Origin: Planctomycetota bacterium
GTDB taxonomy: Bacteria > Planctomycetota > Planctomycetia > Pirellulales > UBA1268
Assembly: GCA_016872555.1 (NCBI GenBank)
Contig: VGZO01000001.1
Location: 1-64,000, forward strand
Length of the DNA: 64,000 nt
Direction of reading: 5' to 3'
Positions 1-64,000 of the stretch are shown here, in pieces. A program made the translations under genes and the position numbers. The first letter of the stretch is position 1. Every line of letters starts with the position of its first letter. The notes beneath the pieces are model-generated. The model was not told the DNA's origin and did not search any database. It worked only from the letters and a program-made list of their open reading frames with translations.

Positions 1-213
1 GATGAGATGTGGGGGCCTCGGCTGGCGACCCTGGCTCCGTGACATCCCTCTCTCCTGGAACTGCCTTCTTGGGAAACATGACCTGCACCATGCCCCCCTT
101 GAAAACCAACACCGCCGCTTGGTCCCGGGTGGGTTGACGAGATACGGTACATGCGTACACTCTTCGCCATGCGGCGTCGCGAGCGTCGGTGGTTTTCTTG
201 CCTTTTCAGGAAA

Positions 214-227
214 TAGCCCGTAGGCTA
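214..227. promoter_or_regulatory. Short inverted repeat, possible toxin-antitoxin operator
   Basis: TAGCC and GGCTA flank a CGTA centre, and the repeat ends three bases before the ATG of the broken HigB-like gene. Toxin-antitoxin operons are commonly autoregulated through palindromes at this position. The arms are only five bases, so chance is a real alternative. The rest of the first 230 bases shows no gene I can support; a 73-codon frame there has no recognisable features. Confidence 0.25.
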
Positions 228-230
228 TAA

Positions 231-603
231 ATGCTCATGTGGACGGCGGCCACGACCGATGTCTTCGATGAGTGGTTCCAGACGCTGGGCGACGAGGAAC
301 GGGCTGAGATCGAGGCCAAGGTGAATCTGCTCGAGTTGTTCGGGCCCGCCCTGGGACGCCGACACGCTCAACGGTTCGAAATACCCCAACATGAAAAAAA
401 TTCGGGCCGACGTGGCCGACCACACGCTGCGGATCGCGTTTGCCTTCGACCCTTCGCGGGCGGCGATCCTGCTGGTGGGCGGAGACAAGCGCGGCAGGCC
501 GCAGCGGCCGTTTTACCGCCAACTGATCGCCAAGGCCGACATCCTGTATGCCGAACACCTTTCGACGATGAAGAAGCCGACCAAGAAACGCGGAGCAGAG
601 TGA
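231..603 (+). pseudogene. Frameshifted HigB/RelE-type toxin (phage Gp49-like, DUF891)
   Basis: The N-terminal part (from ATG 231 or ATG 237) reads as the start of a DUF891/HigB mRNA-interferase toxin, with TTDVFDEWF and then LLELFGPALGR. After about codon 43 homology continues in the +1 frame as ADTLNGSKYPNMKK, then AFDPSRAAILLVGGDKRG and FYRQLIAKADILY, ending at TGA 601-603. Compared with the usual LGRPHADTL stretch, about eight bases seem to be missing near 350-357, probably a deletion between short repeats. The product cannot be made in one frame, so the toxin is presumably dead. The antitoxin gene starts two bases after the stop, which is the higBA order. The family is clear; the exact deletion is inferred. 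Confidence 0.75.
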
Positions 604-604
604 C

Positions 605-931
605 GTGGCAAAGACAGTCCGGGAACTCGTCGCCCGAACGGGCAACGCCAAGACCAAGCGGATCGCCTCGCGCCGCACGCAGGAAATGCTGGCGGAGATG
701 GTGCTGAGCGAGATCCGCGCGGCTCTCGGCAAGACGCAGACTCAGATGGCCCGCGTTGCGGGCATGAAGCAGCCCAGTTGGGCCAAGCTCGAAGGGCAGT
801 CCGACATGCTGATCTCGACGCTAAGCAAGGTGATCAAGGCGATGGGCGGCGAGCTCGAGCTGACGGTGCGATTCCCCCAGGGCCGCGTCCGCTTGAAGCA
901 GTTCGAACTCGAGGCCGCAGCCGGGAAATGA
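605..931 (+). CDS. HigA-type XRE-family antitoxin
   Basis: A 108-residue helix-turn-helix protein starting at GTG 605. Residues about 38-80 form an XRE DNA-binding domain (EIRAALGKTQTQMARVAG, then KQPSWAKLEGQ and LISTLSKVIKAMGG), followed by the ELELTVRFP tail usual for antitoxins paired with DUF891 toxins. It should bind and neutralise the toxin encoded just upstream and repress the operon, but that toxin gene is frameshifted, so this is now an orphan antitoxin or a free repressor. Its stop overlaps the next start codon as ATGA. The gene itself shows no damage. Confidence 0.85.
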   Translation: MAKTVRELVARTGNAKTKRIASRRTQEMLAEMVLSEIRAALGKTQTQMARVAGMKQPSWAKLEGQSDMLISTLSKVIKAMGGELELTVRFPQGRVRLKQFELEAAAGK

Positions 932-1179
932 CCATGCTGCCCATCGATCCACAAGCCTTTATCGACCTACTCCCCGCCGTGCGGCAAGCGCCCGGGCATT
1001 CGATGCAGTGCACGTATGACGAGCCGGCCGACGTGGTGTATGTCAGCTTCAAGCCGGAAGCCGAGGCGACAGACAGCGAACTCGGGCCCGACGATATCGT
1101 GGTGCGCTACCGGGGCGACGAAGTGATCGGCCTGACGATCCTGCACGCCAGCCGCCGGACCAGGGGCGCGAGCACATGA
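928..1179 (+). CDS. DUF2283 family protein
   Basis: An 83-residue protein whose second half matches the DUF2283 pattern: CTYDEPADVVYVSF, an acidic turn ending in DDIVVRY, then GDEVIGLTILHAS. DUF2283 proteins are small, of unknown biochemical role, and often lie in toxin-antitoxin neighbourhoods. The start at 928 overlaps the HigA-type stop and the stop overlaps the next start, both as ATGA, so the genes are translationally coupled. An internal ATG at 934 is an alternative start. Confidence 0.75.
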   Translation: MTMLPIDPQAFIDLLPAVRQAPGHSMQCTYDEPADVVYVSFKPEAEATDSELGPDDIVVRYRGDEVIGLTILHASRRTRGAST

Positions 1180-1442
1180 AAAGACGGAATGATGACGATG
1201 CGGAGATCAGGGCCGACAATGCCCCGCATTCGGAGGTGCCCATTTCGGACGAGAAGGCTGGTCAAGTCGCCCACGACTCTTCGACGATCCGCCCACCCGA
1301 ATCGAAGCGACGCCTCGGGGGCTCTGCACTGGTGCAGCGCTGGACGGAACTTGGGCTGATCGGCTACCGAACCGACATCACGGACGTGGAGGCCCATTCA
1401 CGCCGTCTTCGCGACGCGGCCCAACGCCGCACAGCCGGCTGA
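1176..1442 (+). CDS. Hypothetical protein, 88 residues
   Basis: I do not recognise this protein. It begins with a highly charged, probably disordered N-terminus and ends with a likely helical segment (LVQRWTELGLIGYRTD, then VEAHSRRLRDAAQRR). It shares an ATGA overlap with the DUF2283 gene, which is the main reason to consider it real. It may be a small DNA- or toxin-binding partner of the cluster, but nothing in the sequence shows this. Confidence 0.5.
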   Translation: MKRRNDDDAEIRADNAPHSEVPISDEKAGQVAHDSSTIRPPESKRRLGGSALVQRWTELGLIGYRTDITDVEAHSRRLRDAAQRRTAG

Positions 1443-1523
1443 AACCGAGCCAATAGAAATTATCTTCACGGATGTGCTGATCGACTTTGTGGCGGCGGCA
1501 GGAAAACCGGTTACGCTCAGGCC

Positions 1524-1766
1524 ATGCCCATGACCACGCTTCAGGAAATCATCGACGCCGCACGGACGCTCAGCCCGGCTGAACGGCGGCGGCTCGTCGA
1601 CGCCGTGTGGGATGACGAGCACCCCGAGAACTGGCCCGCCCTCAGCCCCGAATGGCTCGCTGAAGTTCAGCGGCGGTCGGCGGAGTTCGACGCGGGTCGC
1701 ATGAAGGCCTCCCCGTGGGAGGATGTGCAGGCCCGTGTCCGGCGAAAGGCCGGACTCAATGGCTAA
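1524..1766 (+). CDS. Addiction module component-type antitoxin (TIGR02574-like)
   Basis: An 80-residue protein with the diagnostic pattern of addiction-module component antitoxins: LQEIIDAARTLSPAERRRLVDAVW, then a WPALSPEWLAEVQRRSAEFD segment and a basic end. Family members usually precede an overlapping RelE/ParE toxin gene. Here an ATG at 1759 overlaps the stop exactly where that toxin should begin, but it is closed by TAG after seven codons (MAKLVDR) and no toxin homology follows, so the toxin appears lost. A diverged second copy lies at 2207-2458. Confidence 0.75.
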   Translation: MPMTTLQEIIDAARTLSPAERRRLVDAVWDDEHPENWPALSPEWLAEVQRRSAEFDAGRMKASPWEDVQARVRRKAGLNG

Positions 1767-1798
1767 GCTCGTCGATCGATAGCAAGGTGAGGAGTTTC

Positions 1799-2074
1799 AT
1801 GGGCATCGAAGTGATTCCCGTCAGCCGCCTGCAGAGTGAGGCTGTCGATGTTCTTGCCAGGTGTTGCGACTCCGATTGCCCGGTGGTCGTCGAGCTGCCT
1901 GACCATCGCCTGGTGGCGATCCATCCGCTCGACCCGGATCGTCGGCATGAGGAGGGTGACGAGTCGGAGTCACTCGTCAATGAGCTGCTTGAATCCAGCG
2001 AGGCATTTCGTCACCTGCTCATGAAGTCGGCGGCGTCCCCGCGGCGGCCGTTCGTGCCGGGCGAGGAGCCGTGA
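1799..2074 (+). CDS. Small hypothetical protein, Phd-like antitoxin candidate
   Basis: A 91-residue protein with a good ribosome-binding site (AGGTGAGGAG, 1784-1793) before ATG 1799. The first half (IEVIPVSRLQSEAVDVLARC, then PVVVELPDHRLVAIHPLD) resembles the beta-alpha opening of Phd/YefM-type antitoxins. The second half is an acidic helix (LVNELLESSEAFRHLL) ending in SPRRPF, suggesting a toxin-binding tail. No toxin frame follows. From 2075 to 2206 there is only a short unassigned open stretch (HWLTIIGEHVVSAKF and on) with no start I can defend. Assignment as an antitoxin is inference. Confidence 0.5.
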   Translation: MGIEVIPVSRLQSEAVDVLARCCDSDCPVVVELPDHRLVAIHPLDPDRRHEEGDESESLVNELLESSEAFRHLLMKSAASPRRPFVPGEEP

Positions 2075-2206
2075 TCTCGGCGCGAACTCGAGTCGCCCGC
2101 ATTGGCTGACGATCATCGGAGAGCATGTCGTGAGCGCGAAATTTTCGCTGAGCGAACTGCCGACCGCCGCCGCGCACTGCGAGCTTGTGCCGCGAGGCAC
2201 GGAGCC

Positions 2207-2458
2207 ATGACTCAGGATCAGGGGCAAGAACGAGTGACCAAGCCAATCACACTGGCTGAAATCATTGAAGCGGCGAGGGCGCTGAGCCCCGCTGAACGAC
2301 TGCAACTCCTCGATGCGATGTGGGATGCCGAACATCCAGAGGCTTGGCCCGCCCTGAGCCCCGAATGGCTGGCCGAGGTCCAGCCGCGCTTCGCGAACGG
2401 CTGCGGGAAACCGAATGACTATCCGGCGGGTACAATCGCGGTCGGAGCCATCCAATGA
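2207..2458 (+). CDS. Second addiction module component-like protein with altered C-terminus
   Basis: This copy repeats the sequence signature of the gene at 1524 (LAEIIEAARALSPAERLQLLDAMW, WPALSPEWLAEVQ), then diverges abruptly after residue about 58 into an unrelated 23-residue tail, as a frameshift or recombination would give. The start is ATG 2207 or GTG 2234. The stop overlaps the ATG of the nucleotidyltransferase gene as ATGA. It is probably a decayed paralogue rather than a working antitoxin. Confidence 0.55.
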   Translation: MTQDQGQERVTKPITLAEIIEAARALSPAERLQLLDAMWDAEHPEAWPALSPEWLAEVQPRFANGCGKPNDYPAGTIAVGAIQ

Positions 2459-2793
2459 TCAAAACCGCTGACGCAGCCTTGCTTGCCGACATGACCCGCG
2501 CGATCGTCGCCGCCGTACGGCCGACGCAGATTGTCGTGTTCGGCTCACACGCGAGAGGTGACGCCACCGCTGATTCCGACGTCGATCTCCTCGTCGTCGA
2601 GAACGAGCCATTCGGCCCCTCTCGAAGCCGTCGAGCAGAGTTAAGAAGGATTCGTCGCGCACTCTCGCCGTTTCGCGTGCCAAAAGACGTGCTTGACTAC
2701 AGCCGGGACGAAGTCGAACGCTGGAAAGGTTCATCAAACCACGTCATCCGCACCGCACTGCGGGAAGGCCGGGTGCTCTACAGCGATGAATGA
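2455..2793 (+). CDS. MNT-type minimal nucleotidyltransferase (antitoxin of HEPN/MNT type)
   Basis: A 112-residue protein with the polymerase-beta nucleotidyltransferase core: QIVVFGSHARGDATADSDVDLLVV (residues about 25-48) carries the GSxxRG motif and the paired aspartates (DSDVD) that bind metal. This is the MNT fold. Its members partner with HEPN RNases and can inactivate them by adding AMP to a tyrosine. The normal arrangement is an MNT gene overlapped by a HEPN gene, and here only a 31-codon frame overlaps. The motifs look intact, so the enzyme could be active. Confidence 0.8.
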   Translation: MIKTADAALLADMTRAIVAAVRPTQIVVFGSHARGDATADSDVDLLVVENEPFGPSRSRRAELRRIRRALSPFRVPKDVLDYSRDEVERWKGSSNHVIRTALREGRVLYSDE

Positions 2794-2881
2794 TGAGGCT
2801 GCACGGCTGATCCGAATCGCCCGGATCAAAGCAACGCTTCGCGACTGGCTCAATCCGGACGGCCAATCACCCGATGTGTGA
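2786..2881 (+). CDS. 31-codon frame in the HEPN position, probable remnant
   Basis: This short frame starts inside the end of the nucleotidyltransferase gene and runs into the start of the next gene. Its N-terminus (MNDEAARLIRIARIKATLRDW) occupies the position where a HEPN toxin would begin. No RxxxxH catalytic motif is present, and the frame is far shorter than the usual 100-140 residues. It may be a leftover start of a deleted toxin or a chance frame. Confidence 0.3.
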   Translation: MNDEAARLIRIARIKATLRDWLNPDGQSPDV

Positions 2882-3650
2882 ACTCCTCGGACTCGCGTTC
2901 AACAGGCCCGTGTCGCCCGGGCTGTCGTTCCGGGGTTTTCGCCACCGCGGCCGGCGAAACCGCGACGGCTGGGGGCTGGCGGCGATCACGGCCACGCAGC
3001 CCACGATCGTCAAGGAACCGATCAACGCCGAGGAGAGTGACACGGCCGCCGCGCTGCCCGATCGCGACCCGCTCCACGCGCCGCTCTTCATCGGCCACGT
3101 TCGGGCCGCCAGCCGCGGCCGCGTGAGCCAGGCCAACACGCACCCCTTCACCCGACCGTTGGGCGATGGCACGTTCACGTTTGCCCACAACGGCACGCTC
3201 GACGTGGCACGGCTCAAGAAAATGGCCGGCCCAGACTTCACCCCGGAAGGCCAGACCGACTCCGAACTCGCGATGGGCGCGGTGCTCACGTGGCTCGGCA
3301 GCGAGCAGGCTGCGGGCGGCCTCGCCGACTATCCCGCCCTCGAGGAGTTCCTGCGGGATCTCAACGCCCTCGGCGATCTGAACCTGCTCTTCTCCGACGG
3401 CCGGCGGCTCTACTGCTACCACGACTCGGGCGGCTACAACGGCCTGGCCTGGACGCGGCGGGAGGCGCCCTTCTGCCACGTGAGCCTCCGCGACGAGGAC
3501 TGGGAGGCCGACCTCGACGAGGAGAAGGAGCCGAATCAGCGGGGCTACGTGCTCGCCTCCCGGCCGCTCACCGACGGCGAGGACTGGACCACCTGCCGCC
3601 CGGGTCGGCTGCTCGTCATCGAGCGGGGCTACGCGGTATTCGGCGGGTGA
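2874..3650 (+). CDS. Class II glutamine amidotransferase domain protein (YafJ-like)
   Basis: A 258-residue stand-alone class II (Ntn) glutamine amidotransferase. Cys2 right after the start Met is the expected nucleophile once Met is removed, and the family motifs follow: RRNRDGWGLA, a GHVRAAS segment, NTHPF, and FAHNGTL. Such proteins hydrolyse glutamine amide, but the YafJ-type members have no settled acceptor. Length is normal for the family. The start overlaps the short frame before it. It is cytoplasmic, with no signal peptide. Confidence 0.85.
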   Translation: MCELLGLAFNRPVSPGLSFRGFRHRGRRNRDGWGLAAITATQPTIVKEPINAEESDTAAALPDRDPLHAPLFIGHVRAASRGRVSQANTHPFTRPLGDGTFTFAHNGTLDVARLKKMAGPDFTPEGQTDSELAMGAVLTWLGSEQAAGGLADYPALEEFLRDLNALGDLNLLFSDGRRLYCYHDSGGYNGLAWTRREAPFCHVSLRDEDWEADLDEEKEPNQRGYVLASRPLTDGEDWTTCRPGRLLVIERGYAVFGG

Positions 3651-3692
3651 GCTGCTTACGAAATATCCGAACCCTGACGGGTGCAATCGACA

Positions 3693-4004
3693 ATGCCTCC
3701 CAAGCTCCAGCATAGGAACCGATGGCTGACCGCCCGGGAGCGGGCCCGGCACGCGAAGGTGCGCGACGCGATCATGGGCGAGTTTCCACCAAAGCGCATG
3801 CCCGCCGACACTCGGGGAGGGATTGCAGGGCAAATCCGCGCGGAGCGAGAGGCACGTCAGCTGACCTGGTATGCCCTCGCGAAATGAGCGGGCATTCCCA
3901 ACCAAGCGACGATCCGCGCGATCGAAGAGGGCAAGGACGTGCGGCTGTCCAACGTCGAGCGGGTTGCCCGCGCCTTGGGCCTGACGCTGGAGCTCGTCCG
4001 CTGA
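3693..4004 (+). pseudogene. XRE-family regulator interrupted by an in-frame TGA
   Basis: From ATG 3693 (or GTG 3681) the frame encodes IAGQIRAEREARQLTWYALAK, then TGA at 3885-3887, then continues in the same frame with AGIPNQATIRAIEEGKDVRL and VERVARALGLTLELVR before a TGA at 4002-4004. Both halves together make one complete helix-turn-helix domain with nothing missing except the residue at the stop. A CGA (Arg) to TGA transition would explain it. The stop falls between the two helices of the motif, so the truncated product should not bind DNA. Confidence 0.7.
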
Positions 4005-4025
4005 AGGCTTGTTCGACCCGGCCGC

Positions 4026-4274
4026 TCAGATCCGCGAGCGGTTGATTATCCGCAGCCCCTCGATCAGGACGATCGCGCCGACCGTGGCCGTGACGAAGCT
4101 GCCGAGCGCACCATCGGCCGAGAGTCCGAGCAGGCCGAACAAAAACCCGCCGAGGATCGAGCCGATCACGCCCATGATCAGATCGGTGACGAGCCCCGAG
4201 CCACCCCCCTTCATGATCTGGCTCGCGAGCCACCCGGCCGCGAGGCCGATCAGGAGAAACCACAGCAGATTCAT
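4026..4274 (-). CDS. GlsB/YeaQ/YmgE-family membrane protein
   Basis: An 82-residue protein of the transglycosylase-associated (GlsB/YeaQ/YmgE) family, with three hydrophobic segments: LWFLLIGLAAGWLAS, LVTDLIMGVIGSILGGFLFG, and VTATVGAIVLIEG. The IxGxxAGWLA start and the GVIGSILGG glycine repeat are typical. It sits in the inner membrane. Family members are often stress-induced, but their mechanism is unknown. It is convergent with the broken regulator and divergent from the next membrane gene. Confidence 0.85.
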   Translation of the reverse strand: MNLLWFLLIGLAAGWLASQIMKGGGSGLVTDLIMGVIGSILGGFLFGLLGLSADGALGSFVTATVGAIVLIEGLRIINRSRI

Positions 4275-4379
4275 GACGCGAGCCTCCGGAAACCAGGATG
4301 ACGCCGTTCATCTTACCCTCGGAGCGCCGCGGCAAGCCACGACGGCCCGGCGGGCCTGCAAGGGCTACACTCGGCAATC

Positions 4380-4754
4380 ATGGAGACTTTCCGCCTGCTC
4401 TTCTTCACGGCGCTCTGGACCGCGATCTGGGCGGCACCGCTGCCGAAGCTCTCTCGCCGCGTGGAACTGGTGGCCGGGCTGATCCCGTTTGCCGCCTTCG
4501 GCCTGCGGGTGTTCGGAGCCTGCTTCATCGCCGTGCCCGCCGACGATCCGGTGCGGATGGCGGTGGCGCCGCTCGTCGACTGGATCAACGGCGCCGCGGG
4601 TCTTGTGCCGTTTCAGTGGGTGCTTGACGTCACCGTGGCGATCGGCCTTGTATGGTTTGCGTCGATCGCCAACATCCCGCACCGGTGGCGGCTTGCCACG
4701 ATCTGGGTCATGCCCGCCGTTGCCCTCGCAAGCCTCGCGATCGGGCGGTCGTAG
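4380..4754 (+). CDS. Hypothetical membrane protein, four predicted helices
   Basis: A 124-residue hydrophobic protein that I cannot assign to a family. Membrane segments are visible near residues 5-20, 30-52, 65-90 and 100-120 (for example VTVAIGLVWFASIANI and IWVMPAVALASLAI). It is transcribed away from the GlsB-like gene across a 105-bp gap that probably holds both promoters. No catalytic motif is seen. Confidence 0.6.
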   Translation: METFRLLFFTALWTAIWAAPLPKLSRRVELVAGLIPFAAFGLRVFGACFIAVPADDPVRMAVAPLVDWINGAAGLVPFQWVLDVTVAIGLVWFASIANIPHRWRLATIWVMPAVALASLAIGRS

Positions 4755-4776
4755 GGCGACCATCCGTGGCGGAGTG

Positions 4777-5916
4777 TCACACCGTCGTGGCCACGAGGGC
4801 TGCATACACGCGGCGCATCTCATTCTTCGTGAACCGCGGGGCAAGGAGCCGCATCACGGCGGCCTTGTCGGCTGGAAACGCCAGCCCCTCTGCCTTGATC
4901 GCCTCGTAGGCGGCGACGACCCGCCCGCGGAAGTCGAGCTCCGCACGCACAGCCGCGATGCATTCCTCGACATGCGGCCGGAAGGCATCGATGTCTTCCG
5001 GCGGATACTCCTCGAGCAAGAGCGGCCGCACGGTGTCGAAAGAAAGCACGTCAACCGTCTCGAGCGCGTTCCAGCAGGTGGCGAGCACGGCCTGCTTGTT
5101 GATGCCGGTCGCCCAGTGGATCTCCTCGATGCTTTCGGGCTTGCACTTCCAGAGGCTCACGAGGCCCGACGGCTCCGTCACACACCACACGGCCCCCTCC
5201 GTGCCGGAAAGCTGCTCGTCGGAGACGCGCACGTTGCGGGCCTCGAGCTCCGCGCGGAGTTTCTGGAAGCGGCCCACCGGATCCTCCTCGGCCCGCAACT
5301 CGGCCACGAGCGGGGCCACCGGCACGCTGCCGAGGTCGAGCGCGAAGGGGGCGACGAGCCGGCCCGTCGCCGGATCGACGCCAAAAAGCACGGCCATGGC
5401 CAGCGGCTCGTCGTAGGCGATCAGGTGCGGGTTGCGGCCGCCGTAGAGCTCGAAGGAGATTGAGCAGTCGTTGCGGTCCGGCAGTGCCGCGGCCTCCGGA
5501 TGCCGCTCGAGCAGCTCCCGCCACAGGTCGAGAAAGCCGCCGAACGTGCCGTTGCGAAGCACTGGATGCAGCCGGAGCTTGAATGTCGTCCGCACGATGC
5601 CGGCGGCGTCGCGGTAGCGGTAGGCCAGCACGTTGGTGCCGTCGAGCTTCTCGTAGACATGCGCCCGGGCGATCGGCGGAAACCGAAACCGGCCGTCGCG
5701 GTCGAACGGATACCGCAGCTTCGGCGTGGCATGAATCAGTTGCGGGCAGGGCTCTTCACCCACGCGGGCGATCACGATCGCCCCGTAGCGGTGGTCTGTC
5801 TTGTGGCAGAGAAAGCCCTCGAGCGGCAGGCCGCCGTGAAACGGGTCGGCCACGGCGAAGGGCTGCAGCAGCCCCGGCTGCACGCCGAGCATCTCCGCTG
5901 CCTGGTCGATCGTCAT
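4777..5916 (-). CDS. T4 RNA ligase (Rnl)-like nucleotidyltransferase
   Basis: A 379-residue member of the covalent nucleotidyltransferase superfamily. The nucleotidyl-lysine motif I is K90-LDG (HVYEKLDGTNVLAYRY). Motif III-like SISFELYGG is at 152-160, motif IV EGAVW at 240-244 and motif V LWKCKP at 255-260. The spacing and the FELYG block favour RNA ligases over DNA ligases. It would use ATP to join or repair RNA ends, working through a lysyl-AMP intermediate. A C-terminal region of about 120 residues follows motif V and is probably a specificity domain. There is no polynucleotide kinase or RtcA/RtcB gene beside it. The start is ATG at 5916. Confidence 0.8.
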   Translation of the reverse strand: MTIDQAAEMLGVQPGLLQPFAVADPFHGGLPLEGFLCHKTDHRYGAIVIARVGEEPCPQLIHATPKLRYPFDRDGRFRFPPIARAHVYEKLDGTNVLAYRYRDAAGIVRTTFKLRLHPVLRNGTFGGFLDLWRELLERHPEAAALPDRNDCSISFELYGGRNPHLIAYDEPLAMAVLFGVDPATGRLVAPFALDLGSVPVAPLVAELRAEEDPVGRFQKLRAELEARNVRVSDEQLSGTEGAVWCVTEPSGLVSLWKCKPESIEEIHWATGINKQAVLATCWNALETVDVLSFDTVRPLLLEEYPPEDIDAFRPHVEECIAAVRAELDFRGRVVAAYEAIKAEGLAFPADKAAVMRLLAPRFTKNEMRRVYAALVATTV

Positions 5917-6026
5917 GATTGCCGCGCCGAGAAGTTCCTACGGCGATCCTACGCGGATTGTCTCCGCGTCACCTGTATTCAGGCGACGTCCGCCGGCGAT
6001 GCCGGCTTCACAACGACCTTCATACC

Positions 6027-6392
6027 ATGCCCGTTCTGCTCCAGACCACGCTGCTGCTGATCTGCTCGAACGTGTTCATGACGTTCGCGTGGTACGCCCA
6101 TCTCAAGGACTTGAGCGGACGGCCGTGGTTCATCGCGGCGCTCGTGAGCTGGGGCGTGGCGCTCGCCGAATACCTGCTCCAGGTGCCGGCCAACCGGATC
6201 GGCTACACCACGCTGAACCTCGGGCAGCTGAAGATCTTGCAGGAGGTGATCGCGCTGGCCGTGTTCGTGCCTTTCGCGGTGCTCTCCATGAAGCAGCCGC
6301 TGAGGCTCAACTACCTGTGGGCTGCACTGTGCATCTGCGCGGCGGTGTATTTCGTGTTTCAGGATTCACCGAAATCGGCTGTCGGGCCGTGA
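6027..6392 (+). CDS. DMT-superfamily membrane protein (DUF486)
   Basis: A 121-residue protein with four hydrophobic helices matching the DUF486 family of the drug/metabolite transporter superfamily: TFAWYAHLKDL, WGVALAEYLLQVPANRIGY, LKILQEVIALAVFVPFA, and LWAALCICAAVYFVF. The LQVPANRIGY stretch is characteristic. It is an inner-membrane protein with no known substrate. The 294 bases after it hold no gene I can support. Confidence 0.8.
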   Translation: MPVLLQTTLLLICSNVFMTFAWYAHLKDLSGRPWFIAALVSWGVALAEYLLQVPANRIGYTTLNLGQLKILQEVIALAVFVPFAVLSMKQPLRLNYLWAALCICAAVYFVFQDSPKSAVGP

Positions 6393-6686
6393 CGCTCCGA
6401 TCGCCCCACGGCCATCCTGCCGCCGCCGGAGCCCGGCCTGCGTTCAACTGGCGAGCCCTGGCAGACCCTGTCGCCGTGCTCATCACGCCGGACGTGCAAC
6501 ACGTCGTGCCCGCGCTGCCGACGGCAGCGCCGGCCCTGATCGCGGGCGTGAGGGCGCTGGAGAGCTTCTGAAAACGGAGACACCGTTCTTTTTCGCGGCC
6601 CGGTGCTCATCCTGATTGTGCTAGAACGATTCCTTGCTACCGAGCCTGTCTGGCCTCGATGTGAGGAAAGGAGCCACGTACACGCC

Positions 6687-7334
6687 GTGCGGTCGGTCGG
6701 ACTCCTCATCGCGACGTTCGTCGCCTTGCTCGCCGGGGCTGTGCTCGTTCGCAGTCGTACGGCCCCGCGGCCGATGGAGTACGCCGCGGCCTCTCGGCCG
6801 AGCAGGCATGCCGCGCCGCCCGAAGACGTGGCGGCGCTCAATACGTCGGCTCCCCGGCGTGTTCCCGCGTCGCTCGAACGCGTGGTGCTTCCCGACAACC
6901 GGCCCGCAGTGATCCTGTTTCTCAAGGCCGATTGCGGCTGCAGTGCCGAGTTTGCCAGGATGCTCACCACGCTCGCCCCGCACCTCGCGCCGCGGGCGTC
7001 GTGTCTGGCGGTAATCGAGGCGCAAGACGGCGAGGCCGAGCCATTCCTCGAGTCGACGGGCCTGGCCGTGCCGCACGTGATCCAGTCCGATGGCAGCCTG
7101 GCAGCGGCCTGGGGAGTGACCAAGGCGGGCTGCGTGGCGCTCGTGCGCCCGGATGGCTCCGTCGAGACGGTGTGGCCTGGCATTTCGCGGCAGGGGTTTC
7201 GCGACCTCGCCGGCCGGCTTGGCGATGCGAATCTCTTTCCCGCAGAATCGCTCGCCGTTCTTCCCGGTCCAACCACGGCCGGCTGCCCGCTCCTTTCGGC
7301 TTCGATCGCCCCCTCCCCTGGAATCGCCCGATGA
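6687..7334 (+). CDS. Membrane-anchored thioredoxin-fold protein with CxC motif
   Basis: A 215-residue protein. I chose GTG 6687 because it begins directly with a membrane anchor (SVGLLIATFVALLAGAVLV) and lies 13 bases after GGAG; an ATG at 6603 would add an unlikely leader. The extracytoplasmic part has a thioredoxin-like fold: PAVILFLKADCGCSAEF with C83-G-C85 in the active-site place, then predicted strands and VALVRPDGSV. CxC instead of CxxC suggests disulfide reduction or copper handling rather than classical thioredoxin activity. Its stop overlaps the start of the copper-propeller gene, so the two are translationally coupled; I infer a maturation role. Confidence 0.7.
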   Translation: MRSVGLLIATFVALLAGAVLVRSRTAPRPMEYAAASRPSRHAAPPEDVAALNTSAPRRVPASLERVVLPDNRPAVILFLKADCGCSAEFARMLTTLAPHLAPRASCLAVIEAQDGEAEPFLESTGLAVPHVIQSDGSLAAAWGVTKAGCVALVRPDGSVETVWPGISRQGFRDLAGRLGDANLFPAESLAVLPGPTTAGCPLLSASIAPSPGIAR

Positions 7335-8929
7335 ACGACCTGTTCGCCGCCAAACTCGCCCGTCGCAACTTGTTTCGCTACGGAGCCGCTGGTCTCGCCG
7401 GCGCAGGCGCGTTCGCCGCCAGCCGTCTGCTGGCTGGTCGGCCGGCCGCGGCGGCTGCAGCCGACAGCCCGCTCACCGAGGATGCGCGCTACGAGGGAAT
7501 CCGCGAGCAACTCGGCCGGTTCATCCTGCTCACTCCCCAGAAGCTCGGCGGCGGGACACACGCCGTCGACTTGGCCGCGCAGAAGACGCTCGCCTGGATC
7601 TCGTATTGGAACTACGGCGACAGCTGCCCCATCTCCCATCACCTGGCGGCGTTTCCCGCCGACTCGGGCGATCCCTACAAGGGCTTCGAGTTCGTCAACA
7701 CGACCCAGGGGGGCGACAACATCCTGATGTATGGCCTCCCGACGCGGATCCGCGAGAACGGCATGCTCGGGCAGGCCGGCCAGGGCAATCACATCTACCG
7801 CGTGGGCTACGACGGCAAGACGGGCCAGATGGACCTCCTCGAAGATATCGCCGAGACGACCGGCATCGGCCTGGGCGTGCACACCGTGCCCTTCCCGGAC
7901 GGCACCGGCTTCGCCTGTGGCGATGGCCAGAAGGACATCGTGGCCTTCTTCTCGCGGGCCCGCGGCCGCGAGAAGACGACGGTCCTCAACGCCTTCCGCG
8001 CCGACTGGCAGCCGAAGGCCGACGACCTCGGCTCCACGTGGACCAAGGGGGGCCGGATCGTGCTCACGCGGCTCGCGCCCAGCCTCGACCTCGGCCGCTA
8101 CGACCTCGAGGGCACCACCGGCAACAAGATCAATTTCGAGATGGCCCCGATGGCCGAACTGCGGGTGGAGCGCGGCCAGATCCCCGGTAACGATCCGCGC
8201 GGGCTCACCGGGCTCGACTTCTGCCTCCACGATCCGGCCGGCCGCTATTCGCTCATGGGGCTGCGGATGTGCGGCGGCGGGTTCATCGTCGACCGCAACA
8301 CCTTCGAGCCGATCTGCTTCATCCAGGCCAACGAGGGCGTGCAGGACAACTTCCCGCTCACGAAGGTCTCGAGCTCACCAGACACGTGGGTCGTCGACCT
8401 GTCGGCCGTGGGCAACCCGATCCATGAGTCGGGTTTCCATCCCGCCGGTAACTACCTCTGCATGATGAACAACCTCCGCGCGAACAACGTGGCGGTGTTC
8501 GACACCGCCAACGCGGATCCACGGAAGTGGAAGCGGGTGACGCTCGTCAAGGATCCGGAATGGCAGGGGGAATTCCCGTCGCCGTTTCATCTCAACTACT
8601 CGATCGACGGCACGAAGTGCTTCTTCACGATCCTACGGCCGAAGCCGATGAAGTCGGACGTGGTCGTGGTCGACACGAAGACCTGGAAGATCATCAAGAA
8701 GTTTCGCAACGTCGGCGTCGACGCCCAGACCACCTGCACCACCTACGACGGCAAGTATGCGATCGTCATCTTCTCCGGGTTCCAACGGATGGAGGCGGGG
8801 GCGTTCGTGTTTCGGCAGGACACGCTCGAGCAGGTCGGCTACATGCCCAATTTCGGCGGGCATCATGACTGCGTGATCGTGCCGTCGAAGGTGGAAGAGT
8901 TGAAATACAGCCGAAGCTGCACAGTATGA
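7331..8929 (+). CDS. Tat-exported NosZ/thiocyanate dehydrogenase-like copper propeller protein
   Basis: A 532-residue protein with a Tat signal (ARRNLFRYGAAGLAGAG, residues 10-26) and a body matching the seven-bladed propeller of nitrous oxide reductase. By-eye matches to the NosZ copper-site histidines are H103-H104 (SHHLAAFP), H184 (GVHTVPFPDGTGF), H365 (PIHESGFHPAGNYL), H420 (SPFHLNYS) and H511-H512 (GGHHDCVI, like NosZ EPHDC). The blade-six NosZ histidine appears to be Gln or Thr here (DAQTTCTTYDGK). The C-terminal cupredoxin CuA domain of NosZ is absent. Thiocyanate dehydrogenases share the CuA-less propeller and a multicopper site, so a periplasmic copper oxidoreductase is likely, but the substrate is unknown. 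It sits second in a tightly overlapped four-gene operon. Confidence 0.7.
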   Translation: MNDLFAAKLARRNLFRYGAAGLAGAGAFAASRLLAGRPAAAAAADSPLTEDARYEGIREQLGRFILLTPQKLGGGTHAVDLAAQKTLAWISYWNYGDSCPISHHLAAFPADSGDPYKGFEFVNTTQGGDNILMYGLPTRIRENGMLGQAGQGNHIYRVGYDGKTGQMDLLEDIAETTGIGLGVHTVPFPDGTGFACGDGQKDIVAFFSRARGREKTTVLNAFRADWQPKADDLGSTWTKGGRIVLTRLAPSLDLGRYDLEGTTGNKINFEMAPMAELRVERGQIPGNDPRGLTGLDFCLHDPAGRYSLMGLRMCGGGFIVDRNTFEPICFIQANEGVQDNFPLTKVSSSPDTWVVDLSAVGNPIHESGFHPAGNYLCMMNNLRANNVAVFDTANADPRKWKRVTLVKDPEWQGEFPSPFHLNYSIDGTKCFFTILRPKPMKSDVVVVDTKTWKIIKKFRNVGVDAQTTCTTYDGKYAIVIFSGFQRMEAGAFVFRQDTLEQVGYMPNFGGHHDCVIVPSKVEELKYSRSCTV

Positions 8930-10161
8930 CCCCGGGCGGCAGGTCGTCGTCTCTTCCGGTGCTCGCCCGGATGGCGGTGATCGACGTCACCCGCCGCCCG
9001 TGGCGGCTCGGCTTCCTCGCGGCTGGCATCGCGCTGGCGGGGGCGGCGGCGTTCGGGGCGCTCGTGTTTCATACGGTGATCGGTCGGTCCCTCGACCGGA
9101 GCCTCGCACGGCTGGGCGCGGATGCCGCCATCCTGCCAGCCGGCATCACGGCCAACCTCACTCCCGTCCTCCTCTCGGTCGAACCGTCGGCGGCGACGAT
9201 CGCTCCGGAGGCGATTCATCGGCTCTCGGCCTCGCCGGTGGTGGCAGCCGTGGCCCGGCAGCGCACGCTCAAACTGGCCGACGCCAGTGGCCACCTGCCG
9301 ATCGACGTCGTCGTGTTCGATCCGGCGACCGACCTCACCGTGCTGCCGTGGGTGGAGGAGCGGCTCGAGCGACCATTCGGAGCCGGCGACGTGCTCGTCG
9401 GCGGGCGGCGGCCGGAGGCGGTGGGCGAGCAGATCGTCGTGCAAGGTGTGGAGCTCGTCGTGCATGGCCGACTCGGCCTCACCGGTGCCGGGCCGTTTGA
9501 GCGATCGTGGTTTTTCACGGCCGACACCGCCCGACGGCTCGCCGCTGCAAACGTCGTCACGGCCGATGGCGAACGCGTGGCGGAGGAGCCGCTCGAGTCG
9601 CCGAGCGGTGCGATGCTGCGGCTCGTGGCGGGACGAGGCCCCGAGGAACTGCGGTTCGCTCTGGCGTCGGTGCCGGGTGTGCAGCTCGTCGCCGGCAGCG
9701 GCAGCCAGATCGCGGTCCGCCAGGCCGTCAAGACACTCGCCGACACGTCGTTCGTCATGCTCCTGGTGGCACTCGCGGCCCCGGTGGTGCTCGTGGGCGT
9801 GGCGTATACCGGCATGCTCGCCGAGCGGCGGAGGGAGCTCGGCACGATGCTGGCGCTGGGTGTCCCCCGTGCCGCCATCATGGCCACAGTGGCGCTCGAG
9901 GCGGCGATCGCGGCCGTCGCGGGGTCGCTTGCCGGAGTCGTGCTGGCTGCCGCGGCGATCGTCGGATTCATGCGGACAGTCGGGTTCGCACTCGAGCAGC
10001 GGGCGATCGCGCTGGCGATGCCGGGGGTTGGGGAATTGTGTCTGTACGCGCTGGCGAGCGGCGTGCTCGTCGCCGCGACGGCGATCATGGGCGCCGCGAT
10101 CGCTGCCTGGCTGGCGGCGGGACGGCAGCCCTGGACGCTCCTGCGGGGCGACACGGCATGA
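8926..10161 (+). CDS. FtsX/MacB-type ABC transporter permease
   Basis: A 411-residue permease with the FtsX layout. One N-terminal helix (LGFLAAGIALAGAAAFGALVF) is followed by an extracytoplasmic domain of about 220 residues, then three C-terminal helices (about 275-298, 325-350, 375-400) with the typical cytoplasmic loop ERRRELGTMLALGVPRAAI. It overlaps the copper-propeller gene and the ATPase gene as ATGA. Such permeases move lipoproteins or act as mechanotransmitters rather than classical channels. I infer that it works with the downstream ATPase in assembly or export linked to the copper protein. Confidence 0.85.
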   Translation: MTPGGRSSSLPVLARMAVIDVTRRPWRLGFLAAGIALAGAAAFGALVFHTVIGRSLDRSLARLGADAAILPAGITANLTPVLLSVEPSAATIAPEAIHRLSASPVVAAVARQRTLKLADASGHLPIDVVVFDPATDLTVLPWVEERLERPFGAGDVLVGGRRPEAVGEQIVVQGVELVVHGRLGLTGAGPFERSWFFTADTARRLAAANVVTADGERVAEEPLESPSGAMLRLVAGRGPEELRFALASVPGVQLVAGSGSQIAVRQAVKTLADTSFVMLLVALAAPVVLVGVAYTGMLAERRRELGTMLALGVPRAAIMATVALEAAIAAVAGSLAGVVLAAAAIVGFMRTVGFALEQRAIALAMPGVGELCLYALASGVLVAATAIMGAAIAAWLAAGRQPWTLLRGDTA

Positions 10162-11585
10162 GCGATCCGCCGATCATCGAGGCGCGGCATGCCAGCCTCA
10201 CCTATCACACTCGCCGCGGACCGATTACCGCGGTCGACGACGTGAGTCTCGCGATCGCGCCGGGAGAATGCGTGGCGATCCTGGGACGATCGGGTTCGGG
10301 AAAGTCGACACTCCTGGCCCTGCTCGGCGGGCTCTGCGCACCGACGGCAGGCGAGGTGTGTTTCGCCGGCCGGCCATGGCGATCACGCACGCAGCGCGAG
10401 ACGAGCGGCGTGCGGGCGAGCGACATCGGCCTCCTCTTGCAGGATGGCGCACTCCTGCCGGGACTGCGGGCTCTCGACAACGTGCTCCTTCCCGCCGCGC
10501 TCGCCGGCAAGCCGCGCGGCTCGCTGGCGACGCGGGCCGAGGAGCTGCTCGAGCTCGTCGGCCTAGCCGATCGATGGGACGCCTATCCAGCGGAATTGTC
10601 GGGCGGGCAACAGCGCCGCGTGGCCCTCGCCCGGGCCTTGGCCGCGGAGCCTGCCGTGATCCTCGCCGATGAGCCAACCGGCGACCTCGACGCGCTGGCG
10701 GCGGCGGAGATCACGGCCATGCTCGCGCGTGTGCGAGCCGACCGTTCCCCGGCGATCGTGCTCGTGACGCACGATCCGGCCCTGGCGGCGATCGCTGACC
10801 GCCGGCTGTGGATGGAACGCGGCAGATGCACGGAGGTGACCGACGCCGCGACACCGCCCCTCCCGCCTGCGGCAGTTTTTCCGGTGCTGCGGGAACTGAC
10901 CGGCGCGGCGGTGTTCGAGCCGCCCCCGGCCGACCTTGCGCCCCTCCGACCGGCGATCAGCGCGGGGAGCCTTGCCCGGTCGTGGCTGCCGTTCGTCGGT
11001 GGGCTCGCAGTCGCGGCGGCGGTCGTCGCCCTCGTCGACGGGCTGATCGCCGGAAAACAGGAGGTGGTCGTTCAAACCGCGCGGGCACAGCGGCGGCTCG
11101 CCGAGGAGATGGCGATGCAGGATCTGCGGGCCGATATCGACGACGTGGTCGTCGCTGCCGATGGCACAGCCACCGTGACGGCGTTTCTCCAAAACTTCCG
11201 CCCGGAGCATCCGCTCCACGTGCTCGGCCCGGCGCTCGAGGTGGGCATCCAACGCGATGGCCGCTGGGAGACTGTTTCCAGCGAACTGGAAAAGCCTCCC
11301 ACCACCATCCGCACGATCGGGAGCGACAAGACGCTCGTGCCGCTCACGTTCTCGGTGCCGGAGGGGACGTACGACGAGCTTCTGCGGGGATACCTCCACG
11401 TGCGGATCGGCGCGGCGCTGGTGGTGAGCGATCGGCCCGACGGCACGGGCGACCTCTTCGAGCGGCTTGACGCCTACTACATCTATCTCCGCGATCCGCG
11501 GCGCACGGAAAACGAGATCCGCCGCGCAAACGGCTGGGGCGACAAGGCGACCGTGCCGCTGTGGATCGCGATGCCGTCGCACTGA
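10158..11585 (+). CDS. ABC ATPase fused to a transmembrane helix and extracytoplasmic domain
   Basis: A 475-residue fusion. Residues 1-225 are a LolD/MacB-type ATPase with Walker A GRSGSGKST (43-51), signature LSGGQ (147-151), Walker B VILADEP (167-173) and the switch histidine H205. A proline-rich linker leads to one helix near 277-298 (FVGGLAVAAAVVALVDGLIA). About 175 residues outside follow, rich in predicted strands (TVTAFLQNF, HVRIGAALVV), that I cannot assign. MacB carries its helices in a similar order but with an FtsX domain; here the permease is separate, so this is an unusual split. It is the last gene of the operon and ends 17 bases from a convergent kinase gene. Confidence 0.8.
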   Translation: MSDPPIIEARHASLTYHTRRGPITAVDDVSLAIAPGECVAILGRSGSGKSTLLALLGGLCAPTAGEVCFAGRPWRSRTQRETSGVRASDIGLLLQDGALLPGLRALDNVLLPAALAGKPRGSLATRAEELLELVGLADRWDAYPAELSGGQQRRVALARALAAEPAVILADEPTGDLDALAAAEITAMLARVRADRSPAIVLVTHDPALAAIADRRLWMERGRCTEVTDAATPPLPPAAVFPVLRELTGAAVFEPPPADLAPLRPAISAGSLARSWLPFVGGLAVAAAVVALVDGLIAGKQEVVVQTARAQRRLAEEMAMQDLRADIDDVVVAADGTATVTAFLQNFRPEHPLHVLGPALEVGIQRDGRWETVSSELEKPPTTIRTIGSDKTLVPLTFSVPEGTYDELLRGYLHVRIGAALVVSDRPDGTGDLFERLDAYYIYLRDPRRTENEIRRANGWGDKATVPLWIAMPSH

Positions 11586-11602
11586 CCGCGAAGCCTCGGC
11601 CG

Positions 11603-12452
11603 TCACGCCTTCGCGCCGCCCGTCGGGATCGCGCGGACCTGCAGGGGTAGGTCCGCGCGGACCCGGGTGCCGCGGCCCGCGCCGCTGTCGATCCGGAGCG
11701 TCCCGCCTGCCAGCCGCACCCGCTCCGTCATCCCGATGAGCCCGAAGCCCCGTGGTCCGACCGCGTCGACGTCGAACCCCCGGCCGTGGTCCTCCACTTC
11801 GAGCCGCAGGCCGCCGTCGATGTGCCGCAAAGACACCACTGCCCGGTCCCCGCCGCTGTGCTTCCGCACGTTGTTGAGCGACTCCTGCGTGACGCGGTAG
11901 ATGGTGGTCTGGAGCGACGGGGAGATCGCCGCGAGATCGGCGTCGATCCGGCTCTCGACACAGACGCCCATGTCGGTGAACTGTTCGGCCAGGTCCTCGA
12001 GCGCCGCTCGAAGGCCGAGATCGTCGAGGAGCGGCGGCCGCATGCCACGGACCACCTGTCGTCCCTCCTCGATGCCCTTGCCGAGGTATGCCAGTACGGT
12101 GTCGGGCACGTCGCTGCCGGGCCGCGTGGGGTGGTCATGCACGAGGCTCTCCAGCAGCATCCGCGAGCCGATCGCGTATTGCAGCAGGCCGTCGTGGATA
12201 TCGTGGCCGATGGTCTGCTTCTCGTACTCCTGCGCTTCGATCAGGTTTCGGAGGATCTCTTCCTTTCGTGCGAGCGCCCGTGGCATCGGTGCGAAAGATG
12301 CCTGTGGGGCATTTTTCGGCCAGGGCCCGAAACTCCTCCCGTCCCATGCGCAGCTGCGACTCGGCGAGCTGGCGGTCGACGATCTCACGTTCGAGGTTGG
12401 ACAGCTCCCGCGTGCGCCCCTCGAAGGCTCCATCTCGGCGTCGCTGGCAACG
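11603..12452 (-). pseudogene. Truncated and internally deleted NarL-type sensor histidine kinase
   Basis: The intact part (ATG 12286 to 11603, 227 residues) has a HisKA_3 dimerisation domain (TIGHDIHDGLLQYAIGSRML), the N box SLNNVRKHSGG and the ATP-binding motifs DHGRGFD and GFGLIGMTERVRLAGG. Upstream, in another frame, 12452-12285 encodes a coiled-coil (RELSNLEREIVDRQLAES) and the beginning of a PAS domain (EEFRALAEKCPTGIFRTDA). The rest of PAS is missing, and the two pieces are joined out of frame at about 12285. The 5' end stops at 12452, next to the stop codon of nrnA. The kinase core alone could still be made from ATG 12286. No response regulator gene is adjacent. Confidence 0.75.
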
Positions 12453-12465
12453 CTACATCCCCGCG
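12440..12465. other. Composition boundary and gene-truncation point
   Basis: To the left lies the broken kinase and moderate-GC DNA; to the right, very high-GC housekeeping genes. By hand count, 12241-12300 has 35 G/C of 60 and 12541-12600 has 49 of 60. The kinase frame begins exactly at the base after the nrnA stop codon on the minus strand. This could be a deletion/integration endpoint or a join made during assembly. I saw no direct repeat or integrase. Confidence 0.55.
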
Positions 12466-13445
12466 CTCCACGCCGCGTCGACGGCGGCCGTGACCTTCGC
12501 CGCGGCCTCGGCGAACGGGCCCGGGAGGATCGTGCCGGCCGCGGCGCGGTGGCCACCGCCGCCGAACGTCGCCGCCAGTGCCGCGGCGTCGACGTGGCAG
12601 CGGCTGCGGAAGCTCACCTTCACGCGCCCGTCGGGCTGCTCGATGAGGATCATCGCCAGCACCGTCCCCTTCACCGCCAGCGTGAGGTTGACGAGATCCT
12701 CGGTGTCGCTCGGCACGGCGCCGGCCGCCTCGAGATCGGCCTGGCGGACCCGCGACGTGATCACCGCGCCGCCGTGGCTCGTCTCGGCGCCGGCAAGCGT
12801 CAGGCCCACCAGATGGAGCCGGCCGATCGAGTCCTGCTCGAACAGCTCGCGGTAGATCGTCGGCGGGCTGGCGCCGGCGTCGACGAGGCGGGCGGCGAGG
12901 CGGAAGGTCTCGGCGCTCGCCGACGGGAAGCGGAACCCGCCGGTGTCGGTCGACAGGCCGGCGTACAGCGGCGTGGCGATCGCCTCGGTGAGCGGCACCT
13001 TGAGCCGCATCCCGATCTCGGCCACGATCCGCGCCGTCGCCTCGGCCGTGGGGTCCTTGAACCACCGGTCGGAGAGGTCGTCTTCGCTGACGTGGTGGTC
13101 GACGACCAGGACACGCGGGCGGTGGGCGCGGATCACCTCCCCCATTGCCCCGAGCTGCGCCCAGGCGCTGGTGTCGAGGACGATGAACAGGTCGGTGGTG
13201 GCCAGCGCCGCCTGATCGACGCCGCCGGCGAGCGACTCGATCCGCTGCCAGGGATCGATCCAGCGCAGCGCCGGCGGGGTCGCCTGGGCGTTGACGATCC
13301 GGACCTTCTTCCCCTTCGCCTCGAGGATCCCGAGCATCCCCAGCTCGCTCCCCAGCGCGTCGCAATCGGGGCGGACGTGGCTGGTGAGGACGACGGTGTC
13401 CGCGGCGGCGAGCACGTCGAGGAGTCCGCCCCAGTCGAGTCTCAC
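12453..13445 (-). CDS. nrnA: DHH-family phosphoesterase, NrnA-like oligoribonuclease/pAp phosphatase
   Basis: A 330-residue DHH/DHHA1 protein. The DHH domain has TSHVRPDCDALGSELG (metal ligands), VVDHHVSEDD, and STDTGGFRFPSAS. The C-terminal DHHA1 domain ends with CHVDAAALAATFGGGGHRAAAG. Members degrade short RNA oligonucleotides and dephosphorylate 3'-phosphoadenosine 5'-phosphate in the cytoplasm. The GTG start overlaps the ribF stop as GTGA, so the two are co-translated. Its own stop touches the truncated kinase. Confidence 0.9.
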   Translation of the reverse strand: MRLDWGGLLDVLAAADTVVLTSHVRPDCDALGSELGMLGILEAKGKKVRIVNAQATPPALRWIDPWQRIESLAGGVDQAALATTDLFIVLDTSAWAQLGAMGEVIRAHRPRVLVVDHHVSEDDLSDRWFKDPTAEATARIVAEIGMRLKVPLTEAIATPLYAGLSTDTGGFRFPSASAETFRLAARLVDAGASPPTIYRELFEQDSIGRLHLVGLTLAGAETSHGGAVITSRVRQADLEAAGAVPSDTEDLVNLTLAVKGTVLAMILIEQPDGRVKVSFRSRCHVDAAALAATFGGGGHRAAAGTILPGPFAEAAAKVTAAVDAAWSAGM

Positions 13446-14446
13446 GTCGCCTCCGCGGATCGGGGGACCGGGGTCCGGGCCGCCACCTCGGTGGCCCGCG
13501 CGGTGTCGGCACGGAGCTGGCCGACGAGCTCCTCGACACCGGCAAAGTGGCGAGTCTCACGGACCCGCTCGAGGAAGTCAACGGCGAGCGTCTGGCCGTA
13601 GAGGTCGCCCGAGAAGCCGATCAGGTGGACTTCGATCGCGCGCGACTCGACGCCGAACGACACCGCCGGCCCGACGTGGACGGCCGCCGGATACGGCGCC
13701 GCCGGACCCGCGCCGTCGCCCACCCAGGCCCGCGCCGCATAGACGCCGTCGGCGGGGATGAGCGTGGCGACCGCGGCGAGGTTCGCCGTCGGGAAGCCGA
13801 GCGTGCGCCCGCGCTTCGCCCCCTCCACGACCGTGCCCTCGATCCGGTAGGGCGCCGTGAGCAGCGCCGCGGCGTCGGCGACGGCCCCCTCGGCGAGCAG
13901 CCGGCGGACGCGCGAGCTCGACACCGGCGCTCCGCCGACCGCCACCGGGGCGACGACGTCGACGACCACGCCGTCGGCGGCCCCGAGCGACGCCAGCAGC
14001 GCCACGTCGCCGCGCCGCGCGGCGCCGAAGCGGAAATCCTCCCCCTCGACGAGCACCGCGGCGCCGAGCCAGCCGCGCAGCAACCAGGCGTAGAACGCCT
14101 CGGGCTCGAGCGCCAGCAAGCGCCGGTCGGCGGGCTGGACGACGATGGCGTCGACCCCCAGCTCGGCGAGCAATTCGGCGCGGCGCCGCGGCGTCGACAG
14201 CGGCTCGGGCGCGCTGTCGGGGCGGAGCAGCGCCGCCGGATGGGGATCGAACGAAACCGCCACCGCGGGGAGGCCGCGGTCGGCCGCCGCCTCCACCAGC
14301 CGGCGCACGATCGCCGCGTGGCCGACGTGGACGCCGTCGAAGTTGCCGACCGTGGCGGCGCACCCCGGCGCCGCCGGCGTCCACCGGCCCGTGGCCGAGA
14401 ACACGCGCGGCGAACCGGGCGGGAATGGGGGCGTGGGGGCGGGCAC
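13442..14446 (-). CDS. ribF: Bifunctional riboflavin kinase/FAD synthetase
   Basis: A 334-residue two-domain enzyme. The N-terminal adenylyltransferase half has VGNFDGVHVGHAAIV and SFDPHPAALL, and VSSSRVRRLLAEG follows. The C-terminal kinase half has GRTLGFPTANL and the DFLERVRETRHF end. It phosphorylates riboflavin to FMN and adenylates FMN to FAD. Length and motif order are normal. The start codon is GTG at 14446. Riboflavin synthase (ribE) is elsewhere in this window, at 57220. Confidence 0.92.
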   Translation of the reverse strand: MPAPTPPFPPGSPRVFSATGRWTPAAPGCAATVGNFDGVHVGHAAIVRRLVEAAADRGLPAVAVSFDPHPAALLRPDSAPEPLSTPRRRAELLAELGVDAIVVQPADRRLLALEPEAFYAWLLRGWLGAAVLVEGEDFRFGAARRGDVALLASLGAADGVVVDVVAPVAVGGAPVSSSRVRRLLAEGAVADAAALLTAPYRIEGTVVEGAKRGRTLGFPTANLAAVATLIPADGVYAARAWVGDGAGPAAPYPAAVHVGPAVSFGVESRAIEVHLIGFSGDLYGQTLAVDFLERVRETRHFAGVEELVGQLRADTARATEVAARTPVPRSAEAT

Positions 14447-14601
14447 GGAGGGGGTGGTGCGGGGGCGTGCGGGGAAAGCGATCGCACGGAGTGTATCGCC
14501 TCGGCAGCCGGCTGCCGCGGCCCGGCGATCCGCCGCGGGCCCCGCCGGGAAGAGGGCGGGAGTATCATCGAATCGGATCCCACCCCGGCGGAACCGAACG
14601 C

Positions 14602-16254
14602 ATGCGCGACAGCGTCGACGAGGACAAGCAGATCTTCCTCTCGCCGGAAATGACCACCCGGCTGGGCGCGATCGACATCGGGAGCAACAGCGTCCGGCTG
14701 ATCGTCGCCGAGGCCCTCCGCGGCGGGAACTACCGGATCATCGACGAGGAGCGCGAGCCGACGCGCCTCGGCCGGAGCGTGTCGACGACCGGCCGCCTCG
14801 ACGACGAATCGATGGCCCGCACCGTCCAGGCGCTGGGGTCGTTCCGGCAGATCGCCGCCGGCTACCAGGTGACGGCGCTGCGGACGATCGCCACCTGCGC
14901 CGTCCGCGAGGCGGCCAACGGCGCCGAGTTCTGCCGCCGGGTGCGCGGGGAGGTCGGCCTCGACGTCGAGGTGATCAGCGCCGAGCGCGAGGCGCGGTTG
15001 GCGTTCGCCAGCGTGGCCAACGCCATCGACCTCGCCGGGCGCAACGTCGTCGTCGCCGACATCGGCGGCGGCAGCACCGAGATTGTCTACGCCACCGGCA
15101 CCCTCATCGACGCGATCTTCACCACGCCGCTCGGCGCCGTCCGGCTCACCGAGGCGTTCGCCGTCGGCGACGCCGTCGGCGCCGAGGCGTTCGCCGCCCT
15201 CGAGGGGGAGATCGCGTCGTGCCTCAAGAAGCGGACGACGCGGCCGCCGTTCGCGCCGCAGTTCCTCGTCGGCTCGGGGGGCACGTTCACGACGCTCGCC
15301 GAGCTGGTGATGGCCGCCAAGCGCGAGAGCAACCTGCCCGTGGCCGGCTACCGCGTCTCCCATGCCGAGATCCGCCACCTCCTCGACCGGCTCCGCAAGA
15401 CGCCGCTCCGCGCTCGCCGCGAGCTGCCGGGGATGACCCCCGACCGGGCCGACATCATCATCGCCGGGCTGTCGATCATCGACGGGCTGCTGAAGCGCTT
15501 CCGCTGCAACACCGTCGTCGTCCACACGCGCGGCGTGCGCGACGGCCTGCTCCGCGAGATGATCGACGAGGCGCTCGGCTCGGCCGCCGGCCCGGCCGAC
15601 CTGGCGGGGCAGCGCGAAGCGGCGATCGAGCGCCTCGCCGCCGTCTGCTCCGGCGAGGCCGAGCACGGCCGCCAGGTGGCCCACCTCGCCGGGCGGCTGT
15701 TCGAGCAGCTCGCCACGGCGCTCGGCCTCGAGCCGGGCGACCGCGAGCTGCTCCAGTGGGCAGCACGGCTCCAGGACGTGGGCTACGTGATCAACTACGA
15801 CCAGCACCACAAGCACAGCTACCACCTGATCCGCAACGCGCGCCTCCCCGGGATGCGCCCCCAGGATCTCGAGATCGTTGCCAACGTCGCCCGCTACCAC
15901 CGCGGCGCGCTGCCGAAGAAGAAGCACGAGAACCTCGCCCGCCTGTCGGCCGACGAGCAGCGCCGCGTGGAGGGGCTGGCCGGGATCCTCCGCCTCGCCG
16001 GCGGCCTCGACCGGAGCCGCTCGCAGCAGGTGCGCGACGTCCGCGTGGCGGTCGACGACGACGCGGTGCGCGTGGAGGTGGTGGCAGACGCCGATCCGCT
16101 CGTCGACATCTGGGGGGCCGAGCGGCGCACCGACCTGTTCGAGCGGGCGTTCCGCCTGCCGGTGACCGTCGTCTGGGCCGAGCACGGCGACGGCGCCGAC
16201 GGCCGCGGCAAGCAGAAGGGGCGCAAATCGCGTGCCCGCCGGCGCGGCGACTAA
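14602..16254 (+). CDS. ppx: Ppx/GppA exopolyphosphatase-family phosphatase
   Basis: A 550-residue protein with an actin-like ASKHA domain (LGAIDIGSNSVRLIVAE, ATCAVREAAN, VVVADIGGGSTEIVY, LVGSGGTFTTLAEL). A C-terminal HD-type helical domain follows from about residue 330 (HGRQVAHLAGRLF, LLQWAARLQDVGYVINY). It would hydrolyse polyphosphate or pppGpp. The last 20 residues are basic. It is divergent from ribF across 155 bases that should carry both promoters. Whether it prefers polyphosphate or pppGpp cannot be read from the sequence. Confidence 0.88.
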   Translation: MRDSVDEDKQIFLSPEMTTRLGAIDIGSNSVRLIVAEALRGGNYRIIDEEREPTRLGRSVSTTGRLDDESMARTVQALGSFRQIAAGYQVTALRTIATCAVREAANGAEFCRRVRGEVGLDVEVISAEREARLAFASVANAIDLAGRNVVVADIGGGSTEIVYATGTLIDAIFTTPLGAVRLTEAFAVGDAVGAEAFAALEGEIASCLKKRTTRPPFAPQFLVGSGGTFTTLAELVMAAKRESNLPVAGYRVSHAEIRHLLDRLRKTPLRARRELPGMTPDRADIIIAGLSIIDGLLKRFRCNTVVVHTRGVRDGLLREMIDEALGSAAGPADLAGQREAAIERLAAVCSGEAEHGRQVAHLAGRLFEQLATALGLEPGDRELLQWAARLQDVGYVINYDQHHKHSYHLIRNARLPGMRPQDLEIVANVARYHRGALPKKKHENLARLSADEQRRVEGLAGILRLAGGLDRSRSQQVRDVRVAVDDDAVRVEVVADADPLVDIWGAERRTDLFERAFRLPVTVVWAEHGDGADGRGKQKGRKSRARRRGD

Positions 16255-16416
16255 CCGGCCGCGGCACGCGCTCGCCGGGCCCCGTCACAGCCGCGCGAAC
16301 CGCTACGCGCTCCCCCGCCGGCGGCCGGCCAAAGTCGGCGCGGCCGAAGGGACGACGATTCCCCGGATGGGCGCGGCGGCCCGTTCCCGCCGCGCGCTCC
16401 TTCCGGAACCCTCCCC

Positions 16417-16752
16417 ATGCGCCGCAGCACGCTTCTGCTCTCGCTCCTCGCGGTCGCCCTGTCGGCCGCCACGGCGCTCGCCGCCGGCGACGGCATCAGC
16501 CGTGTCGGCGATCCCAAGCCGCTCCCCCACGGCACGCCGCAGCGGATGGCCCCCTGGGGCCGGGGCACGAATCCGTCGGTGACCCGCAGCGGCCGCTGGC
16601 GCTACTGGGTCAACCCCACGCAGCCGCGCACGCCGACATGGCGCGCCTACTCGTTCCCGCCGGGGGTGAAGCCGGGCGACTGGCCGGTCTACGCCCCGTT
16701 CGGCTTCGGCGGTTACCGCTTCCCCGCCGTCGGCAACCAGGCCTACCGCTGA
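16417..16752 (+). CDS. Small exported protein of unknown function
   Basis: A 111-residue protein with a clear signal peptide (STLLLSLLAVALSAATALAA) and a mature part of about 88 residues rich in Pro, Gly and Trp (WRYWVNPTQPRTPTW, PVYAPFGFGGYRFP). No domain is recognised. It stands alone between ppx and the ligase-associated cluster. It is probably periplasmic or envelope-associated. Confidence 0.6.
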   Translation: MRRSTLLLSLLAVALSAATALAAGDGISRVGDPKPLPHGTPQRMAPWGRGTNPSVTRSGRWRYWVNPTQPRTPTWRAYSFPPGVKPGDWPVYAPFGFGGYRFPAVGNQAYR

Positions 16753-16868
16753 TCGCCGCCGGGCGCCCCCGCCCGCCGCGGCGCGGGTGCTACCATGCGG
16801 AAGCCGCGCCTGCGCGCCGACCTTCCGGCGCCGCCGAGGCCGCGGCGACCCCGTGGGGTCGGCGAGGG

Positions 16869-17993
16869 ATGCACGACCTGGTGGAGGTGACCGACGCGGG
16901 GCTGTACTGCGCCGCCGGCGACTTCCACGTCGACCCGTGGCGGCGCGTCCCCCGGGCGGTGATCACCCACGCCCACGCCGACCACGCCCGGCCGGGCTGC
17001 GACCGCTACCTGTGCAGCGCCGACGGCCGGCTCGTGCTCCGCACCCGCCTCGGTCCCGGCGGCGTCATCGACTGCCTGCGGCCGGGTGAGTCGCTGTCGA
17101 TCAACGGCGTCCGGGTGTCGCTCGTCCCGGCCGGCCACGTCCTCGGGTCGGCGCAGGTGCGGATCGAGCACCGCGGCGTCGTGTGGGTGATCACCGGCGA
17201 CTACAAGACCGCCCCCGACCCGACCTGCGCGCCATTCCAGCCGGCGGAGTGCGACGTGCTGGTGACCGAGTCGACGTTCGGCCTGCCGATCTACCGCTGG
17301 CCCGATGCGGCGACGATCGGCGCCGAGATCGATGCCTGGTGGCGCGCCAACCAGGTGGAGGGGAAGGCGAGCGTGCTGTTCGCCTACGCGCTGGGCAAGG
17401 CGCAGCGCCTCGCGGCGCTGGTCGACCCGTCGATCGGCCCGATCGTCGCCCACGGGGCGGTCACCAAGCTCGTCCGTGCCTACCGCGACAGCGGCGTGCG
17501 CCTGCCGCCGATCGACGGCGTGCCCCCCGGCGCCCGCAAGGTGGGCCACGGCCGGGTGCTGGTCATCGCCCCCCCGTCGGCGGCCGGGAGCCGGTGGCTG
17601 CGCCTGTTCGGGCCGGTGAGCACCGCCGCGGCGTCGGGCTGGATGCAGCTCCGCGGCGTGCGCCGCCGGCGCGGCTTCGACCGCGGCTTCGTCCTCTCCG
17701 ACCACGCCGATTTCCCCGGCCTCGTGGCGGCGGTCGAGGCGTCGCGGGCGAAGCGAGTGCTTGTCACCCACGGCAGCACCGAGGCGTTCGCGCGGTTCCT
17801 CCGCGAGCGCGGCCTCGACGCCTCCGTCCTCCCCACGCGGTTCTTCGGCGAGACGCCCCCCGGCGAGACGGCCCAGCCCGAGGACGACGCCGACGGCACG
17901 GGTGATTCGATCGCCGATAATGCCGGCGCCGACGGCGCCGGTACCCGCGCTGCGGCCGAGCCCGCCGACGACGCCGCCGGGGCGCTGCCATGA
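16869..17993 (+). CDS. Ligase-associated DNA exonuclease (metallo-beta-lactamase/beta-CASP)
   Basis: A 374-residue protein of the mRNA 3'-end processing factor-like family. The metal-binding motif is THAHADHARPG, followed by VSLVPAGHVLGSAQV, VITGDYK and the late FVLSDHADFPG. These proteins act as nucleases in the ligase-associated DNA damage response. The C-terminal 50 residues are an acidic Ala/Asp/Gly-rich tail. Its stop overlaps the ligase start by four bases, placing it first in a coupled four-gene operon. Confidence 0.85.
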   Translation: MHDLVEVTDAGLYCAAGDFHVDPWRRVPRAVITHAHADHARPGCDRYLCSADGRLVLRTRLGPGGVIDCLRPGESLSINGVRVSLVPAGHVLGSAQVRIEHRGVVWVITGDYKTAPDPTCAPFQPAECDVLVTESTFGLPIYRWPDAATIGAEIDAWWRANQVEGKASVLFAYALGKAQRLAALVDPSIGPIVAHGAVTKLVRAYRDSGVRLPPIDGVPPGARKVGHGRVLVIAPPSAAGSRWLRLFGPVSTAAASGWMQLRGVRRRRGFDRGFVLSDHADFPGLVAAVEASRAKRVLVTHGSTEAFARFLRERGLDASVLPTRFFGETPPGETAQPEDDADGTGDSIADNAGADGAGTRAAAEPADDAAGALP

Positions 17994-19675
17994 AGGCGTT
18001 CGCCGACCTCTACTGGCAGCTCGACGGCACGACGAGCATCACGGAGAAGGTGGCGGCACTGCGCGACTATTTCCGCTCCGCCCCCGCCGCCGACGCCGCC
18101 TGCGCGCTGGCCGTCCTCGCCGGCGGGAGGCAGTCGCGCGCCGTGCCGCTGCCGCTTTTGCGCCGCGAGGCGGCGGCGGCCGCGGCGATCCCCCTCTGGC
18201 TCCTCGAAGAGTGCTACGCCCAGACCGGCGACCTCGCCGAGACGCTGGCCCTCGTCCTCCCCCCTGCCGACGAGATCGCCGTGCCCGCCGCTGCCGCGTT
18301 GGTGCCGGCCGATCTCGGCCTTGCCGCCCACGTCGAGCGCCTCCGCGATCTCCGCAACGAGAAGGACGAGGAGGCGATCGGCGCGTTCCTCCGCGCCACG
18401 TGGCGCGTGCTCGCCCCCCGGGAGCGGATCGTGTGGCACAAGCTGCTCACCGGCGGCTGCCGCGTCGGCGTCTCGCGGACGCTCGTCGCCCGGGCGCTGG
18501 CCGAGGTCGCCGGCATCGAGCCGGCGGCGATGATGACGCGCCTCGTCGGCCGCGGCGACGAGGGGGCGGAGGCGTTTTCCCGGTTGATCTCCCCCGTCGC
18601 CAGCGCCGCCGACGACCTCCGCCCCTATCCGTTCTTCCTCGCCGCGGCGCTCGACGTGCCGGCCGCCGGCCTCGGTGCGGTCGGCGACTGGCAGGCCGAA
18701 TGGAAGTGGGACGGGATCCGCGCGCAGGTCGTCGTCCGTAGCGCGGGGGTCGCCCTCTGGACGCGCGGCGAGGATCTGGCGACCGAGGCCTTCCCCGAGA
18801 TCGCCACCGCCGCGGCCGGCCTCCCGCCGGGCACGGTCCTCGACGGCGAGCTGCTCGCCGCCCGCGGCACGCGCCTCCTCCCCTTCGCCACGCTCCAGCG
18901 CCGCAGTGGCCGCAAACGCGTCACCAAGGGGCTCCTCGCCGAGGTCCCCTGCGTGTTCGTCGCCTACGATCTCGTCGAGGAAGGGGGAGACGATCTTCGC
19001 GCGCTACCGCTCGGCGAGAGGCGCGCGAGGCTCGAGCGGCTCCTCGGAGGCGCCGGGGCGACCGATGCACCGTTCTTGCCAGAGGGCGACGAGGCCGTCG
19101 CGACCGGGCGGCTGTTCCTCTCGCCGCTCCTGGCGGCCCCCGACTGGGCCGGCCGCGCCGCGGCGCGGGCCCTCGCGCGCGACCGGGGCGTCGAGGGGCT
19201 GATCCTCAAGCGCCGGGCCTCCCCCTACGGCAGCGGGCGGACGCGCGGCGACTGGTGGAAGTGGAAGATCGAGCCGCTCGAGATCGACGCCGTCCTGCTC
19301 TACGCCCAGGCCGGCCACGGGCGCCGCGCCGGCCTCCACACCGACTACACCCTCGGCGTCTGGGAGGGGGAGGAGCTCGTCACCGTCGCCAAGGCCTACT
19401 CGGGGCTGTCGGACGCCGAGATCGTCGAGGTCGACCGGATCGTCCGCGCCACGACGCGGCAGCGCCACGGCCCGGTGCGGATCGTCGAGCCGTCGCTCGT
19501 CTTCCAGATCGCCTTCGAGGGGGTGGCGCCGTCGCAGCGCCACAAGGCCAAGCTCGCCCTCCGCTTCCCGCGGATCGTCCGCTGGCGGCGCGACAAGGGG
19601 ATCGCCGACGCCGGCCGGCTCGACGACCTGCGCCGGCTGTGCCGGACCGCGGCCCCCACCGAGGCCGTCCCATGA
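17990..19675 (+). CDS. ATP-dependent DNA ligase of the damage-response cluster
   Basis: A 561-residue ligase. An alpha-helical N-terminal domain (about 1-200) precedes the catalytic core, where K239 in EWKWDGIRAQ is the adenylated lysine. Motif III-like GTVLDGELLA, FVAYDLVEE, EGLILKRRASPYGSG and the motif V lysines WWKWKIEP follow, then an OB-fold domain. It seals nicked DNA with ATP. It belongs to the ligase family found with the exonuclease, helicase and PdeM genes, separate from the NAD-dependent replicative ligase. Confidence 0.9.
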   Translation: MKAFADLYWQLDGTTSITEKVAALRDYFRSAPAADAACALAVLAGGRQSRAVPLPLLRREAAAAAAIPLWLLEECYAQTGDLAETLALVLPPADEIAVPAAAALVPADLGLAAHVERLRDLRNEKDEEAIGAFLRATWRVLAPRERIVWHKLLTGGCRVGVSRTLVARALAEVAGIEPAAMMTRLVGRGDEGAEAFSRLISPVASAADDLRPYPFFLAAALDVPAAGLGAVGDWQAEWKWDGIRAQVVVRSAGVALWTRGEDLATEAFPEIATAAAGLPPGTVLDGELLAARGTRLLPFATLQRRSGRKRVTKGLLAEVPCVFVAYDLVEEGGDDLRALPLGERRARLERLLGGAGATDAPFLPEGDEAVATGRLFLSPLLAAPDWAGRAAARALARDRGVEGLILKRRASPYGSGRTRGDWWKWKIEPLEIDAVLLYAQAGHGRRAGLHTDYTLGVWEGEELVTVAKAYSGLSDAEIVEVDRIVRATTRQRHGPVRIVEPSLVFQIAFEGVAPSQRHKAKLALRFPRIVRWRRDKGIADAGRLDDLRRLCRTAAPTEAVP

Positions 19676-22197
19676 GCGGCGCCGTAGTCACAGCCGACGA
19701 CGTCCGCGCCCCCCTGCGGCGCTGGTGCCGAGGGCGCGGCTGGAAGCCGTTCGCCTTCCAGGAGAAGGTCTGGCAGGCGGTCGCGGACGGCGCCGGCGGC
19801 CTCGTCCACGCCCCCACCGGCACCGGCAAGACGCTCGCCGTCTGGCTCGGGGCGCTGGCCCGTGCCCGGCGGCTGGCGCGCGCCGGTATCGCACCGGCCC
19901 CCGCCGGGCTGCGCGTCGTGTGGATCACGCCGCTGCGGGCACTGGCCGCCGACACCGCCGCGGCGCTCGAGAGCCCGCTCGGGGACCTCGCCGACTGGCT
20001 CGGGAGCCGGTGGCGCGTCGGCCTCCGCACCGGCGACAGCTCGGCGGCGGCTCGGAAGCGCGTCCGCGAGCAGCGCCCCGAGGTGCTCGTCACCACCCCC
20101 GAGACGCTCTCGATCCTCCTCTCGCTCGACACCGTCCTCGACGACTTCGCCGCGCTCCAGACGGTGATCGTCGACGAGTGGCACGAGCTGCTCGGCTCGA
20201 AGCGCGGCGTGCAGACGGAGCTGGCCCTCGCCCGCCTCCGCGCCCTCGCCCCGGGGCTGGCCACGTGGGGCCTGTCCGCCACGCTCGGCAACCTCGCCGA
20301 CGCGGTGGCGGCGCTGGTCGGCCCTGCCGCGGCCCCGGCGGCGCGCGTCGTCACCGCCCGCGTGCCGCGGCGCCTCGAGATCGCCACGCTCGTCCCCGAG
20401 CCGATGGAGCGCTTCCCCTGGTCCGGCCACATGGGCCTGCGCCTCCTCCCGCAGGTCGTCGAGCGGATCGCCGGCGCGGCGACGTCGCTGGTGTTCACCA
20501 ACACCCGCGCCCAGGCCGAGCGCTGGTACGAATCGATCGCCCGCGCCCGTCCCGACTGGCGCGGCGCGCTCGCCCTCCATCACGGTTCGATCGACCGCGA
20601 GCTGCGCGAGGCGGCGGAACAGGGCCTCAAGGCGGGGAAGCTGAAGTGCGTCGTCGCCACGTCGAGCCTCGACCTCGGCGTCGACTTCGGCCCCGTCGAC
20701 CTCGTCTTCCAGGTGGGGAGCCCCAAGGGGGTGGCGCGGCTGCTGCAGCGCGCCGGCCGCAGCGGCCACGCCCCCGGCCAGACCTCGCGGCTGTTGTGCG
20801 TGCCGACGCACGCGCTGGAGCTGATCGAGTGCGCCGCGGCGCGGACCGCCGCCGTGGCGGGGCGCGTCGAGCCGCGCGTGCCGCTCGACTGCCCGCTCGA
20901 CCTCCTCGCCCAGCATCTGGTCACCGTCGCCTGCAGCGGCGGCTTCGTCGCCGCCGAGCTGCTCGCCGAGGTCCGCACGACGCGCGCCTACGCGACCCTC
21001 GACGACCGCTCCTGGCAGTGGGCCCTCGATTTCGCCGCCCGCGGCGGGCCGGCGCTGGCCGCCTACCCCGACTACGCCCGGATCGTCGAGCGCTTCGGCC
21101 GCTGGTACGTCGCCTCGCCGGCGATCGCGCGGCGCCACCGGATGGCGATCGGCACGATCGTCGGCGACGCCGTCGTCGAGGTCCGCTGGCTCCGCGGCGG
21201 CACGCTGGGGACCGTCGAGGAGTCGTTCGCCTCGCGCCTCGCCGAGGGGGAGCGGTTCCTGTTCGCGGGGCGGGCGCTGTCGCTGTTTCGGTTCGACGGC
21301 CGCGTCGCCTGGGTGAAGCGGGCGCGCTCCGCGCAGGGGCTCACCGTGCCGCGCTGGAACGGCGCCCGGATGCCGTTCACCACGCTGCTCTCGGAGGGGA
21401 TCCTCGACGTCGTCCGCGGCGCCGCCGGCCCGGGGCGGAAGCGCCTCCCCGCCGAGGTCGCCGCCGTCCTCCCCCTCCTCGATACGCAGGCCCGCACCAG
21501 CCGGCTCCCGGCGGCCGACGAGCTGCTCGTGGAACGCTACTCCGGGCGCGACGGCGAGCACGTGTTCCTGTATCCGTTCGCCGGCCGCCTCGTCCACGAC
21601 GGGCTGGCGACGCTCGTCGCCTGGCGGATCGCCCAGCGCCGTTCGAGCACGCTCCGCCTCGCCGCCACCGACTGGGGGCTGCAGCTGGCCGGCCGCGGCC
21701 CGCTCCCCGGCGACGAGCGCTCGTGGCGCCGGCTGCTCTCTCCCGGGAACCTCCTCGAGGACCTGATGGAGTGCCTCCGCGGCACCGAGATGGCCCGGGC
21801 CCACTTCCGCGAGATCGCGCGCGTCGCGGGGCTGGTGTCGGCGGCGCGGCACGGCGACCGGCAGACGCAGGCCTCGGCCGGGCTGATCTACGACGTCCTC
21901 TGCGAGCACGACGCCGACAGCATGCTCCTCGGCCAGGTGCGCCGCGAAGTCCTCGAGCGGCAGTTCGAGTTTCGCCGGCTCGAGGAGACGCTCGAGCGGA
22001 TCGCCGTCCGCGAGATCCACGTCGTCGCCACGCCGCGCCTCTCGCCGCTCGCCTTTCCGATCTGGGCCGAGCACATCCAGGCGCGGCTCTCGACGCAGGA
22101 CTGGCTCGAGCAGATCACCCTCATGGCCCGCGATCTCGAGGCCGCGGCCACGGCCGCCGCGGCGCCGCACGCTCCGGCCGGGAGCGGCGGGCAATGA
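19672..22197 (+). CDS. Ligase-associated DEXH-box helicase (Lhr-like)
   Basis: An 841-residue superfamily 2 helicase: Walker A HAPTGTGKTLAVWLG, motif II DEWHE (the DEXH box, with Trp at the variable position), motif III TWGLSATLGNL, then the second RecA domain with LDLGVDFGPVD and QRAGRSGHAPG. The large C-terminal part resembles the Lhr-core winged-helix region. It should translocate on single-stranded DNA and unwind it during repair. ATG 19672 overlaps the ligase stop as ATGA and the stop overlaps pdeM in the same way. Confidence 0.88.
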   Translation: MSGAVVTADDVRAPLRRWCRGRGWKPFAFQEKVWQAVADGAGGLVHAPTGTGKTLAVWLGALARARRLARAGIAPAPAGLRVVWITPLRALAADTAAALESPLGDLADWLGSRWRVGLRTGDSSAAARKRVREQRPEVLVTTPETLSILLSLDTVLDDFAALQTVIVDEWHELLGSKRGVQTELALARLRALAPGLATWGLSATLGNLADAVAALVGPAAAPAARVVTARVPRRLEIATLVPEPMERFPWSGHMGLRLLPQVVERIAGAATSLVFTNTRAQAERWYESIARARPDWRGALALHHGSIDRELREAAEQGLKAGKLKCVVATSSLDLGVDFGPVDLVFQVGSPKGVARLLQRAGRSGHAPGQTSRLLCVPTHALELIECAAARTAAVAGRVEPRVPLDCPLDLLAQHLVTVACSGGFVAAELLAEVRTTRAYATLDDRSWQWALDFAARGGPALAAYPDYARIVERFGRWYVASPAIARRHRMAIGTIVGDAVVEVRWLRGGTLGTVEESFASRLAEGERFLFAGRALSLFRFDGRVAWVKRARSAQGLTVPRWNGARMPFTTLLSEGILDVVRGAAGPGRKRLPAEVAAVLPLLDTQARTSRLPAADELLVERYSGRDGEHVFLYPFAGRLVHDGLATLVAWRIAQRRSSTLRLAATDWGLQLAGRGPLPGDERSWRRLLSPGNLLEDLMECLRGTEMARAHFREIARVAGLVSAARHGDRQTQASAGLIYDVLCEHDADSMLLGQVRREVLERQFEFRRLEETLERIAVREIHVVATPRLSPLAFPIWAEHIQARLSTQDWLEQITLMARDLEAAATAAAAPHAPAGSGGQ

Positions 22198-22883
22198 ACG
22201 CGCCGGCCATCGCCGTGGCGGGCGGCCCCGACGCCGGTGCCGCCGACATCCTCCTTCTCCCCGGCCGCGCCGCCTGGCTGCCGGCGTCGGCGACGCTGGC
22301 GGTCGCCGACCTCCACCTCGGCAAGGCCGCCGCCTTCCGCCGCGCCGGGATCCCGGTGCCCGAGGGTTCGGCCGCCGCCGACCTCGACCGCCTCGGGGCG
22401 CTGCTCGTCGAACGGGGCGCGAGGCGCCTGCTCGTCCTCGGCGACCTGTTCCACTCCGTCGGCGGCATGACCGACGCGGTCACGGAGCAGTTTCGCCGGT
22501 GGCGCGGGAGCGTCGGGGCCGTCGAGGTCGTGCTCGTCGTCGGCAACCACGACGCCCGCCTCGGCCGCCGCCTCGGCGCGCTCGGCCTCGACCAGGTCGC
22601 CCCGGCGCTCGACGAGCCGCCGCTGCACTTCATCCACGACCCGCGCGGCGGCGTCGCCGAGCGGTTCGTCGTCGGCGGCCACCTCCACCCCGCCGTCACG
22701 CTCCGCGGGCCGGCCTGGGAGCGGATCCGCGCGCGGTGCTTCGTGGCCGACGCCGGCCGCCTCGTGCTCCCCGCGTTCGGCTCGTTCACCGGCGGGATGA
22801 CCTACGAGGCGATGCCGGGGGAACGGGTTTGGATCGGCCGCGACGACGCCGTCGTCGACGTCACGCGCCTCGTGCAGCGGTAG
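22194..22883 (+). CDS. pdeM: Ligase-associated endonuclease PdeM (calcineurin-like)
   Basis: A 229-residue metallophosphoesterase: VADLHLGKAAAFRRAG, VLGDLFHSVGG, VVGNHDARLG and GGHLHPAV supply the metal ligands of the calcineurin-like fold, and the LPAFGSFTGG end is typical of PdeM. It is the last gene of the damage-response operon. Its final 23 bases overlap the convergent nnrD gene. Confidence 0.88.
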   Translation: MNAPAIAVAGGPDAGAADILLLPGRAAWLPASATLAVADLHLGKAAAFRRAGIPVPEGSAAADLDRLGALLVERGARRLLVLGDLFHSVGGMTDAVTEQFRRWRGSVGAVEVVLVVGNHDARLGRRLGALGLDQVAPALDEPPLHFIHDPRGGVAERFVVGGHLHPAVTLRGPAWERIRARCFVADAGRLVLPAFGSFTGGMTYEAMPGERVWIGRDDAVVDVTRLVQR

Positions 22884-23772
22884 CCGAGTCGGGCGCGACC
22901 AGCTCGCCGAGCGCCGCGGGAATCGCCGTGAGGATGTCGCGCGCGGTGATCGCGATCTCCCCCAGCGCGTTGGCCGCCACGTCGCCGGCACGCCCGTGGG
23001 CCCAGGCTCCGATCCGCGCCGCGGCCCCCAGGCCGGGCCGATCGTGGCGCACGCCGTCGACCAGGCAGGGCTGGCACGCCAGCGCCGCGATCATCCCGGC
23101 CAGGACGTCGCCCGACCCGGCCGTCGCCATCCCCGGATTGCCCGTGGCGTTGTGCCAGCGGTCGGCACCGTCGACGACGAGCGTGTCGGGCCCCTTGAGG
23201 AGCACCACCGCGCCGGTCGCCGCGGCCAGCCGCGCCGCCTGTTCCTCGAGGGCGGCGCGGGCGCCGACGGGGCGCGCGAGGAACCGGCGCAGCTCTCCTT
23301 CGTGGGGCGTCATCAGCCGCGGGCCGGCGCCCGCGACCGGCGGCGTTGGGGAGAGGGCCCACAGCGCGTCGGCGTCGAAGACCGTCGGCACGGCCGCCTC
23401 GCTCCACAGCCGGGCGACGAGATCCCGGACCGCGCCGCCGCGCCCGAGGCCGGGGCCGACCACCAGCGCGTCGGCCGCCGCCGCCCGCGCCGCGAGCAGC
23501 GCGATGGCGGCGCTGGCGAAGCAGCCGTCGGCGTCGGCCGGGAACCCGCGCGCCATCAGGCAGGGATCGAAGCCGGCGGTGATCGCCGCCGCGGGCTCGG
23601 GGACGAGGACCTCGACCAGGCCGGCGCCGCAGCGCAGCGCCGCCAGGGCCGACAGCGCCGGAGCGCCGGCCATGCCCGTGGCGCCGCCGATCACGACCAC
23701 GCGACCGTAGTCGTGCTTGTGGCTGTCGCGGACACGGCGGGCGAGGCGCGGCAGCGCTGCGGGAGGCGTCAT
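22861..23772 (-). CDS. nnrD: ADP- or ATP-dependent NAD(P)H-hydrate dehydratase
   Basis: A 303-residue YjeF_C/ribokinase-like enzyme. Key motifs are VVVIGGATGMAGAPALS, LVVGPGLGRGG, VFDADALWAL, LMTPHEGELRR, VLLKGPDTLV and NPGMATAGSGDVLAGMIAAL. It repairs hydrated NAD(P)H at the cost of a nucleoside triphosphate or diphosphate. The NnrE epimerase half, which is often fused N-terminally, is not present here. The 3' ends of nnrD and pdeM overlap. Confidence 0.9.
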   Translation of the reverse strand: MTPPAALPRLARRVRDSHKHDYGRVVVIGGATGMAGAPALSALAALRCGAGLVEVLVPEPAAAITAGFDPCLMARGFPADADGCFASAAIALLAARAAAADALVVGPGLGRGGAVRDLVARLWSEAAVPTVFDADALWALSPTPPVAGAGPRLMTPHEGELRRFLARPVGARAALEEQAARLAAATGAVVLLKGPDTLVVDGADRWHNATGNPGMATAGSGDVLAGMIAALACQPCLVDGVRHDRPGLGAAARIGAWAHGRAGDVAANALGEIAITARDILTAIPAALGELVAPDSATAARGA

Positions 23773-23903
23773 CGTCGCGGTGCCCGTTGGGGTCGGTCGA
23801 CTCGGCTCACCCGGGAAGCCGTTACCTTGACTGAAACCGGCCGCGCGGGCTACCCTCCCCGGGCTTTCACTCCCGTGAGGATGACCGGAGACGGCGGTTT
23901 GCC

Positions 23904-24446
23904 ATGAAGCCGAGCAAGGCGGACAAAAAAGCGGTCGGAAAGCCGCGGCCGGGCGGTCCCCCGGAAGCCGATCCGGCGCCGGGCGGCGACGTCTTCGACG
24001 AGCAGCGCGTCAAGCGGCTCGTGCGGTTGATGAACAAGCACGGGCTCACCGAAATCGATCTCCAGCAGGGGGAGATGCGCGTCAGGCTCTCGCGGGCGGT
24101 GAGCGCCGCGGCAGGGATGGTGCCGATGGCGGCATTGCCGGCGGCTCCTGCTGCCGCTCCGGCTGCCGGCACCGCGCCGGCAGCGCCGGCCGAACCGGAA
24201 CGGGCGATGGTGGTGAAGAGCCCGATGGTCGGGACGTTCTACCGGGCCAGCGGCCCCGACTCGCCGCCGTTCGTCAAGGTCGGCGACCGGATCGAACCGG
24301 AGAAGACGGTCTGCATCATCGAGGCGATGAAGGTATTCAACGAGATCCCCGCCGGCGTGTCGGGCCAGGTGGTGGCGATCTTGGTCGAGAACGGCGCGCC
24401 GGTGGAGTTCGGCCAGGCGCTCCTGAAGGTCGATCCGGAACACTGA
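23904..24446 (+). CDS. accB: Biotin carboxyl carrier protein of acetyl-CoA carboxylase
   Basis: A 180-residue carrier. An N-terminal segment ([18 protein letters not shown]) is followed by a flexible Ala/Pro linker (about 70-100) and the biotinyl domain, with [11 protein letters not shown] and the biotinylated K143 in [12 protein letters not shown]. It shuttles CO2 between biotin carboxylase and carboxyltransferase for fatty-acid synthesis. The biotin carboxylase gene accC follows after 106 bases. The lysine-rich N-terminus is somewhat longer than usual. Confidence 0.95.
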
Positions 24447-24552
24447 TGCCGCTGGGGCGTCCGTCCCCGGCCGCGCTCCGGTGGACCGGCCGATCCCGGA
24501 AGAACACGGCGCGCGGGCCGGAGGGATCCGGCGACGTCGCGGACAGGCAGGG

Positions 24553-25914
24553 ATGGCAGGCATGTTCAAACGGATCCTCGTCGCCAATCGTGGTGAGATC
24601 GCCCTCCGGGTTATCCGCGCCTGCCGGGAGATGGGGATCGAGACGGTCGCCGTCCACAGCGAGGCCGACCGCGGCGCCGCCTACCTCGAGCTCGCCGACG
24701 AGGCGATCTGCATCGGACCGGCGCGGGCCGCCGACAGCTACCTGCGGATCGACCGGATCATCAGCGCCGCCGAGGTCGGCAACGCCCAGGCGATCCACCC
24801 CGGCTACGGCTTCCTCTCCGAGAACTCCCACTTCGCCGAGGTCTGCCGGTCCTGCGACATCACGTTCATCGGCCCGACCCCCGAGGCGATGCAGCGGCTC
24901 GGCGACAAGAACTCCGCCCGGGCGCTGGCCAAGAGCGCGGGTGTGCCGACCGTGCCGGGCAGTGACGGTCTGGTGACGAGCGAGGAGGAGGCGGTGCGGA
25001 TCGCCCGCGGGATCGGCTTCCCCGTGCTCCTCAAGGCGACCGCCGGGGGCGGCGGCAAGGGGATGCGGGTCGCCCCCAACGACGCCGCCCTCGCCGGTGC
25101 CTGGCAGCAGGCCTCGGCCGAGGCCCAGGCGGCGTTCGGCAATCCCGGGATCTACATCGAGAAATACGTCGAGCGGCCACGGCACGTCGAGATCCAGATC
25201 CTCGGCGACCACCACGGCACGGTGGTCCATCTCTGGGAGCGCGACTGCTCCACGCAGCGGCGCCACCAGAAGCTGATCGAGGAGAGCCCCTCGCCGCGCC
25301 TCCCCCAGGCGACGCGCGAGGCGATGTGCGCCGCCGCGGTGCGCCTCGCCAAGGCCGCCGGCTACCACTCGGCGGGGACGGTCGAATTCATCGTCGACCA
25401 GCACGACAACTTCTACTTCATCGAGGTCAACGCCCGGATCCAGGTCGAGCATCCGGTCAGCGAGATGGTGACCGGGATCGACCTGGTGAAGGCCCAGATC
25501 CGGATCGCCGCCGGCGCGCCGCTCGGGCTGGTGCAGGACGACGTCGTCCTGCGCGGGCACGCCATCGAATGCCGGATCAACGCCGAGGACCCGGCCGCGA
25601 ACTTCCGCCCCTGCCCCGGCCGGATCGAGCGGATCATCGCCCCCGGCGGGTTCGGCGTCCGCTTCGATTCGCACGTCGCCGCCGGCTCGGTCGTGCCCCC
25701 CAACTACGACTCGCTCGTCGGCAAGCTGATCGTCCACCAGCCCTCGCGCGAGGCGGCGGTGGCGACGATGCTCCGGGCCCTGGCCGAACTGCGGATCGAG
25801 GGGGTGAAGACGACCGTCCCGCTCCACGAAAAACTGCTCCGCAGTGCCGCGTTCCACGAGGCGCGGATCGACACCACCTTCGTGGAACGCTGGCTCGCCG
25901 GCTCCCCCTCCTGA
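24553..25914 (+). CDS. accC: Biotin carboxylase subunit of acetyl-CoA carboxylase
   Basis: A 453-residue ATP-grasp enzyme. [20 protein letters not shown] opens the biotin carboxylase N-domain, GGGGKGMR is the glycine-rich ATP loop, and [18 protein letters not shown] is the catalytic core. It carboxylates biotin on AccB using bicarbonate and ATP. ATG 24553 follows AGGCAGGG closely, and ATG 24562 would give the more usual [11 protein letters not shown] start. The carboxyltransferase genes (accA, accD) are not in the window. Confidence 0.95.
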
Positions 25915-25921
25915 CACCGCC

Positions 25922-27232
25922 ATGAACGAAAGCCTCTCCCGCCCCCCGAAGTCGGCCCACCAGTTCCGTCGCGTCGCGATCCTGTTCGCCGGCGGGCCGG
26001 CCCCCGGCGCCAACGCCGTGATCTCGACCGCCGCGATCTCGTTCCTCCGCAACGACACGGAGGTCATCGGGATGAAGCACGGCTACTCGGCGCTCGCCGA
26101 CTTCGATCCCGCCGCCCCGCTCGTCGAGGGGCGCGACTACGTGCGGATCACCTCCGACTTCCTCAAGCGCTCGCGCTCCAGCCAGGGGATCCTGATCGGC
26201 ACCGCGCGGACCAATCCCGGCAAGCTCGTCTCGTCGCCGGCCCACTTCGACGACCCCGAGCGCGTCGGGCCGCTGCGCCGGGTCTACGAGGGGCTGCGGT
26301 CGCTGGGGGTCGAGGCGCTGATCTCGATCGGCGGCGACGACACGTTGAAGACGGCCAACAAGTTCAAGCTGTTCCAGGACCGGCTCCCGCCGGGCAGCCC
26401 GCGGATCCCCGTCGTGCACCTGCCGAAGACGATCGACAACGACTACATGGGGATCGACTTCACCTTCGGCTACTTCACCGCCGTCGACACGCTCGGCGAC
26501 GAGATCCGCAACCTCCTCCACGACGCCGAGGCGGGGCGGACCTACTTCGTCTGCGAGACGATGGGGCGCAGTGCCGGCTGGCTGGCCTACGGGGCGGCGA
26601 TCTCCGGTGAGGCGAGCCTGGTGATCAGCGTCGAGGACATCCACGGCCGCTACCGCGGCGAGGAGACGGTCACCGCCGCCGACGGCACGACGAGCATCCG
26701 CCCGGTGATGAACACCGAGGAGGTCGTCGGCCGGATCGTGAAGACGATGCTCGTCCGCGAGGAGAGCGAGGGGAAGCAGTTCGGCGTCGTCGTCCTCGCC
26801 GAGGGGCTCGCCGAGTACCTCCCCGCCCGGAGCCTCGAGGGGGTGCCACGCGACGACCATGGCCACATCTCGATCAGCCACGTGCAGCTCGGGCGGATGT
26901 TCGCCAAGCTGGTGGCGGCCGAGTACAAGCGCCAGACCGGCCGGTCGCGGAAGGTGATCGGGCTGCAGCTCGGCTACGAGGCGCGCTGCGCGCGGCCCCA
27001 TGCCTTCGACATCATGCTCGGCAGCCAGCTCGGCGTCGGCGGCTACCGGGCGCTCGCCGAGCGCGGCCTCGACGGGGTGATGGTCAGCGTCTCGGGACAG
27101 CTCGACCTCAACTACGTCCCGTTCGCGGAGCTCGTCGACCCGGTGACGCTGGTGACGGTCGTCCGCTACGTCGAACGCGGCAGCGACTTCCACCGCCTCG
27201 CCCGGTTCCTCGAGACGTTCGTCAACGAGTGA
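25922..27232 (+). CDS. pfp: Pyrophosphate-type 6-phosphofructokinase
   Basis: A 436-residue phosphofructokinase. The phosphoryl-donor signature is SIGGDDTLKTA with Asp at the fourth position, and the substrate motif is PKTIDND. Both are marks of pyrophosphate-dependent enzymes, where ATP-dependent ones have GGDGS and PGTIDND. GRSAGWLA is also typical. It would interconvert fructose 6-phosphate and fructose 1,6-bisphosphate reversibly with PPi. It starts seven bases after accC and may be co-transcribed with it. Confidence 0.9.
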   Translation: MNESLSRPPKSAHQFRRVAILFAGGPAPGANAVISTAAISFLRNDTEVIGMKHGYSALADFDPAAPLVEGRDYVRITSDFLKRSRSSQGILIGTARTNPGKLVSSPAHFDDPERVGPLRRVYEGLRSLGVEALISIGGDDTLKTANKFKLFQDRLPPGSPRIPVVHLPKTIDNDYMGIDFTFGYFTAVDTLGDEIRNLLHDAEAGRTYFVCETMGRSAGWLAYGAAISGEASLVISVEDIHGRYRGEETVTAADGTTSIRPVMNTEEVVGRIVKTMLVREESEGKQFGVVVLAEGLAEYLPARSLEGVPRDDHGHISISHVQLGRMFAKLVAAEYKRQTGRSRKVIGLQLGYEARCARPHAFDIMLGSQLGVGGYRALAERGLDGVMVSVSGQLDLNYVPFAELVDPVTLVTVVRYVERGSDFHRLARFLETFVNE

Positions 27233-27247
27233 CGCGGGCGGCGGCGG

Positions 27248-27841
27248 TCAGACCGTCAGCGTGCCCTTCGTGCTCGGGATCCCCGCCTGGCGCGGGTCGA
27301 TCTCGGCCGCCATCCGCAGGCTGCGCGCCAGCGCCTTGAACACCGCCTCGGCGACGTGATGGGCGTTGCGGCCGTGGTGGAGGACGGCGTGGACGTTGGC
27401 CCCGGCAGTCGCCGCGAAGGCCTCCCAGAAGACCTCGACGAGCTGGACGTCGAAGGCACCGATCGTGGGCACGCGGAACTCGACAGCGAGCACGGTGGCG
27501 GCACGCCCGCCGAGGTCGATCGCCCCGGTGACCAGCGCCTCGTCCATCGGCAGCGTGCAGTGGCCGTAGCGGCGGATGCCGCGGCGGTCGCCGAGCGCCT
27601 CGCGGACCGCCTGGCCGACGCTCCGGCCGACATCCTCGACGGTGTGGTGGCCGTCGACGTGCAGGTCGCCCTGGCAGCGCACGGCCAGGTCGACCAGCGC
27701 GTGGCCGGCGAGGAGCGTGAGCATGTGGTCGAAGAAGCCGAGGCCCGTGGCGATCTCGGCCCGGCCGGTGCCGTCGAGGTCGAGGGCGACGGAGACGGCG
27801 GTCTCGGCGGTGGTCCGGGAGACGGTGGCGGTGCGGTGCAT
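27248..27841 (-). CDS. hisB: Imidazoleglycerol-phosphate dehydratase
   Basis: A 197-residue enzyme of histidine biosynthesis. The duplicated metal-binding motifs are visible: GFFDHMLTLLAGHA and GDLHVDGHHTVEDVG in the first half, GAFDVQLVEVFWEAF and HHGRNAHHVAEAVFKALA in the second. It ends with the common STKGTL. It removes water from imidazoleglycerol phosphate. The gene begins five bases after hisC, so they form one operon, and no phosphatase domain is fused. Confidence 0.95.
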   Translation of the reverse strand: MHRTATVSRTTAETAVSVALDLDGTGRAEIATGLGFFDHMLTLLAGHALVDLAVRCQGDLHVDGHHTVEDVGRSVGQAVREALGDRRGIRRYGHCTLPMDEALVTGAIDLGGRAATVLAVEFRVPTIGAFDVQLVEVFWEAFAATAGANVHAVLHHGRNAHHVAEAVFKALARSLRMAAEIDPRQAGIPSTKGTLTV

Positions 27842-27846
27842 GGGGT

Positions 27847-28938
27847 CTAGAGCGTGCGGAGGGCGGCGAGGAGGGCGTCGATCTCGGCGTCGGTGCCGAC
27901 GGTGATCCGCAGGCCGTCGCCCCAGCCGGCGTAGTCCATGCAGCGGACGAGGATCCGCCGCGCCTTGAGGGCCTCGTAGAGCGCCCGGTGGGGCCGGTCG
28001 GCGTGCGTGCACCAGACGAAGTTCGCCTGGCTGTCGACGACGGTGAAGCCGAGCGTGCGGAGCCCGGCCGTCAGCCGGGCGCGGGTCGCGAGCAGCCGGG
28101 CGCGCGTGGCGGCGAGCCACTCGCGGTCGAGCAGCGCCGCGGTCGCCGCCGCGATCGAGAGGGCGTCGCAGTTGTAGGAATCCTTCATCTTCACCAGCTG
28201 CTCGACGAGCTCCGGCCGGGCGATCGCGTAGCCGAAGCGGATCCCCGCCAGGGCGTAGGACTTGCTCAGCGACCGGGTGACGATGACGCGGTCGAGGGTC
28301 CGCACCAGGCCGACGCAGTCGCTGTCGGCGAAATCGCCGTAGGCCTCGTCGACGACGAGCGGACAGGGGAGCTGCCGTGCCAGCTCGGCGACGCGCTGCG
28401 GCGCCAGGCAGGTCCCCGACGGGCTGTTGGGATTGGCGAGGATCGCCAGCCGGAGGGGCGTGCCCGACGGCGTCGCCGGCGCGGCGAAGCCGTCGTCGAG
28501 CGACCAGTCGCGGGCGAACGGATGTTCGTCGCACGCCGCTCCCTGGAGCTGGGCGAGGGTCCGGTAGAGGATGTAGCTCGGATAGGCCATCCGCAGCCAG
28601 TCCCCTTCGCCGACGAACGACCGGACGAGGATCGTGAGCAGGTCGTCGCTGCCGTTGCCGCAGAGGATCCAGTCGGGATCGACTCCGTGGAGCGCGGCGG
28701 CCTGCTCGCGAAAGCGGGTCGCGAGCGGATCGGGATACTTGGCGAGCGTCCGCCCCGACAAAAGCGCCGTCACCGCCGCGGCGACGCGGGGGGAGGGAGC
28801 GTAGGGATTCTCGTTGGTGTTGAGCTTGATCCAGTCGCCCGACTGCGGTTGCTCGCCGGGGACGTAGCCGGCGATCGCCGCCAGCCCGGGGCGGACGAGA
28901 TTGGACGCGGTGATGGCGGCGCGGGTGGTGGGTGTCAC
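27847..28938 (-). CDS. hisC: Histidinol-phosphate aminotransferase
   Basis: A 363-residue class I/II PLP aminotransferase. KLNTNENPYAPSP, GNGSDDLLTILVRSFVGEG, ILANPNSPSGT, VVDEAYGDF and the PLP-lysine region TRSLSKSYALAGIRFGYA are all present. It converts imidazole acetol phosphate and glutamate to histidinol phosphate. It is the first gene of a short hisC-hisB operon. hisD lies about 1.2 kb away on the same strand. Confidence 0.95.
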   Translation of the reverse strand: MTPTTRAAITASNLVRPGLAAIAGYVPGEQPQSGDWIKLNTNENPYAPSPRVAAAVTALLSGRTLAKYPDPLATRFREQAAALHGVDPDWILCGNGSDDLLTILVRSFVGEGDWLRMAYPSYILYRTLAQLQGAACDEHPFARDWSLDDGFAAPATPSGTPLRLAILANPNSPSGTCLAPQRVAELARQLPCPLVVDEAYGDFADSDCVGLVRTLDRVIVTRSLSKSYALAGIRFGYAIARPELVEQLVKMKDSYNCDALSIAAATAALLDREWLAATRARLLATRARLTAGLRTLGFTVVDSQANFVWCTHADRPHRALYEALKARRILVRCMDYAGWGDGLRITVGTDAEIDALLAALRTL

Positions 28939-29205
28939 GACCGGAGTCTACCTCGCCTGAACTGCCAACAGGCCGTGGACCAAGGTATCGGCCGCCGGAT
29001 GCGGCCGACGGCGACCAGGGAGACCCTTGGCGTTTCCCTCGGTTGCCCGAGTGGACAAAGGCCATGGAGGGCTTTGGCCACGGACAGCAAGCGCCGGCCC
29101 GGCGCCCCCTGCACCGCCGTCACGACCGTCACGACCGGCGCCGCTCGCGGCGCGGCCGCCGGCTGCTATCGTGGCCGGTCGGTCAGACCCCGCAAGGAGC
29201 CCGTG

Positions 29206-29652
29206 ATGGAAGGAACGTGGTGGATCCTGCTCGCCGCCGGCGCCGGCTGCTGCATCGCCCTCCAGGCCGCGGCCAACGCCGCCCTCCGCGGCGCCGTCGG
29301 CGACGCGCGAGTCGCCGCGTTCTTCTCGATCTGCGGCACGATCGTCTGCGCCTGCCTGTTCATGCTCGCCGTCCGTCCGCCGCTGCCGCCGCTGGCCGCC
29401 GTCCGAGGCACGCCGTGGTGGTACTGGATCGGCGGTCCGCTCGGCGCGATGATCGTGCTCGCCGGGGCGACGCTCGCCCCGCGGCTCGGCGCCGCCGCGT
29501 TCATCGCCGCGGTCGTCGGCGGGCAGCTGGCCTGCTCGGTGCTCCTCGACCACTTTGGCGCGATGAACCTGCCCCGGCAGCCGCTCTCGGCGCTGCGGCT
29601 CGTCGGCGTGGCGCTGGTGTTCGCCGGGATGCTGCTGGTGAAGTTCCGCTGA
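29206..29652 (+). CDS. DMT-family transporter of the DUF606/YdcZ type
   Basis: A 148-residue protein with about five hydrophobic helices (ILLAAGAGCCIALQAAANAALRG, FSICGTIVCACLFMLAV, GPLGAMIVLAGATLAPRLGAA, LRLVGVALVFAGMLLV). The AANAALR motif in helix 1 and the LDHFG motif in helix 4 match DUF606. The ribosome-binding site AAGGAGC precedes ATG 29206. These are small inner-membrane exporter-like proteins of uncertain substrate. The 276 bases after it hold nothing I recognise. Confidence 0.75.
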   Translation: MEGTWWILLAAGAGCCIALQAAANAALRGAVGDARVAAFFSICGTIVCACLFMLAVRPPLPPLAAVRGTPWWYWIGGPLGAMIVLAGATLAPRLGAAAFIAAVVGGQLACSVLLDHFGAMNLPRQPLSALRLVGVALVFAGMLLVKFR

Positions 29653-29928
29653 ATTTCCGTGGAAAAAGCCCGCTGAGGCCATGATTCGCATGTCCGTGGG
29701 TCACCGCGGCCGGTGAAGCCTCCGCTCGGTCTCTGCAGAGGGGGTCGCCCCCCGCGCCTCTTCCCTCGCATCGACCCGCAGCCAGGGGTGACGGGCCGAT
29801 GCGCGGGCGACGGCGGAGGGGCTGCGCCGGCCCTGTGATGGGAATGCCGGGATGTCGTCTCCTGTCTTCCACCCACGACGATCCCGGATGGACCTTGTCG
29901 ACTCTCGGTCGGCCGCATCCGGCGGCCG

Positions 29929-30108
29929 TCAGTCGAGGCGCGGCGGGAGCCGGTCGAGGACGACGATCAGGAACGTCGCCACCGGGCCGAGGACGAGCGA
30001 CAGCACCCACCAGGCCAGGCCGCTGCGATTCTTCGACTGTGCCAGCCCGGCGTTGATCAGCGACAGCGTCCCCCAGCCGACGAAGAACGGAAATGGGTCG
30101 TCGTTCAC
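29929..30108 (-). CDS. Small conserved-type membrane protein, 59 residues
   Basis: A short gene that starts at GTG 30108 overlapping the hisD stop as GTGA. It reads DDPFPFFVGWGTLSLINAG, then LAQSKNRSGLAWWVLS and LVLGPVATFLIVVLDRLP, so it has two membrane helices around a basic SKNRSG turn. The pattern of a small two-helix protein with a GPxATxxxV second helix recurs in many bacteria, but I know of no function. Overlap with hisD and good hydrophobic periodicity make it credible. Confidence 0.6.
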   Translation of the reverse strand: MNDDPFPFFVGWGTLSLINAGLAQSKNRSGLAWWVLSLVLGPVATFLIVVLDRLPPRLD

Positions 30109-31493
30109 GTGCCCCCCTGCCCCGGTGACGCCGAGCGGATCTCCACGCTCTTCCGGTGGGCCGACAGCCCCTCGGTGTCGGCGAGGATGCGGATGTCGGC
30201 CGCCAGCTCGGCGAGGTCGGCGGCCGCGAGGCGGATCACGCTGCCGCCCCGGAGGAAGTCGCGCGCCGACAGCCCGGCGCTGAACCGCGCCGTGCCGCCG
30301 GTCGGCAGGACGTGGGACGGCCCGGCCGCGTAGTCGCCGGCGGCGACGGGGCTGTGCGGTCCGAGAAACACCGCGCCGGCGTGGCGGATCCGCGCCAGCG
30401 TCGCCTCGGGATCGGCGGTGTCGATCGAGAGGTGCTCGGGGGCCAGCGCGTCGGCCAGCGCCTCCGCCTCGGCGATGTCGCGGCAGACCACCAGGGCGCT
30501 GTATCGCGCCAGGCTGTCGCGCGTGAGGCTCTCGCGCTCGAGGCCCGACAATTGTGCGGCGAGGGCTGCCGCCACCGCCTCGGCCAGCGGCCGGCTGGCG
30601 GTGAGCAGCAGCGCCGAGCCGGGGGAATGCTCGGCCTGGGCGAGCATGTCGGCGGCGATGAACTCCGGCCGGGCCGTGGCGTCGGCGACGACGACGATCT
30701 CGCTGGGGCCGGCGATCGAGTCGATCGCCACGTCGCCGGCGACGAATTGCTTGGCCAGCGCCACGAACAGGTTTCCCGGGCCGACGATCATGTCGACGCG
30801 CGGGATCCCCCCGACGCCGTAGGCGAGCGCCGCCACCGCCTGGGCGCCGCCGACGCGGAGCACGCGGTCGACCCCGAGCTCGCGGCAGGTGGCGAGCACA
30901 TGGGCGTTGTCAGCGCCGAACGGCGTCGGCGGGGCGACGACGACGACCTCGCGCACGCCCGCGACCCGCGCCGGTACGACGGTCATCAGCAGTGTCGAAG
31001 GGTAGGCGGCGGCGCCGCCGGGCACGCAGACGCCGACGCGGTCGAGCGGCAGGTCGCGCTGGCGGAGCTGGCCGCCGCCGGCCAGCGCCACCGCCACCGG
31101 CGGCGGCAGGAGGGCGCGCTGGAAGCGCTCGACGCGATCACGGATCCGCCGGACGGCAGCGAGAAACCCGGGGTCGACGGAGGCGTGGGCGGCGGCCAGC
31201 GACGCCTCGGGAACCTCGACGGGGCCGTCGGCCGCGGCGCCGTCGAGTCGGCGCGAGTAGTCGACGAGCGCTTCGCGGCCGCGCTGGCGGACGTCGGTGC
31301 AGATCCGGGCGACGACCTGGCGCGGCGAGAGCGGCTCGCCGAACACCGCCAGCGTCCGCTGCCGCCCCGCCTCACTGACGATGTCCCCCTGCGAGCAGAG
31401 CGCCTGGCGGAGGGCGTCGAGCCGGGCCCGGTCGCCGGGAAGTGCGAGGTCAAGGAGCGGACAGGCGGCGGGAGCGGGCATCGCGGTGGCCAT
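30105..31493 (-). CDS. hisD: Histidinol dehydrogenase
   Basis: A 462-residue NAD-dependent enzyme for the last two steps of histidine synthesis. RVGVCVPGGAAAYPSTLLM, VGGAQAVAALAYGVG, VDMIVGPGNLFVALAK, SIAGPSEIVVVAD, DMLAQAEHSPGS, APEHLSI and GPSHVLPTGGTARF are all family motifs, and the zinc-ligand positions are occupied. I chose ATG 31493; ATG 31481 is also possible. It is separate from hisC-hisB. Confidence 0.95.
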   Translation of the reverse strand: MATAMPAPAACPLLDLALPGDRARLDALRQALCSQGDIVSEAGRQRTLAVFGEPLSPRQVVARICTDVRQRGREALVDYSRRLDGAAADGPVEVPEASLAAAHASVDPGFLAAVRRIRDRVERFQRALLPPPVAVALAGGGQLRQRDLPLDRVGVCVPGGAAAYPSTLLMTVVPARVAGVREVVVVAPPTPFGADNAHVLATCRELGVDRVLRVGGAQAVAALAYGVGGIPRVDMIVGPGNLFVALAKQFVAGDVAIDSIAGPSEIVVVADATARPEFIAADMLAQAEHSPGSALLLTASRPLAEAVAAALAAQLSGLERESLTRDSLARYSALVVCRDIAEAEALADALAPEHLSIDTADPEATLARIRHAGAVFLGPHSPVAAGDYAAGPSHVLPTGGTARFSAGLSARDFLRGGSVIRLAAADLAELAADIRILADTEGLSAHRKSVEIRSASPGQGGT

Positions 31494-31626
31494 CGGGGGG
31501 CGGCAGCAGAGGTCGAGCCTGTGGAGAATAGCCCGCGCGCCGGCCGGGGCGAATCGGAGCGGCGGAACCCCCGGTGGTGCCGGAGGAGCAGGCGACCGAG
31601 CCGATGAGGGCGTCGTCGCCTGATCG

Positions 31627-32754
31627 CTACCGCCGCGCGAGCGCCGGGGCCGGTTCACCGAACCGCTTCGTCCACGCCGTCGCGATCCAATTGCCGCGCG
31701 GCTCGTCGGCGGGGCCGGCCCCCGCGGCGAGGACCTCTGCCAACAGCGCCCGGCCGCGGGCGATCACCGGCGGCGCGGAGCCGGCCGGACGGTCGCCGAA
31801 CACCGGATCGGCCGGCCGCCCCTCCGCCGCGGGCAGCGGGGCCAGGCCGAGCCGGCGATCGAGGGCCACGGCCCGGCCGAGGGCCGCGGCGGCGTCGTCG
31901 TCGCGGCCGGCGGCCACCAGCGCGATCGCCTGGCGCACGAATGTGTCGGGCAGATCGGGGGCGACGGCGATGGCACGGCGGTAGGCGTCGAGGGCGTCGG
32001 CGAGGCGCCGCTCGTCGGCCACGGCGGCGCGGAGCGCGTCGTCCCCCTTGGCCACCAGCCGCGCCGCGCGCTGCCGGGCGACGCGGTTGCTCGTCCGCGC
32101 GGTCGCCTTGGCAGGTGCCGGACTCGTCAGCCCGGCGAGCAGCCGGCGGCCGTCGTCGCGCCGCGCCGTGGCGATGCCGGGCACGAAACCGATCTCGAGC
32201 GGCCCACGCGCGGTGAGGCCGAGATAGGGCGCCACGCCGGCCGGGCCGAACACCGGCACGGTGCCGGCGGGGAGCCACGAGCCGAACGGTGAGACGACGA
32301 TCGGCGGCCAGATCACGGCCGGCGTCGGACAGACCCAGGGGCCGTACCAGACCGGCGCGCACCAGGGATCCCAGCCGCAGCCACCCGACCACCAGCCACC
32401 GCGGCGCCAGCCGAACGAGCCGAAGCCGCAGGGATCCCAGCACACCGGCCAGGGGGGGCAGCCGACCACGGCGCTGCGGACGCTGCCGGAGAAGAAGTTG
32501 CCGCAGCCGACGCCGCTGACCGCGACGGTCTCCAGCACGCGGGCCGAGCCGAACCCACACCATCCCCCGCGCCAGCCGGGAAGCACGCACTCACCCCAGC
32601 GGGGGCCGCCGCCCCATCCGCAGGAGGCGATCGGCATCGGTCCGCACCCGGCATGGGGCGGGTGGGCGGAGACTGTACCGGCGAGGCATCCCGCGGTGGT
32701 CACGGCGAGGATGAGCGGCAGGAAAACTCGACCGGTCCGACGGCGGCGGTGCAT
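31627..32754 (-). CDS. Exported Cys/Trp/Gly-rich protein with a C-terminal TPR-like region
   Basis: A 375-residue secreted protein. A signal peptide (VFLPLILAVTTAGCLAGTVSA) is followed by a segment (about 33-150) extraordinarily rich in Cys, Gly, Trp and Pro, for example ECVLPGWRGGWCGFGS and WWSGGCGWDPWC. The C-terminal half is Ala/Arg-rich and helical with a TPR-like unit (ADALDAYRRAIAVAPDLPDTF, then a second repeat around AAALGRAVALDRRL). Similar Gly/Trp/Cys stretches occur in exported planctomycete proteins. Role unknown; possibly a disulfide-linked envelope component. Confidence 0.65.
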   Translation of the reverse strand: MHRRRRTGRVFLPLILAVTTAGCLAGTVSAHPPHAGCGPMPIASCGWGGGPRWGECVLPGWRGGWCGFGSARVLETVAVSGVGCGNFFSGSVRSAVVGCPPWPVCWDPCGFGSFGWRRGGWWSGGCGWDPWCAPVWYGPWVCPTPAVIWPPIVVSPFGSWLPAGTVPVFGPAGVAPYLGLTARGPLEIGFVPGIATARRDDGRRLLAGLTSPAPAKATARTSNRVARQRAARLVAKGDDALRAAVADERRLADALDAYRRAIAVAPDLPDTFVRQAIALVAAGRDDDAAAALGRAVALDRRLGLAPLPAAEGRPADPVFGDRPAGSAPPVIARGRALLAEVLAAGAGPADEPRGNWIATAWTKRFGEPAPALARR

Positions 32755-32935
32755 GGCCTTTCCTCCTCCCGGTCGATTCTACGGCTTCGGGTCGGAAAGC
32801 CCGAGGGAACGGTGCCGCGGGGGACGAACGGGGCGGGAAACTGGGCAAACCGCAGCGGCCGGGGCGAGGTTGCGGCCGCCGCGACACCGTCGGGAATCGG
32901 CGGAAGGCTTGTCCACGGCACGATCGAGGACGCCA

Positions 32936-33682
32936 GTGGGATCTTCACTCGCTCGCCGGGAGGCCGTCGGGAGGCGGCTCGGGCTCTGCCCGGCGCACGC
33001 GCGCACGCTCGCCCGGCTCGGGTCGCCCGACGAGATCCAGCGCTTCGTCACCGCGCTGCCGATGAACTTCGCGATCGGCCGGTCGGCGATGAGCGTGGCG
33101 GCGACGCTCGACGCCAACCGCGCCCACTGCCTCGAATCGTCGTTCGTCGCCGCGGTCGCGCTGTGGATGATCGGGATGCCGCCGCTGCTCGTCGACCTCG
33201 GTGCCGAGGAAGGGGACGTCGACCACGTGATCGCCGTCTTCCGCCGCGGCCGCCACTGGGGGGCGATCTCGAAGAGCAACACGCCCTACCTGCGGTTCCG
33301 CGACCCGGTCTACCGGTCGCTGCGCGAACTGGCGCTGTCGTACTTTCCGCAGTACGTCCGCTTCCGCCGCAAGACGCTACGCACCTATTCCGTGCCGGTC
33401 GACATGCGCCGCCACGACCCGGCGCTGTGGGTCACGCACGACCGCTTCTCGCACGAGATCATCGACGTCCTCACCGCGGCCCGCCACTACCCGCTCCTGC
33501 CGCGACCGCTGTCGTTCGCGCTGCGCCCGATCGACCCGATCGAGTCGCGGGCGACGCGGATCAAGGAGTGGGAGCCGCCGGCGGCGCGTCGGTCATCGCT
33601 GCCTGACCGAGCACCCGCCGCAGCGCGGTCATCGCGATCTCGCCGAATTGCCGCGGCGGCACCCGCCAGAGCCGCGGGTTGA
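32936..33682 (+). CDS. Transglutaminase-like cysteine-protease-fold protein, hypothetical
   Basis: A 248-residue protein, taken from GTG 32936. The core has RAHCLESSFVAAVALWM with a Cys placed like a transglutaminase nucleophile, then DHVIAVFRRGRHWGAISKSN with a His-containing strand, and RDPVYRSLRELALSYF. This Cys-His order suggests a transglutaminase/peptidase-like fold, but I cannot name a substrate. The last 122 bases overlap the convergent sugar isomerase gene. The residues after KEWEPP look like low-quality coding, so the true end may be disputed. Confidence 0.6.
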   Translation: MGSSLARREAVGRRLGLCPAHARTLARLGSPDEIQRFVTALPMNFAIGRSAMSVAATLDANRAHCLESSFVAAVALWMIGMPPLLVDLGAEEGDVDHVIAVFRRGRHWGAISKSNTPYLRFRDPVYRSLRELALSYFPQYVRFRRKTLRTYSVPVDMRRHDPALWVTHDRFSHEIIDVLTAARHYPLLPRPLSFALRPIDPIESRATRIKEWEPPAARRSSLPDRAPAAARSSRSRRIAAAAPARAAG

Positions 33683-34409
33683 GGACCTCGAGCGACACCG
33701 CACCGCGGTAGCCGATCCGCCCGAGGGTGGCGACGAGCTCGTCGGGGGGCGCGCCCCCCTCCCCCGGGAGGATCCGGTCGGCGTCGGAGGCCATCTCGCG
33801 CGGTACGCCGGCCACGTCGGAGAGCTGGACGTGGGCCAGCGTCGCCGTGGAGAGGAGGCCGAGGTCGGCCGGCTTGCTCGGACCGACCTGGAAATGGAAC
33901 CAGTCGAGGCACACGCCCAGCGCCGGCGACCCCACCCCCTCGACGAGCGCCAGCGCCGACTGGAGGTTGTTGGGGAAGCTGGCGCGGGCGTCGAACTCGA
34001 GCGCCAGCCGCACCCCGCCGTCGGCGGCGCGCGACGCCGCCTCGGCGAGGCTTGCCGAGAGCCGCGCCAGGTCGGTGTCGCCGAGCGGGCCGAAGGCGTC
34101 GCCGGCGACGACCAGGACCGGCACCGACAGCGCGCGGCAGGTGGCGAGGCGCTCGCCGAAGTGGCGCCAGTGCTCGCGCCGTGCCTCCCCCTGGCTGGTG
34201 AGCAGGCCGCCCTGGAAGCTCGCCGCCACGGCGCGGATGGCGTAGCGCTCGAGCGCCGCGGCGACGGCGCCGACGCCGCCGCGGGCGCTGGCGGCGTCGA
34301 CCTGGCCGAGCCACAGCTCGACGGCATGGCACTGGCCGGCGGCGTAGTCCTCGAGGACCGTCTCGAGCGGTGCCTCGAGCGAGCAGACGGTGGCCAGGGC
34401 GGGAACCAT
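33561..34409 (-). CDS. Sugar phosphate isomerase/epimerase (TIM barrel)
   Basis: A 282-residue xylose-isomerase-like TIM barrel. Visible motifs include AVELWLGQVDAA, VLVVAGDAFGPL, LALEFDARASFPNN, LGVCLDWFHFQVGP, HVQLSDVAGVPRE, ILPGEGGAPPDEL and GAVSLEVLNP. These carry the Glu, Asp, His and Glu metal ligands of the family. The substrate is not evident. It follows glyS after 20 bases and is probably co-transcribed with it. The start is ATG 34409. Confidence 0.8.
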   Translation of the reverse strand: MVPALATVCSLEAPLETVLEDYAAGQCHAVELWLGQVDAASARGGVGAVAAALERYAIRAVAASFQGGLLTSQGEARREHWRHFGERLATCRALSVPVLVVAGDAFGPLGDTDLARLSASLAEAASRAADGGVRLALEFDARASFPNNLQSALALVEGVGSPALGVCLDWFHFQVGPSKPADLGLLSTATLAHVQLSDVAGVPREMASDADRILPGEGGAPPDELVATLGRIGYRGAVSLEVLNPRLWRVPPRQFGEIAMTALRRVLGQAAMTDAPPAAPTP

Positions 34410-34429
34410 CGCGGCGGTCTCGGAGGAGG

Positions 34430-36085
34430 TCAGCCGAGCCGGTCGCGGAGCAGCGCCACGACCTCGTCGAGCGGCACGCGCTGCTGCTCGAGCGAATCGC
34501 GGTCGCGGAGGGTCACGGTGCGGTCGGTGAGCGTCTGGCCGTCGATCGTCAGGCACCACGGCGTGCCGGCCTCGTCCTGGCGGGCGTAGCGCCGGCCGAC
34601 CGAGCCCTTCTCGTCGTACTGGCAGGCCATGTGGCGCTTGAGCGAGCGGTAGAGGTCGATCGCCACCTCCGGCATGCCGTCTTTCTTCACCAGCGGCAGG
34701 ATCGCCGCCTTGACCGGCGCCAGCCGCGGGTGGAGGCGGAGGACGGTCCGGCTCCGCGGCTTGCCGTCTTCGTCGGGGACCTCGTCCTCGCAGTAGGCGT
34801 CGCAGAGGAAGGCGAGCACGGCCCGGTCGGCGCCCGCCGAGGGCTCGATGACGTGGGGGACGTAGCGCTCGCGGCTGACGTCGTCGAAGTACGACAGGTC
34901 CTTGCCGCTGCCGCGGTGGCGCGGCTTGCCGTCGTCGCCGGTCTCGACGACCAGCTGGCCGTCGCGGCGGACGAGCTTCCCCTCCATGTGGCTGCGGAGG
35001 TCGAAATCGCCGCGGTGGGCGATCCCCTCGAGCTCGCCGAATTCACCGGGGGCGAGGAACGGGAACGCGTACTCGATGTCGGCGGTCCCGCACGAGTAGT
35101 GGGACAGCTCGTCGGCGTCGTGCTCGCGGAGCCGGAGGCGGCCGGCCGTGAGGCCGAGGTCGAGGTACCAGCGCCAGCGCCGGTCGCGCCAGTAGCGGTA
35201 CCAGGCCGGCGAGTCGTCGGGGCGGCAGAAGAACTCGATCTCCATCTGCTCGAACTCGCGCGACCGGAAGGTGAAGTTCCGCGGCGTGATCTCGTTGCGG
35301 AAGCTCTTGCCGATCTGCGCGATCCCGAACGGCACGCGGACGCGCGACGTGTCGACGACGTTCTTGAAGTTGACGAATATCCCCTGGGCGGTCTCGGGGC
35401 GGAGGAAAGCGCGGTCGTCGGCGTCGCCGGCGAGGGCGCCGATCCGCGTCTCGAACATCAGGTTGAACTCGCGCGGTGCCGTCAGCGTGCCCGGGGCCGA
35501 GGCGTCGGGGCCGAGGACGTCGGCGGCATCGACGCCGGCGGCGAGCGCGGCGGGGAGCGGCTGGAGCGCGCCCGACCACTCGATCTCGTCGACCTGCTTG
35601 GCGCGGAGGCCGAACAGCTTCTGCGCCCGGGCGACCGTCGCCGGCAGCGCCTCGTCGCCCGATTGGTCGGTGGTCACGAACATGCGCCGGCCGCGGTGGG
35701 CGGCGAACCGCCCCTGGAGGTGGTCGTAGCGGTAGCGGCGCTTCGACTCGCGGCAGTCGATCATCCAGTCGTGGAACAGGTCGAAGTGGCCGGAGCACTT
35801 CCAGACCTGCGGGTGCATGATGATCGTGCAGTCGAGCCCGGTCATCTCGTAGGGGGTCGGCGCGCCGGCCGGCGCCGCCAGCTCGTCGTGGCCGGCGACC
35901 ATGTCGCGCCACCAGCAGTCCTTGAGGTTGCGCTTCAGCGCCACCCCGAGCGGGCCGTAGTCCCAGAAGCCGTTGAGCCCGCCGTAGATCTCGCTCGACT
36001 GGAAGATGAAGCCGCGCCGCTTGGCCAGCGACACGATCTTGTCCATCCGCGACTGGTCGGCGGGCCCGGTGGGCTTGTCTGCCAT
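34430..36085 (-). CDS. glyS: Glycyl-tRNA synthetase (alpha2 type)
   Basis: A 551-residue class II synthetase of the single-subunit eukaryote/archaea-like type. KRRGFIFQSSEIYGGLNGFWDYGPLG is the start signature, RPETAQGIFVNFKNV and GIAQIGKSFRNEITPRNF are motif 2, and EFEQMEIEFF is next. The HVIEPSAGADRAVLAFL region is motif 3. The C-terminal anticodon-binding domain follows. It charges tRNA-Gly. I chose ATG 36085. comB lies 88 bases upstream on the same strand. Confidence 0.95.
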   Translation of the reverse strand: MADKPTGPADQSRMDKIVSLAKRRGFIFQSSEIYGGLNGFWDYGPLGVALKRNLKDCWWRDMVAGHDELAAPAGAPTPYEMTGLDCTIIMHPQVWKCSGHFDLFHDWMIDCRESKRRYRYDHLQGRFAAHRGRRMFVTTDQSGDEALPATVARAQKLFGLRAKQVDEIEWSGALQPLPAALAAGVDAADVLGPDASAPGTLTAPREFNLMFETRIGALAGDADDRAFLRPETAQGIFVNFKNVVDTSRVRVPFGIAQIGKSFRNEITPRNFTFRSREFEQMEIEFFCRPDDSPAWYRYWRDRRWRWYLDLGLTAGRLRLREHDADELSHYSCGTADIEYAFPFLAPGEFGELEGIAHRGDFDLRSHMEGKLVRRDGQLVVETGDDGKPRHRGSGKDLSYFDDVSRERYVPHVIEPSAGADRAVLAFLCDAYCEDEVPDEDGKPRSRTVLRLHPRLAPVKAAILPLVKKDGMPEVAIDLYRSLKRHMACQYDEKGSVGRRYARQDEAGTPWCLTIDGQTLTDRTVTLRDRDSLEQQRVPLDEVVALLRDRLG

Positions 36086-36173
36086 GATCGGCTCGTGATC
36101 CTGGTGGGGAAACGGCGGGGACGGCGAGTGTAGTGGCAGCCGGCGCCGACGGTCCACCGCAGGCCCGTGCCGC

Positions 36174-36938
36174 TCAGTCGGCCGCGGCCACCAGCCGGTC
36201 GCCGACGAGGTGCGGGACGACGGCGACGGCGTCGAGCCGCGCGGCGGCGGCGAGATCGCGCTGCATGCCGAGGGCGATCAGGTTGGCACCGCCGGGGGTG
36301 TCGCGGAAGGCGTCGGCGAGCGCCGCCTCCGGCGCGCCCGCGGCGACGACCCTCCGGAAGGCGGCGCGGGCGGCGCTGGAGGCGGCGTCGAGCCGGTCGG
36401 CCGGACCGGCGGCGGCGTCGACGATCGCCCCGGCGCCGAGGACGTCTTCGCCGCTCACCGCGCCGTCGGTGCCGGCACAGACGAGGTGGACGGCGACGCG
36501 GTCGGGCGCGGCGCCGCGGCGGCGGAGGAACGCCGCCACGGCGGCCCGGTTGACCAGCGCTCCGATCACGACGTCGCGGGCGTCGCGGCAGGCGGCCAGC
36601 GCCGCGGTGCCGTTGGTGGTCGTCACCACGACGGCGTGCCCGCCGACGCGCGCCGGGGTGTAGTCGAGCGGCGAGTTGCCGAGATCGAAGCCGGCGGGGG
36701 GGAGGCCGCCGCGCTCGCCGCCCAGGAGCGTCCCGGCGGGAAGCCGGTCGCGGGTCGCACGCGCCGCGGCGACCGAAGGCGTCGGCCACACCGCCGTCGC
36801 CCCCGACTCCAGCGCCGTGGCGATCGACGTGCTGGCACGGAGGACGTCGATGACGACGGCGATCGCGCCGGCCGCCGCCCCGGGGGGCATCCGCGGCGCC
36901 AGGTCGTGGCAGTGCCAGTCGATCATCCCGGCGAGCAT
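36174..36938 (-). CDS. comB: ComB-family 2-phosphosulfolactate phosphatase
   Basis: A 254-residue protein with the ComB signatures VVIDVLRASTSIATAL, GGERGGLPPAGFDLGNSP, VVTTTNGTAAL, VCAGTDGAVSGEDVLGAG and GMQRDLAAAARLD. The family hydrolyses 2-phosphosulfolactate in coenzyme M synthesis in archaea. In bacteria without coenzyme M, the real substrate is uncertain. No other coenzyme M gene is in the window, so only the family assignment is firm. Confidence 0.85.
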   Translation of the reverse strand: MLAGMIDWHCHDLAPRMPPGAAAGAIAVVIDVLRASTSIATALESGATAVWPTPSVAAARATRDRLPAGTLLGGERGGLPPAGFDLGNSPLDYTPARVGGHAVVVTTTNGTAALAACRDARDVVIGALVNRAAVAAFLRRRGAAPDRVAVHLVCAGTDGAVSGEDVLGAGAIVDAAAGPADRLDAASSAARAAFRRVVAAGAPEAALADAFRDTPGGANLIALGMQRDLAAAARLDAVAVVPHLVGDRLVAAAD

Positions 36939-37041
36939 ACTGCCGGAGGGGGCGGCCGCGTGCCCTCCCGCGCGGCGCCGGTCCGGCTACCATTTCTCAT
37001 GAGCGGCAAACGGCCGCGAACACCGTCCGCAGGAGCCGAGC

Positions 37042-37830
37042 GTGGGTGCCGTGATGACGTCAGCCGCCGAGCGACCGGGTCGCACGCCCCCACCGGCGGG
37101 CGACGGTGCCCGTGTTGACAAGAGCGGCAGCCGGGTCCGCGGGATGTTTGCCGAGATCGCTCCGCGCTACGATCTCGTGAACCGACTCCTGTCAGGAGGC
37201 ATCGACGTCCGCTGGCGGCGCGAGACGGTCCGCCGAGCTCCGCCACCCTCGGCCGGGGGCGCGATCCTCGACGTCTGCACCGGTACCGGCGACCTGGCGC
37301 TTGCCTACGCCGCCGCCGCCCCTGGCGTGCGGATCGTGGCCAGCGACTTCTGCCGGCCGATGCTCGACCGCGGTGCCGAGAAGGCGATGCGCGTAAGCCG
37401 GACGGTCGAGTGGGTCGAGGCCGACGCCATGGCCCTCCCCTTCCCGACCGCGTCCTTCGACCTGGTGACCGTGGCCTTCGGCCTGCGCAACATCGCCGAC
37501 ACCGCCGCGGGCCTCGCCGAGATGGCCCGCGTCTGCAAGCCGGGGGGCACGCTGGCGATCCTCGAGTTCTCGCTGCCGGCCAATCCGGTGATCCGCCACG
37601 GCTATCTGTGGTATTTCCGCAACCTCCTCCCGGCAATCGGCAACACCGTCGCCCGCAACCGTTCGGCGGCCTACACCTACCTCAACCAGAGCGTCGAGGA
37701 GTTCCCCTCGGGGGAACGGCTCGCGGCGCTCGTCCGCGCCGCCGGATTCGGCACCGTCGCGCAGTTTCCGCTGTCGTTCGGGATCGCGACCTTGTCGGTC
37801 GCCCACCGCGCGGCCGGAAAGGCGGCCTGA
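37042..37830 (+). CDS. ubiE: Demethylmenaquinone methyltransferase
   Basis: A 262-residue class I SAM methyltransferase of the UbiE/MenG family. RGMFAEIAPRYDLVNRLLSGG is the N-terminal signature, ILDVCTGTGDLALA is the SAM loop, and FGLRNIADTAAGLAEMARVCKPGG and AYTYLNQSVEEFPSGE are typical. GTG 37042 sits seven bases after AGGAG, and ATG 37054 is an alternative. It methylates demethylmenaquinone. The following genes (ubiX, ubiA, mqnE) support a menaquinone cluster. Confidence 0.93.
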   Translation: MGAVMTSAAERPGRTPPPAGDGARVDKSGSRVRGMFAEIAPRYDLVNRLLSGGIDVRWRRETVRRAPPPSAGGAILDVCTGTGDLALAYAAAAPGVRIVASDFCRPMLDRGAEKAMRVSRTVEWVEADAMALPFPTASFDLVTVAFGLRNIADTAAGLAEMARVCKPGGTLAILEFSLPANPVIRHGYLWYFRNLLPAIGNTVARNRSAAYTYLNQSVEEFPSGERLAALVRAAGFGTVAQFPLSFGIATLSVAHRAAGKAA

Positions 37831-37833
37831 GCC

Positions 37834-38448
37834 GTGCCGGCGCCGTCGCTGCCCGTCGTCGTCGCGATCACCGGTGCCTCCGGCGCGTCCTACGGCGCGC
37901 GGCTCGTCGAGGTGCTCCTCGCCGCGGGGTGCGACCTCCACCTGACGGTCAGCCCGTCGGGGCAGGCGGTGATCGCCGAGGAGACCGGCCGGCGCGTCGA
38001 CCTCGACCGGTTCGATCCCGCCGTCCTCCTCGGCCGCGGTCTTCCCGCCACCGGAAGCTGGATCTACCACCACTACAAAGACCTGATGGCCCCGATCGCC
38101 AGCGGCAGTTTCCTCACCGCGGGGATGGTGATCTGCCCGTGCAGCGGCAGCACGCTGGCCGCCGTCGCCCATTCGATGGGGGAGAACCTCATCCACCGCG
38201 CCGCCGAGGTCCACCTCAAGGAGCGGCGCCGGCTCGTCGTCGTGCCGCGGGAGACGCCGCTGTCGCTACCGCAGCTGAAGAACATGCAGGCGATCCACGA
38301 GGCGGGCGCGGTCGTGCTCCCCGCGAGCCCCGGCTTCTACCACCAGCCGCGGTCGCTCGACGACCTCGTCGACTTCGTCGTCGCGCGGATCTGCGACCAG
38401 CTCGGTGTCGGCCACGACCTCATGCGCTGCTGGGGGGAGACGTCCTGA
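37834..38448 (+). CDS. ubiX: UbiX-family flavin prenyltransferase
   Basis: A 204-residue flavoprotein: VVAITGASGASYGARLVEVL, PIASGSFLTAGMVICPCSGSTLAAVAHSMGENL, RLVVVPRETPLS and LPASPGFYHQP are diagnostic. It makes prenylated FMN, the cofactor of UbiD-type decarboxylases. In the futalosine pathway, a UbiX/UbiD pair decarboxylates the naphthoate intermediate. It begins with GTG three bases after ubiE. No ubiD is present in this window. Confidence 0.92.
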   Translation: MPAPSLPVVVAITGASGASYGARLVEVLLAAGCDLHLTVSPSGQAVIAEETGRRVDLDRFDPAVLLGRGLPATGSWIYHHYKDLMAPIASGSFLTAGMVICPCSGSTLAAVAHSMGENLIHRAAEVHLKERRRLVVVPRETPLSLPQLKNMQAIHEAGAVVLPASPGFYHQPRSLDDLVDFVVARICDQLGVGHDLMRCWGETS

Positions 38449-39398
38449 TGGCCAGCGCCCCGCGCCCCTCGACGAGCCTGCCCGCGGGCAACCTGCTGGC
38501 GAGGCTCCGCACCTACCTCGAGCTCGTCCGCTTCAGCCACACCGTGTTCGCCCTGCCGTTCGCGGTGATGGCGGCGCTGATCGCCGCCCGGCGGATCGCC
38601 GACGGCGCCGCGCCGGCGGGGGGCTGGGTCCGGGCGGCGGCCGGGATCCTCCTCTGCATGGTGACGGCGCGGACGGCGGCGATGGCGTTCAACCGGCTCG
38701 TCGACCGGGCGCTCGACGCCGCCAACCCGCGGACCGCTTCGCGCCACCTGCCGCGCGGCGACGTCGGCGCCGGCGAGGTCCTCGGCCTCGTCGTCGCCAG
38801 CTCGGCGGGATTCATCGCCGCCACGCTGCTGTTCCTCCCCAACTGGCTGCCGGTGGTGCTCTCGGTGCCGGTGCTCGCCTGGCTGCTCGGCTACAGCTAC
38901 GCCAAGCGGTTCACGATACTCGCCCACGTCTGGCTCGGTGCGGCGCTTGGGCTGGCGCCGATCGCCGCCTGGATCGCCCTCCGCGGCGCGACGCTGCTGT
39001 CGACCCCCGCCGACCTGCTCCCGGCGCTGCTCCTCGGCGCCGCGGTGACGGCCTGGGTGGCCGGGTTCGACATGATCTATGCCTGCCAGGACGCCGGGTT
39101 CGACGCCGCCCACGGGCTGGAGAGCATTCCCGCCCGGCTCGGAGTGCCGCGGGCGCTGGCGGTCTCGAAGCCGCTCCACGCGACGACGCTCCTCCTCCTC
39201 GCCCTCCTCCCCGGCGTGGTCCCTGAATTGGGTGGAATCTACTGGGCCGCACTGGCGGCGATCGCCGCCCTGCTCGTCTGGGAACACTCGCTGGTCCGCC
39301 CCGACGACCTGTCGCGGGTCAACGAGGCGTTTTTCACGGCCAACGCCGTGATCGGCCTGGTCCTCCTGGTAGCGATCGCCGCCGACCTGGTGTGGTGA
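38448..39398 (+). CDS. ubiA: UbiA-family prenyltransferase (menaquinone pathway, MqnP-like)
   Basis: A 316-residue membrane enzyme with about eight helices. The prenyl-diphosphate binding motif is NRLVDRALDAANPRT (the N-D-xx-D box), and the second motif AGFDMIYACQDAGFDAAHGLESIPARLG carries DxxxD. It attaches a polyprenyl chain to the aromatic acid in quinone synthesis. ATG 38448 overlaps the ubiX stop by one base. A GGCCGC/GCGGCC hairpin follows before mqnE. Confidence 0.9.
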   Translation: MASAPRPSTSLPAGNLLARLRTYLELVRFSHTVFALPFAVMAALIAARRIADGAAPAGGWVRAAAGILLCMVTARTAAMAFNRLVDRALDAANPRTASRHLPRGDVGAGEVLGLVVASSAGFIAATLLFLPNWLPVVLSVPVLAWLLGYSYAKRFTILAHVWLGAALGLAPIAAWIALRGATLLSTPADLLPALLLGAAVTAWVAGFDMIYACQDAGFDAAHGLESIPARLGVPRALAVSKPLHATTLLLLALLPGVVPELGGIYWAALAAIAALLVWEHSLVRPDDLSRVNEAFFTANAVIGLVLLVAIAADLVW

Positions 39399-39413
39399 CC
39401 CGGGACCGGCGAT

Positions 39414-39433
39414 GGCCGCGGAAAACGGCGGCC
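39414..39433. terminator. Stem-loop after ubiA
   Basis: GGCCGC (39414-39419) and GCGGCC (39428-39433) form a six-base stem around an eight-base loop, just after the ubiA stop. No T-run follows, so it may be a weak or Rho-dependent terminator, or chance in GC-rich DNA. Confidence 0.25.
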
Positions 39434-39524
39434 GCCTCCCGGGATCGGTTGCGGAAACCGGCCGGCTGCGGTTCCCCTGGTGGTGCCGCGGCAGTCGCGG
39501 CCCTTCTAGAAAAGGAAGGCTCGA

Positions 39525-40652
39525 ATGATCCGCGCCGTCGTTCCGTCGCTCGACGCGATCCGTGAAAAGGTCGAGGGCGGCGTCCGCCTCGACGCTGCCG
39601 AGAGCGAGATGCTGTGGGACGAGTCGATCGACGTCCACGAGCTCGGCGAGCTGGCCAACCTCGTCCGCGAGCGGAAGAACGGCAACCGCGCCTTCTACAA
39701 CATCAACACCCACCTGAACCCGACCAACGTCTGCGTCTACCGCTGCAGCTTCTGCGCCTTCCGCGCCGACCTGCGCGAGTCGCGTGGGTACGTGATGAGC
39801 GACGAGCAGATCCTCGCCCGCGGGGGCGAGGCGGTCGCCGCCGGCAGCACCGAGATGCACATCGTCGGCGGGCTCCATCACCAGAAGGACTACGACTGGT
39901 ACCTGGGGATCATCCGCCTCCTCCACGACCACTACCCCGCGCTCCACCTCAAGGCCTGGACGCCGGTCGAGATCAACTGGTTCTGCCACCTCACCAAGCG
40001 GTCGGTGCGCGAGATCCTCGTCGAGCTCAAGTCGGCGGGCCTCGGCAGCCTGCCCGGCGGCGGCGCCGAGATCTTCCATCCCGAGGTCCGCGACAAGATC
40101 TGCGAGCACAAGGCCGACACGCAGGAGTGGTTCACGATCCACAGCACCGCCCACGAACTCGGGCTGCGGAGCAACGCCACGATGCTCTACGGCCACATCG
40201 AGAACGCCTTCCATCGCACCGACCACCTCCTCCGCCTCCGCGCGCTGCAGGACGAGACCGGCGGGTTCCAGACGTTCATCCCGCTCGCCTTCCACCCCGC
40301 CAACACGCGGCTATCCCACATCCCCAAGCCGACGGCGGCATTCAGCCTGCGGACGATGGCGGTCTCGCGGCTGGTGCTCGACAACTTCGACCACCTCAAG
40401 GCTTACTGGATCATGCTCGGGATCGGCACCGCGCAGGCGGCGCTGGCCTACGGCGCCGACGATCTCGACGGCACCGTGCGCCACGAACTGATCTACCACG
40501 ACGCCGGCGCCACGACGCCGGAGGTGCTGTCGGTCGACGAGATCACGCGTTTGATCCGCGAGGCGGGGCGCGTCCCCGTCGAGCGCGACACGCTCTACAA
40601 CCGCGTGGAGCGAGGCGCGTCCGGCTGGCGAAGCGTGGCGGCGGCGTCCTGA
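39525..40652 (+). CDS. mqnE: Aminofutalosine synthase (radical SAM)
   Basis: A 375-residue radical SAM enzyme with the [4Fe-4S] triad C70-x3-C74-x2-C77 in NVCVYRCSFCAFR. STEMHIVGGLHHQKDYDWY, LKAWTPVEINWF, SLPGGGAEIFHPEVRDKIC and TIHSTAHELGLRSNATMLYGH match MqnE. It condenses 3-enolpyruvoylbenzoate with SAM to form aminofutalosine. A strong ribosome-binding site (AAGGAAGG, 39513-39520) precedes ATG 39525. Its presence shows that menaquinone is made by the futalosine route rather than the classical Men route. Confidence 0.93.
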   Translation: MIRAVVPSLDAIREKVEGGVRLDAAESEMLWDESIDVHELGELANLVRERKNGNRAFYNINTHLNPTNVCVYRCSFCAFRADLRESRGYVMSDEQILARGGEAVAAGSTEMHIVGGLHHQKDYDWYLGIIRLLHDHYPALHLKAWTPVEINWFCHLTKRSVREILVELKSAGLGSLPGGGAEIFHPEVRDKICEHKADTQEWFTIHSTAHELGLRSNATMLYGHIENAFHRTDHLLRLRALQDETGGFQTFIPLAFHPANTRLSHIPKPTAAFSLRTMAVSRLVLDNFDHLKAYWIMLGIGTAQAALAYGADDLDGTVRHELIYHDAGATTPEVLSVDEITRLIREAGRVPVERDTLYNRVERGASGWRSVAAAS

Positions 40653-40671
40653 GCGGCTGGCGCGCAGGCCG

Positions 40672-42828
40672 TCAGCCGACCTGGCCGAGGCCGAGCGTCG
40701 CCCCCCAGCGCGTCTCGACCAACGCGCGGACACGGGCAAGCGCCGGATCGGAAAGCAGTGGGTCGCGCTCGAACAGCGCCTTGGCGTCGGCGCGGGCCTC
40801 GGCGACGAGGTCGGTGTCGCGGATCAGGTCGGCGAGATACAGCGGCGGGCTGCCGCTCTGCCGCGTCCCCACCAGGTCGCCGGCGCCGCGGAGGAGCAGA
40901 TCCTGCTCGGCGAGGCGGAAGCCGTCGGTCGTCGCCACGAACGCGTCGATCCGCGGCTGCGGCCGGGCGGCGTCGGCGACCAGGGCCCCGCAGATCCCCT
41001 GCACCCCGCCCCGGGCGACGCGGCCGCGGAGCTGGTGGAGCTGGGCGAGGCCGAAGCTCTCGGCGTCGAGGATCGTCATCGCCGTCGCCCGGGGGACGTC
41101 GATCCCGACCTCGACGAGGCTCGTCGCCACGAGGACGTCGATCTCGCCGTCGCGGAAGCGTTCCATCACCGCGTCGCGCGCCGCCGGGTTGAGGCGGCCG
41201 TGGACGAGGCCGAGGCGGAAGGCCTCGAGCGGGCCGTTGGCGAGCTGCTCGTAGGCCCCGGCCACGCTCGCCAGCCCGCGCGCCGAGTCGTCGACGGTGG
41301 GGACGATGACGTAGCCCTGGCGGCCGTCACGGAGCTTGCGCGCGAAGAAATCCCACCAGTCGTCGGCCTGCGGGGGCTCGACCTTGTAGGTCGCCACCGG
41401 CTGGCGGCCGGGGGGCGCCTCGTCGAGCACGGAGACGTCGAGATCGCCGTACAGCGCGTGGGCGATCGTCCGCGGGATCGGCGTCGCCGTCATCACCAGC
41501 GTGTGCGGGTCGCCGTCGCCGCGCTGCAGCAGCGCGCGCTGGAGGACGCCGAAGCGGTGCTGCTCGTCGATCACGACCAGCCCGAGGCGCGCGAAGCGGA
41601 CGCCGTCGGCGAGCAGCGCCTGCGTGCCGACGACGATCGGCACGTCGCCGGCCCCGATCCGGGCGACGGCCTCGCGCCGGTCCCGCGCCTTCTGGCTGCC
41701 GGAGAGGAGGCAGACGCCGACGCCGCTGGAGTCGAGGAGCCGGCCAAGCGTGGCGGCGTGCTGGCGGGCGAGCAGCTCGGTCGGGGCCATCAGCGCCGCC
41801 TGGTAGCGCTGCACCGGCTCGGCGGCGGGCACGCGCGTGGCCACGGTGGCGAGCATCGCGTACACCGCCAGCGCCGTCTTCCCGCTCCCCACGTCCCCCT
41901 GGAGGAGCCGGTTCATCGGTTCGCCGCGCGCCATGTCGGCGACGATCTCCGCCGCCACGCGCCGTTGCCCGGGGGTGAACTCGTAGGGAAACCGGGCCCG
42001 GATCCGGTGGTCGAGCCGCGTGTCGACGGCGATCACCGGCGCGGCGCGGCGCACCTGCTGGCGGCCGCGGTGCATCCGCAGCGCCAGCTGGAGCATGAAC
42101 AGCTCCTGGTACACGAACCGGCGCCGGGCGGTCGCCAGCTGGGCTTCGTCGCCGGGATGGTGGATCGCGCGGAGCGCCGCGGCGATCGGCAGCAACCCCT
42201 TGGCCGCGCGCATTCCCTCGGGGAGGGCCTCGACGGCCGCGTCGGCGCCGTGCTCGAGCGCCGCCGCGACGGCGGTCCGCACGTGGTGCTGCTGGACGCC
42301 GGCGGCCAGCGGGTAGACGGGCAGCCAGTCGCCGGTCGGGTCGGCCTCCCCCGCCGCCAGCCAGCGGACTTCCGGGTGGGCGAATTCCCACCCGTGCGCG
42401 CCGCGCCGCGGGCTGCCGGCGATCACCACGCGCTGGCCGGCGGCGAAGCGCCGCGCCAAAAACGGCATGTTGAACCAGGTCGCGCGGACGTGGCCGTCGC
42501 GGCAGACGAGGCGCACCGAGAGCAGCGCCCGCCCGGCGGCCGTGGTCCGCGTGCGCACGTCGGCGACGTCGCCGGCCAGCGACGCCGGCTCGCCGGCGAC
42601 GAGGTCGGCGACCGCATGGGCGCCGGAGAAGTCGCGGTAGTCGCGCGGGAAGTGCATCAGCGCGTCGGCCACCGTCACCAGGCCGAGGCGCTCGAGCCGC
42701 CGTGCCCGGCCGCCGCCGAGGCCGGGAAGGAGCGCCAGCGCCGTCCCCAACCCGCGGTCGGGCGCGCCGTCGGGCGGCGCGGCGGCACCGTCGCCGCCCG
42801 CGGAACCGCCGTCGCTGTCTGGTGCCAT
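40672..42828 (-). CDS. recG: ATP-dependent DNA helicase RecG
   Basis: A 718-residue helicase. The wedge/OB domain is N-terminal (MHFPRDYRDFSGA, DVADVRTRTT). RFPYEFTPGQRRVAAEIVADM, LLQGDVGSGKTALAVYAML (Walker A), IDEQHRFGVLQR (DEQH box) and MTATPIPRTIAHALYGDLD follow, then VATSLVEVGIDVPRAT and HQLRGRVARGG. It reverses stalled forks. I chose ATG 42828. rnhA lies just upstream in the same orientation. Confidence 0.95.
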   Translation of the reverse strand: MAPDSDGGSAGGDGAAAPPDGAPDRGLGTALALLPGLGGGRARRLERLGLVTVADALMHFPRDYRDFSGAHAVADLVAGEPASLAGDVADVRTRTTAAGRALLSVRLVCRDGHVRATWFNMPFLARRFAAGQRVVIAGSPRRGAHGWEFAHPEVRWLAAGEADPTGDWLPVYPLAAGVQQHHVRTAVAAALEHGADAAVEALPEGMRAAKGLLPIAAALRAIHHPGDEAQLATARRRFVYQELFMLQLALRMHRGRQQVRRAAPVIAVDTRLDHRIRARFPYEFTPGQRRVAAEIVADMARGEPMNRLLQGDVGSGKTALAVYAMLATVATRVPAAEPVQRYQAALMAPTELLARQHAATLGRLLDSSGVGVCLLSGSQKARDRREAVARIGAGDVPIVVGTQALLADGVRFARLGLVVIDEQHRFGVLQRALLQRGDGDPHTLVMTATPIPRTIAHALYGDLDVSVLDEAPPGRQPVATYKVEPPQADDWWDFFARKLRDGRQGYVIVPTVDDSARGLASVAGAYEQLANGPLEAFRLGLVHGRLNPAARDAVMERFRDGEIDVLVATSLVEVGIDVPRATAMTILDAESFGLAQLHQLRGRVARGGVQGICGALVADAARPQPRIDAFVATTDGFRLAEQDLLLRGAGDLVGTRQSGSPPLYLADLIRDTDLVAEARADAKALFERDPLLSDPALARVRALVETRWGATLGLGQVG

Positions 42829-42851
42829 CGCGTCCCTGCCGCGGCCGGGGG

Positions 42852-43328
42852 TCACCGCTTGCGCGGCAGGAGGGGCTGGTAGGCGGCCACGGCCATCGTG
42901 TCGCAGCGCTCGTTCTCCGGATGGCCGGCGTGGCCGGCGACGTGGGTATAGACCACCTCGTGGAGGCCGGCGAGGCGGTCGAGCTCGCGCCACAGGTCTT
43001 CGTTCTTGATCGGGACGAGCTTCCCTTTCTCGCGCCGCTGCCAGCCCTGGCTCTTCCAGCGCGGCAGCCACTCCGACAGCCCGGTGCCGACGTAGACGCT
43101 GTCGGTGACCAGCTCGACGCGCGTCCGCCGCTTGAGCTGCGCCAATCCCTGGACGGCGGCGGTCAGCTCCATCCGGTTGTTGGTGGTCAGCGGTTCGCTG
43201 CCCGAGGCCGCCGACTCGCGCCCGCTGGCGGGATGGCGGAGGATGTAGGCCCAGCCCCCGGGGCCGGGATTGCCGCTGCACGCCCCGTCGGTGAACAGCA
43301 CCACCTCGGCGTCGTCGTCGCTGCCCAT
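42852..43328 (-). CDS. rnhA: Ribonuclease HI
   Basis: A 158-residue RNase H1. The catalytic residues are visible: FTDGACSGNPGPGGWAYIL (Asp), NNRMELTAAVQGL (Glu), LVTDSVYVGTGL (Asp) and HVAGHAGHPENERCD (His and Asp). KNEDLWRELD is also typical. It cleaves RNA in RNA-DNA hybrids, in keeping with the neighbouring recG and priA. It sits between the sensor kinase and recG. Confidence 0.95.
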   Translation of the reverse strand: MGSDDDAEVVLFTDGACSGNPGPGGWAYILRHPASGRESAASGSEPLTTNNRMELTAAVQGLAQLKRRTRVELVTDSVYVGTGLSEWLPRWKSQGWQRREKGKLVPIKNEDLWRELDRLAGLHEVVYTHVAGHAGHPENERCDTMAVAAYQPLLPRKR

Positions 43329-43357
43329 GCCACCTCCCTGTCGCAGCGGCGATGCCG

Positions 43358-45073
<1,716 letters not shown>

Positions 45074-45188
45074 GGAACGGCGCGTCCCTCCGGGCAAATC
45101 GTACCCGCCGCCCCGACGGCGGTGAAACCCGGCGTGGTGGCGCGCCTCGCGGGGCCGCGCCGGGCGGCCACCGCTGGCGCCGGCCACG

Positions 45189-47441
45189 CTACAGCATCTC
45201 GACCGGATCGACGTCGACGATCCAGGCGATGCCCGCCGGCGTCTGCAGCGCCGCCGAGACGTCGCGCACCAGCGCCCGGAGCACCGGCCCGTCGGCGGCG
45301 TGAATCTGGACGTGCCAGCGGTGGCGGTCGCGGAGCCGGGCGATCGGCGCCGGGGCCGGGCCGAGGACACGGATCGCCGCCCCGGCGGCGGTCGCGGCGG
45401 AGCGGAGCCGCGTCGCCACCTCACCGGCCCAGGCGGCGACGCGGTCTTCCTGATGGCCGCGGACGACGATCCGTACCATCGCGCCGGCCGGTGGGTAGCC
45501 GAGCGCCTCGCGGACCGGGAGCTCGGCGGCCACGAACGCCTCGTAGTCGTGGCGCACCGCGGCGACCAGCGCCGGATGGTCGGGCGTGCTCGTCTGGACG
45601 ACGACGCGGCCCCCCCGTTCGCCGCGTCCGCTGCGGCCGGCGACCTGGGTGACGAGCTGGCAGGCGCGCTCCGAGGCGCGGAAGTCGGGGAGGTGGAGCG
45701 CGGTGTCGGCGGAGAGGACGCCGACGAGCATCACGGCGGGGAAGTCGAGCCCTTTGGCGATCATCTGCGTGCCGACGAGGATGTCGAGCTCGCGATTGCG
45801 GAAGGCGTCGAGCGTCCGTTCGTGGCTGCCGCGGGCGCGCATCGTGTCGGTGTCCATCCGGGCGACGCGGGCCCCCGGGAAAGCGGCGCGGCAGTGGTCC
45901 TCGAGGCGCTGCGTGCCGGTGCCGCGGTGGACGAGGCCGGGAGCGCGGCACACGGGGCAGGTCTCGGGGATCCGCGTCACCAGCCCGCAGCCGTGGCAGA
46001 CGCCGCGGGACCGGGGCTGGTGGAGCGTGACGGTGAGGTCGCACTGCGGGCAGCGGACCGCCTCGCCGCAGGCCCGGCACTGGACCTGCGTGGCGAACCC
46101 GCGGCGGTTGAGGAGGAGCATCACCTGCCCGCCGGCGTCGAGCGCCCAGCGGATCCCGGCGACGAGCCGCGGGCTCACCGGGCCGCCACGGCGGTTTTCC
46201 GGAGCGCGGAGATCGACGGTGATCACCGGGGGCAGCCGGCCGGCGCCGACGCGCTCCGGCAGCCGGCACATCCGCCACTCGCCGGCGCGGCAGCGGGCGA
46301 ACGTCTCCAGCGCCGGCGTCGCCGAGCCGAGCACCAGCGGCACGCCGGCGTCGCGGGCGATCCACTCGGCGACGTCGCGGGCGTGGTAGCGCGGGGCGGT
46401 CGACTGCTTGAAGCTCGTCTCGTGCTCTTCGTCGATCACGATCAGGCCGAGGCGCGGGACCGGCGCGAAGACGGCGCTCCGCGCCCCGACGACGACCCGG
46501 GCCCCGCCGGCCGCGATCGAGCGCCACTGGGCGTGGCGCTCGCCGGGGGTGAGGTGGCTGTGGAGGACGGCGACCTGGCCGAACCGGGCCCGGAACCGGT
46601 CGCAGGTCTGCGGCGTGAGGCTGATCTCCGGCACCAGCACGATCGCCTGCCGGCCGTGGCGGATCGTCTCCTCGACGGCGCGGAGGTAGACCTCCGTCTT
46701 CCCGCTGCCCGTGACGCCGAACAGGACGATCGTCTCGTGGCGGCCGGCGGTGAGGGGGGCGGCGATCGCCTCGAGCGCCGCGCTCTGCGCGGCGGACAGC
46801 GCCTCCGGCCGGTCGTGGGGGCGCGGCGGCGGCGGAGCGGCGACCGTGTCGGCCGCCGGCTGGAGCAGGCCCGTCCGTACCATCCGGGCGACGACCGACG
46901 GGGCCACGCCGGCGGCGGCGGCGAGCTCGGCGGCGGTCATGGGGCCGGTGGCCGCGGCGAGCACGCGCGCCTGCAGCGCGGTGGGGAGGCGCGAGGCGTA
47001 TCCCGTCGGCTCGAGCCGCGGGGTCGAGCGCGGCTTCCGCGTCGACCGGACCCCGGCCGGCAGCACCGCCTCCAGCGCCGTCCCCCACGGCGCCAGCCAG
47101 CGCTCCGCCATCCACGCCGTCAGTGCCAGCATCCGCGGCGACACCAGCGCCGTGTCGTCTTCGATGCCGAGGACCGCCTTGAGCGGCCGCTGCGGCAGCT
47201 CGCCGGTGTGGACGGCGACGCAGTACGCCAGCCGCCGCCGGTCGCCCCGCCCCAGCGGCACGTGGACGCGCTGCCCGGGGCCGACCCGGTCGGCGAGGGC
47301 GTCGGGGACGAGGTAGTCGAGCGGCCGGTCGACCCCCTCGGGGAGGACGACGGTCGCGATCGTCCCGCGGCGCGCGTCGTCCTCGCGCCACGCCGGCCGG
47401 GTGTCGAACAGGGACCGCTGCGTCGTATGCTGGTCGTCCAT
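45189..47441 (-). CDS. priA: Primosomal protein N' (PriA helicase)
   Basis: A 750-residue replication-restart helicase. The N-terminal 3'-DNA-binding domain (TIATVVLPEGVDRPLDYLVPD) is followed by Walker A LFGVTGSGKTEVYLRAVEE, DEEHE in LIVIDEEHETSFKQ, and RYHARDVA. Zinc cysteines are in CRACGEAVRCPQCDL and CHGCG/CPVC. The second helicase half contains LVGTQMIAKGLDFPAVMLVGVL and QVAGRSGRGERGG. I chose ATG 47441. It is divergent from nadD. Confidence 0.95.
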   Translation of the reverse strand: MDDQHTTQRSLFDTRPAWREDDARRGTIATVVLPEGVDRPLDYLVPDALADRVGPGQRVHVPLGRGDRRRLAYCVAVHTGELPQRPLKAVLGIEDDTALVSPRMLALTAWMAERWLAPWGTALEAVLPAGVRSTRKPRSTPRLEPTGYASRLPTALQARVLAAATGPMTAAELAAAAGVAPSVVARMVRTGLLQPAADTVAAPPPPRPHDRPEALSAAQSAALEAIAAPLTAGRHETIVLFGVTGSGKTEVYLRAVEETIRHGRQAIVLVPEISLTPQTCDRFRARFGQVAVLHSHLTPGERHAQWRSIAAGGARVVVGARSAVFAPVPRLGLIVIDEEHETSFKQSTAPRYHARDVAEWIARDAGVPLVLGSATPALETFARCRAGEWRMCRLPERVGAGRLPPVITVDLRAPENRRGGPVSPRLVAGIRWALDAGGQVMLLLNRRGFATQVQCRACGEAVRCPQCDLTVTLHQPRSRGVCHGCGLVTRIPETCPVCRAPGLVHRGTGTQRLEDHCRAAFPGARVARMDTDTMRARGSHERTLDAFRNRELDILVGTQMIAKGLDFPAVMLVGVLSADTALHLPDFRASERACQLVTQVAGRSGRGERGGRVVVQTSTPDHPALVAAVRHDYEAFVAAELPVREALGYPPAGAMVRIVVRGHQEDRVAAWAGEVATRLRSAATAAGAAIRVLGPAPAPIARLRDRHRWHVQIHAADGPVLRALVRDVSAALQTPAGIAWIVDVDPVEML

Positions 47442-47544
47442 CGGAGCACTCGCCCGAGCGGCCGCCAGCCTGGGGGCGTGCCGGCACGGGGCGTTGTAAC
47501 ACACCGGGCCGACGGGCCGCGGCGGAGCGGGCGGGGAGGCTGAC

Positions 47545-48177
47545 GTGCGGCTGGGAGTGTTCGGCGGGAGTTTCGATCCGGTCCACACCGGCCACCTGCT
47601 GCTGGCCGAGGCGTGTCGCGAGGGGGCGGCGCTCGACCGCGTGCTGTTCGTGCCGGCGGCCCGGGCACCGCACAAGCCCGACGGCCCGCGCGCCGACGGC
47701 CGCCACCGCGTCGAGATGCTGTCCCTCGCCGTCGGCGGCCACGACGCCTTCGCCGTCTCGACGGTCGAGCTCGACCGCGGTGGCGTCAGCTACACCGTCG
47801 ACACGCTCGATGCGCTCCGCGCCGCGCATCCCGGGGCGACGCTCCACCTGATCCTCGGCCCCGACTCGCTGGCGCAGTTCGCCACGTGGCGCGATCCGGT
47901 CGGGATCCTCGCCCGGGCGCGGATCGTGGCCGTCGCGCGCGCGGGGGTCGACGACGTCGCCACCACCTGCCGCACGGCTGGGCTCGACCGCTGGCTCAAC
48001 GCCGACGGCGTGGCAACGCTCGTCGCCGAGCAGGTCGCGATTCCCGCCGTCGATCTGCGCTCCAGCACGATCCGTGCGCTGCTCGCCGCGGGGAGGAGCA
48101 TCCGCTACCAGGTGCCCCGTGCCGTCGAACGCTATGTCGCCGAGCGGGGGCTGTACCGCGGCGCGGCACCCGCCTGA
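47545..48177 (+). CDS. nadD: Nicotinate-nucleotide adenylyltransferase
   Basis: A 210-residue nucleotidyltransferase: GVFGGSFDPVHTGHLLLAEAC contains the HxGH motif, and the ISSTxxR-like end is DLRSSTIRALLAAG. It adenylates nicotinate mononucleotide in NAD synthesis. The start is GTG 47545. It converges with a small hypothetical gene eight bases after its end. Confidence 0.93.
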   Translation: MRLGVFGGSFDPVHTGHLLLAEACREGAALDRVLFVPAARAPHKPDGPRADGRHRVEMLSLAVGGHDAFAVSTVELDRGGVSYTVDTLDALRAAHPGATLHLILGPDSLAQFATWRDPVGILARARIVAVARAGVDDVATTCRTAGLDRWLNADGVATLVAEQVAIPAVDLRSSTIRALLAAGRSIRYQVPRAVERYVAERGLYRGAAPA

Positions 48178-48185
48178 CCGCGCCG

Positions 48186-48461
48186 TCAGCCGCGCGGCCC
48201 GGCAGCCGCGGCGCGGGCGAGCCGGTCGGCGAGCGCGCGGCTCATCGGCTCCTCGGCCGTGCGCGGGTCGGCGGCGAGCGCCGCGACGATCACCGCCAGC
48301 CGGTCCGACGCCGGGAGGTCGGCGTTGACGAGGATCCGCCGGGTTCCGGCGACGATGCAGGCCCCCCCCGGGCTGTCGCCGAGCGGTTCCTCGCGGACTT
48401 CGTGGCCGAGCTCGGCGGCCAGATGGACCGCCTCGGCGAGCAGGCCGAGCGTGTCGATCAT
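48186..48461 (-). CDS. Hypothetical protein, 91 residues
   Basis: An alpha/beta-looking protein with the start AEAVHLAAELGHEVREEPL, a middle ACIVAGTRRILVNADL and a helical end ADPRTAEEPMSRALADRL. I do not recognise the family, but the layout (hydrophobic strands, few rare residues) is of a real soluble protein. Its start lies 13 bases downstream of the end of the next minus-strand gene, so they are probably co-transcribed. Confidence 0.55.
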   Translation of the reverse strand: MIDTLGLLAEAVHLAAELGHEVREEPLGDSPGGACIVAGTRRILVNADLPASDRLAVIVAALAADPRTAEEPMSRALADRLARAAAAGPRG

Positions 48462-48474
48462 CGCCGCGCCCGCG

Positions 48475-49188
48475 TCAGCCGCGCGGGCCCCACGGCGACG
48501 ACCCCATCCCGCGTTCCTTGCGCCGCTCTTCCATGGCGCGGAAGTACTCGTTGAACTGGGCCCGCTGGCCGGGGCTCGTCGAGTCGAGCATCTGCTTGCG
48601 CCAGTTGTTGCGCCCCTCCTCGCCGCCGCTACGCGGCGGGCCGCCGGGGGGACCGCCGGCCTGGGCGTTGCCACCGCCGGCCTGGCCCTGGCCGCCCCCG
48701 CCTCCGGGAGGGCCGCCGCCCATCATTCCCGACGACATGAACGCCTTGCGCATCATTTCCATCTGGTCGATCTGCTTGTCGAGGACCTTCTTGCGGTCCT
48801 CGGGCTTGGCGGCGAAGTAGCTCTTCACGCCGTTTTGCATCCCGCGCATCGGGCCCATGCCCCCCATCGCCTCGCGGCGCAGGTTCGGCGGGAGGTCTTC
48901 CATCTTCTGCCGCATCGCCCCCATCGCCGCGACCATCTCCTTGGCCTGGGCCTCGGTGGCCGGCCCTTCGGCGAACTTCGTCTGCATGTCCTGGACCATC
49001 GTCCGGATCTCGGCGACGCGCGGATCGGTGCCGAACCGGATCCAGCCCATCAGCCAGGCGATGAGGAACCCGACCAGGCCGAGCGCCACCGCCCCGAGCG
49101 CGATCCACAGCCAGACTCCCTTCGCCTTCGACCCCTGCCGGTCGTCGAACGAGAAGTCACGGGCGGCTCGGCTGGCGGAGGTGCTCAT
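48475..49188 (-). CDS. Membrane-anchored hypothetical protein with a Gly/Pro/Gln-rich linker
   Basis: A 237-residue protein from ATG 49188. One helix near 27-50 (VWLWIALGAVALGLVGFLIAWL) precedes a charged coiled-coil region (MVQDMQTKFAEG, EMVAAMGAMRQKMED, KPEDRKKVLDKQIDQMEMM). A low-complexity stretch of Gly, Pro and Gln follows (about 155-190), and the end is highly charged. No known domain. It lies between the DUF1559 gene and the small hypothetical gene. Confidence 0.6.
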   Translation of the reverse strand: MSTSASRAARDFSFDDRQGSKAKGVWLWIALGAVALGLVGFLIAWLMGWIRFGTDPRVAEIRTMVQDMQTKFAEGPATEAQAKEMVAAMGAMRQKMEDLPPNLRREAMGGMGPMRGMQNGVKSYFAAKPEDRKKVLDKQIDQMEMMRKAFMSSGMMGGGPPGGGGGQGQAGGGNAQAGGPPGGPPRSGGEEGRNNWRKQMLDSTSPGQRAQFNEYFRAMEERRKERGMGSSPWGPRG

Positions 49189-49248
49189 CAATCGGCTCCG
49201 GAACGGGAAAACGCCGGGCAGGTACGTGCACGGACAGGGAAGGCGGGG

Positions 49249-49977
49249 TCAGAGGTTCTCGACGTGGCCGTCGGCGAAGAGGAAGTTCCGTGCCCCTTCC
49301 TGCGGCGGCGGCCGGCCCGGGTCGGGGTCGTTGTAATCGATGTCGTCCTGGAAGAAGATTCCGCTCCCGCCCGAGTGGAACGCCTCGAATTCGTACATCC
49401 ACCACAGCTTCGACGAGGCCCCCGTGCTGCCCCGGTAGCTCTGCGCCTCTTCACGCGTCTTGTTGGCCAGGCGGCGCGCCGGGTACTCGTAGCTCAGCCC
49501 CTCGTAGGGCAGCGTGGCGTATTCCGGCGGGCGGACCGTGTCGTAGTTGCGGCCGATCGCGCTCAAGTCGGCCTTGAGCTTGTTGATCGCCTTCTCCGAC
49601 TTCTGGAAGTAGTAGACGTCGGAGGGGCACTTGAAGATGTTGCGGTTGTCCTCGCTGTAGGGGCCGAGGAACGAGGCGATGCTCCTCTTGATCGGCCGCG
49701 TCGGCGTGAAGAACAGCAGCTCGTCGCTCGGCAGGATCGCCGCGTCGGGATACTTCTCCCGCGTCTTGCGATCCATGTACATGGTCATCGCCAAGCCGAT
49801 CTGCTTGAGATGGTTCTTGCACTCGATCCGCCGCGCCGCCTCGCGGACGTTCTGCACCGCCGGCAGCAGCAGCCCGACGAGGGTGCCGATGATGGCGATG
49901 ACGACGAGCAACTCGACGAGCGTGAAGCCGCGGCGTGGGCGGCAGGCTCGGCTCCGCGGATCGGGGGAAGAGGCCAT
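49249..49977 (-). CDS. DUF1559 prepilin-like protein
   Basis: A 242-residue member of the large planctomycete DUF1559 family. The N-terminus has the prepilin cleavage and helix region [21 protein letters not shown], with the methylated Phe following Gly, then [13 protein letters not shown]. The C-terminus has the family end [12 protein letters not shown] (H-x-DG type). These proteins are exported and held by the pilin-type helix; their role is not known. It is shorter than many family members. The start is ATG 49977. Confidence 0.85.
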
Positions 49978-50194
49978 GTTCAATCTGCACCTCGCGATGT
50001 CGGGTGGGTCGTGTCGGATACGCCGGCCGGGGTGGAGGGCGGCTTCCGGAATGGTCAAGAGTGTAGGCGGCGTGGCGCAAACCGGCCGCGATCAAACCGT
50101 CGGGCGTCTGTTGAACTGGAACGGTCGAGCGAAACGAAAGGTGTGGGGCATGCTCATTCCGGTTCGCCACGGACGGAGCCGATAGTGCCCAAGT

Positions 50195-51187
50195 GTGAGC
50201 GAAGTCGTTTCCTGCAACAGACTTATCGCTTCGGGTGAGGAAGGTTCAAACGGCTGGGGTGGGGGCGTGACCTGGGCTGACGGCGGAAGTGGCGATGGGC
50301 GGGATGGTTCGGCGGGGCGTGCCCCCGTCCTGACCGGCGCCGGAGGTTCCTCCGGCACCGGAGGCCGGGACCACGAAGCCCCAGCAGTGCCCCCACCGCT
50401 CGACGGTCTGGAGGCCGACCCGCGGCTCCGCGCGATGGTGCAGCGGCATGCAGCCGAGGTCGCGGCCCTGAAACGCGAGCTCCTCGAAGCGCGCAAGGGA
50501 GCAACGCTCGGCGAGTTCCTCGGCACGACCACCCACGAGTTCAACAACGCTCTGACGACGATCCTCAACTACGCCAAACTCGGCCTCCGCCACAAGGACG
50601 CCGCCACCCGCGACAAGGCCCTGGAGCGGATCCTCTCGGCCGGCACGCGCGCCGCGCGGATCACGGCCAGCGTCCTGGGGATGTCGCGGAGCCGTAGCCA
50701 CCGGTTCGAACCGGTCGATCTGGCCCTGCTCGTCGAGGACGTGCTCGTCCTCCTCGAACGGGAAATGACGAAGTACCGCGTCCAGGTCGAGCGCGAGATC
50801 CAGCCAGTGCCGCGGATCGCCGCCAATCCCGGCCAATTGCAGCAGGTGCTCCTCAACCTCCTGGTCAACGCCCGCCAGGCGATGCCCGGCGGCGGCCGGT
50901 TGATCGTCCGACTCGTCCATGATCCGTTCCAGGGGACGGTCGAGCTGACCGTCCGCGACACCGGGTGCGGGATGACGGCGGAAGTGATGCGGCGGATGTT
51001 CGACTCCGGCTTTTCGACGAAGTCGGGTCCCGACGCCACCGGCAAGGGGGGCAGCGGCCTGGGGCTGTCGGCCTGTCGCGAGATCGTCGACGGTCACCGC
51101 GGCCGGATCCGCGTCGAATCGGCGGTTGGTCGTGGCACGGCGGTGACGATCCGCCTCCCGGTGATTGAGCCGGCAGCCGCTGCCTGA
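50195..51187 (+). CDS. Soluble sensor histidine kinase
   Basis: A 330-residue kinase without membrane helices. A low-complexity Gly/Ser-rich leader (about 1-65) precedes a short coiled-coil and HisKA with THEFNNALTTILNYAKL. The ATPase domain has QVLLNLLVNARQAMPGGG, VRDTGCGMTAEVM, and GKGGSGLGLSACREIVDGHRG. No sensor domain is recognisable. The start GTG 50195 is uncertain; the real protein may begin nearer to the coiled-coil. The 217-base gap to the divergent DUF1559 gene probably holds both promoters. Confidence 0.8.
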   Translation: MSEVVSCNRLIASGEEGSNGWGGGVTWADGGSGDGRDGSAGRAPVLTGAGGSSGTGGRDHEAPAVPPPLDGLEADPRLRAMVQRHAAEVAALKRELLEARKGATLGEFLGTTTHEFNNALTTILNYAKLGLRHKDAATRDKALERILSAGTRAARITASVLGMSRSRSHRFEPVDLALLVEDVLVLLEREMTKYRVQVEREIQPVPRIAANPGQLQQVLLNLLVNARQAMPGGGRLIVRLVHDPFQGTVELTVRDTGCGMTAEVMRRMFDSGFSTKSGPDATGKGGSGLGLSACREIVDGHRGRIRVESAVGRGTAVTIRLPVIEPAAAA

Positions 51188-51242
51188 CCGGCGCCGCCGG
51201 GCCCCCTTCTGCGGCTGATCACGCGGTCCACGGCCCGTTACG

Positions 51243-52019
51243 ATGATGGGGGTCTCCCGGCGGTTGCCACGCACCGGGGGCGATCTCGATCCACCGGCGG
51301 AACGGGCCGGCATGCAGCCCATCGAGCCCCCTTCAGCGACACTGGCGGAAGCGCTCGCCGCGGCCGCCAGCGCCGACGAGCGGCTGCTCAGGCTCCGCGG
51401 CGAATACCGCGTCGAGCCGGTCGCGGCCGACCATGCGTTTTCCGAGTCGGACACGGTCTATTTCGTCGTCGGCGCCCGCTCGAGCCATCTGATCCGCACG
51501 CTGTCGCCGGCGCTGGCCGACGGCTTGGTGCACTTCCATTCCTGGCCCGACGATCGGCCGATGAAGCCGGAGGCGGTCGGGCGGCTCCAGGAGGCTGCCC
51601 GCCGCCAGAGCGTCTACCTCCTCGAGCCGAAACTGCCCGATGCGGCGGAGCGCGACCTGGTCATCGACATGGGGGCGTTCACGCTCCTCATCGACGCCGC
51701 CCAGCGCTGCGGGCTGATCCCCGGCGTGGCCACGATCATCCAGATCCGCGACGGCGAATTCCGGCTCGGGCGCCACCGCCACGCGCTGGCGCAGATGGAG
51801 TCGATGCTCCAGGGATTCATGGTGGCGATCAGCCAGCGCACCCAGCGCCTCGCCCGTGAGGAGATCGACATCGCCTCCGGCCGCGTGAAGATGACGCCCC
51901 GCGAACTGCAGATGAAACGCGCCCGCGACACCCAGCAGACGCAGGCCATCGACCGGGCACAGACGCGGTTCTCGCGCGTCGTCGAAGGGCTACGGACGCT
52001 GGTGCAACGGGGGATCTGA
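51243..52019 (+). CDS. Hypothetical soluble protein
   Basis: A 258-residue protein from ATG 51243, or about 235 from ATG 51312. Strand-helix regions ([38 protein letters not shown]) lead to a long helical, charged C-terminal half ([20 protein letters not shown], then [15 protein letters not shown]). I know no domain of this kind. It ends just before a strong stem-loop and the AAA/VWA pair. Confidence 0.55.
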
Positions 52020-52023
52020 GCCC

Positions 52024-52044
52024 CGCGGCGATTTTTCCGCCGCG
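52024..52044. terminator. Stem-loop between the hypothetical gene and the MoxR-type gene
   Basis: CGCGGCG (52024-52030) and CGCCGCG (52038-52044) pair perfectly around the loop ATTTTTC, four bases after the stop codon at 52019. There is no T-run after the stem. The perfect seven-base GC stem in this place suggests a terminator or RNA-stabilising hairpin. Confidence 0.4.
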
Positions 52045-52108
52045 CCCGAATCGCGCGGCCGAAAGCGCGAGCCGTCTAGAATTGAAACGTCCCCGGAGGC
52101 TCCCGCCG

Positions 52109-53545
52109 ATGCCGCAGTCCGCTCCCGCCGATCTCCCCCGCACCCTCGCGGCGCTCCGTGCCTCCGGCTGGCGCAGCCGGTCGGTGAAGGACGAGGTGCG
52201 CGACAACTTCACCCGGGCCCTGGCCGGCGGCGCGGAGCTGTTTCCCGGGATCGTCGGCTACGACGACACCGTGATCCCCGAGATCAACGTCGCGCTCCTG
52301 GCCGGCCACGACATGCTGTTCCTCGGCGAGAAGGGGCAGGCGAAGAGCCGGCTGATGCGGTCGCTGGCCCGGTTCCTCGACGACTGGCTCCCGTACCTCG
52401 ACGATCCGGCGATCCCGTTCCACGATGATCCGCTGGCGCCGATCTCCCGCGGCGGCCGTCGGCTCGTCGCCGAGCACGACCCGGCGACGGTGCCGATCGC
52501 CTGGTGGCCGCGCGCCGAGCGCTACGCCGAGCGCCTCGCGCCGGGGACGAAATTCGCCGACATCATCGGCGAGATCGACCCGGCCAAGCTCGCCGCCGGC
52601 ACGAGCATGGGGGCCGAGGAGGCGCTCCACTTCGGCCTCATCCCGCGGATGCACCGCGGGATCTTCGCGATGAACGAGCTCCCCGAGCTCGACGAGCTGG
52701 TGCAGGTGGGGATGTTCAACATCCTCGAGGAGCGCGACGTGCAGATCCGCGGCTATCCCGTCAGCTTCGACATCGACGTGATGCTGCTGTTCTCCGCCAA
52801 CCCCTCGACCTACAACCGCTCCGGCAAGGTGATCCCCCAGCTCAAGGACCGGATCGGCGCGGTGATCCACACCCACTACCCGCGCGACCGGGCCCTCGGG
52901 ATCCAGGTCGCCGAGCAGGAGGCGGGGGTCGATCTCGGCGGCGAGTGGCCGGTGGTCGTGCCGCCGTTCATGAAGGAGGTCGTCGAGCAGATCACGATCG
53001 CGGCCCGTGGCAGCAAGTTCATCGACCAGCAGTCCGGGGTCAGCGCCCGGTTCTCGATCGCCAACTACCGGACGATGGTCGCCAGCGCCCGGCAGCGGGC
53101 GGTGCGGCTCGGCGAGCGCCCCGCCGTGCCCCGGGTCAGCGATCTCGGCCACCTCTATTCGTCGAGCCTCGGCAAGCTCGAGCTCGACATGATGGGCAGC
53201 CACCAGATGACCGAGCGGCAGGTGCTCGACGCCGTCGTCGCCCAGGCGATCGCGACGGTGTTCGAGGAATACGTCGACCGCCACGGCCTCGACGCGATCG
53301 CGAAGATCTTCGCCACCGGCGTGAAGATCGAGGTCGGCGACATGGTCCCCTCGGCGGCCTACGAGCGGATCGTGGCCGACGTCCCCGAGGTCTGGGAGAA
53401 GGCCTTCGAGGTCAACGCCTCGCGCGACCCGGCCGTCCGCGCCAGCTGCATCGAGTTCGTCCTCGCCGGCCTCTACGCCACCGAGCGCGTCTCGCGCCTG
53501 CAGATGCACGGCCGCACGATCTACGACACCTCCGGATTCCGGTGA
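52109..53545 (+). CDS. MoxR/magnesium-chelatase-like AAA ATPase
   Basis: A 478-residue AAA+ protein. The P-loop is [15 protein letters not shown], with Ala in place of the third Gly as in MoxR proteins. A Walker B region is [24 protein letters not shown], and sensor 1 is [18 protein letters not shown] at 52095-52099 supports ATG 52109. It is followed three bases later by a VWA protein gene, so the pair likely acts as a metal- or complex-inserting chaperone. The client is not evident. Confidence 0.85.
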
Positions 53546-53548
53546 CCC

Positions 53549-55246
53549 GTGCCAAACCGCGACACCCTCGGCGGGATCGTCCACTCCTACCAGCGCTATG
53601 ACCCGGCGCGGATCCCGCCGCCGCGGCCTCCGGAGGTCGATCTCGTCTCGCCGGCGATGGAGCACCTCCTCGAGTTCGGTAGCGTCGACGAGCTCACCGA
53701 CGAGGAACTGGCCAACGCGATCGAGCTCGACCCGGAGCAGATCCGAGGCCTCGGCCCCTCGCTCGACGCCCTCCGCCGCGCGCTCGAGGAGCGCCGCGCG
53801 GCAATCCTCGCGCGCTACGAGGCCGAGACGGTACGGAAGCGCGCCCGCGACGAGTTTCGCCGTGCTGCCGAGCGGGTCCGGCCGCCGAAGCAGCACCGCG
53901 ACGCGTTCGAGAAGGCGATCCGGGGCGAGCAGCTCCGCCAACTCGAGCGGCTGTGGTACGCCCAGGAAGACGACCAATCGCCATTCGGCGCGGAGCTCGT
54001 CGCCCTCACCGAGCGTCTCGGCGCGGTCTACGAGATCGACACCCTCTCCGCGCGGTGGACGTTCACCGGCCGGGAGCGGCTCACCGTCGAGCGCGCCCTC
54101 GCGATCAAGGAGGAGCTCGAGGAGATCGAGCGCCTCCTCGAGCAGATCGCCGAGGCGCGGAAAAACGCCCGGATCGGGCTGATCGACATGGCCGCCCTCG
54201 GCCGCTACGCCGAGGAGGGGCAGCTCGACGACCTGGCCGCGCTGCGCCGCCAGGTCGAGGACCTCGTCGAGCAGATGGCCTCCCAGCAAGGGCTCGAGAA
54301 GACGCGCCGCGGCTGGCAGCTGACGCCAAAGGCGCTGCGCGTCTTCCAGGGGAAGCTCCTCGAGAAGATCTTCGCCGCCCTCGACCCGTCGCGCACCGGT
54401 CGCCACCAGGCGGGCATCGTCGGCGACGGCGCCGTCGAGATGGTGCCGACGCGCCCCTACGAATTCGGCGACTCGGTCGCCCACATGGACATCCCCGGGT
54501 CGCTCGTCAACGCCATGCTCCGCTCCGGCGGCGGGCCGCTGCGCCTCGAGCCGCGCGACATCCTCGTCCACAAGACCCGCAACACGCCCAAGTGCGCCAC
54601 CACCGTGGTCCTCGACATGAGCGGGTCGATGCGCTACGGCGGCCTGCACGTGAGCGTGAAGAAGATGGCGCTGGCGCTGCAGGGGCTCGTGCTCCGCGAG
54701 TTTCCCGGCGACTACCTCCAGTTCATCGAGATGTACTCATTCGCCAAGCCGCGGCAGCCCGGCGAGGTGGCGACGCTGCTCCCCAAGCCGGTGACGATCT
54801 TCGACTCGGTCGTCCGCCTCCGCGCCGACATGGGCAACCCCGACATCACCGAGTCGCAGATCCCCCCGCACTTCACCAACATCCAGCACGCCCTGCAGCT
54901 GTCGCGGCAGCACCTTGCCCGGCAGGACACCCCCAACCGCCAGGTGATCCTGATCACCGACGGCCTCCCGACGGCGCACTTCGAGGGGCAGCAGCTGTAC
55001 CTCCTCTACCCGCCCCACCGGCGCACCGAGGAGGCCACGCTCCGCGAGGCGGAGGCCTGCCGCCGCGAGGGGATCACGGTCAACGTGTTCCTCCTCTCCG
55101 GCTGGTCGCAGTCGCGCGAGGACATCCAGTTCGCCTACCGGCTGGCACGGACGGCGCACGGGCGCGTGTTCTTCACCGCCGGGAAGGAGCTCGACCGGTT
55201 CGTGGTCTGGGACTACCTCGCGCGGCGCCGCTCGATCATCGGCTGA
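53549..55246 (+). CDS. VWA-domain protein, partner of the MoxR-type ATPase
   Basis: A 565-residue cytoplasmic protein from GTG 53549. The first 300 residues are helical and charged (EELEEIERLLEQIAEARK, QVEDLVEQMASQQG). A von Willebrand A domain follows, with MIDAS motif TVVLDMSGSMRYGG (DxSxS), then NRQVILITDGLPT and a late FTAGKELDRFVVWDYLARRR. These partners sit next to MoxR ATPases and deliver substrate. The end overlaps the convergent hypothetical gene by 34 bases. Confidence 0.85.
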   Translation: MPNRDTLGGIVHSYQRYDPARIPPPRPPEVDLVSPAMEHLLEFGSVDELTDEELANAIELDPEQIRGLGPSLDALRRALEERRAAILARYEAETVRKRARDEFRRAAERVRPPKQHRDAFEKAIRGEQLRQLERLWYAQEDDQSPFGAELVALTERLGAVYEIDTLSARWTFTGRERLTVERALAIKEELEEIERLLEQIAEARKNARIGLIDMAALGRYAEEGQLDDLAALRRQVEDLVEQMASQQGLEKTRRGWQLTPKALRVFQGKLLEKIFAALDPSRTGRHQAGIVGDGAVEMVPTRPYEFGDSVAHMDIPGSLVNAMLRSGGGPLRLEPRDILVHKTRNTPKCATTVVLDMSGSMRYGGLHVSVKKMALALQGLVLREFPGDYLQFIEMYSFAKPRQPGEVATLLPKPVTIFDSVVRLRADMGNPDITESQIPPHFTNIQHALQLSRQHLARQDTPNRQVILITDGLPTAHFEGQQLYLLYPPHRRTEEATLREAEACRREGITVNVFLLSGWSQSREDIQFAYRLARTAHGRVFFTAGKELDRFVVWDYLARRRSIIG

Positions 55247-55695
55247 GCGGCCGTGGCCAGCCGGCGGCGTTCGCGGACGAGCATCGCGCCGCAGCCGGCG
55301 GCGGCGGCGAGCGCTCCGGCGGCGAGCGTCCACAACGGGACGATCCGCCCCGGCTGCGCGTCGTCGCGGTCGCGGGCGGCGTCGGCCAGGTCTTCGGGCT
55401 CGAGACCCGCCGCCCGGCGCTGCCGCTCGATCGCCGCCTTCTGCCGGCCGAGAAACCGCCCCTCGATCTGCCGCTGCCGGACGTCGAACTTGGGGGCGAT
55501 CAGCCCGATGCCGACCAGCGACACCAGCGCGAACGCCAGCCCCCAAAACCAGCCACTGTCGGTGAGCGGCGGCGGCGTTGCGGGAGACAACCCGCCGGCC
55601 GCCGCGACACCGTCGTCCCGCGCGGGCGACGGCGGCTGCCGGGCGCTGTCGCGATGCCCGTCGCCTCGGCCCGTCGCCACCGGCTCCTCCGTCAC
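55213..55695 (-). CDS. Hypothetical protein with two membrane helices
   Basis: A 160-residue protein, 10 bases after enolase in the same direction. An Asp/Pro-rich N-terminus precedes helix 1 (WFWGLAFALVSLVGIGLIAP), then a charged cytoplasmic-like loop with QRQIEGRFLGRQKAAIERQRR, and helix 2 (LWTLAAGALAAAAGCGAMLV) before a basic end. I do not recognise the family. It is probably in the inner membrane. Confidence 0.55.
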   Translation of the reverse strand: MTEEPVATGRGDGHRDSARQPPSPARDDGVAAAGGLSPATPPPLTDSGWFWGLAFALVSLVGIGLIAPKFDVRQRQIEGRFLGRQKAAIERQRRAAGLEPEDLADAARDRDDAQPGRIVPLWTLAAGALAAAAGCGAMLVRERRRLATAAQPMIERRRAR

Positions 55696-55705
55696 GACAC
55701 GCCCC

Positions 55706-57166
<1,461 letters not shown>

Positions 57167-57219
57167 TCAGGCGCTGCCGGGAGCCTCCGAAGGACCCGGT
57201 CCGAGACGGCCGGGAGACG

Positions 57220-57843
57220 ATGTTCACGGGTCTGGTGGCGGCTGTCGGGCGGGTGATCGCCAGCCACGGCGAAGGGGCCGGAAGGCGGTTGACGGTGACG
57301 GCGGCGCTGGTCGCCGACGCCGAGATCGGCGAGAGCGTGTGTGTCGGGGGCTGCTGCTTGTCGGTGGTGGCCCGCGACGGCGACACCGTCGAGTTTCAGC
57401 TCGGCCCCGAGACGCTCGCCCGGACGACGCTCGCCGCGCTCGGCCCCGGCAGCCGCGTGAACCTCGAGCGGTCGCTGCGCCTCTCCGACCGGCTCGGCGG
57501 GCATCTGGTCACCGGCCACGTCGATGGCGTCGGCCGCCTGGCGACCCGCCAGGTCGACGGCGAGTGGGTGACCTGCCGTTTCGCCGCCCCCCCGGAGCTG
57601 GCGCGGCAGCTGGCGGCGAAGGGATCGGTGGCGGTGGACGGCGTCAGCCTGACGGTCGTCGAGGCGGGGAGCGACTTCTTCACCGTCGCCCTCATTCCCC
57701 ACACGCTCGCCGAAACGACGCTCGGCGACCTCGCCGTCGGCGATGCGGTGAATCTCGAGACCGACCTGGTCTGCAAGTACGTCGCCCGGCTGCTCGCCGG
57801 TGGCTCCGCGCCGGCGGAGTGGACCGCGGGAGGGGCGCCGTGA
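57220..57843 (+). CDS. ribE: Riboflavin synthase alpha subunit
   Basis: A 207-residue enzyme with two lumazine-binding repeats (MFTGLVAAVGRV, VCVGGCCLSVVA, LGGHLVTGHVDGVG; then SVAVDGVSLTVVEAG, FTVALIPHTLAETTLGDL). It makes riboflavin from two 6,7-dimethyl-8-ribityllumazine molecules. GGGAG precedes ATG 57220. The stop overlaps the rsmA GTG start by four bases. Confidence 0.95.
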   Translation: MFTGLVAAVGRVIASHGEGAGRRLTVTAALVADAEIGESVCVGGCCLSVVARDGDTVEFQLGPETLARTTLAALGPGSRVNLERSLRLSDRLGGHLVTGHVDGVGRLATRQVDGEWVTCRFAAPPELARQLAAKGSVAVDGVSLTVVEAGSDFFTVALIPHTLAETTLGDLAVGDAVNLETDLVCKYVARLLAGGSAPAEWTAGGAP

Positions 57844-58805
57844 GGGAGCCACCGGGGAGCGGCGCGGGTGATCGGGGAGAGGCCCACCCGCCGCCGCGGC
57901 AGACGGCCGCCTACTTGAAGAAGCTGTTCGCCGAGGTGGGGTTCTCGATCAATGCCCGTCACGGGCAGAACTTCCTCATCGATCTCAATCTCCTCGACCT
58001 TCTCGAACGGACGGCCGCCGTCCAGCCGGGGGACGTGGTCCTCGAGGTCGGCACCGGGACAGGGGCGCTGACCGAGCGGCTCGCCGCGACCGCTGCCCGC
58101 GTCGTGACCTGCGAGATCGATCCGCGGCTGGCGCAGCTGGCCCGCGACCGGCTGGTGGCGTTCGACACGGTGACGTTCGTCGAGGGGGACGCGCTGGCGG
58201 GCAAGCACCGGCTCGCGCCGGCGGTGCTCGACGCCGTCGCCGCGGCGCGGGGGGCGGCGCCGGAGGGGCGGTTCCTCCTCGTCGCCAATCTCCCCTACTG
58301 CGTCGCCACGCCGGTGATCTCCAACCTCCTCGCCCTCCCCGAGCCGTTCACGGCGGCGGCGGTGACGGTGCAGCTGGAGATGGCCGAGCGGATGACCGCC
58401 GTGGCGGGAACCTCTTCCTACAACGCCCTGTCGGTGTGGGTCGGGGCCCAGTGCCGCGGGGAGATCGTCCGCGTCCTGCCCCCGGCGTCGTTCTGGCCGC
58501 GGCCGGGGGTGGAATCGGCGATCGTGCGCATCGACCTCGACCCCGCCCGGCGCGCCCTGCTCGACGACCGGACGCGGTTCCACCGCTTCGTCCGCGACGT
58601 CTTCTGCCACCGCCGCAAGGTCCTCCGCGGTGTCCTGCTCGGGCTCGCCGGCGGCCGCCGCACCGCCGCCGCACGGGGGCTGGTGGAGGAGCTGTACGCG
58701 ACGCTCGGGCTACCGGCCGACGTCCGTGCCGAGGACCTGCCCCCCGAGCGGTTCGTCGAACTGGAACGCGTCTTCCATCGTCTTGCCGCAGCGCCCGGGG
58801 GGTGA
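57840..58805 (+). CDS. rsmA: 16S rRNA dimethyladenosine transferase RsmA/KsgA
   Basis: A 321-residue methyltransferase: RHGQNFLIDLNLL, VLEVGTGTGALTERLA (SAM binding), TCEIDPRL, VANLPYCVATPVISNLL (the NLPY catalytic motif), MTAVAGTSSYNALSV and FWPRPGVESAIVRI. It dimethylates two adjacent adenines near the 3' end of 16S rRNA. It starts with GTG overlapping ribE, an unusual pairing of functions. Confidence 0.95.
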   Translation: MREPPGSGAGDRGEAHPPPRQTAAYLKKLFAEVGFSINARHGQNFLIDLNLLDLLERTAAVQPGDVVLEVGTGTGALTERLAATAARVVTCEIDPRLAQLARDRLVAFDTVTFVEGDALAGKHRLAPAVLDAVAAARGAAPEGRFLLVANLPYCVATPVISNLLALPEPFTAAAVTVQLEMAERMTAVAGTSSYNALSVWVGAQCRGEIVRVLPPASFWPRPGVESAIVRIDLDPARRALLDDRTRFHRFVRDVFCHRRKVLRGVLLGLAGGRRTAAARGLVEELYATLGLPADVRAEDLPPERFVELERVFHRLAAAPGG

Positions 58806-59122
58806 GCGGTACCGCCGTGGAGGTCGCGCCGCCGGAAGGTCACCGTCGCCGGCGGAGTCTTCGCGACCGCTCCCCCCGGCAGCCTCCGGGGGGCCAGCCG
58901 CCGCGGTGCCGGAGCCGCCGAACAGCGTGTTTTTTCGAGTTTCGCCCAGCAAACCGCCGGTTCACCGGGCTCTCGCGATACTTCCGGTTGTTTGGGTGGC
59001 GGGGGTAGACTTCGGGATTCCCGCAAGGACCTGCCGAAATCCCAGAGGTCAGTCGCCCTCGGTCGGCTGGCATGCGCCCGGCTCGAAACCGGGGCCCGAC
59101 AGGCAGGCGGAGGCGCAGTAGA
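58806..59122. other. 317-base intergenic stretch
   Basis: I see no gene here. The segment includes a less GC-rich part around 58925-59000, which may carry the promoter of the long FAAL fusion gene. Open frames on the minus strand have no credible features. GGAG at 59109-59112 is the likely ribosome-binding site for GTG 59123. Confidence 0.5.
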
Positions 59123-62100
59123 GTGAATCCGATCCCAGGGACCTCCGAGGCGTCATTCGCCGAGACGATCGTCGACCTGCTCTCCCAGCGGGCCGCCTAC
59201 CGCCCCCACGACCGGGCGTTCACGTTCCTCGTCGACGGCGAAACCGAAGAGCTCAACATCACCTACGCCGAGCTCGACCGGAAGGCCCGGGCGCTCGGCG
59301 CCTGGCTGATGGCCTCGGGGATGACCGGCGAGCGGGTCCTGCTGCTGTTTCCCCCCGGGCTCGAGTTCGTGGCGGCGTTCATGGGCTGCCTGTACGGCGG
59401 CGCCATCGCCGTGCCCGCCTATCCGCCGCGCAAGAACCGCTCGGTGGAGCGCATCGAGGCGATCGCCGCCGACTCCCGTGCGGCCGTGGCCCTCACCACG
59501 CGCGACGTCCTCGACCGCTTCGACGCCCTCCGCGCCGCCGCGCCGAGCCTCGAGAAGCTCCTGTGGCGCGTCGACGGCGAGCTCGAACCGGGGTGGGCCG
59601 ACCGCTGGGAGCGCCCGGCGATCGACGGCGAGACGCTCGCCTTCCTGCAGTACACCAGCGGCTCCACCGGGATGCCCAAGGGGGTGATGCTCTCCCACGC
59701 CAATCTGCTCCACAACTCGCTGCGGATCATGCAGGCGTTCGAGATCACGCGCAGCCAGTCGGGCGTGTTCTGGCTGCCGAGCTTCCACGACATGGGGCTG
59801 ATCGGCGGGATCCTCGTGCCCCTGTACGGCGGGAAGTTCAACGTCCTGATGTCGCCGGTGGCCTTCCTCCAGAAGCCGCTCCGCTGGCTCCAGGCGATCT
59901 CGCGCTACAAGGCGACGATCAGCGGCGGGCCGAACTTCGCCTACGAGCTGTGCGTCCGGAAGATCACCCCCGAGCAACGGCGCGGGCTCGATCTCTCCAG
60001 CTGGTCGCTGGCCTTCGACGGTGCCGAACCGGTCCGCCCCGACACGATCGACGCCTTCTGCGAGGCCTTCGGGCCGTGCGGGTTCCGCCGCGAGGCGTTC
60101 TTCCCCTGCTACGGGCTCGCCGAGAGCACGCTGATGGTGACCGGCGGGATGAAGTTCGAGCCGCCGGTGATCCGCGCCTTCGACGCCGCCGCGATCGAGA
60201 CCGGATCGGCCGTGCTCCGCACCGGATTCGCCCCGGGGACGCGGCGCCTCGTCGGCAGCGGGCGCGAGCTCGACGGCCAGGACGTGCGGATCGTCGACCC
60301 CTCGACCTGCGAGCCGCTCCCGACGGGGCGGGTCGGCGAGATTTGGGTCAGCGGCCCGAGCGTGGCCCAGGGCTATTGGCAGCGCCCGACCGAGACCGCC
60401 GAGACGTTCGGCGCGATGCTCGCCCGTCCGGTGGCACCGGCGGCGCCGCAGTCGCTCAAGGCGTGGGAGCCGAACCCCGGGCCCTACCTCCGCACCGGCG
60501 ACCTCGGGTTCTTCGACGAGGGGGAGCTGTTCGTCACCGGCCGGCTCAAGGACCTGATCATCATCCGCGGCCGCAACCACTACCCGCACGACATCGAGCA
60601 CACCGTCGAGCGTGCGACGCCGGTCGTCCGCGCCGGATCGGTGGCGGCCTTCGCCCTCGACGTCGAGGGGCGCGAGCGCGTCGTCGTCGTCGCCGAGATC
60701 GAGCGCGGCAGCCGCGACCAGGCCGATCTCTCCGACGCCTTCGAGCGGATCCGCAAGCAGGTCGCGATCGAGCACGAGGTCGCCGTCGAGGGGCTGGTGA
60801 TGGTCCGCCCCAACAGCATCCCCAAGACGTCGAGCGGCAAGATCCAGCGCCACGCCTGCAAGCGGCAGTTCCTCGACGGCACGCTCGACGTCGTCGACCA
60901 GCACGTCGGGTGGCTGGCCGGCGACCGGGCCGTGCGGGCCGTGATCCCGTCGGCCGACGCCCCGGCCGCCCCGCGCCGCGTCGGCGAGGCGCCGCGCCTC
61001 GCCCGGCAGCGCCCCGTCGACGAGCGCCGCACCGGTCCGCAGCGCGACCTGCCGCGGGCGCTGGTCGAGAGGGTCTTCGAGCACGTCCGCGCGATCGCCA
61101 AGGAACGGGCCTCGCAGCTCTCGCTCGATTCCAACATCGTCGAGCTCGGCCTCGATTCGCTCGAGCGGATGGAGATCGTCGCCAGCCTCGAGGAGACGTT
61201 CGGCGGACGGTTTCCCGAGCAGGTGCTGCCGCAGATCGAGACCTGCCGCGAGGTCGCCGAGGCGATCCTCGACCATCTCCCCGGCGCCGCGGCGCTCAAG
61301 GAGGGAGCGGTGGCCGCCGGCGCGCATGACGTCGCCGCCCTGCCGATGGTCGCCGAGCCGATCGCGCCCGAGGCCTGGGACATCGCCCAGTTCCCCGAGG
61401 TCCGCGCCCTCGAGCAGAATTTCGCGATGGTGCGGGGCTCGGGGCTCGACGACCCCTACTTCACCGTCCACGAGGGGCTGACCGCCGACCGGACGACGAT
61501 CGCCGGCCGCGAGATGATCAGCTGGGCGACCTACAACTACCTCGGCATGTCGGGCGACCCCGACGTCGCCGCCGGGGCCAAGGCGGCGATCGACCGCTAC
61601 GGCACGAGCGTCTCGGCCAGCCGGCTGGTGTCGGGTGAGAAGACGATCCATCGCGAGCTCGAAGGCGCGCTGGCCCGGTTCCTCGGCACCGAGGACATGC
61701 TGACCTTCGTCGGCGGCCACGCCACCAACGAGACGGTGATCGGCCACGTCGTCGGCCCCGGGGATCTCGTCCTCCACGACGCCCTGGCCCACAACAGCCT
61801 GCTCCAGGGGGCGATCCTCTCCGGGGCCCGGCGCCGGCCGTTTCCCCACAACGACTGGGAGGCTGCCGAACAGCTCCTCCGCCAGGTGCGCGGCCAGTAC
61901 CGCCGCGTGCTGGTGGTGATCGAGGGGGTCTACAGCATGGACGGCGATTTCGCCGACCTCCCCCGGTTCATCGGCCTGGCGAAGCGCCACAAGGCGCTGC
62001 TGATGGTCGACGAGGCCCACTCGATCGGCGTCATGGGGCCGCGCGGCCGCGGGATCGGCGAGCACTTCGGCGTCGACCCCGCGAGCGTCGACATCTGGAT

Positions 62101-62620
62101 GGGGACGCTCTCCAAGGCACTGGGGAGCTGCGGCGGCTACATCGGCGGCAGCAAGACGCTGATCCGCTGGCTGAAATACACCGTTCCGGGGTTCGTCTAC
62201 TCCGTCGGGCTGCCGCCGGCGGCCGCCGGGGCCGCGCTGGCGGCGCTGCGGCTGCTCGAGCGACAGCCGGAACGCGTGGCGCGGCTCCAGGCCAACGCCC
62301 GGCAGTTCGTGCAGCTGGCGCGCGAGGCGGGGCTCGACACGGGAATGTCGGCGGGCTCGGGCGTGGTGCCGGTGATCCTCGGCAACTCGCTCAACGCCCT
62401 GCGGCTGTCGCGGGCGCTGTTCTCCCGGGGGATCAGCGTGCAGCCGATCCTCTACCCGGCCGTCGAGGAGCGGGCGGCGCGGCTGCGGTTCTTCATCACC
62501 TCGCGCCACACGCCGGAGCAGATCCGGCGGACGGTGGCCGCGGCGCAGGAGGAGCTCGGCCGCATCGACCCGGCGCTGGTGCGGGGAGCGCCGCGCGGCG
62601 CCGCCGGCCTGGCTCGCTGA
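59123..62620 (+). CDS. Fatty acyl-AMP ligase / ACP / alpha-oxoamine synthase fusion
   Basis: A 1165-residue three-part enzyme. Residues about 10-600 are a FAAL adenylating domain (FLQYTSGSTGMPKGVMLSH, CYGLAEST, LRTGDLGFFDEGELFVTGR). About 645-725 is an acyl carrier domain with phosphopantetheine S679 in GLDSLERME. About 750-1150 is a PLP-dependent alpha-oxoamine synthase like serine palmitoyltransferase or BioF (ISWATYNYLGMSGDP, LMVDEAHSIGVMGPRGRG, and PLP K998 in GTLSKALGSCGG). It would activate a fatty acid, hold it on the carrier and condense it with an amino acid to give a long-chain aminoketone, as in bacterial sphingolipid synthesis. The amino acid is not evident. The start GTG is inferred from the ribosome-binding site. 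Confidence 0.88.
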   Translation: MNPIPGTSEASFAETIVDLLSQRAAYRPHDRAFTFLVDGETEELNITYAELDRKARALGAWLMASGMTGERVLLLFPPGLEFVAAFMGCLYGGAIAVPAYPPRKNRSVERIEAIAADSRAAVALTTRDVLDRFDALRAAAPSLEKLLWRVDGELEPGWADRWERPAIDGETLAFLQYTSGSTGMPKGVMLSHANLLHNSLRIMQAFEITRSQSGVFWLPSFHDMGLIGGILVPLYGGKFNVLMSPVAFLQKPLRWLQAISRYKATISGGPNFAYELCVRKITPEQRRGLDLSSWSLAFDGAEPVRPDTIDAFCEAFGPCGFRREAFFPCYGLAESTLMVTGGMKFEPPVIRAFDAAAIETGSAVLRTGFAPGTRRLVGSGRELDGQDVRIVDPSTCEPLPTGRVGEIWVSGPSVAQGYWQRPTETAETFGAMLARPVAPAAPQSLKAWEPNPGPYLRTGDLGFFDEGELFVTGRLKDLIIIRGRNHYPHDIEHTVERATPVVRAGSVAAFALDVEGRERVVVVAEIERGSRDQADLSDAFERIRKQVAIEHEVAVEGLVMVRPNSIPKTSSGKIQRHACKRQFLDGTLDVVDQHVGWLAGDRAVRAVIPSADAPAAPRRVGEAPRLARQRPVDERRTGPQRDLPRALVERVFEHVRAIAKERASQLSLDSNIVELGLDSLERMEIVASLEETFGGRFPEQVLPQIETCREVAEAILDHLPGAAALKEGAVAAGAHDVAALPMVAEPIAPEAWDIAQFPEVRALEQNFAMVRGSGLDDPYFTVHEGLTADRTTIAGREMISWATYNYLGMSGDPDVAAGAKAAIDRYGTSVSASRLVSGEKTIHRELEGALARFLGTEDMLTFVGGHATNETVIGHVVGPGDLVLHDALAHNSLLQGAILSGARRRPFPHNDWEAAEQLLRQVRGQYRRVLVVIEGVYSMDGDFADLPRFIGLAKRHKALLMVDEAHSIGVMGPRGRGIGEHFGVDPASVDIWMGTLSKALGSCGGYIGGSKTLIRWLKYTVPGFVYSVGLPPAAAGAALAALRLLERQPERVARLQANARQFVQLAREAGLDTGMSAGSGVVPVILGNSLNALRLSRALFSRGISVQPILYPAVEERAARLRFFITSRHTPEQIRRTVAAAQEELGRIDPALVRGAPRGAAGLAR

Positions 62621-62639
62621 CCGCGGCGCCGTGCCGCGG
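62621..62639. terminator. Stem-loop after the FAAL fusion gene
   Basis: CCGCGGC (62621-62627) and GCCGCGG (62633-62639) pair perfectly around a five-base loop, directly after the stop codon. No T-run is present. It could end or attenuate transcription before the thioesterase gene 45 bases on. Confidence 0.35.
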
Positions 62640-62684
62640 CGACCGTCGGGCGCCGGCGTGTTCGCGAACCGCAGGGAACGCCGC

Positions 62685-63185
62685 ATGGCGCCGACCGGAA
62701 CGATCGTCAGCCACCGTCTCGTCCTGCCGGCCGACGCCAACCACTACGGCACGCTGTACGCCGGCAGCCTGCTGCGCTACGCCCTCGAGGCGGGCTATGC
62801 GGCGGCGACGCGCGGTGCCGGCCCCGGTGCCAATCTCGTGCTTCGCCGTGTGCTGTCGGTGGAGTGCCGCCAGGGGGTGCCGGTCGGCACGCTCGTCGAG
62901 GTCCGCGCCGCGGTGATCGACGTGCGCCAGTGCTACCTTGCGGTGGCCGTGGTCGGGATGCCGCTCGCCGGCCAGGCGGTGCCCTGGATGGACGGCCTGT
63001 TCGGCTTCGTCCAGGTCGACCGCGACGGGCTGCCGGTGCCGTTGCCGACGGCCGTCGAGCCGGTGCCGCCGGATCCACTCTGGCAGCCGCTGGTGGCGCG
63101 GCTCGAGCGGCTCGCCAAGGTCCGCGGCGGCACCGCCGACTGGCTCGGCGCCGGCCTCGACCGCGGCGACGGGATCAGTACTTGA
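62685..63185 (+). CDS. Hotdog-fold acyl-CoA thioesterase
   Basis: A 166-residue hotdog protein. ANHYGTLYAGSLLRYALEAGYAAAT is the helix-start signature of the acyl-CoA thioesterase (cytoplasmic, YciA/BFIT-like) family, followed by strands VLRRVLSVECRQGVPVGT and LVEVRAAVIDV. It would hydrolyse acyl-CoA or acyl-carrier thioesters. Its position after the FAAL fusion suggests a link to the same lipid pathway. AGGGA precedes ATG 62685. Its last 11 bases overlap the convergent barrel gene. Confidence 0.75.
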   Translation: MAPTGTIVSHRLVLPADANHYGTLYAGSLLRYALEAGYAAATRGAGPGANLVLRRVLSVECRQGVPVGTLVEVRAAVIDVRQCYLAVAVVGMPLAGQAVPWMDGLFGFVQVDRDGLPVPLPTAVEPVPPDPLWQPLVARLERLAKVRGGTADWLGAGLDRGDGIST

Positions 63186-64000
63186 TCTCGACGCCGAAAT
63201 CGATGCCGTTGCTGAACACGTAGTCCTGGACCCGCGTCGGCGCCGGTCCGATCCGGCCGTAGCGCACCGGCCGGGGCTCGACGGTCGTCCGGACGTTGTC
63301 GATCGGGGCCGAGGGATCGTTGGCCCCGACGATCACCGGCGAGCCGTTGACGAGCACGGGTTCGCCGTTGCCGTCGAGGAGGATCGTACCGGGGTTGTAG
63401 TTGGGGTTGGCGATGCTCGTCAGCACCGTGTCGGTCTTGGAGAGGAACGCGGTGTTGGAACTGGCCCGGGAGATCTGGCCGAGCCACATGCCGGTGTAGC
63501 CGCAGTGGAGGAGGATCGCCTGGCTGACGCGGAACTGCGCCCCGAGCCGCCATTCACCGATCGGGGTGAACGTGAACGTGTGCTCGGCGGAGTTGGTGGC
63601 GTTCTGCTGGCCGACGCCGTAGATCTGCACGAGGATCGGATCGCCGGTGATGTTGGCCTGCGAGTTCGACAACGCCGACTGGGCGACGACGTTGGCCGAC
63701 ACGAAGGTCGTGCGGAAGTAGTCGGCGGCCAGCGAGTCGGGGAAGTTGGAGCCGCGGTAGATGTTGTTCTGCCAGTTGAAGCCGGCGGTGAACTTGAGGT
63801 CGCTGGACACGGTCCAGCGCCCCTGCGTGGCGGCCATGTTGATCGAGAACTCGGGCCCGACGATGTTGTTGCTGGTGTAGGTCTCCCAGCCGCCGTTCTG
63901 GAGGGGGGCCCCGAGGCCGCGGTTCTGGAGGTCGTTGGTCGCGATCAGCTGGTCGAGTCCGGCGCTGCCCAGCCCGCCGGTGGCGAACCCACCCTGGCCG
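63175..64000 (-). CDS. BBP7-like outer-membrane beta-barrel protein, C-terminal part
   Basis: Partial: the frame is open to the right edge, with the first full codon at 63999-63997. Strand-like segments suggest a barrel: NNIVGPEFSINMAATQGRWT, LKFTAGFNWQNNIYRG, HTFTFTPIGEWRLGAQF, LLHCGYTGMWLGQISRAS, and the end YVFSNGIDFGVEIKY with a C-terminal aromatic. BBP7-family proteins are abundant planctomycete outer-membrane barrels. The N-terminus and signal peptide are outside the window. Confidence 0.7.
   Translation of the reverse strand, partial: GQGGFATGGLGSAGLDQLIATNDLQNRGLGAPLQNGGWETYTSNNIVGPEFSINMAATQGRWTVSSDLKFTAGFNWQNNIYRGSNFPDSLAADYFRTTFVSANVVAQSALSNSQANITGDPILVQIYGVGQQNATNSAEHTFTFTPIGEWRLGAQFRVSQAILLHCGYTGMWLGQISRASSNTAFLSKTDTVLTSIANPNYNPGTILLDGNGEPVLVNGSPVIVGANDPSAPIDNVRTTVEPRPVRYGRIGPAPTRVQDYVFSNGIDFGVEIKY

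Follow-up and report, generated by a model that had tools for sequence, protein, structure and literature searches.

What does the propeller enzyme encoded in a compact four-gene operon of a lake planctomycete do, and what are the genes packed around it for? The operon lies in the window, the whole 64,000-nucleotide stretch of DNA that was analysed, and the host has a planctomycete-like genome of 4.5 Mb (98% complete) with a single copy of the enzyme gene. An earlier inspection made without database searches, the sequence-only reading, had taken the enzyme for a copper protein resembling nitrous oxide reductase (NosZ) and thiocyanate dehydrogenase (TcDH). Its function is read here from sequence comparison and structure prediction.

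Operon Organization

The four open reading frames (ORFs) lie on the same strand and overlap by ATGA at all three junctions (Table 1). The redoxin gene is read from a GTG at 6687, and an earlier GTG at 6603 is also a possible start. Neither neighbour looks like an operon member: upstream, the gene of a DUF486 DMT-like protein ends at 6392, and downstream, a sensor kinase gene extends from 11603 and faces the operon. The sequence-only reading had described a four-gene operon in a planctomycete-like genome, headed by a CxC redoxin, completed by an FtsX permease and a fused ABC ATPase and with no nos genes adjoining. This layout is confirmed by the ORF positions and, for the two ABC genes, by Pfam.

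Table 1. Features of the operon, with positions in the window.
Feature	Position	Strand	Basis
Membrane-anchored thioredoxin-fold protein (ResA/DsbF/AhpC-TSA-like), CxC (C83/C85) instead of CxxC, third conserved Cys C200	6687..7334	+	ORF, alignment, structure search
Tat-exported seven-bladed propeller, TcDH superfamily, 532 aa	7331..8929	+	ORF, phmmer, AlphaFold2, Foldseek
His103-His104, counterparts of tpTcDH His135-His136	7637..7642	+	Alignment
Gln466 (codon CAG), position of tpTcDH His482 / pmTcDH His447	8726..8728	+	Alignment; structure titles
His512-Asp513 (within HHDC), counterparts of tpTcDH His528-Asp529	8864..8869	+	Alignment
MacB/LolC/FtsX-type (type VII) ABC permease	8926..10161	+	Pfam FtsX 2.4e-8; profile matches MacB 7e-10, LolC, LolE
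Fused ABC ATPase, whole ORF	10158..11585	+	ORF
LolD/MacB-like ABC ATPase domain	10158..10862	+	Pfam
Periplasmic beta-sandwich domain after TM segment	11043..11585	+	No Pfam or PDB sequence match
Invariant C-terminal Met-Pro-x-His-COOH and stop	11571..11585	+	Alignment

A Propeller of the Thiocyanate Dehydrogenase Superfamily

The enzyme belongs to the TcDH superfamily. It is homologous over its full length to the TcDHs of Pelomicrobium methylotrophicum (pmTcDH, 8Q9X; 45% identity) and Thioalkalivibrio paradoxus (tpTcDH, 5F75; 41% identity), and in a phmmer search of the PDB the real matches were TcDHs only, with E values of 1e-133 and 1e-120, respectively. The AlphaFold2 model, built with 32 homologues, has a mean pLDDT of 84.7, with low values confined to the signal region, a single loop and the final residues. 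TcDH chains fill the first 20 places among its PDB matches in Foldseek (TM 0.93-0.95 relative to target length; rmsd 1.8-2.0), and the best overall is 8yu5. The N-terminus carries twin arginines in ARRNLFR and then, by inspection, a hydrophobic stretch, as in a Tat signal, which the known TcDHs also have. No CuA domain was found in the enzyme by sequence, Pfam scan or Foldseek. Four earlier claims, namely the propeller fold (a different predicted fold would by its own terms have refuted the sequence-only reading), the Tat export, the absence of CuA and TcDH as closest relative, are thereby upheld; the HDC said to end the protein is present as HHDC but lies short of the C-terminus, at residues 511-514. 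Pseudogene status was considered for the window copy and rejected, as its dN/dS of 0.05-0.12 indicates purifying selection.

The likeness to NosZ had been drawn too closely. In MnN2OR, the CuZ histidines are H132, H133, H181, H323, H378, H429 and H490, and replacing six of the seven abolished metalation (PMC11573801). Six of these seven hub histidines are similarly spaced in the window enzyme, and the sixth is a glutamine; from order and spacing, not alignment, we infer that TcDH His482 is the counterpart of the sixth CuZ histidine. Kinship with NosZ was rejected: 1fwx appears at Foldseek rank 41 with a TM of ~0.39, the enzyme family profile picked up no NosZ from the PDB even with E allowed up to 1, and no NosZ family appeared in the Pfam scan. 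A CuA-less nitrous oxide reductase-like enzyme would explain the propeller and its histidines, but with these results and a neighbourhood free of nosDFYL it is a highly improbable identity. NosZ with NosDFY shares with the window operon a His-rich hub and an ABC system beside the enzyme. The likeness of the ABC systems is a functional analogy only; the enzymes have no sequence relation, and the ABC genes are not homologous.

A Histidine of the Active Site Fixed as Glutamine

The published active site of TcDH comprises Lys103, His135, His136, Gln156, His206, Glu288, Asp314, His381, His437, His482, His528, Asp529 and Arg544 (PMC6504805, Fig. 4). The window enzyme keeps twelve of the 13, the exception being His482, which is Gln466. 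The sequence-only reading overlooked this substitution, which is fixed in the whole clade. Of 63 aligned homologues, some of them nearly identical, 53 have Gln and 10 have His at position 482, and the other twelve positions are invariant wherever present. Histidine occurs in the two crystallised TcDHs and in eight gammaproteobacterial Thiohalobacter-type proteins at 33-38% identity. The Gln rows span Planctomycetota, Verrucomicrobiota, Melainabacteria/cyanobacteria and relatives, Myxococcota, Methylococcaceae (methanotrophs), Alphaproteobacteria and a plasmid of Methylocella tundrae; a 64th protein, from a 2.5-Mb genome of the cyanobacterial phylum, also has Gln, in an identical gene order. 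The homologue scan favours near relatives because its seeds were eight-residue pieces cut from the window protein, all of them away from position 482; profile surveys, with less of this bias, found Gln everywhere outside the TcDH-bearing Gammaproteobacteria. The electron-exit Tyr164 (PMC9456337) is kept in the window enzyme and in 52 of the 53 Gln rows; Thr169 of tp/pmTcDH is not retained in the window enzyme. His77 of the window enzyme (position 109) was considered as a gained compensating histidine and rejected as a general one, since it occurs in 50 of the 53 Gln rows, not in all.

A tree of the enzyme was built without column 482, and its root was not inferred. The main Gln clade holds 50 rows (support 100/95), tpTcDH and pmTcDH pair together (100/100), and the eight Thiohalobacter-type rows stand far away. 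The Gln protein of a Tautonia genome is long-branched and unsettled near the base, so the tree requires one or two His/Gln changes and does not fix the number of Gln origins.

The equivalent change has been engineered in both crystallised enzymes, as H482Q in tpTcDH (6SJI) and H447Q in pmTcDH (8YU5/8YU6). The window carries the identical residue, but here it is natural, fixed and accompanied by clade-specific residues such as Ser102 before His103, Asn123, Met271 and Gly294. The pKa values of the TcDH pH profile have been ascribed to essential His and Lys residues at unspecified positions (PMC9456337). Since Gln is still able to ligate copper, ordinary TcDH activity may persist, and the enzyme could be a genuine TcDH that tolerates Gln at 482 and oxidises thiocyanate, yielding sulfur and cyanate, as a means of detoxification and not of gaining energy. 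Twelve retained residues, the electron-exit Tyr and the fold all speak for this identity; on the other side, the two TcDH lineages associated with growth on thiocyanate both retain His482 without exception, though these share only 33-38% identity, less than the 41-45% between the window enzyme and tp/pmTcDH. We consider a genuine TcDH a plausible but minority explanation. A TcDH derivative that binds or senses copper without catalysis would account for the loss of one strictly conserved catalytic-site residue and for the dedicated ABC and redoxin genes. It is improbable, as a pseudoenzyme would not need the remaining catalytic residues, including Lys103, and the electron-exit Tyr, which are invariant or nearly so.

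The ABC System and the Conserved Gene Module

The FtsX-domain permease and LolD-like ATPase place the transporter in type VII, together with MacB, LolCDE and FtsEX. The window ATPase differs from these in its fusion to a TM segment plus a periplasmic domain as yet undescribed. This domain, a beta-sandwich of 180 residues, ends in exactly Met-Pro-x-His in 27 of 27 aligned members, and also in four further loci (L042, L069, L081 and L091). A Tyr-x-His-x-Arg motif is invariant in the 27 aligned members, as are His414, Met472 and His475. In Methylocella tundrae, the domain is a separate protein of 293 aa (L069, 18380-19261), which retains an MPPH end. Pfam, PDB sequence and Foldseek searches gave no convincing family or fold for the domain, and no copper protein was among the Foldseek matches, a point against a copper role. 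The exposed, invariant C-terminal Met and His suggest Cu(I) handling.

In 37 of 41 loci, drawn from several phyla, the permease, the ATPase and its C-terminal domain adjoin the enzyme, as judged with profiles built from the window genes. A locus was counted if its sequence ran on for 3.5 kb or more downstream, and L034 and L075, which belong to a single genome, were entered once, giving 41 and not 42. This recurrence, by which chance clustering was rejected, had escaped the sequence-only reading, which had only suggested such a search. The four exceptions are Methylotetracoccus, where the enzyme gene is broken by a TGA, L053, where it is cut short, the Methylococcaceae MAG L035 and Tautonia L050. 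The last two carry the enzyme without ABC genes nearby, an observation that goes against an enzyme with its own maturation kit. In L048, a MAG from the Alphaproteobacteria, the ABC genes precede the enzyme gene. An all-against-all comparison of the loci revealed no further neighbour, such as a cytochrome, a cupredoxin or Cop, Cus or Nos genes, conserved across phyla beyond the module.

The MacB/LolC-type family serves mechanotransmission and lipoprotein release rather than import. The ABC pair of the window, whose permease is MacB/LolC-like, might be unrelated to copper and export or extract a lipid, a lipoprotein or the enzyme's sulfur product. Its specific coupling to the enzyme across phyla and the invariant periplasmic His and Met residues weigh against such a role, which we regard as possible but rather unlikely; a role in copper handling of the ABC system and its MPxH tail is the inference preferred here.

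The Thioalkalivibrio clusters have two permease/ATPase pairs downstream of TcDH, together with G372_RS0106345, a membrane-anchored protein with no assigned function, and the whole set is induced on thiocyanate; each permease has a single helix at the N-terminus and three at the C-terminus, which is the FtsX topology (PMC5328954, PMC5744179). Owing to these published pairs, an ABC system next to TcDH is already known, a likeness that the earlier reading did not notice and that favours a genuine TcDH in the window (PMC5328954). The likeness is read from published topology (PMC5744179), and Thioalkalivibrio has two pairs and separate genes, whereas the window has one pair with a fused periplasmic domain, and a CxC redoxin. 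Three features were not found described: the constancy of the ABC genes among Gln-type enzymes, the fusion of the domain and its MPxH ending.

The CxC Redoxin

The fold of the redoxin is near ResA and DsbF, and its three cysteines are invariant in 12 aligned sequences. Planctomycetes and the myxobacterium have its gene upstream, whereas in Verrucomicrobia it comes after the ATPase gene. TcDHs of the Thiohalobacter/Guyparkeria type likewise have a thioredoxin-like gene immediately upstream, and the redoxin profile matched the cysteine-poor thioredoxin-like protein at Thiohalobacter-type loci with a probability of 96%. These systems differ from the window in keeping all 13 active-site residues including His482, in having Cus copper genes with a sigma-54 regulator in place of FtsX/ABC genes, and in a redoxin without these cysteines; the His-type gammaproteobacterial loci, with a thioredoxin-like gene upstream, a response regulator and an RND/Cus-type pump, correspond to this published cluster.

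Proposed Function

We give about even credence to an operon that makes a periplasmic multicopper oxidoreductase of a separate Gln482 branch of the TcDH superfamily, with a changed or retuned chemistry and its own maturation kit. Copper would be bound in the hub of the propeller, where Gln would alter one site, and the enzyme would oxidise a small, pseudohalide-like sulfur or nitrogen substrate. Electrons would leave past Lys71 and Tyr134, as proposed for TcDH, and the chemistry would be different from, or retuned relative to, that of His-type TcDH. The FtsX/ATPase pair, through its periplasmic Met/His-tailed domain, may load or activate the copper site, a role like that of NosDFY without homology to it. 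The CxC redoxin could hold thiols or copper in the right state, or accept the sulfur product, a role already suggested for the thioredoxin-like gene that precedes TcDH in Thiohalobacter. A wider proposal, which we advance tentatively, is a widespread undescribed class of copper oxidoreductases outside sulfur oxidisers, with a differently liganded cluster, a new substrate and a new kind of ABC system whose MPxH tail passes copper to the hub.

TcDH, which oxidises thiocyanate with cytochrome c, has an unusual trinuclear copper site, and mutants supply part of the argument about its mechanism. Nature provides a branch where one active-site His is always Gln, while the other twelve residues do not change; this is a ready-made test of the role of that residue, and possibly of a second chemistry of the copper cluster. 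The coupling of enzyme and ABC genes in many phyla offers a handle on how propeller-hub copper clusters are loaded without Nos or Cus genes.

Hosts and Distribution

The hosts are not sulfur oxidisers, in which they differ from those of tp/pmTcDH. Sox and cyanase genes in the host support, but do not strictly define, a TcDH, and the window's genome had no match to either SoxY (PF13501) or cyanase (PF02560). Cyanase was present in 2 of 15 module genomes and absent in 13; SoxY was present in 3 of the 15, all proteobacterial, and absent in 12, compared with two of the two His-type genomes tested. These absences count against a genuine TcDH, although detoxification of thiocyanate would require neither Sox nor cyanase.

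The survey of two gammaproteobacterial orders did not reach the Thioalkalivibrio loci. The enzyme gene was found in 2 of 392 planctomycete, 1 of 289 verrucomicrobial, 2 of 292 cyanobacterial and 1 of 189 myxobacterial genomes, and in 3 of ~36 genomes of its own family, each count including the genome used as survey centre. Such a rare and patchy distribution is consistent with horizontal transfer and loss.

Other Copies of the Module and Neighboring Genes

The module, consisting of the enzyme, the FtsX-type permease, the ABC ATPase and the periplasmic C-terminal domain, is carried on plasmid NZ_LR536451.1 of Methylocella tundrae, where the annotation lists its genes as those of a hypothetical protein, an ABC permease, an ABC ATPase and a second hypothetical protein. 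The host is a named methanotroph isolate and a suitable organism for genetics. The enzyme-FtsX-ABC order recurs in a 2.5-Mb single-contig genome of the cyanobacterial phylum, with Gln at position 482 (Gln-type) and the Met-Pro-Pro-His (MPPH) end.

In Methylotetracoccus oryzae, the Gln-type enzyme gene, which has no FtsX or ABC genes near it, is split by a single in-frame TGA, reflecting either decay or a sequencing error. At locus L053, the enzyme stops after about residue 216 and is fused directly to the final part of the ABC C-terminal domain, which looks like the loss of the operon's central part in one deletion, or like an error of assembly.

A multicopper oxidase-like protein is encoded a few kb upstream of the solitary Gln-type enzyme gene of Tautonia sociabilis. 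Immediately upstream of the operon region in the window, on the opposite strand, lies the gene of a 379-aa protein with a weak RNA ligase family match.

Coordinates of the features by locus (L, loci of other genomes with an enzyme homologue)
Feature	Locus	Position	Strand
M. tundrae module	L069	14533-19261	
Cyanobacterial-phylum module	L091	6479-10705	
M. oryzae enzyme gene	L063 / L075	9127-10767	
Fused enzyme-ABC gene	L053	5712-6443	
Multicopper oxidase-like protein	L050	74-1675	
379-aa protein	window	4777-5916	-
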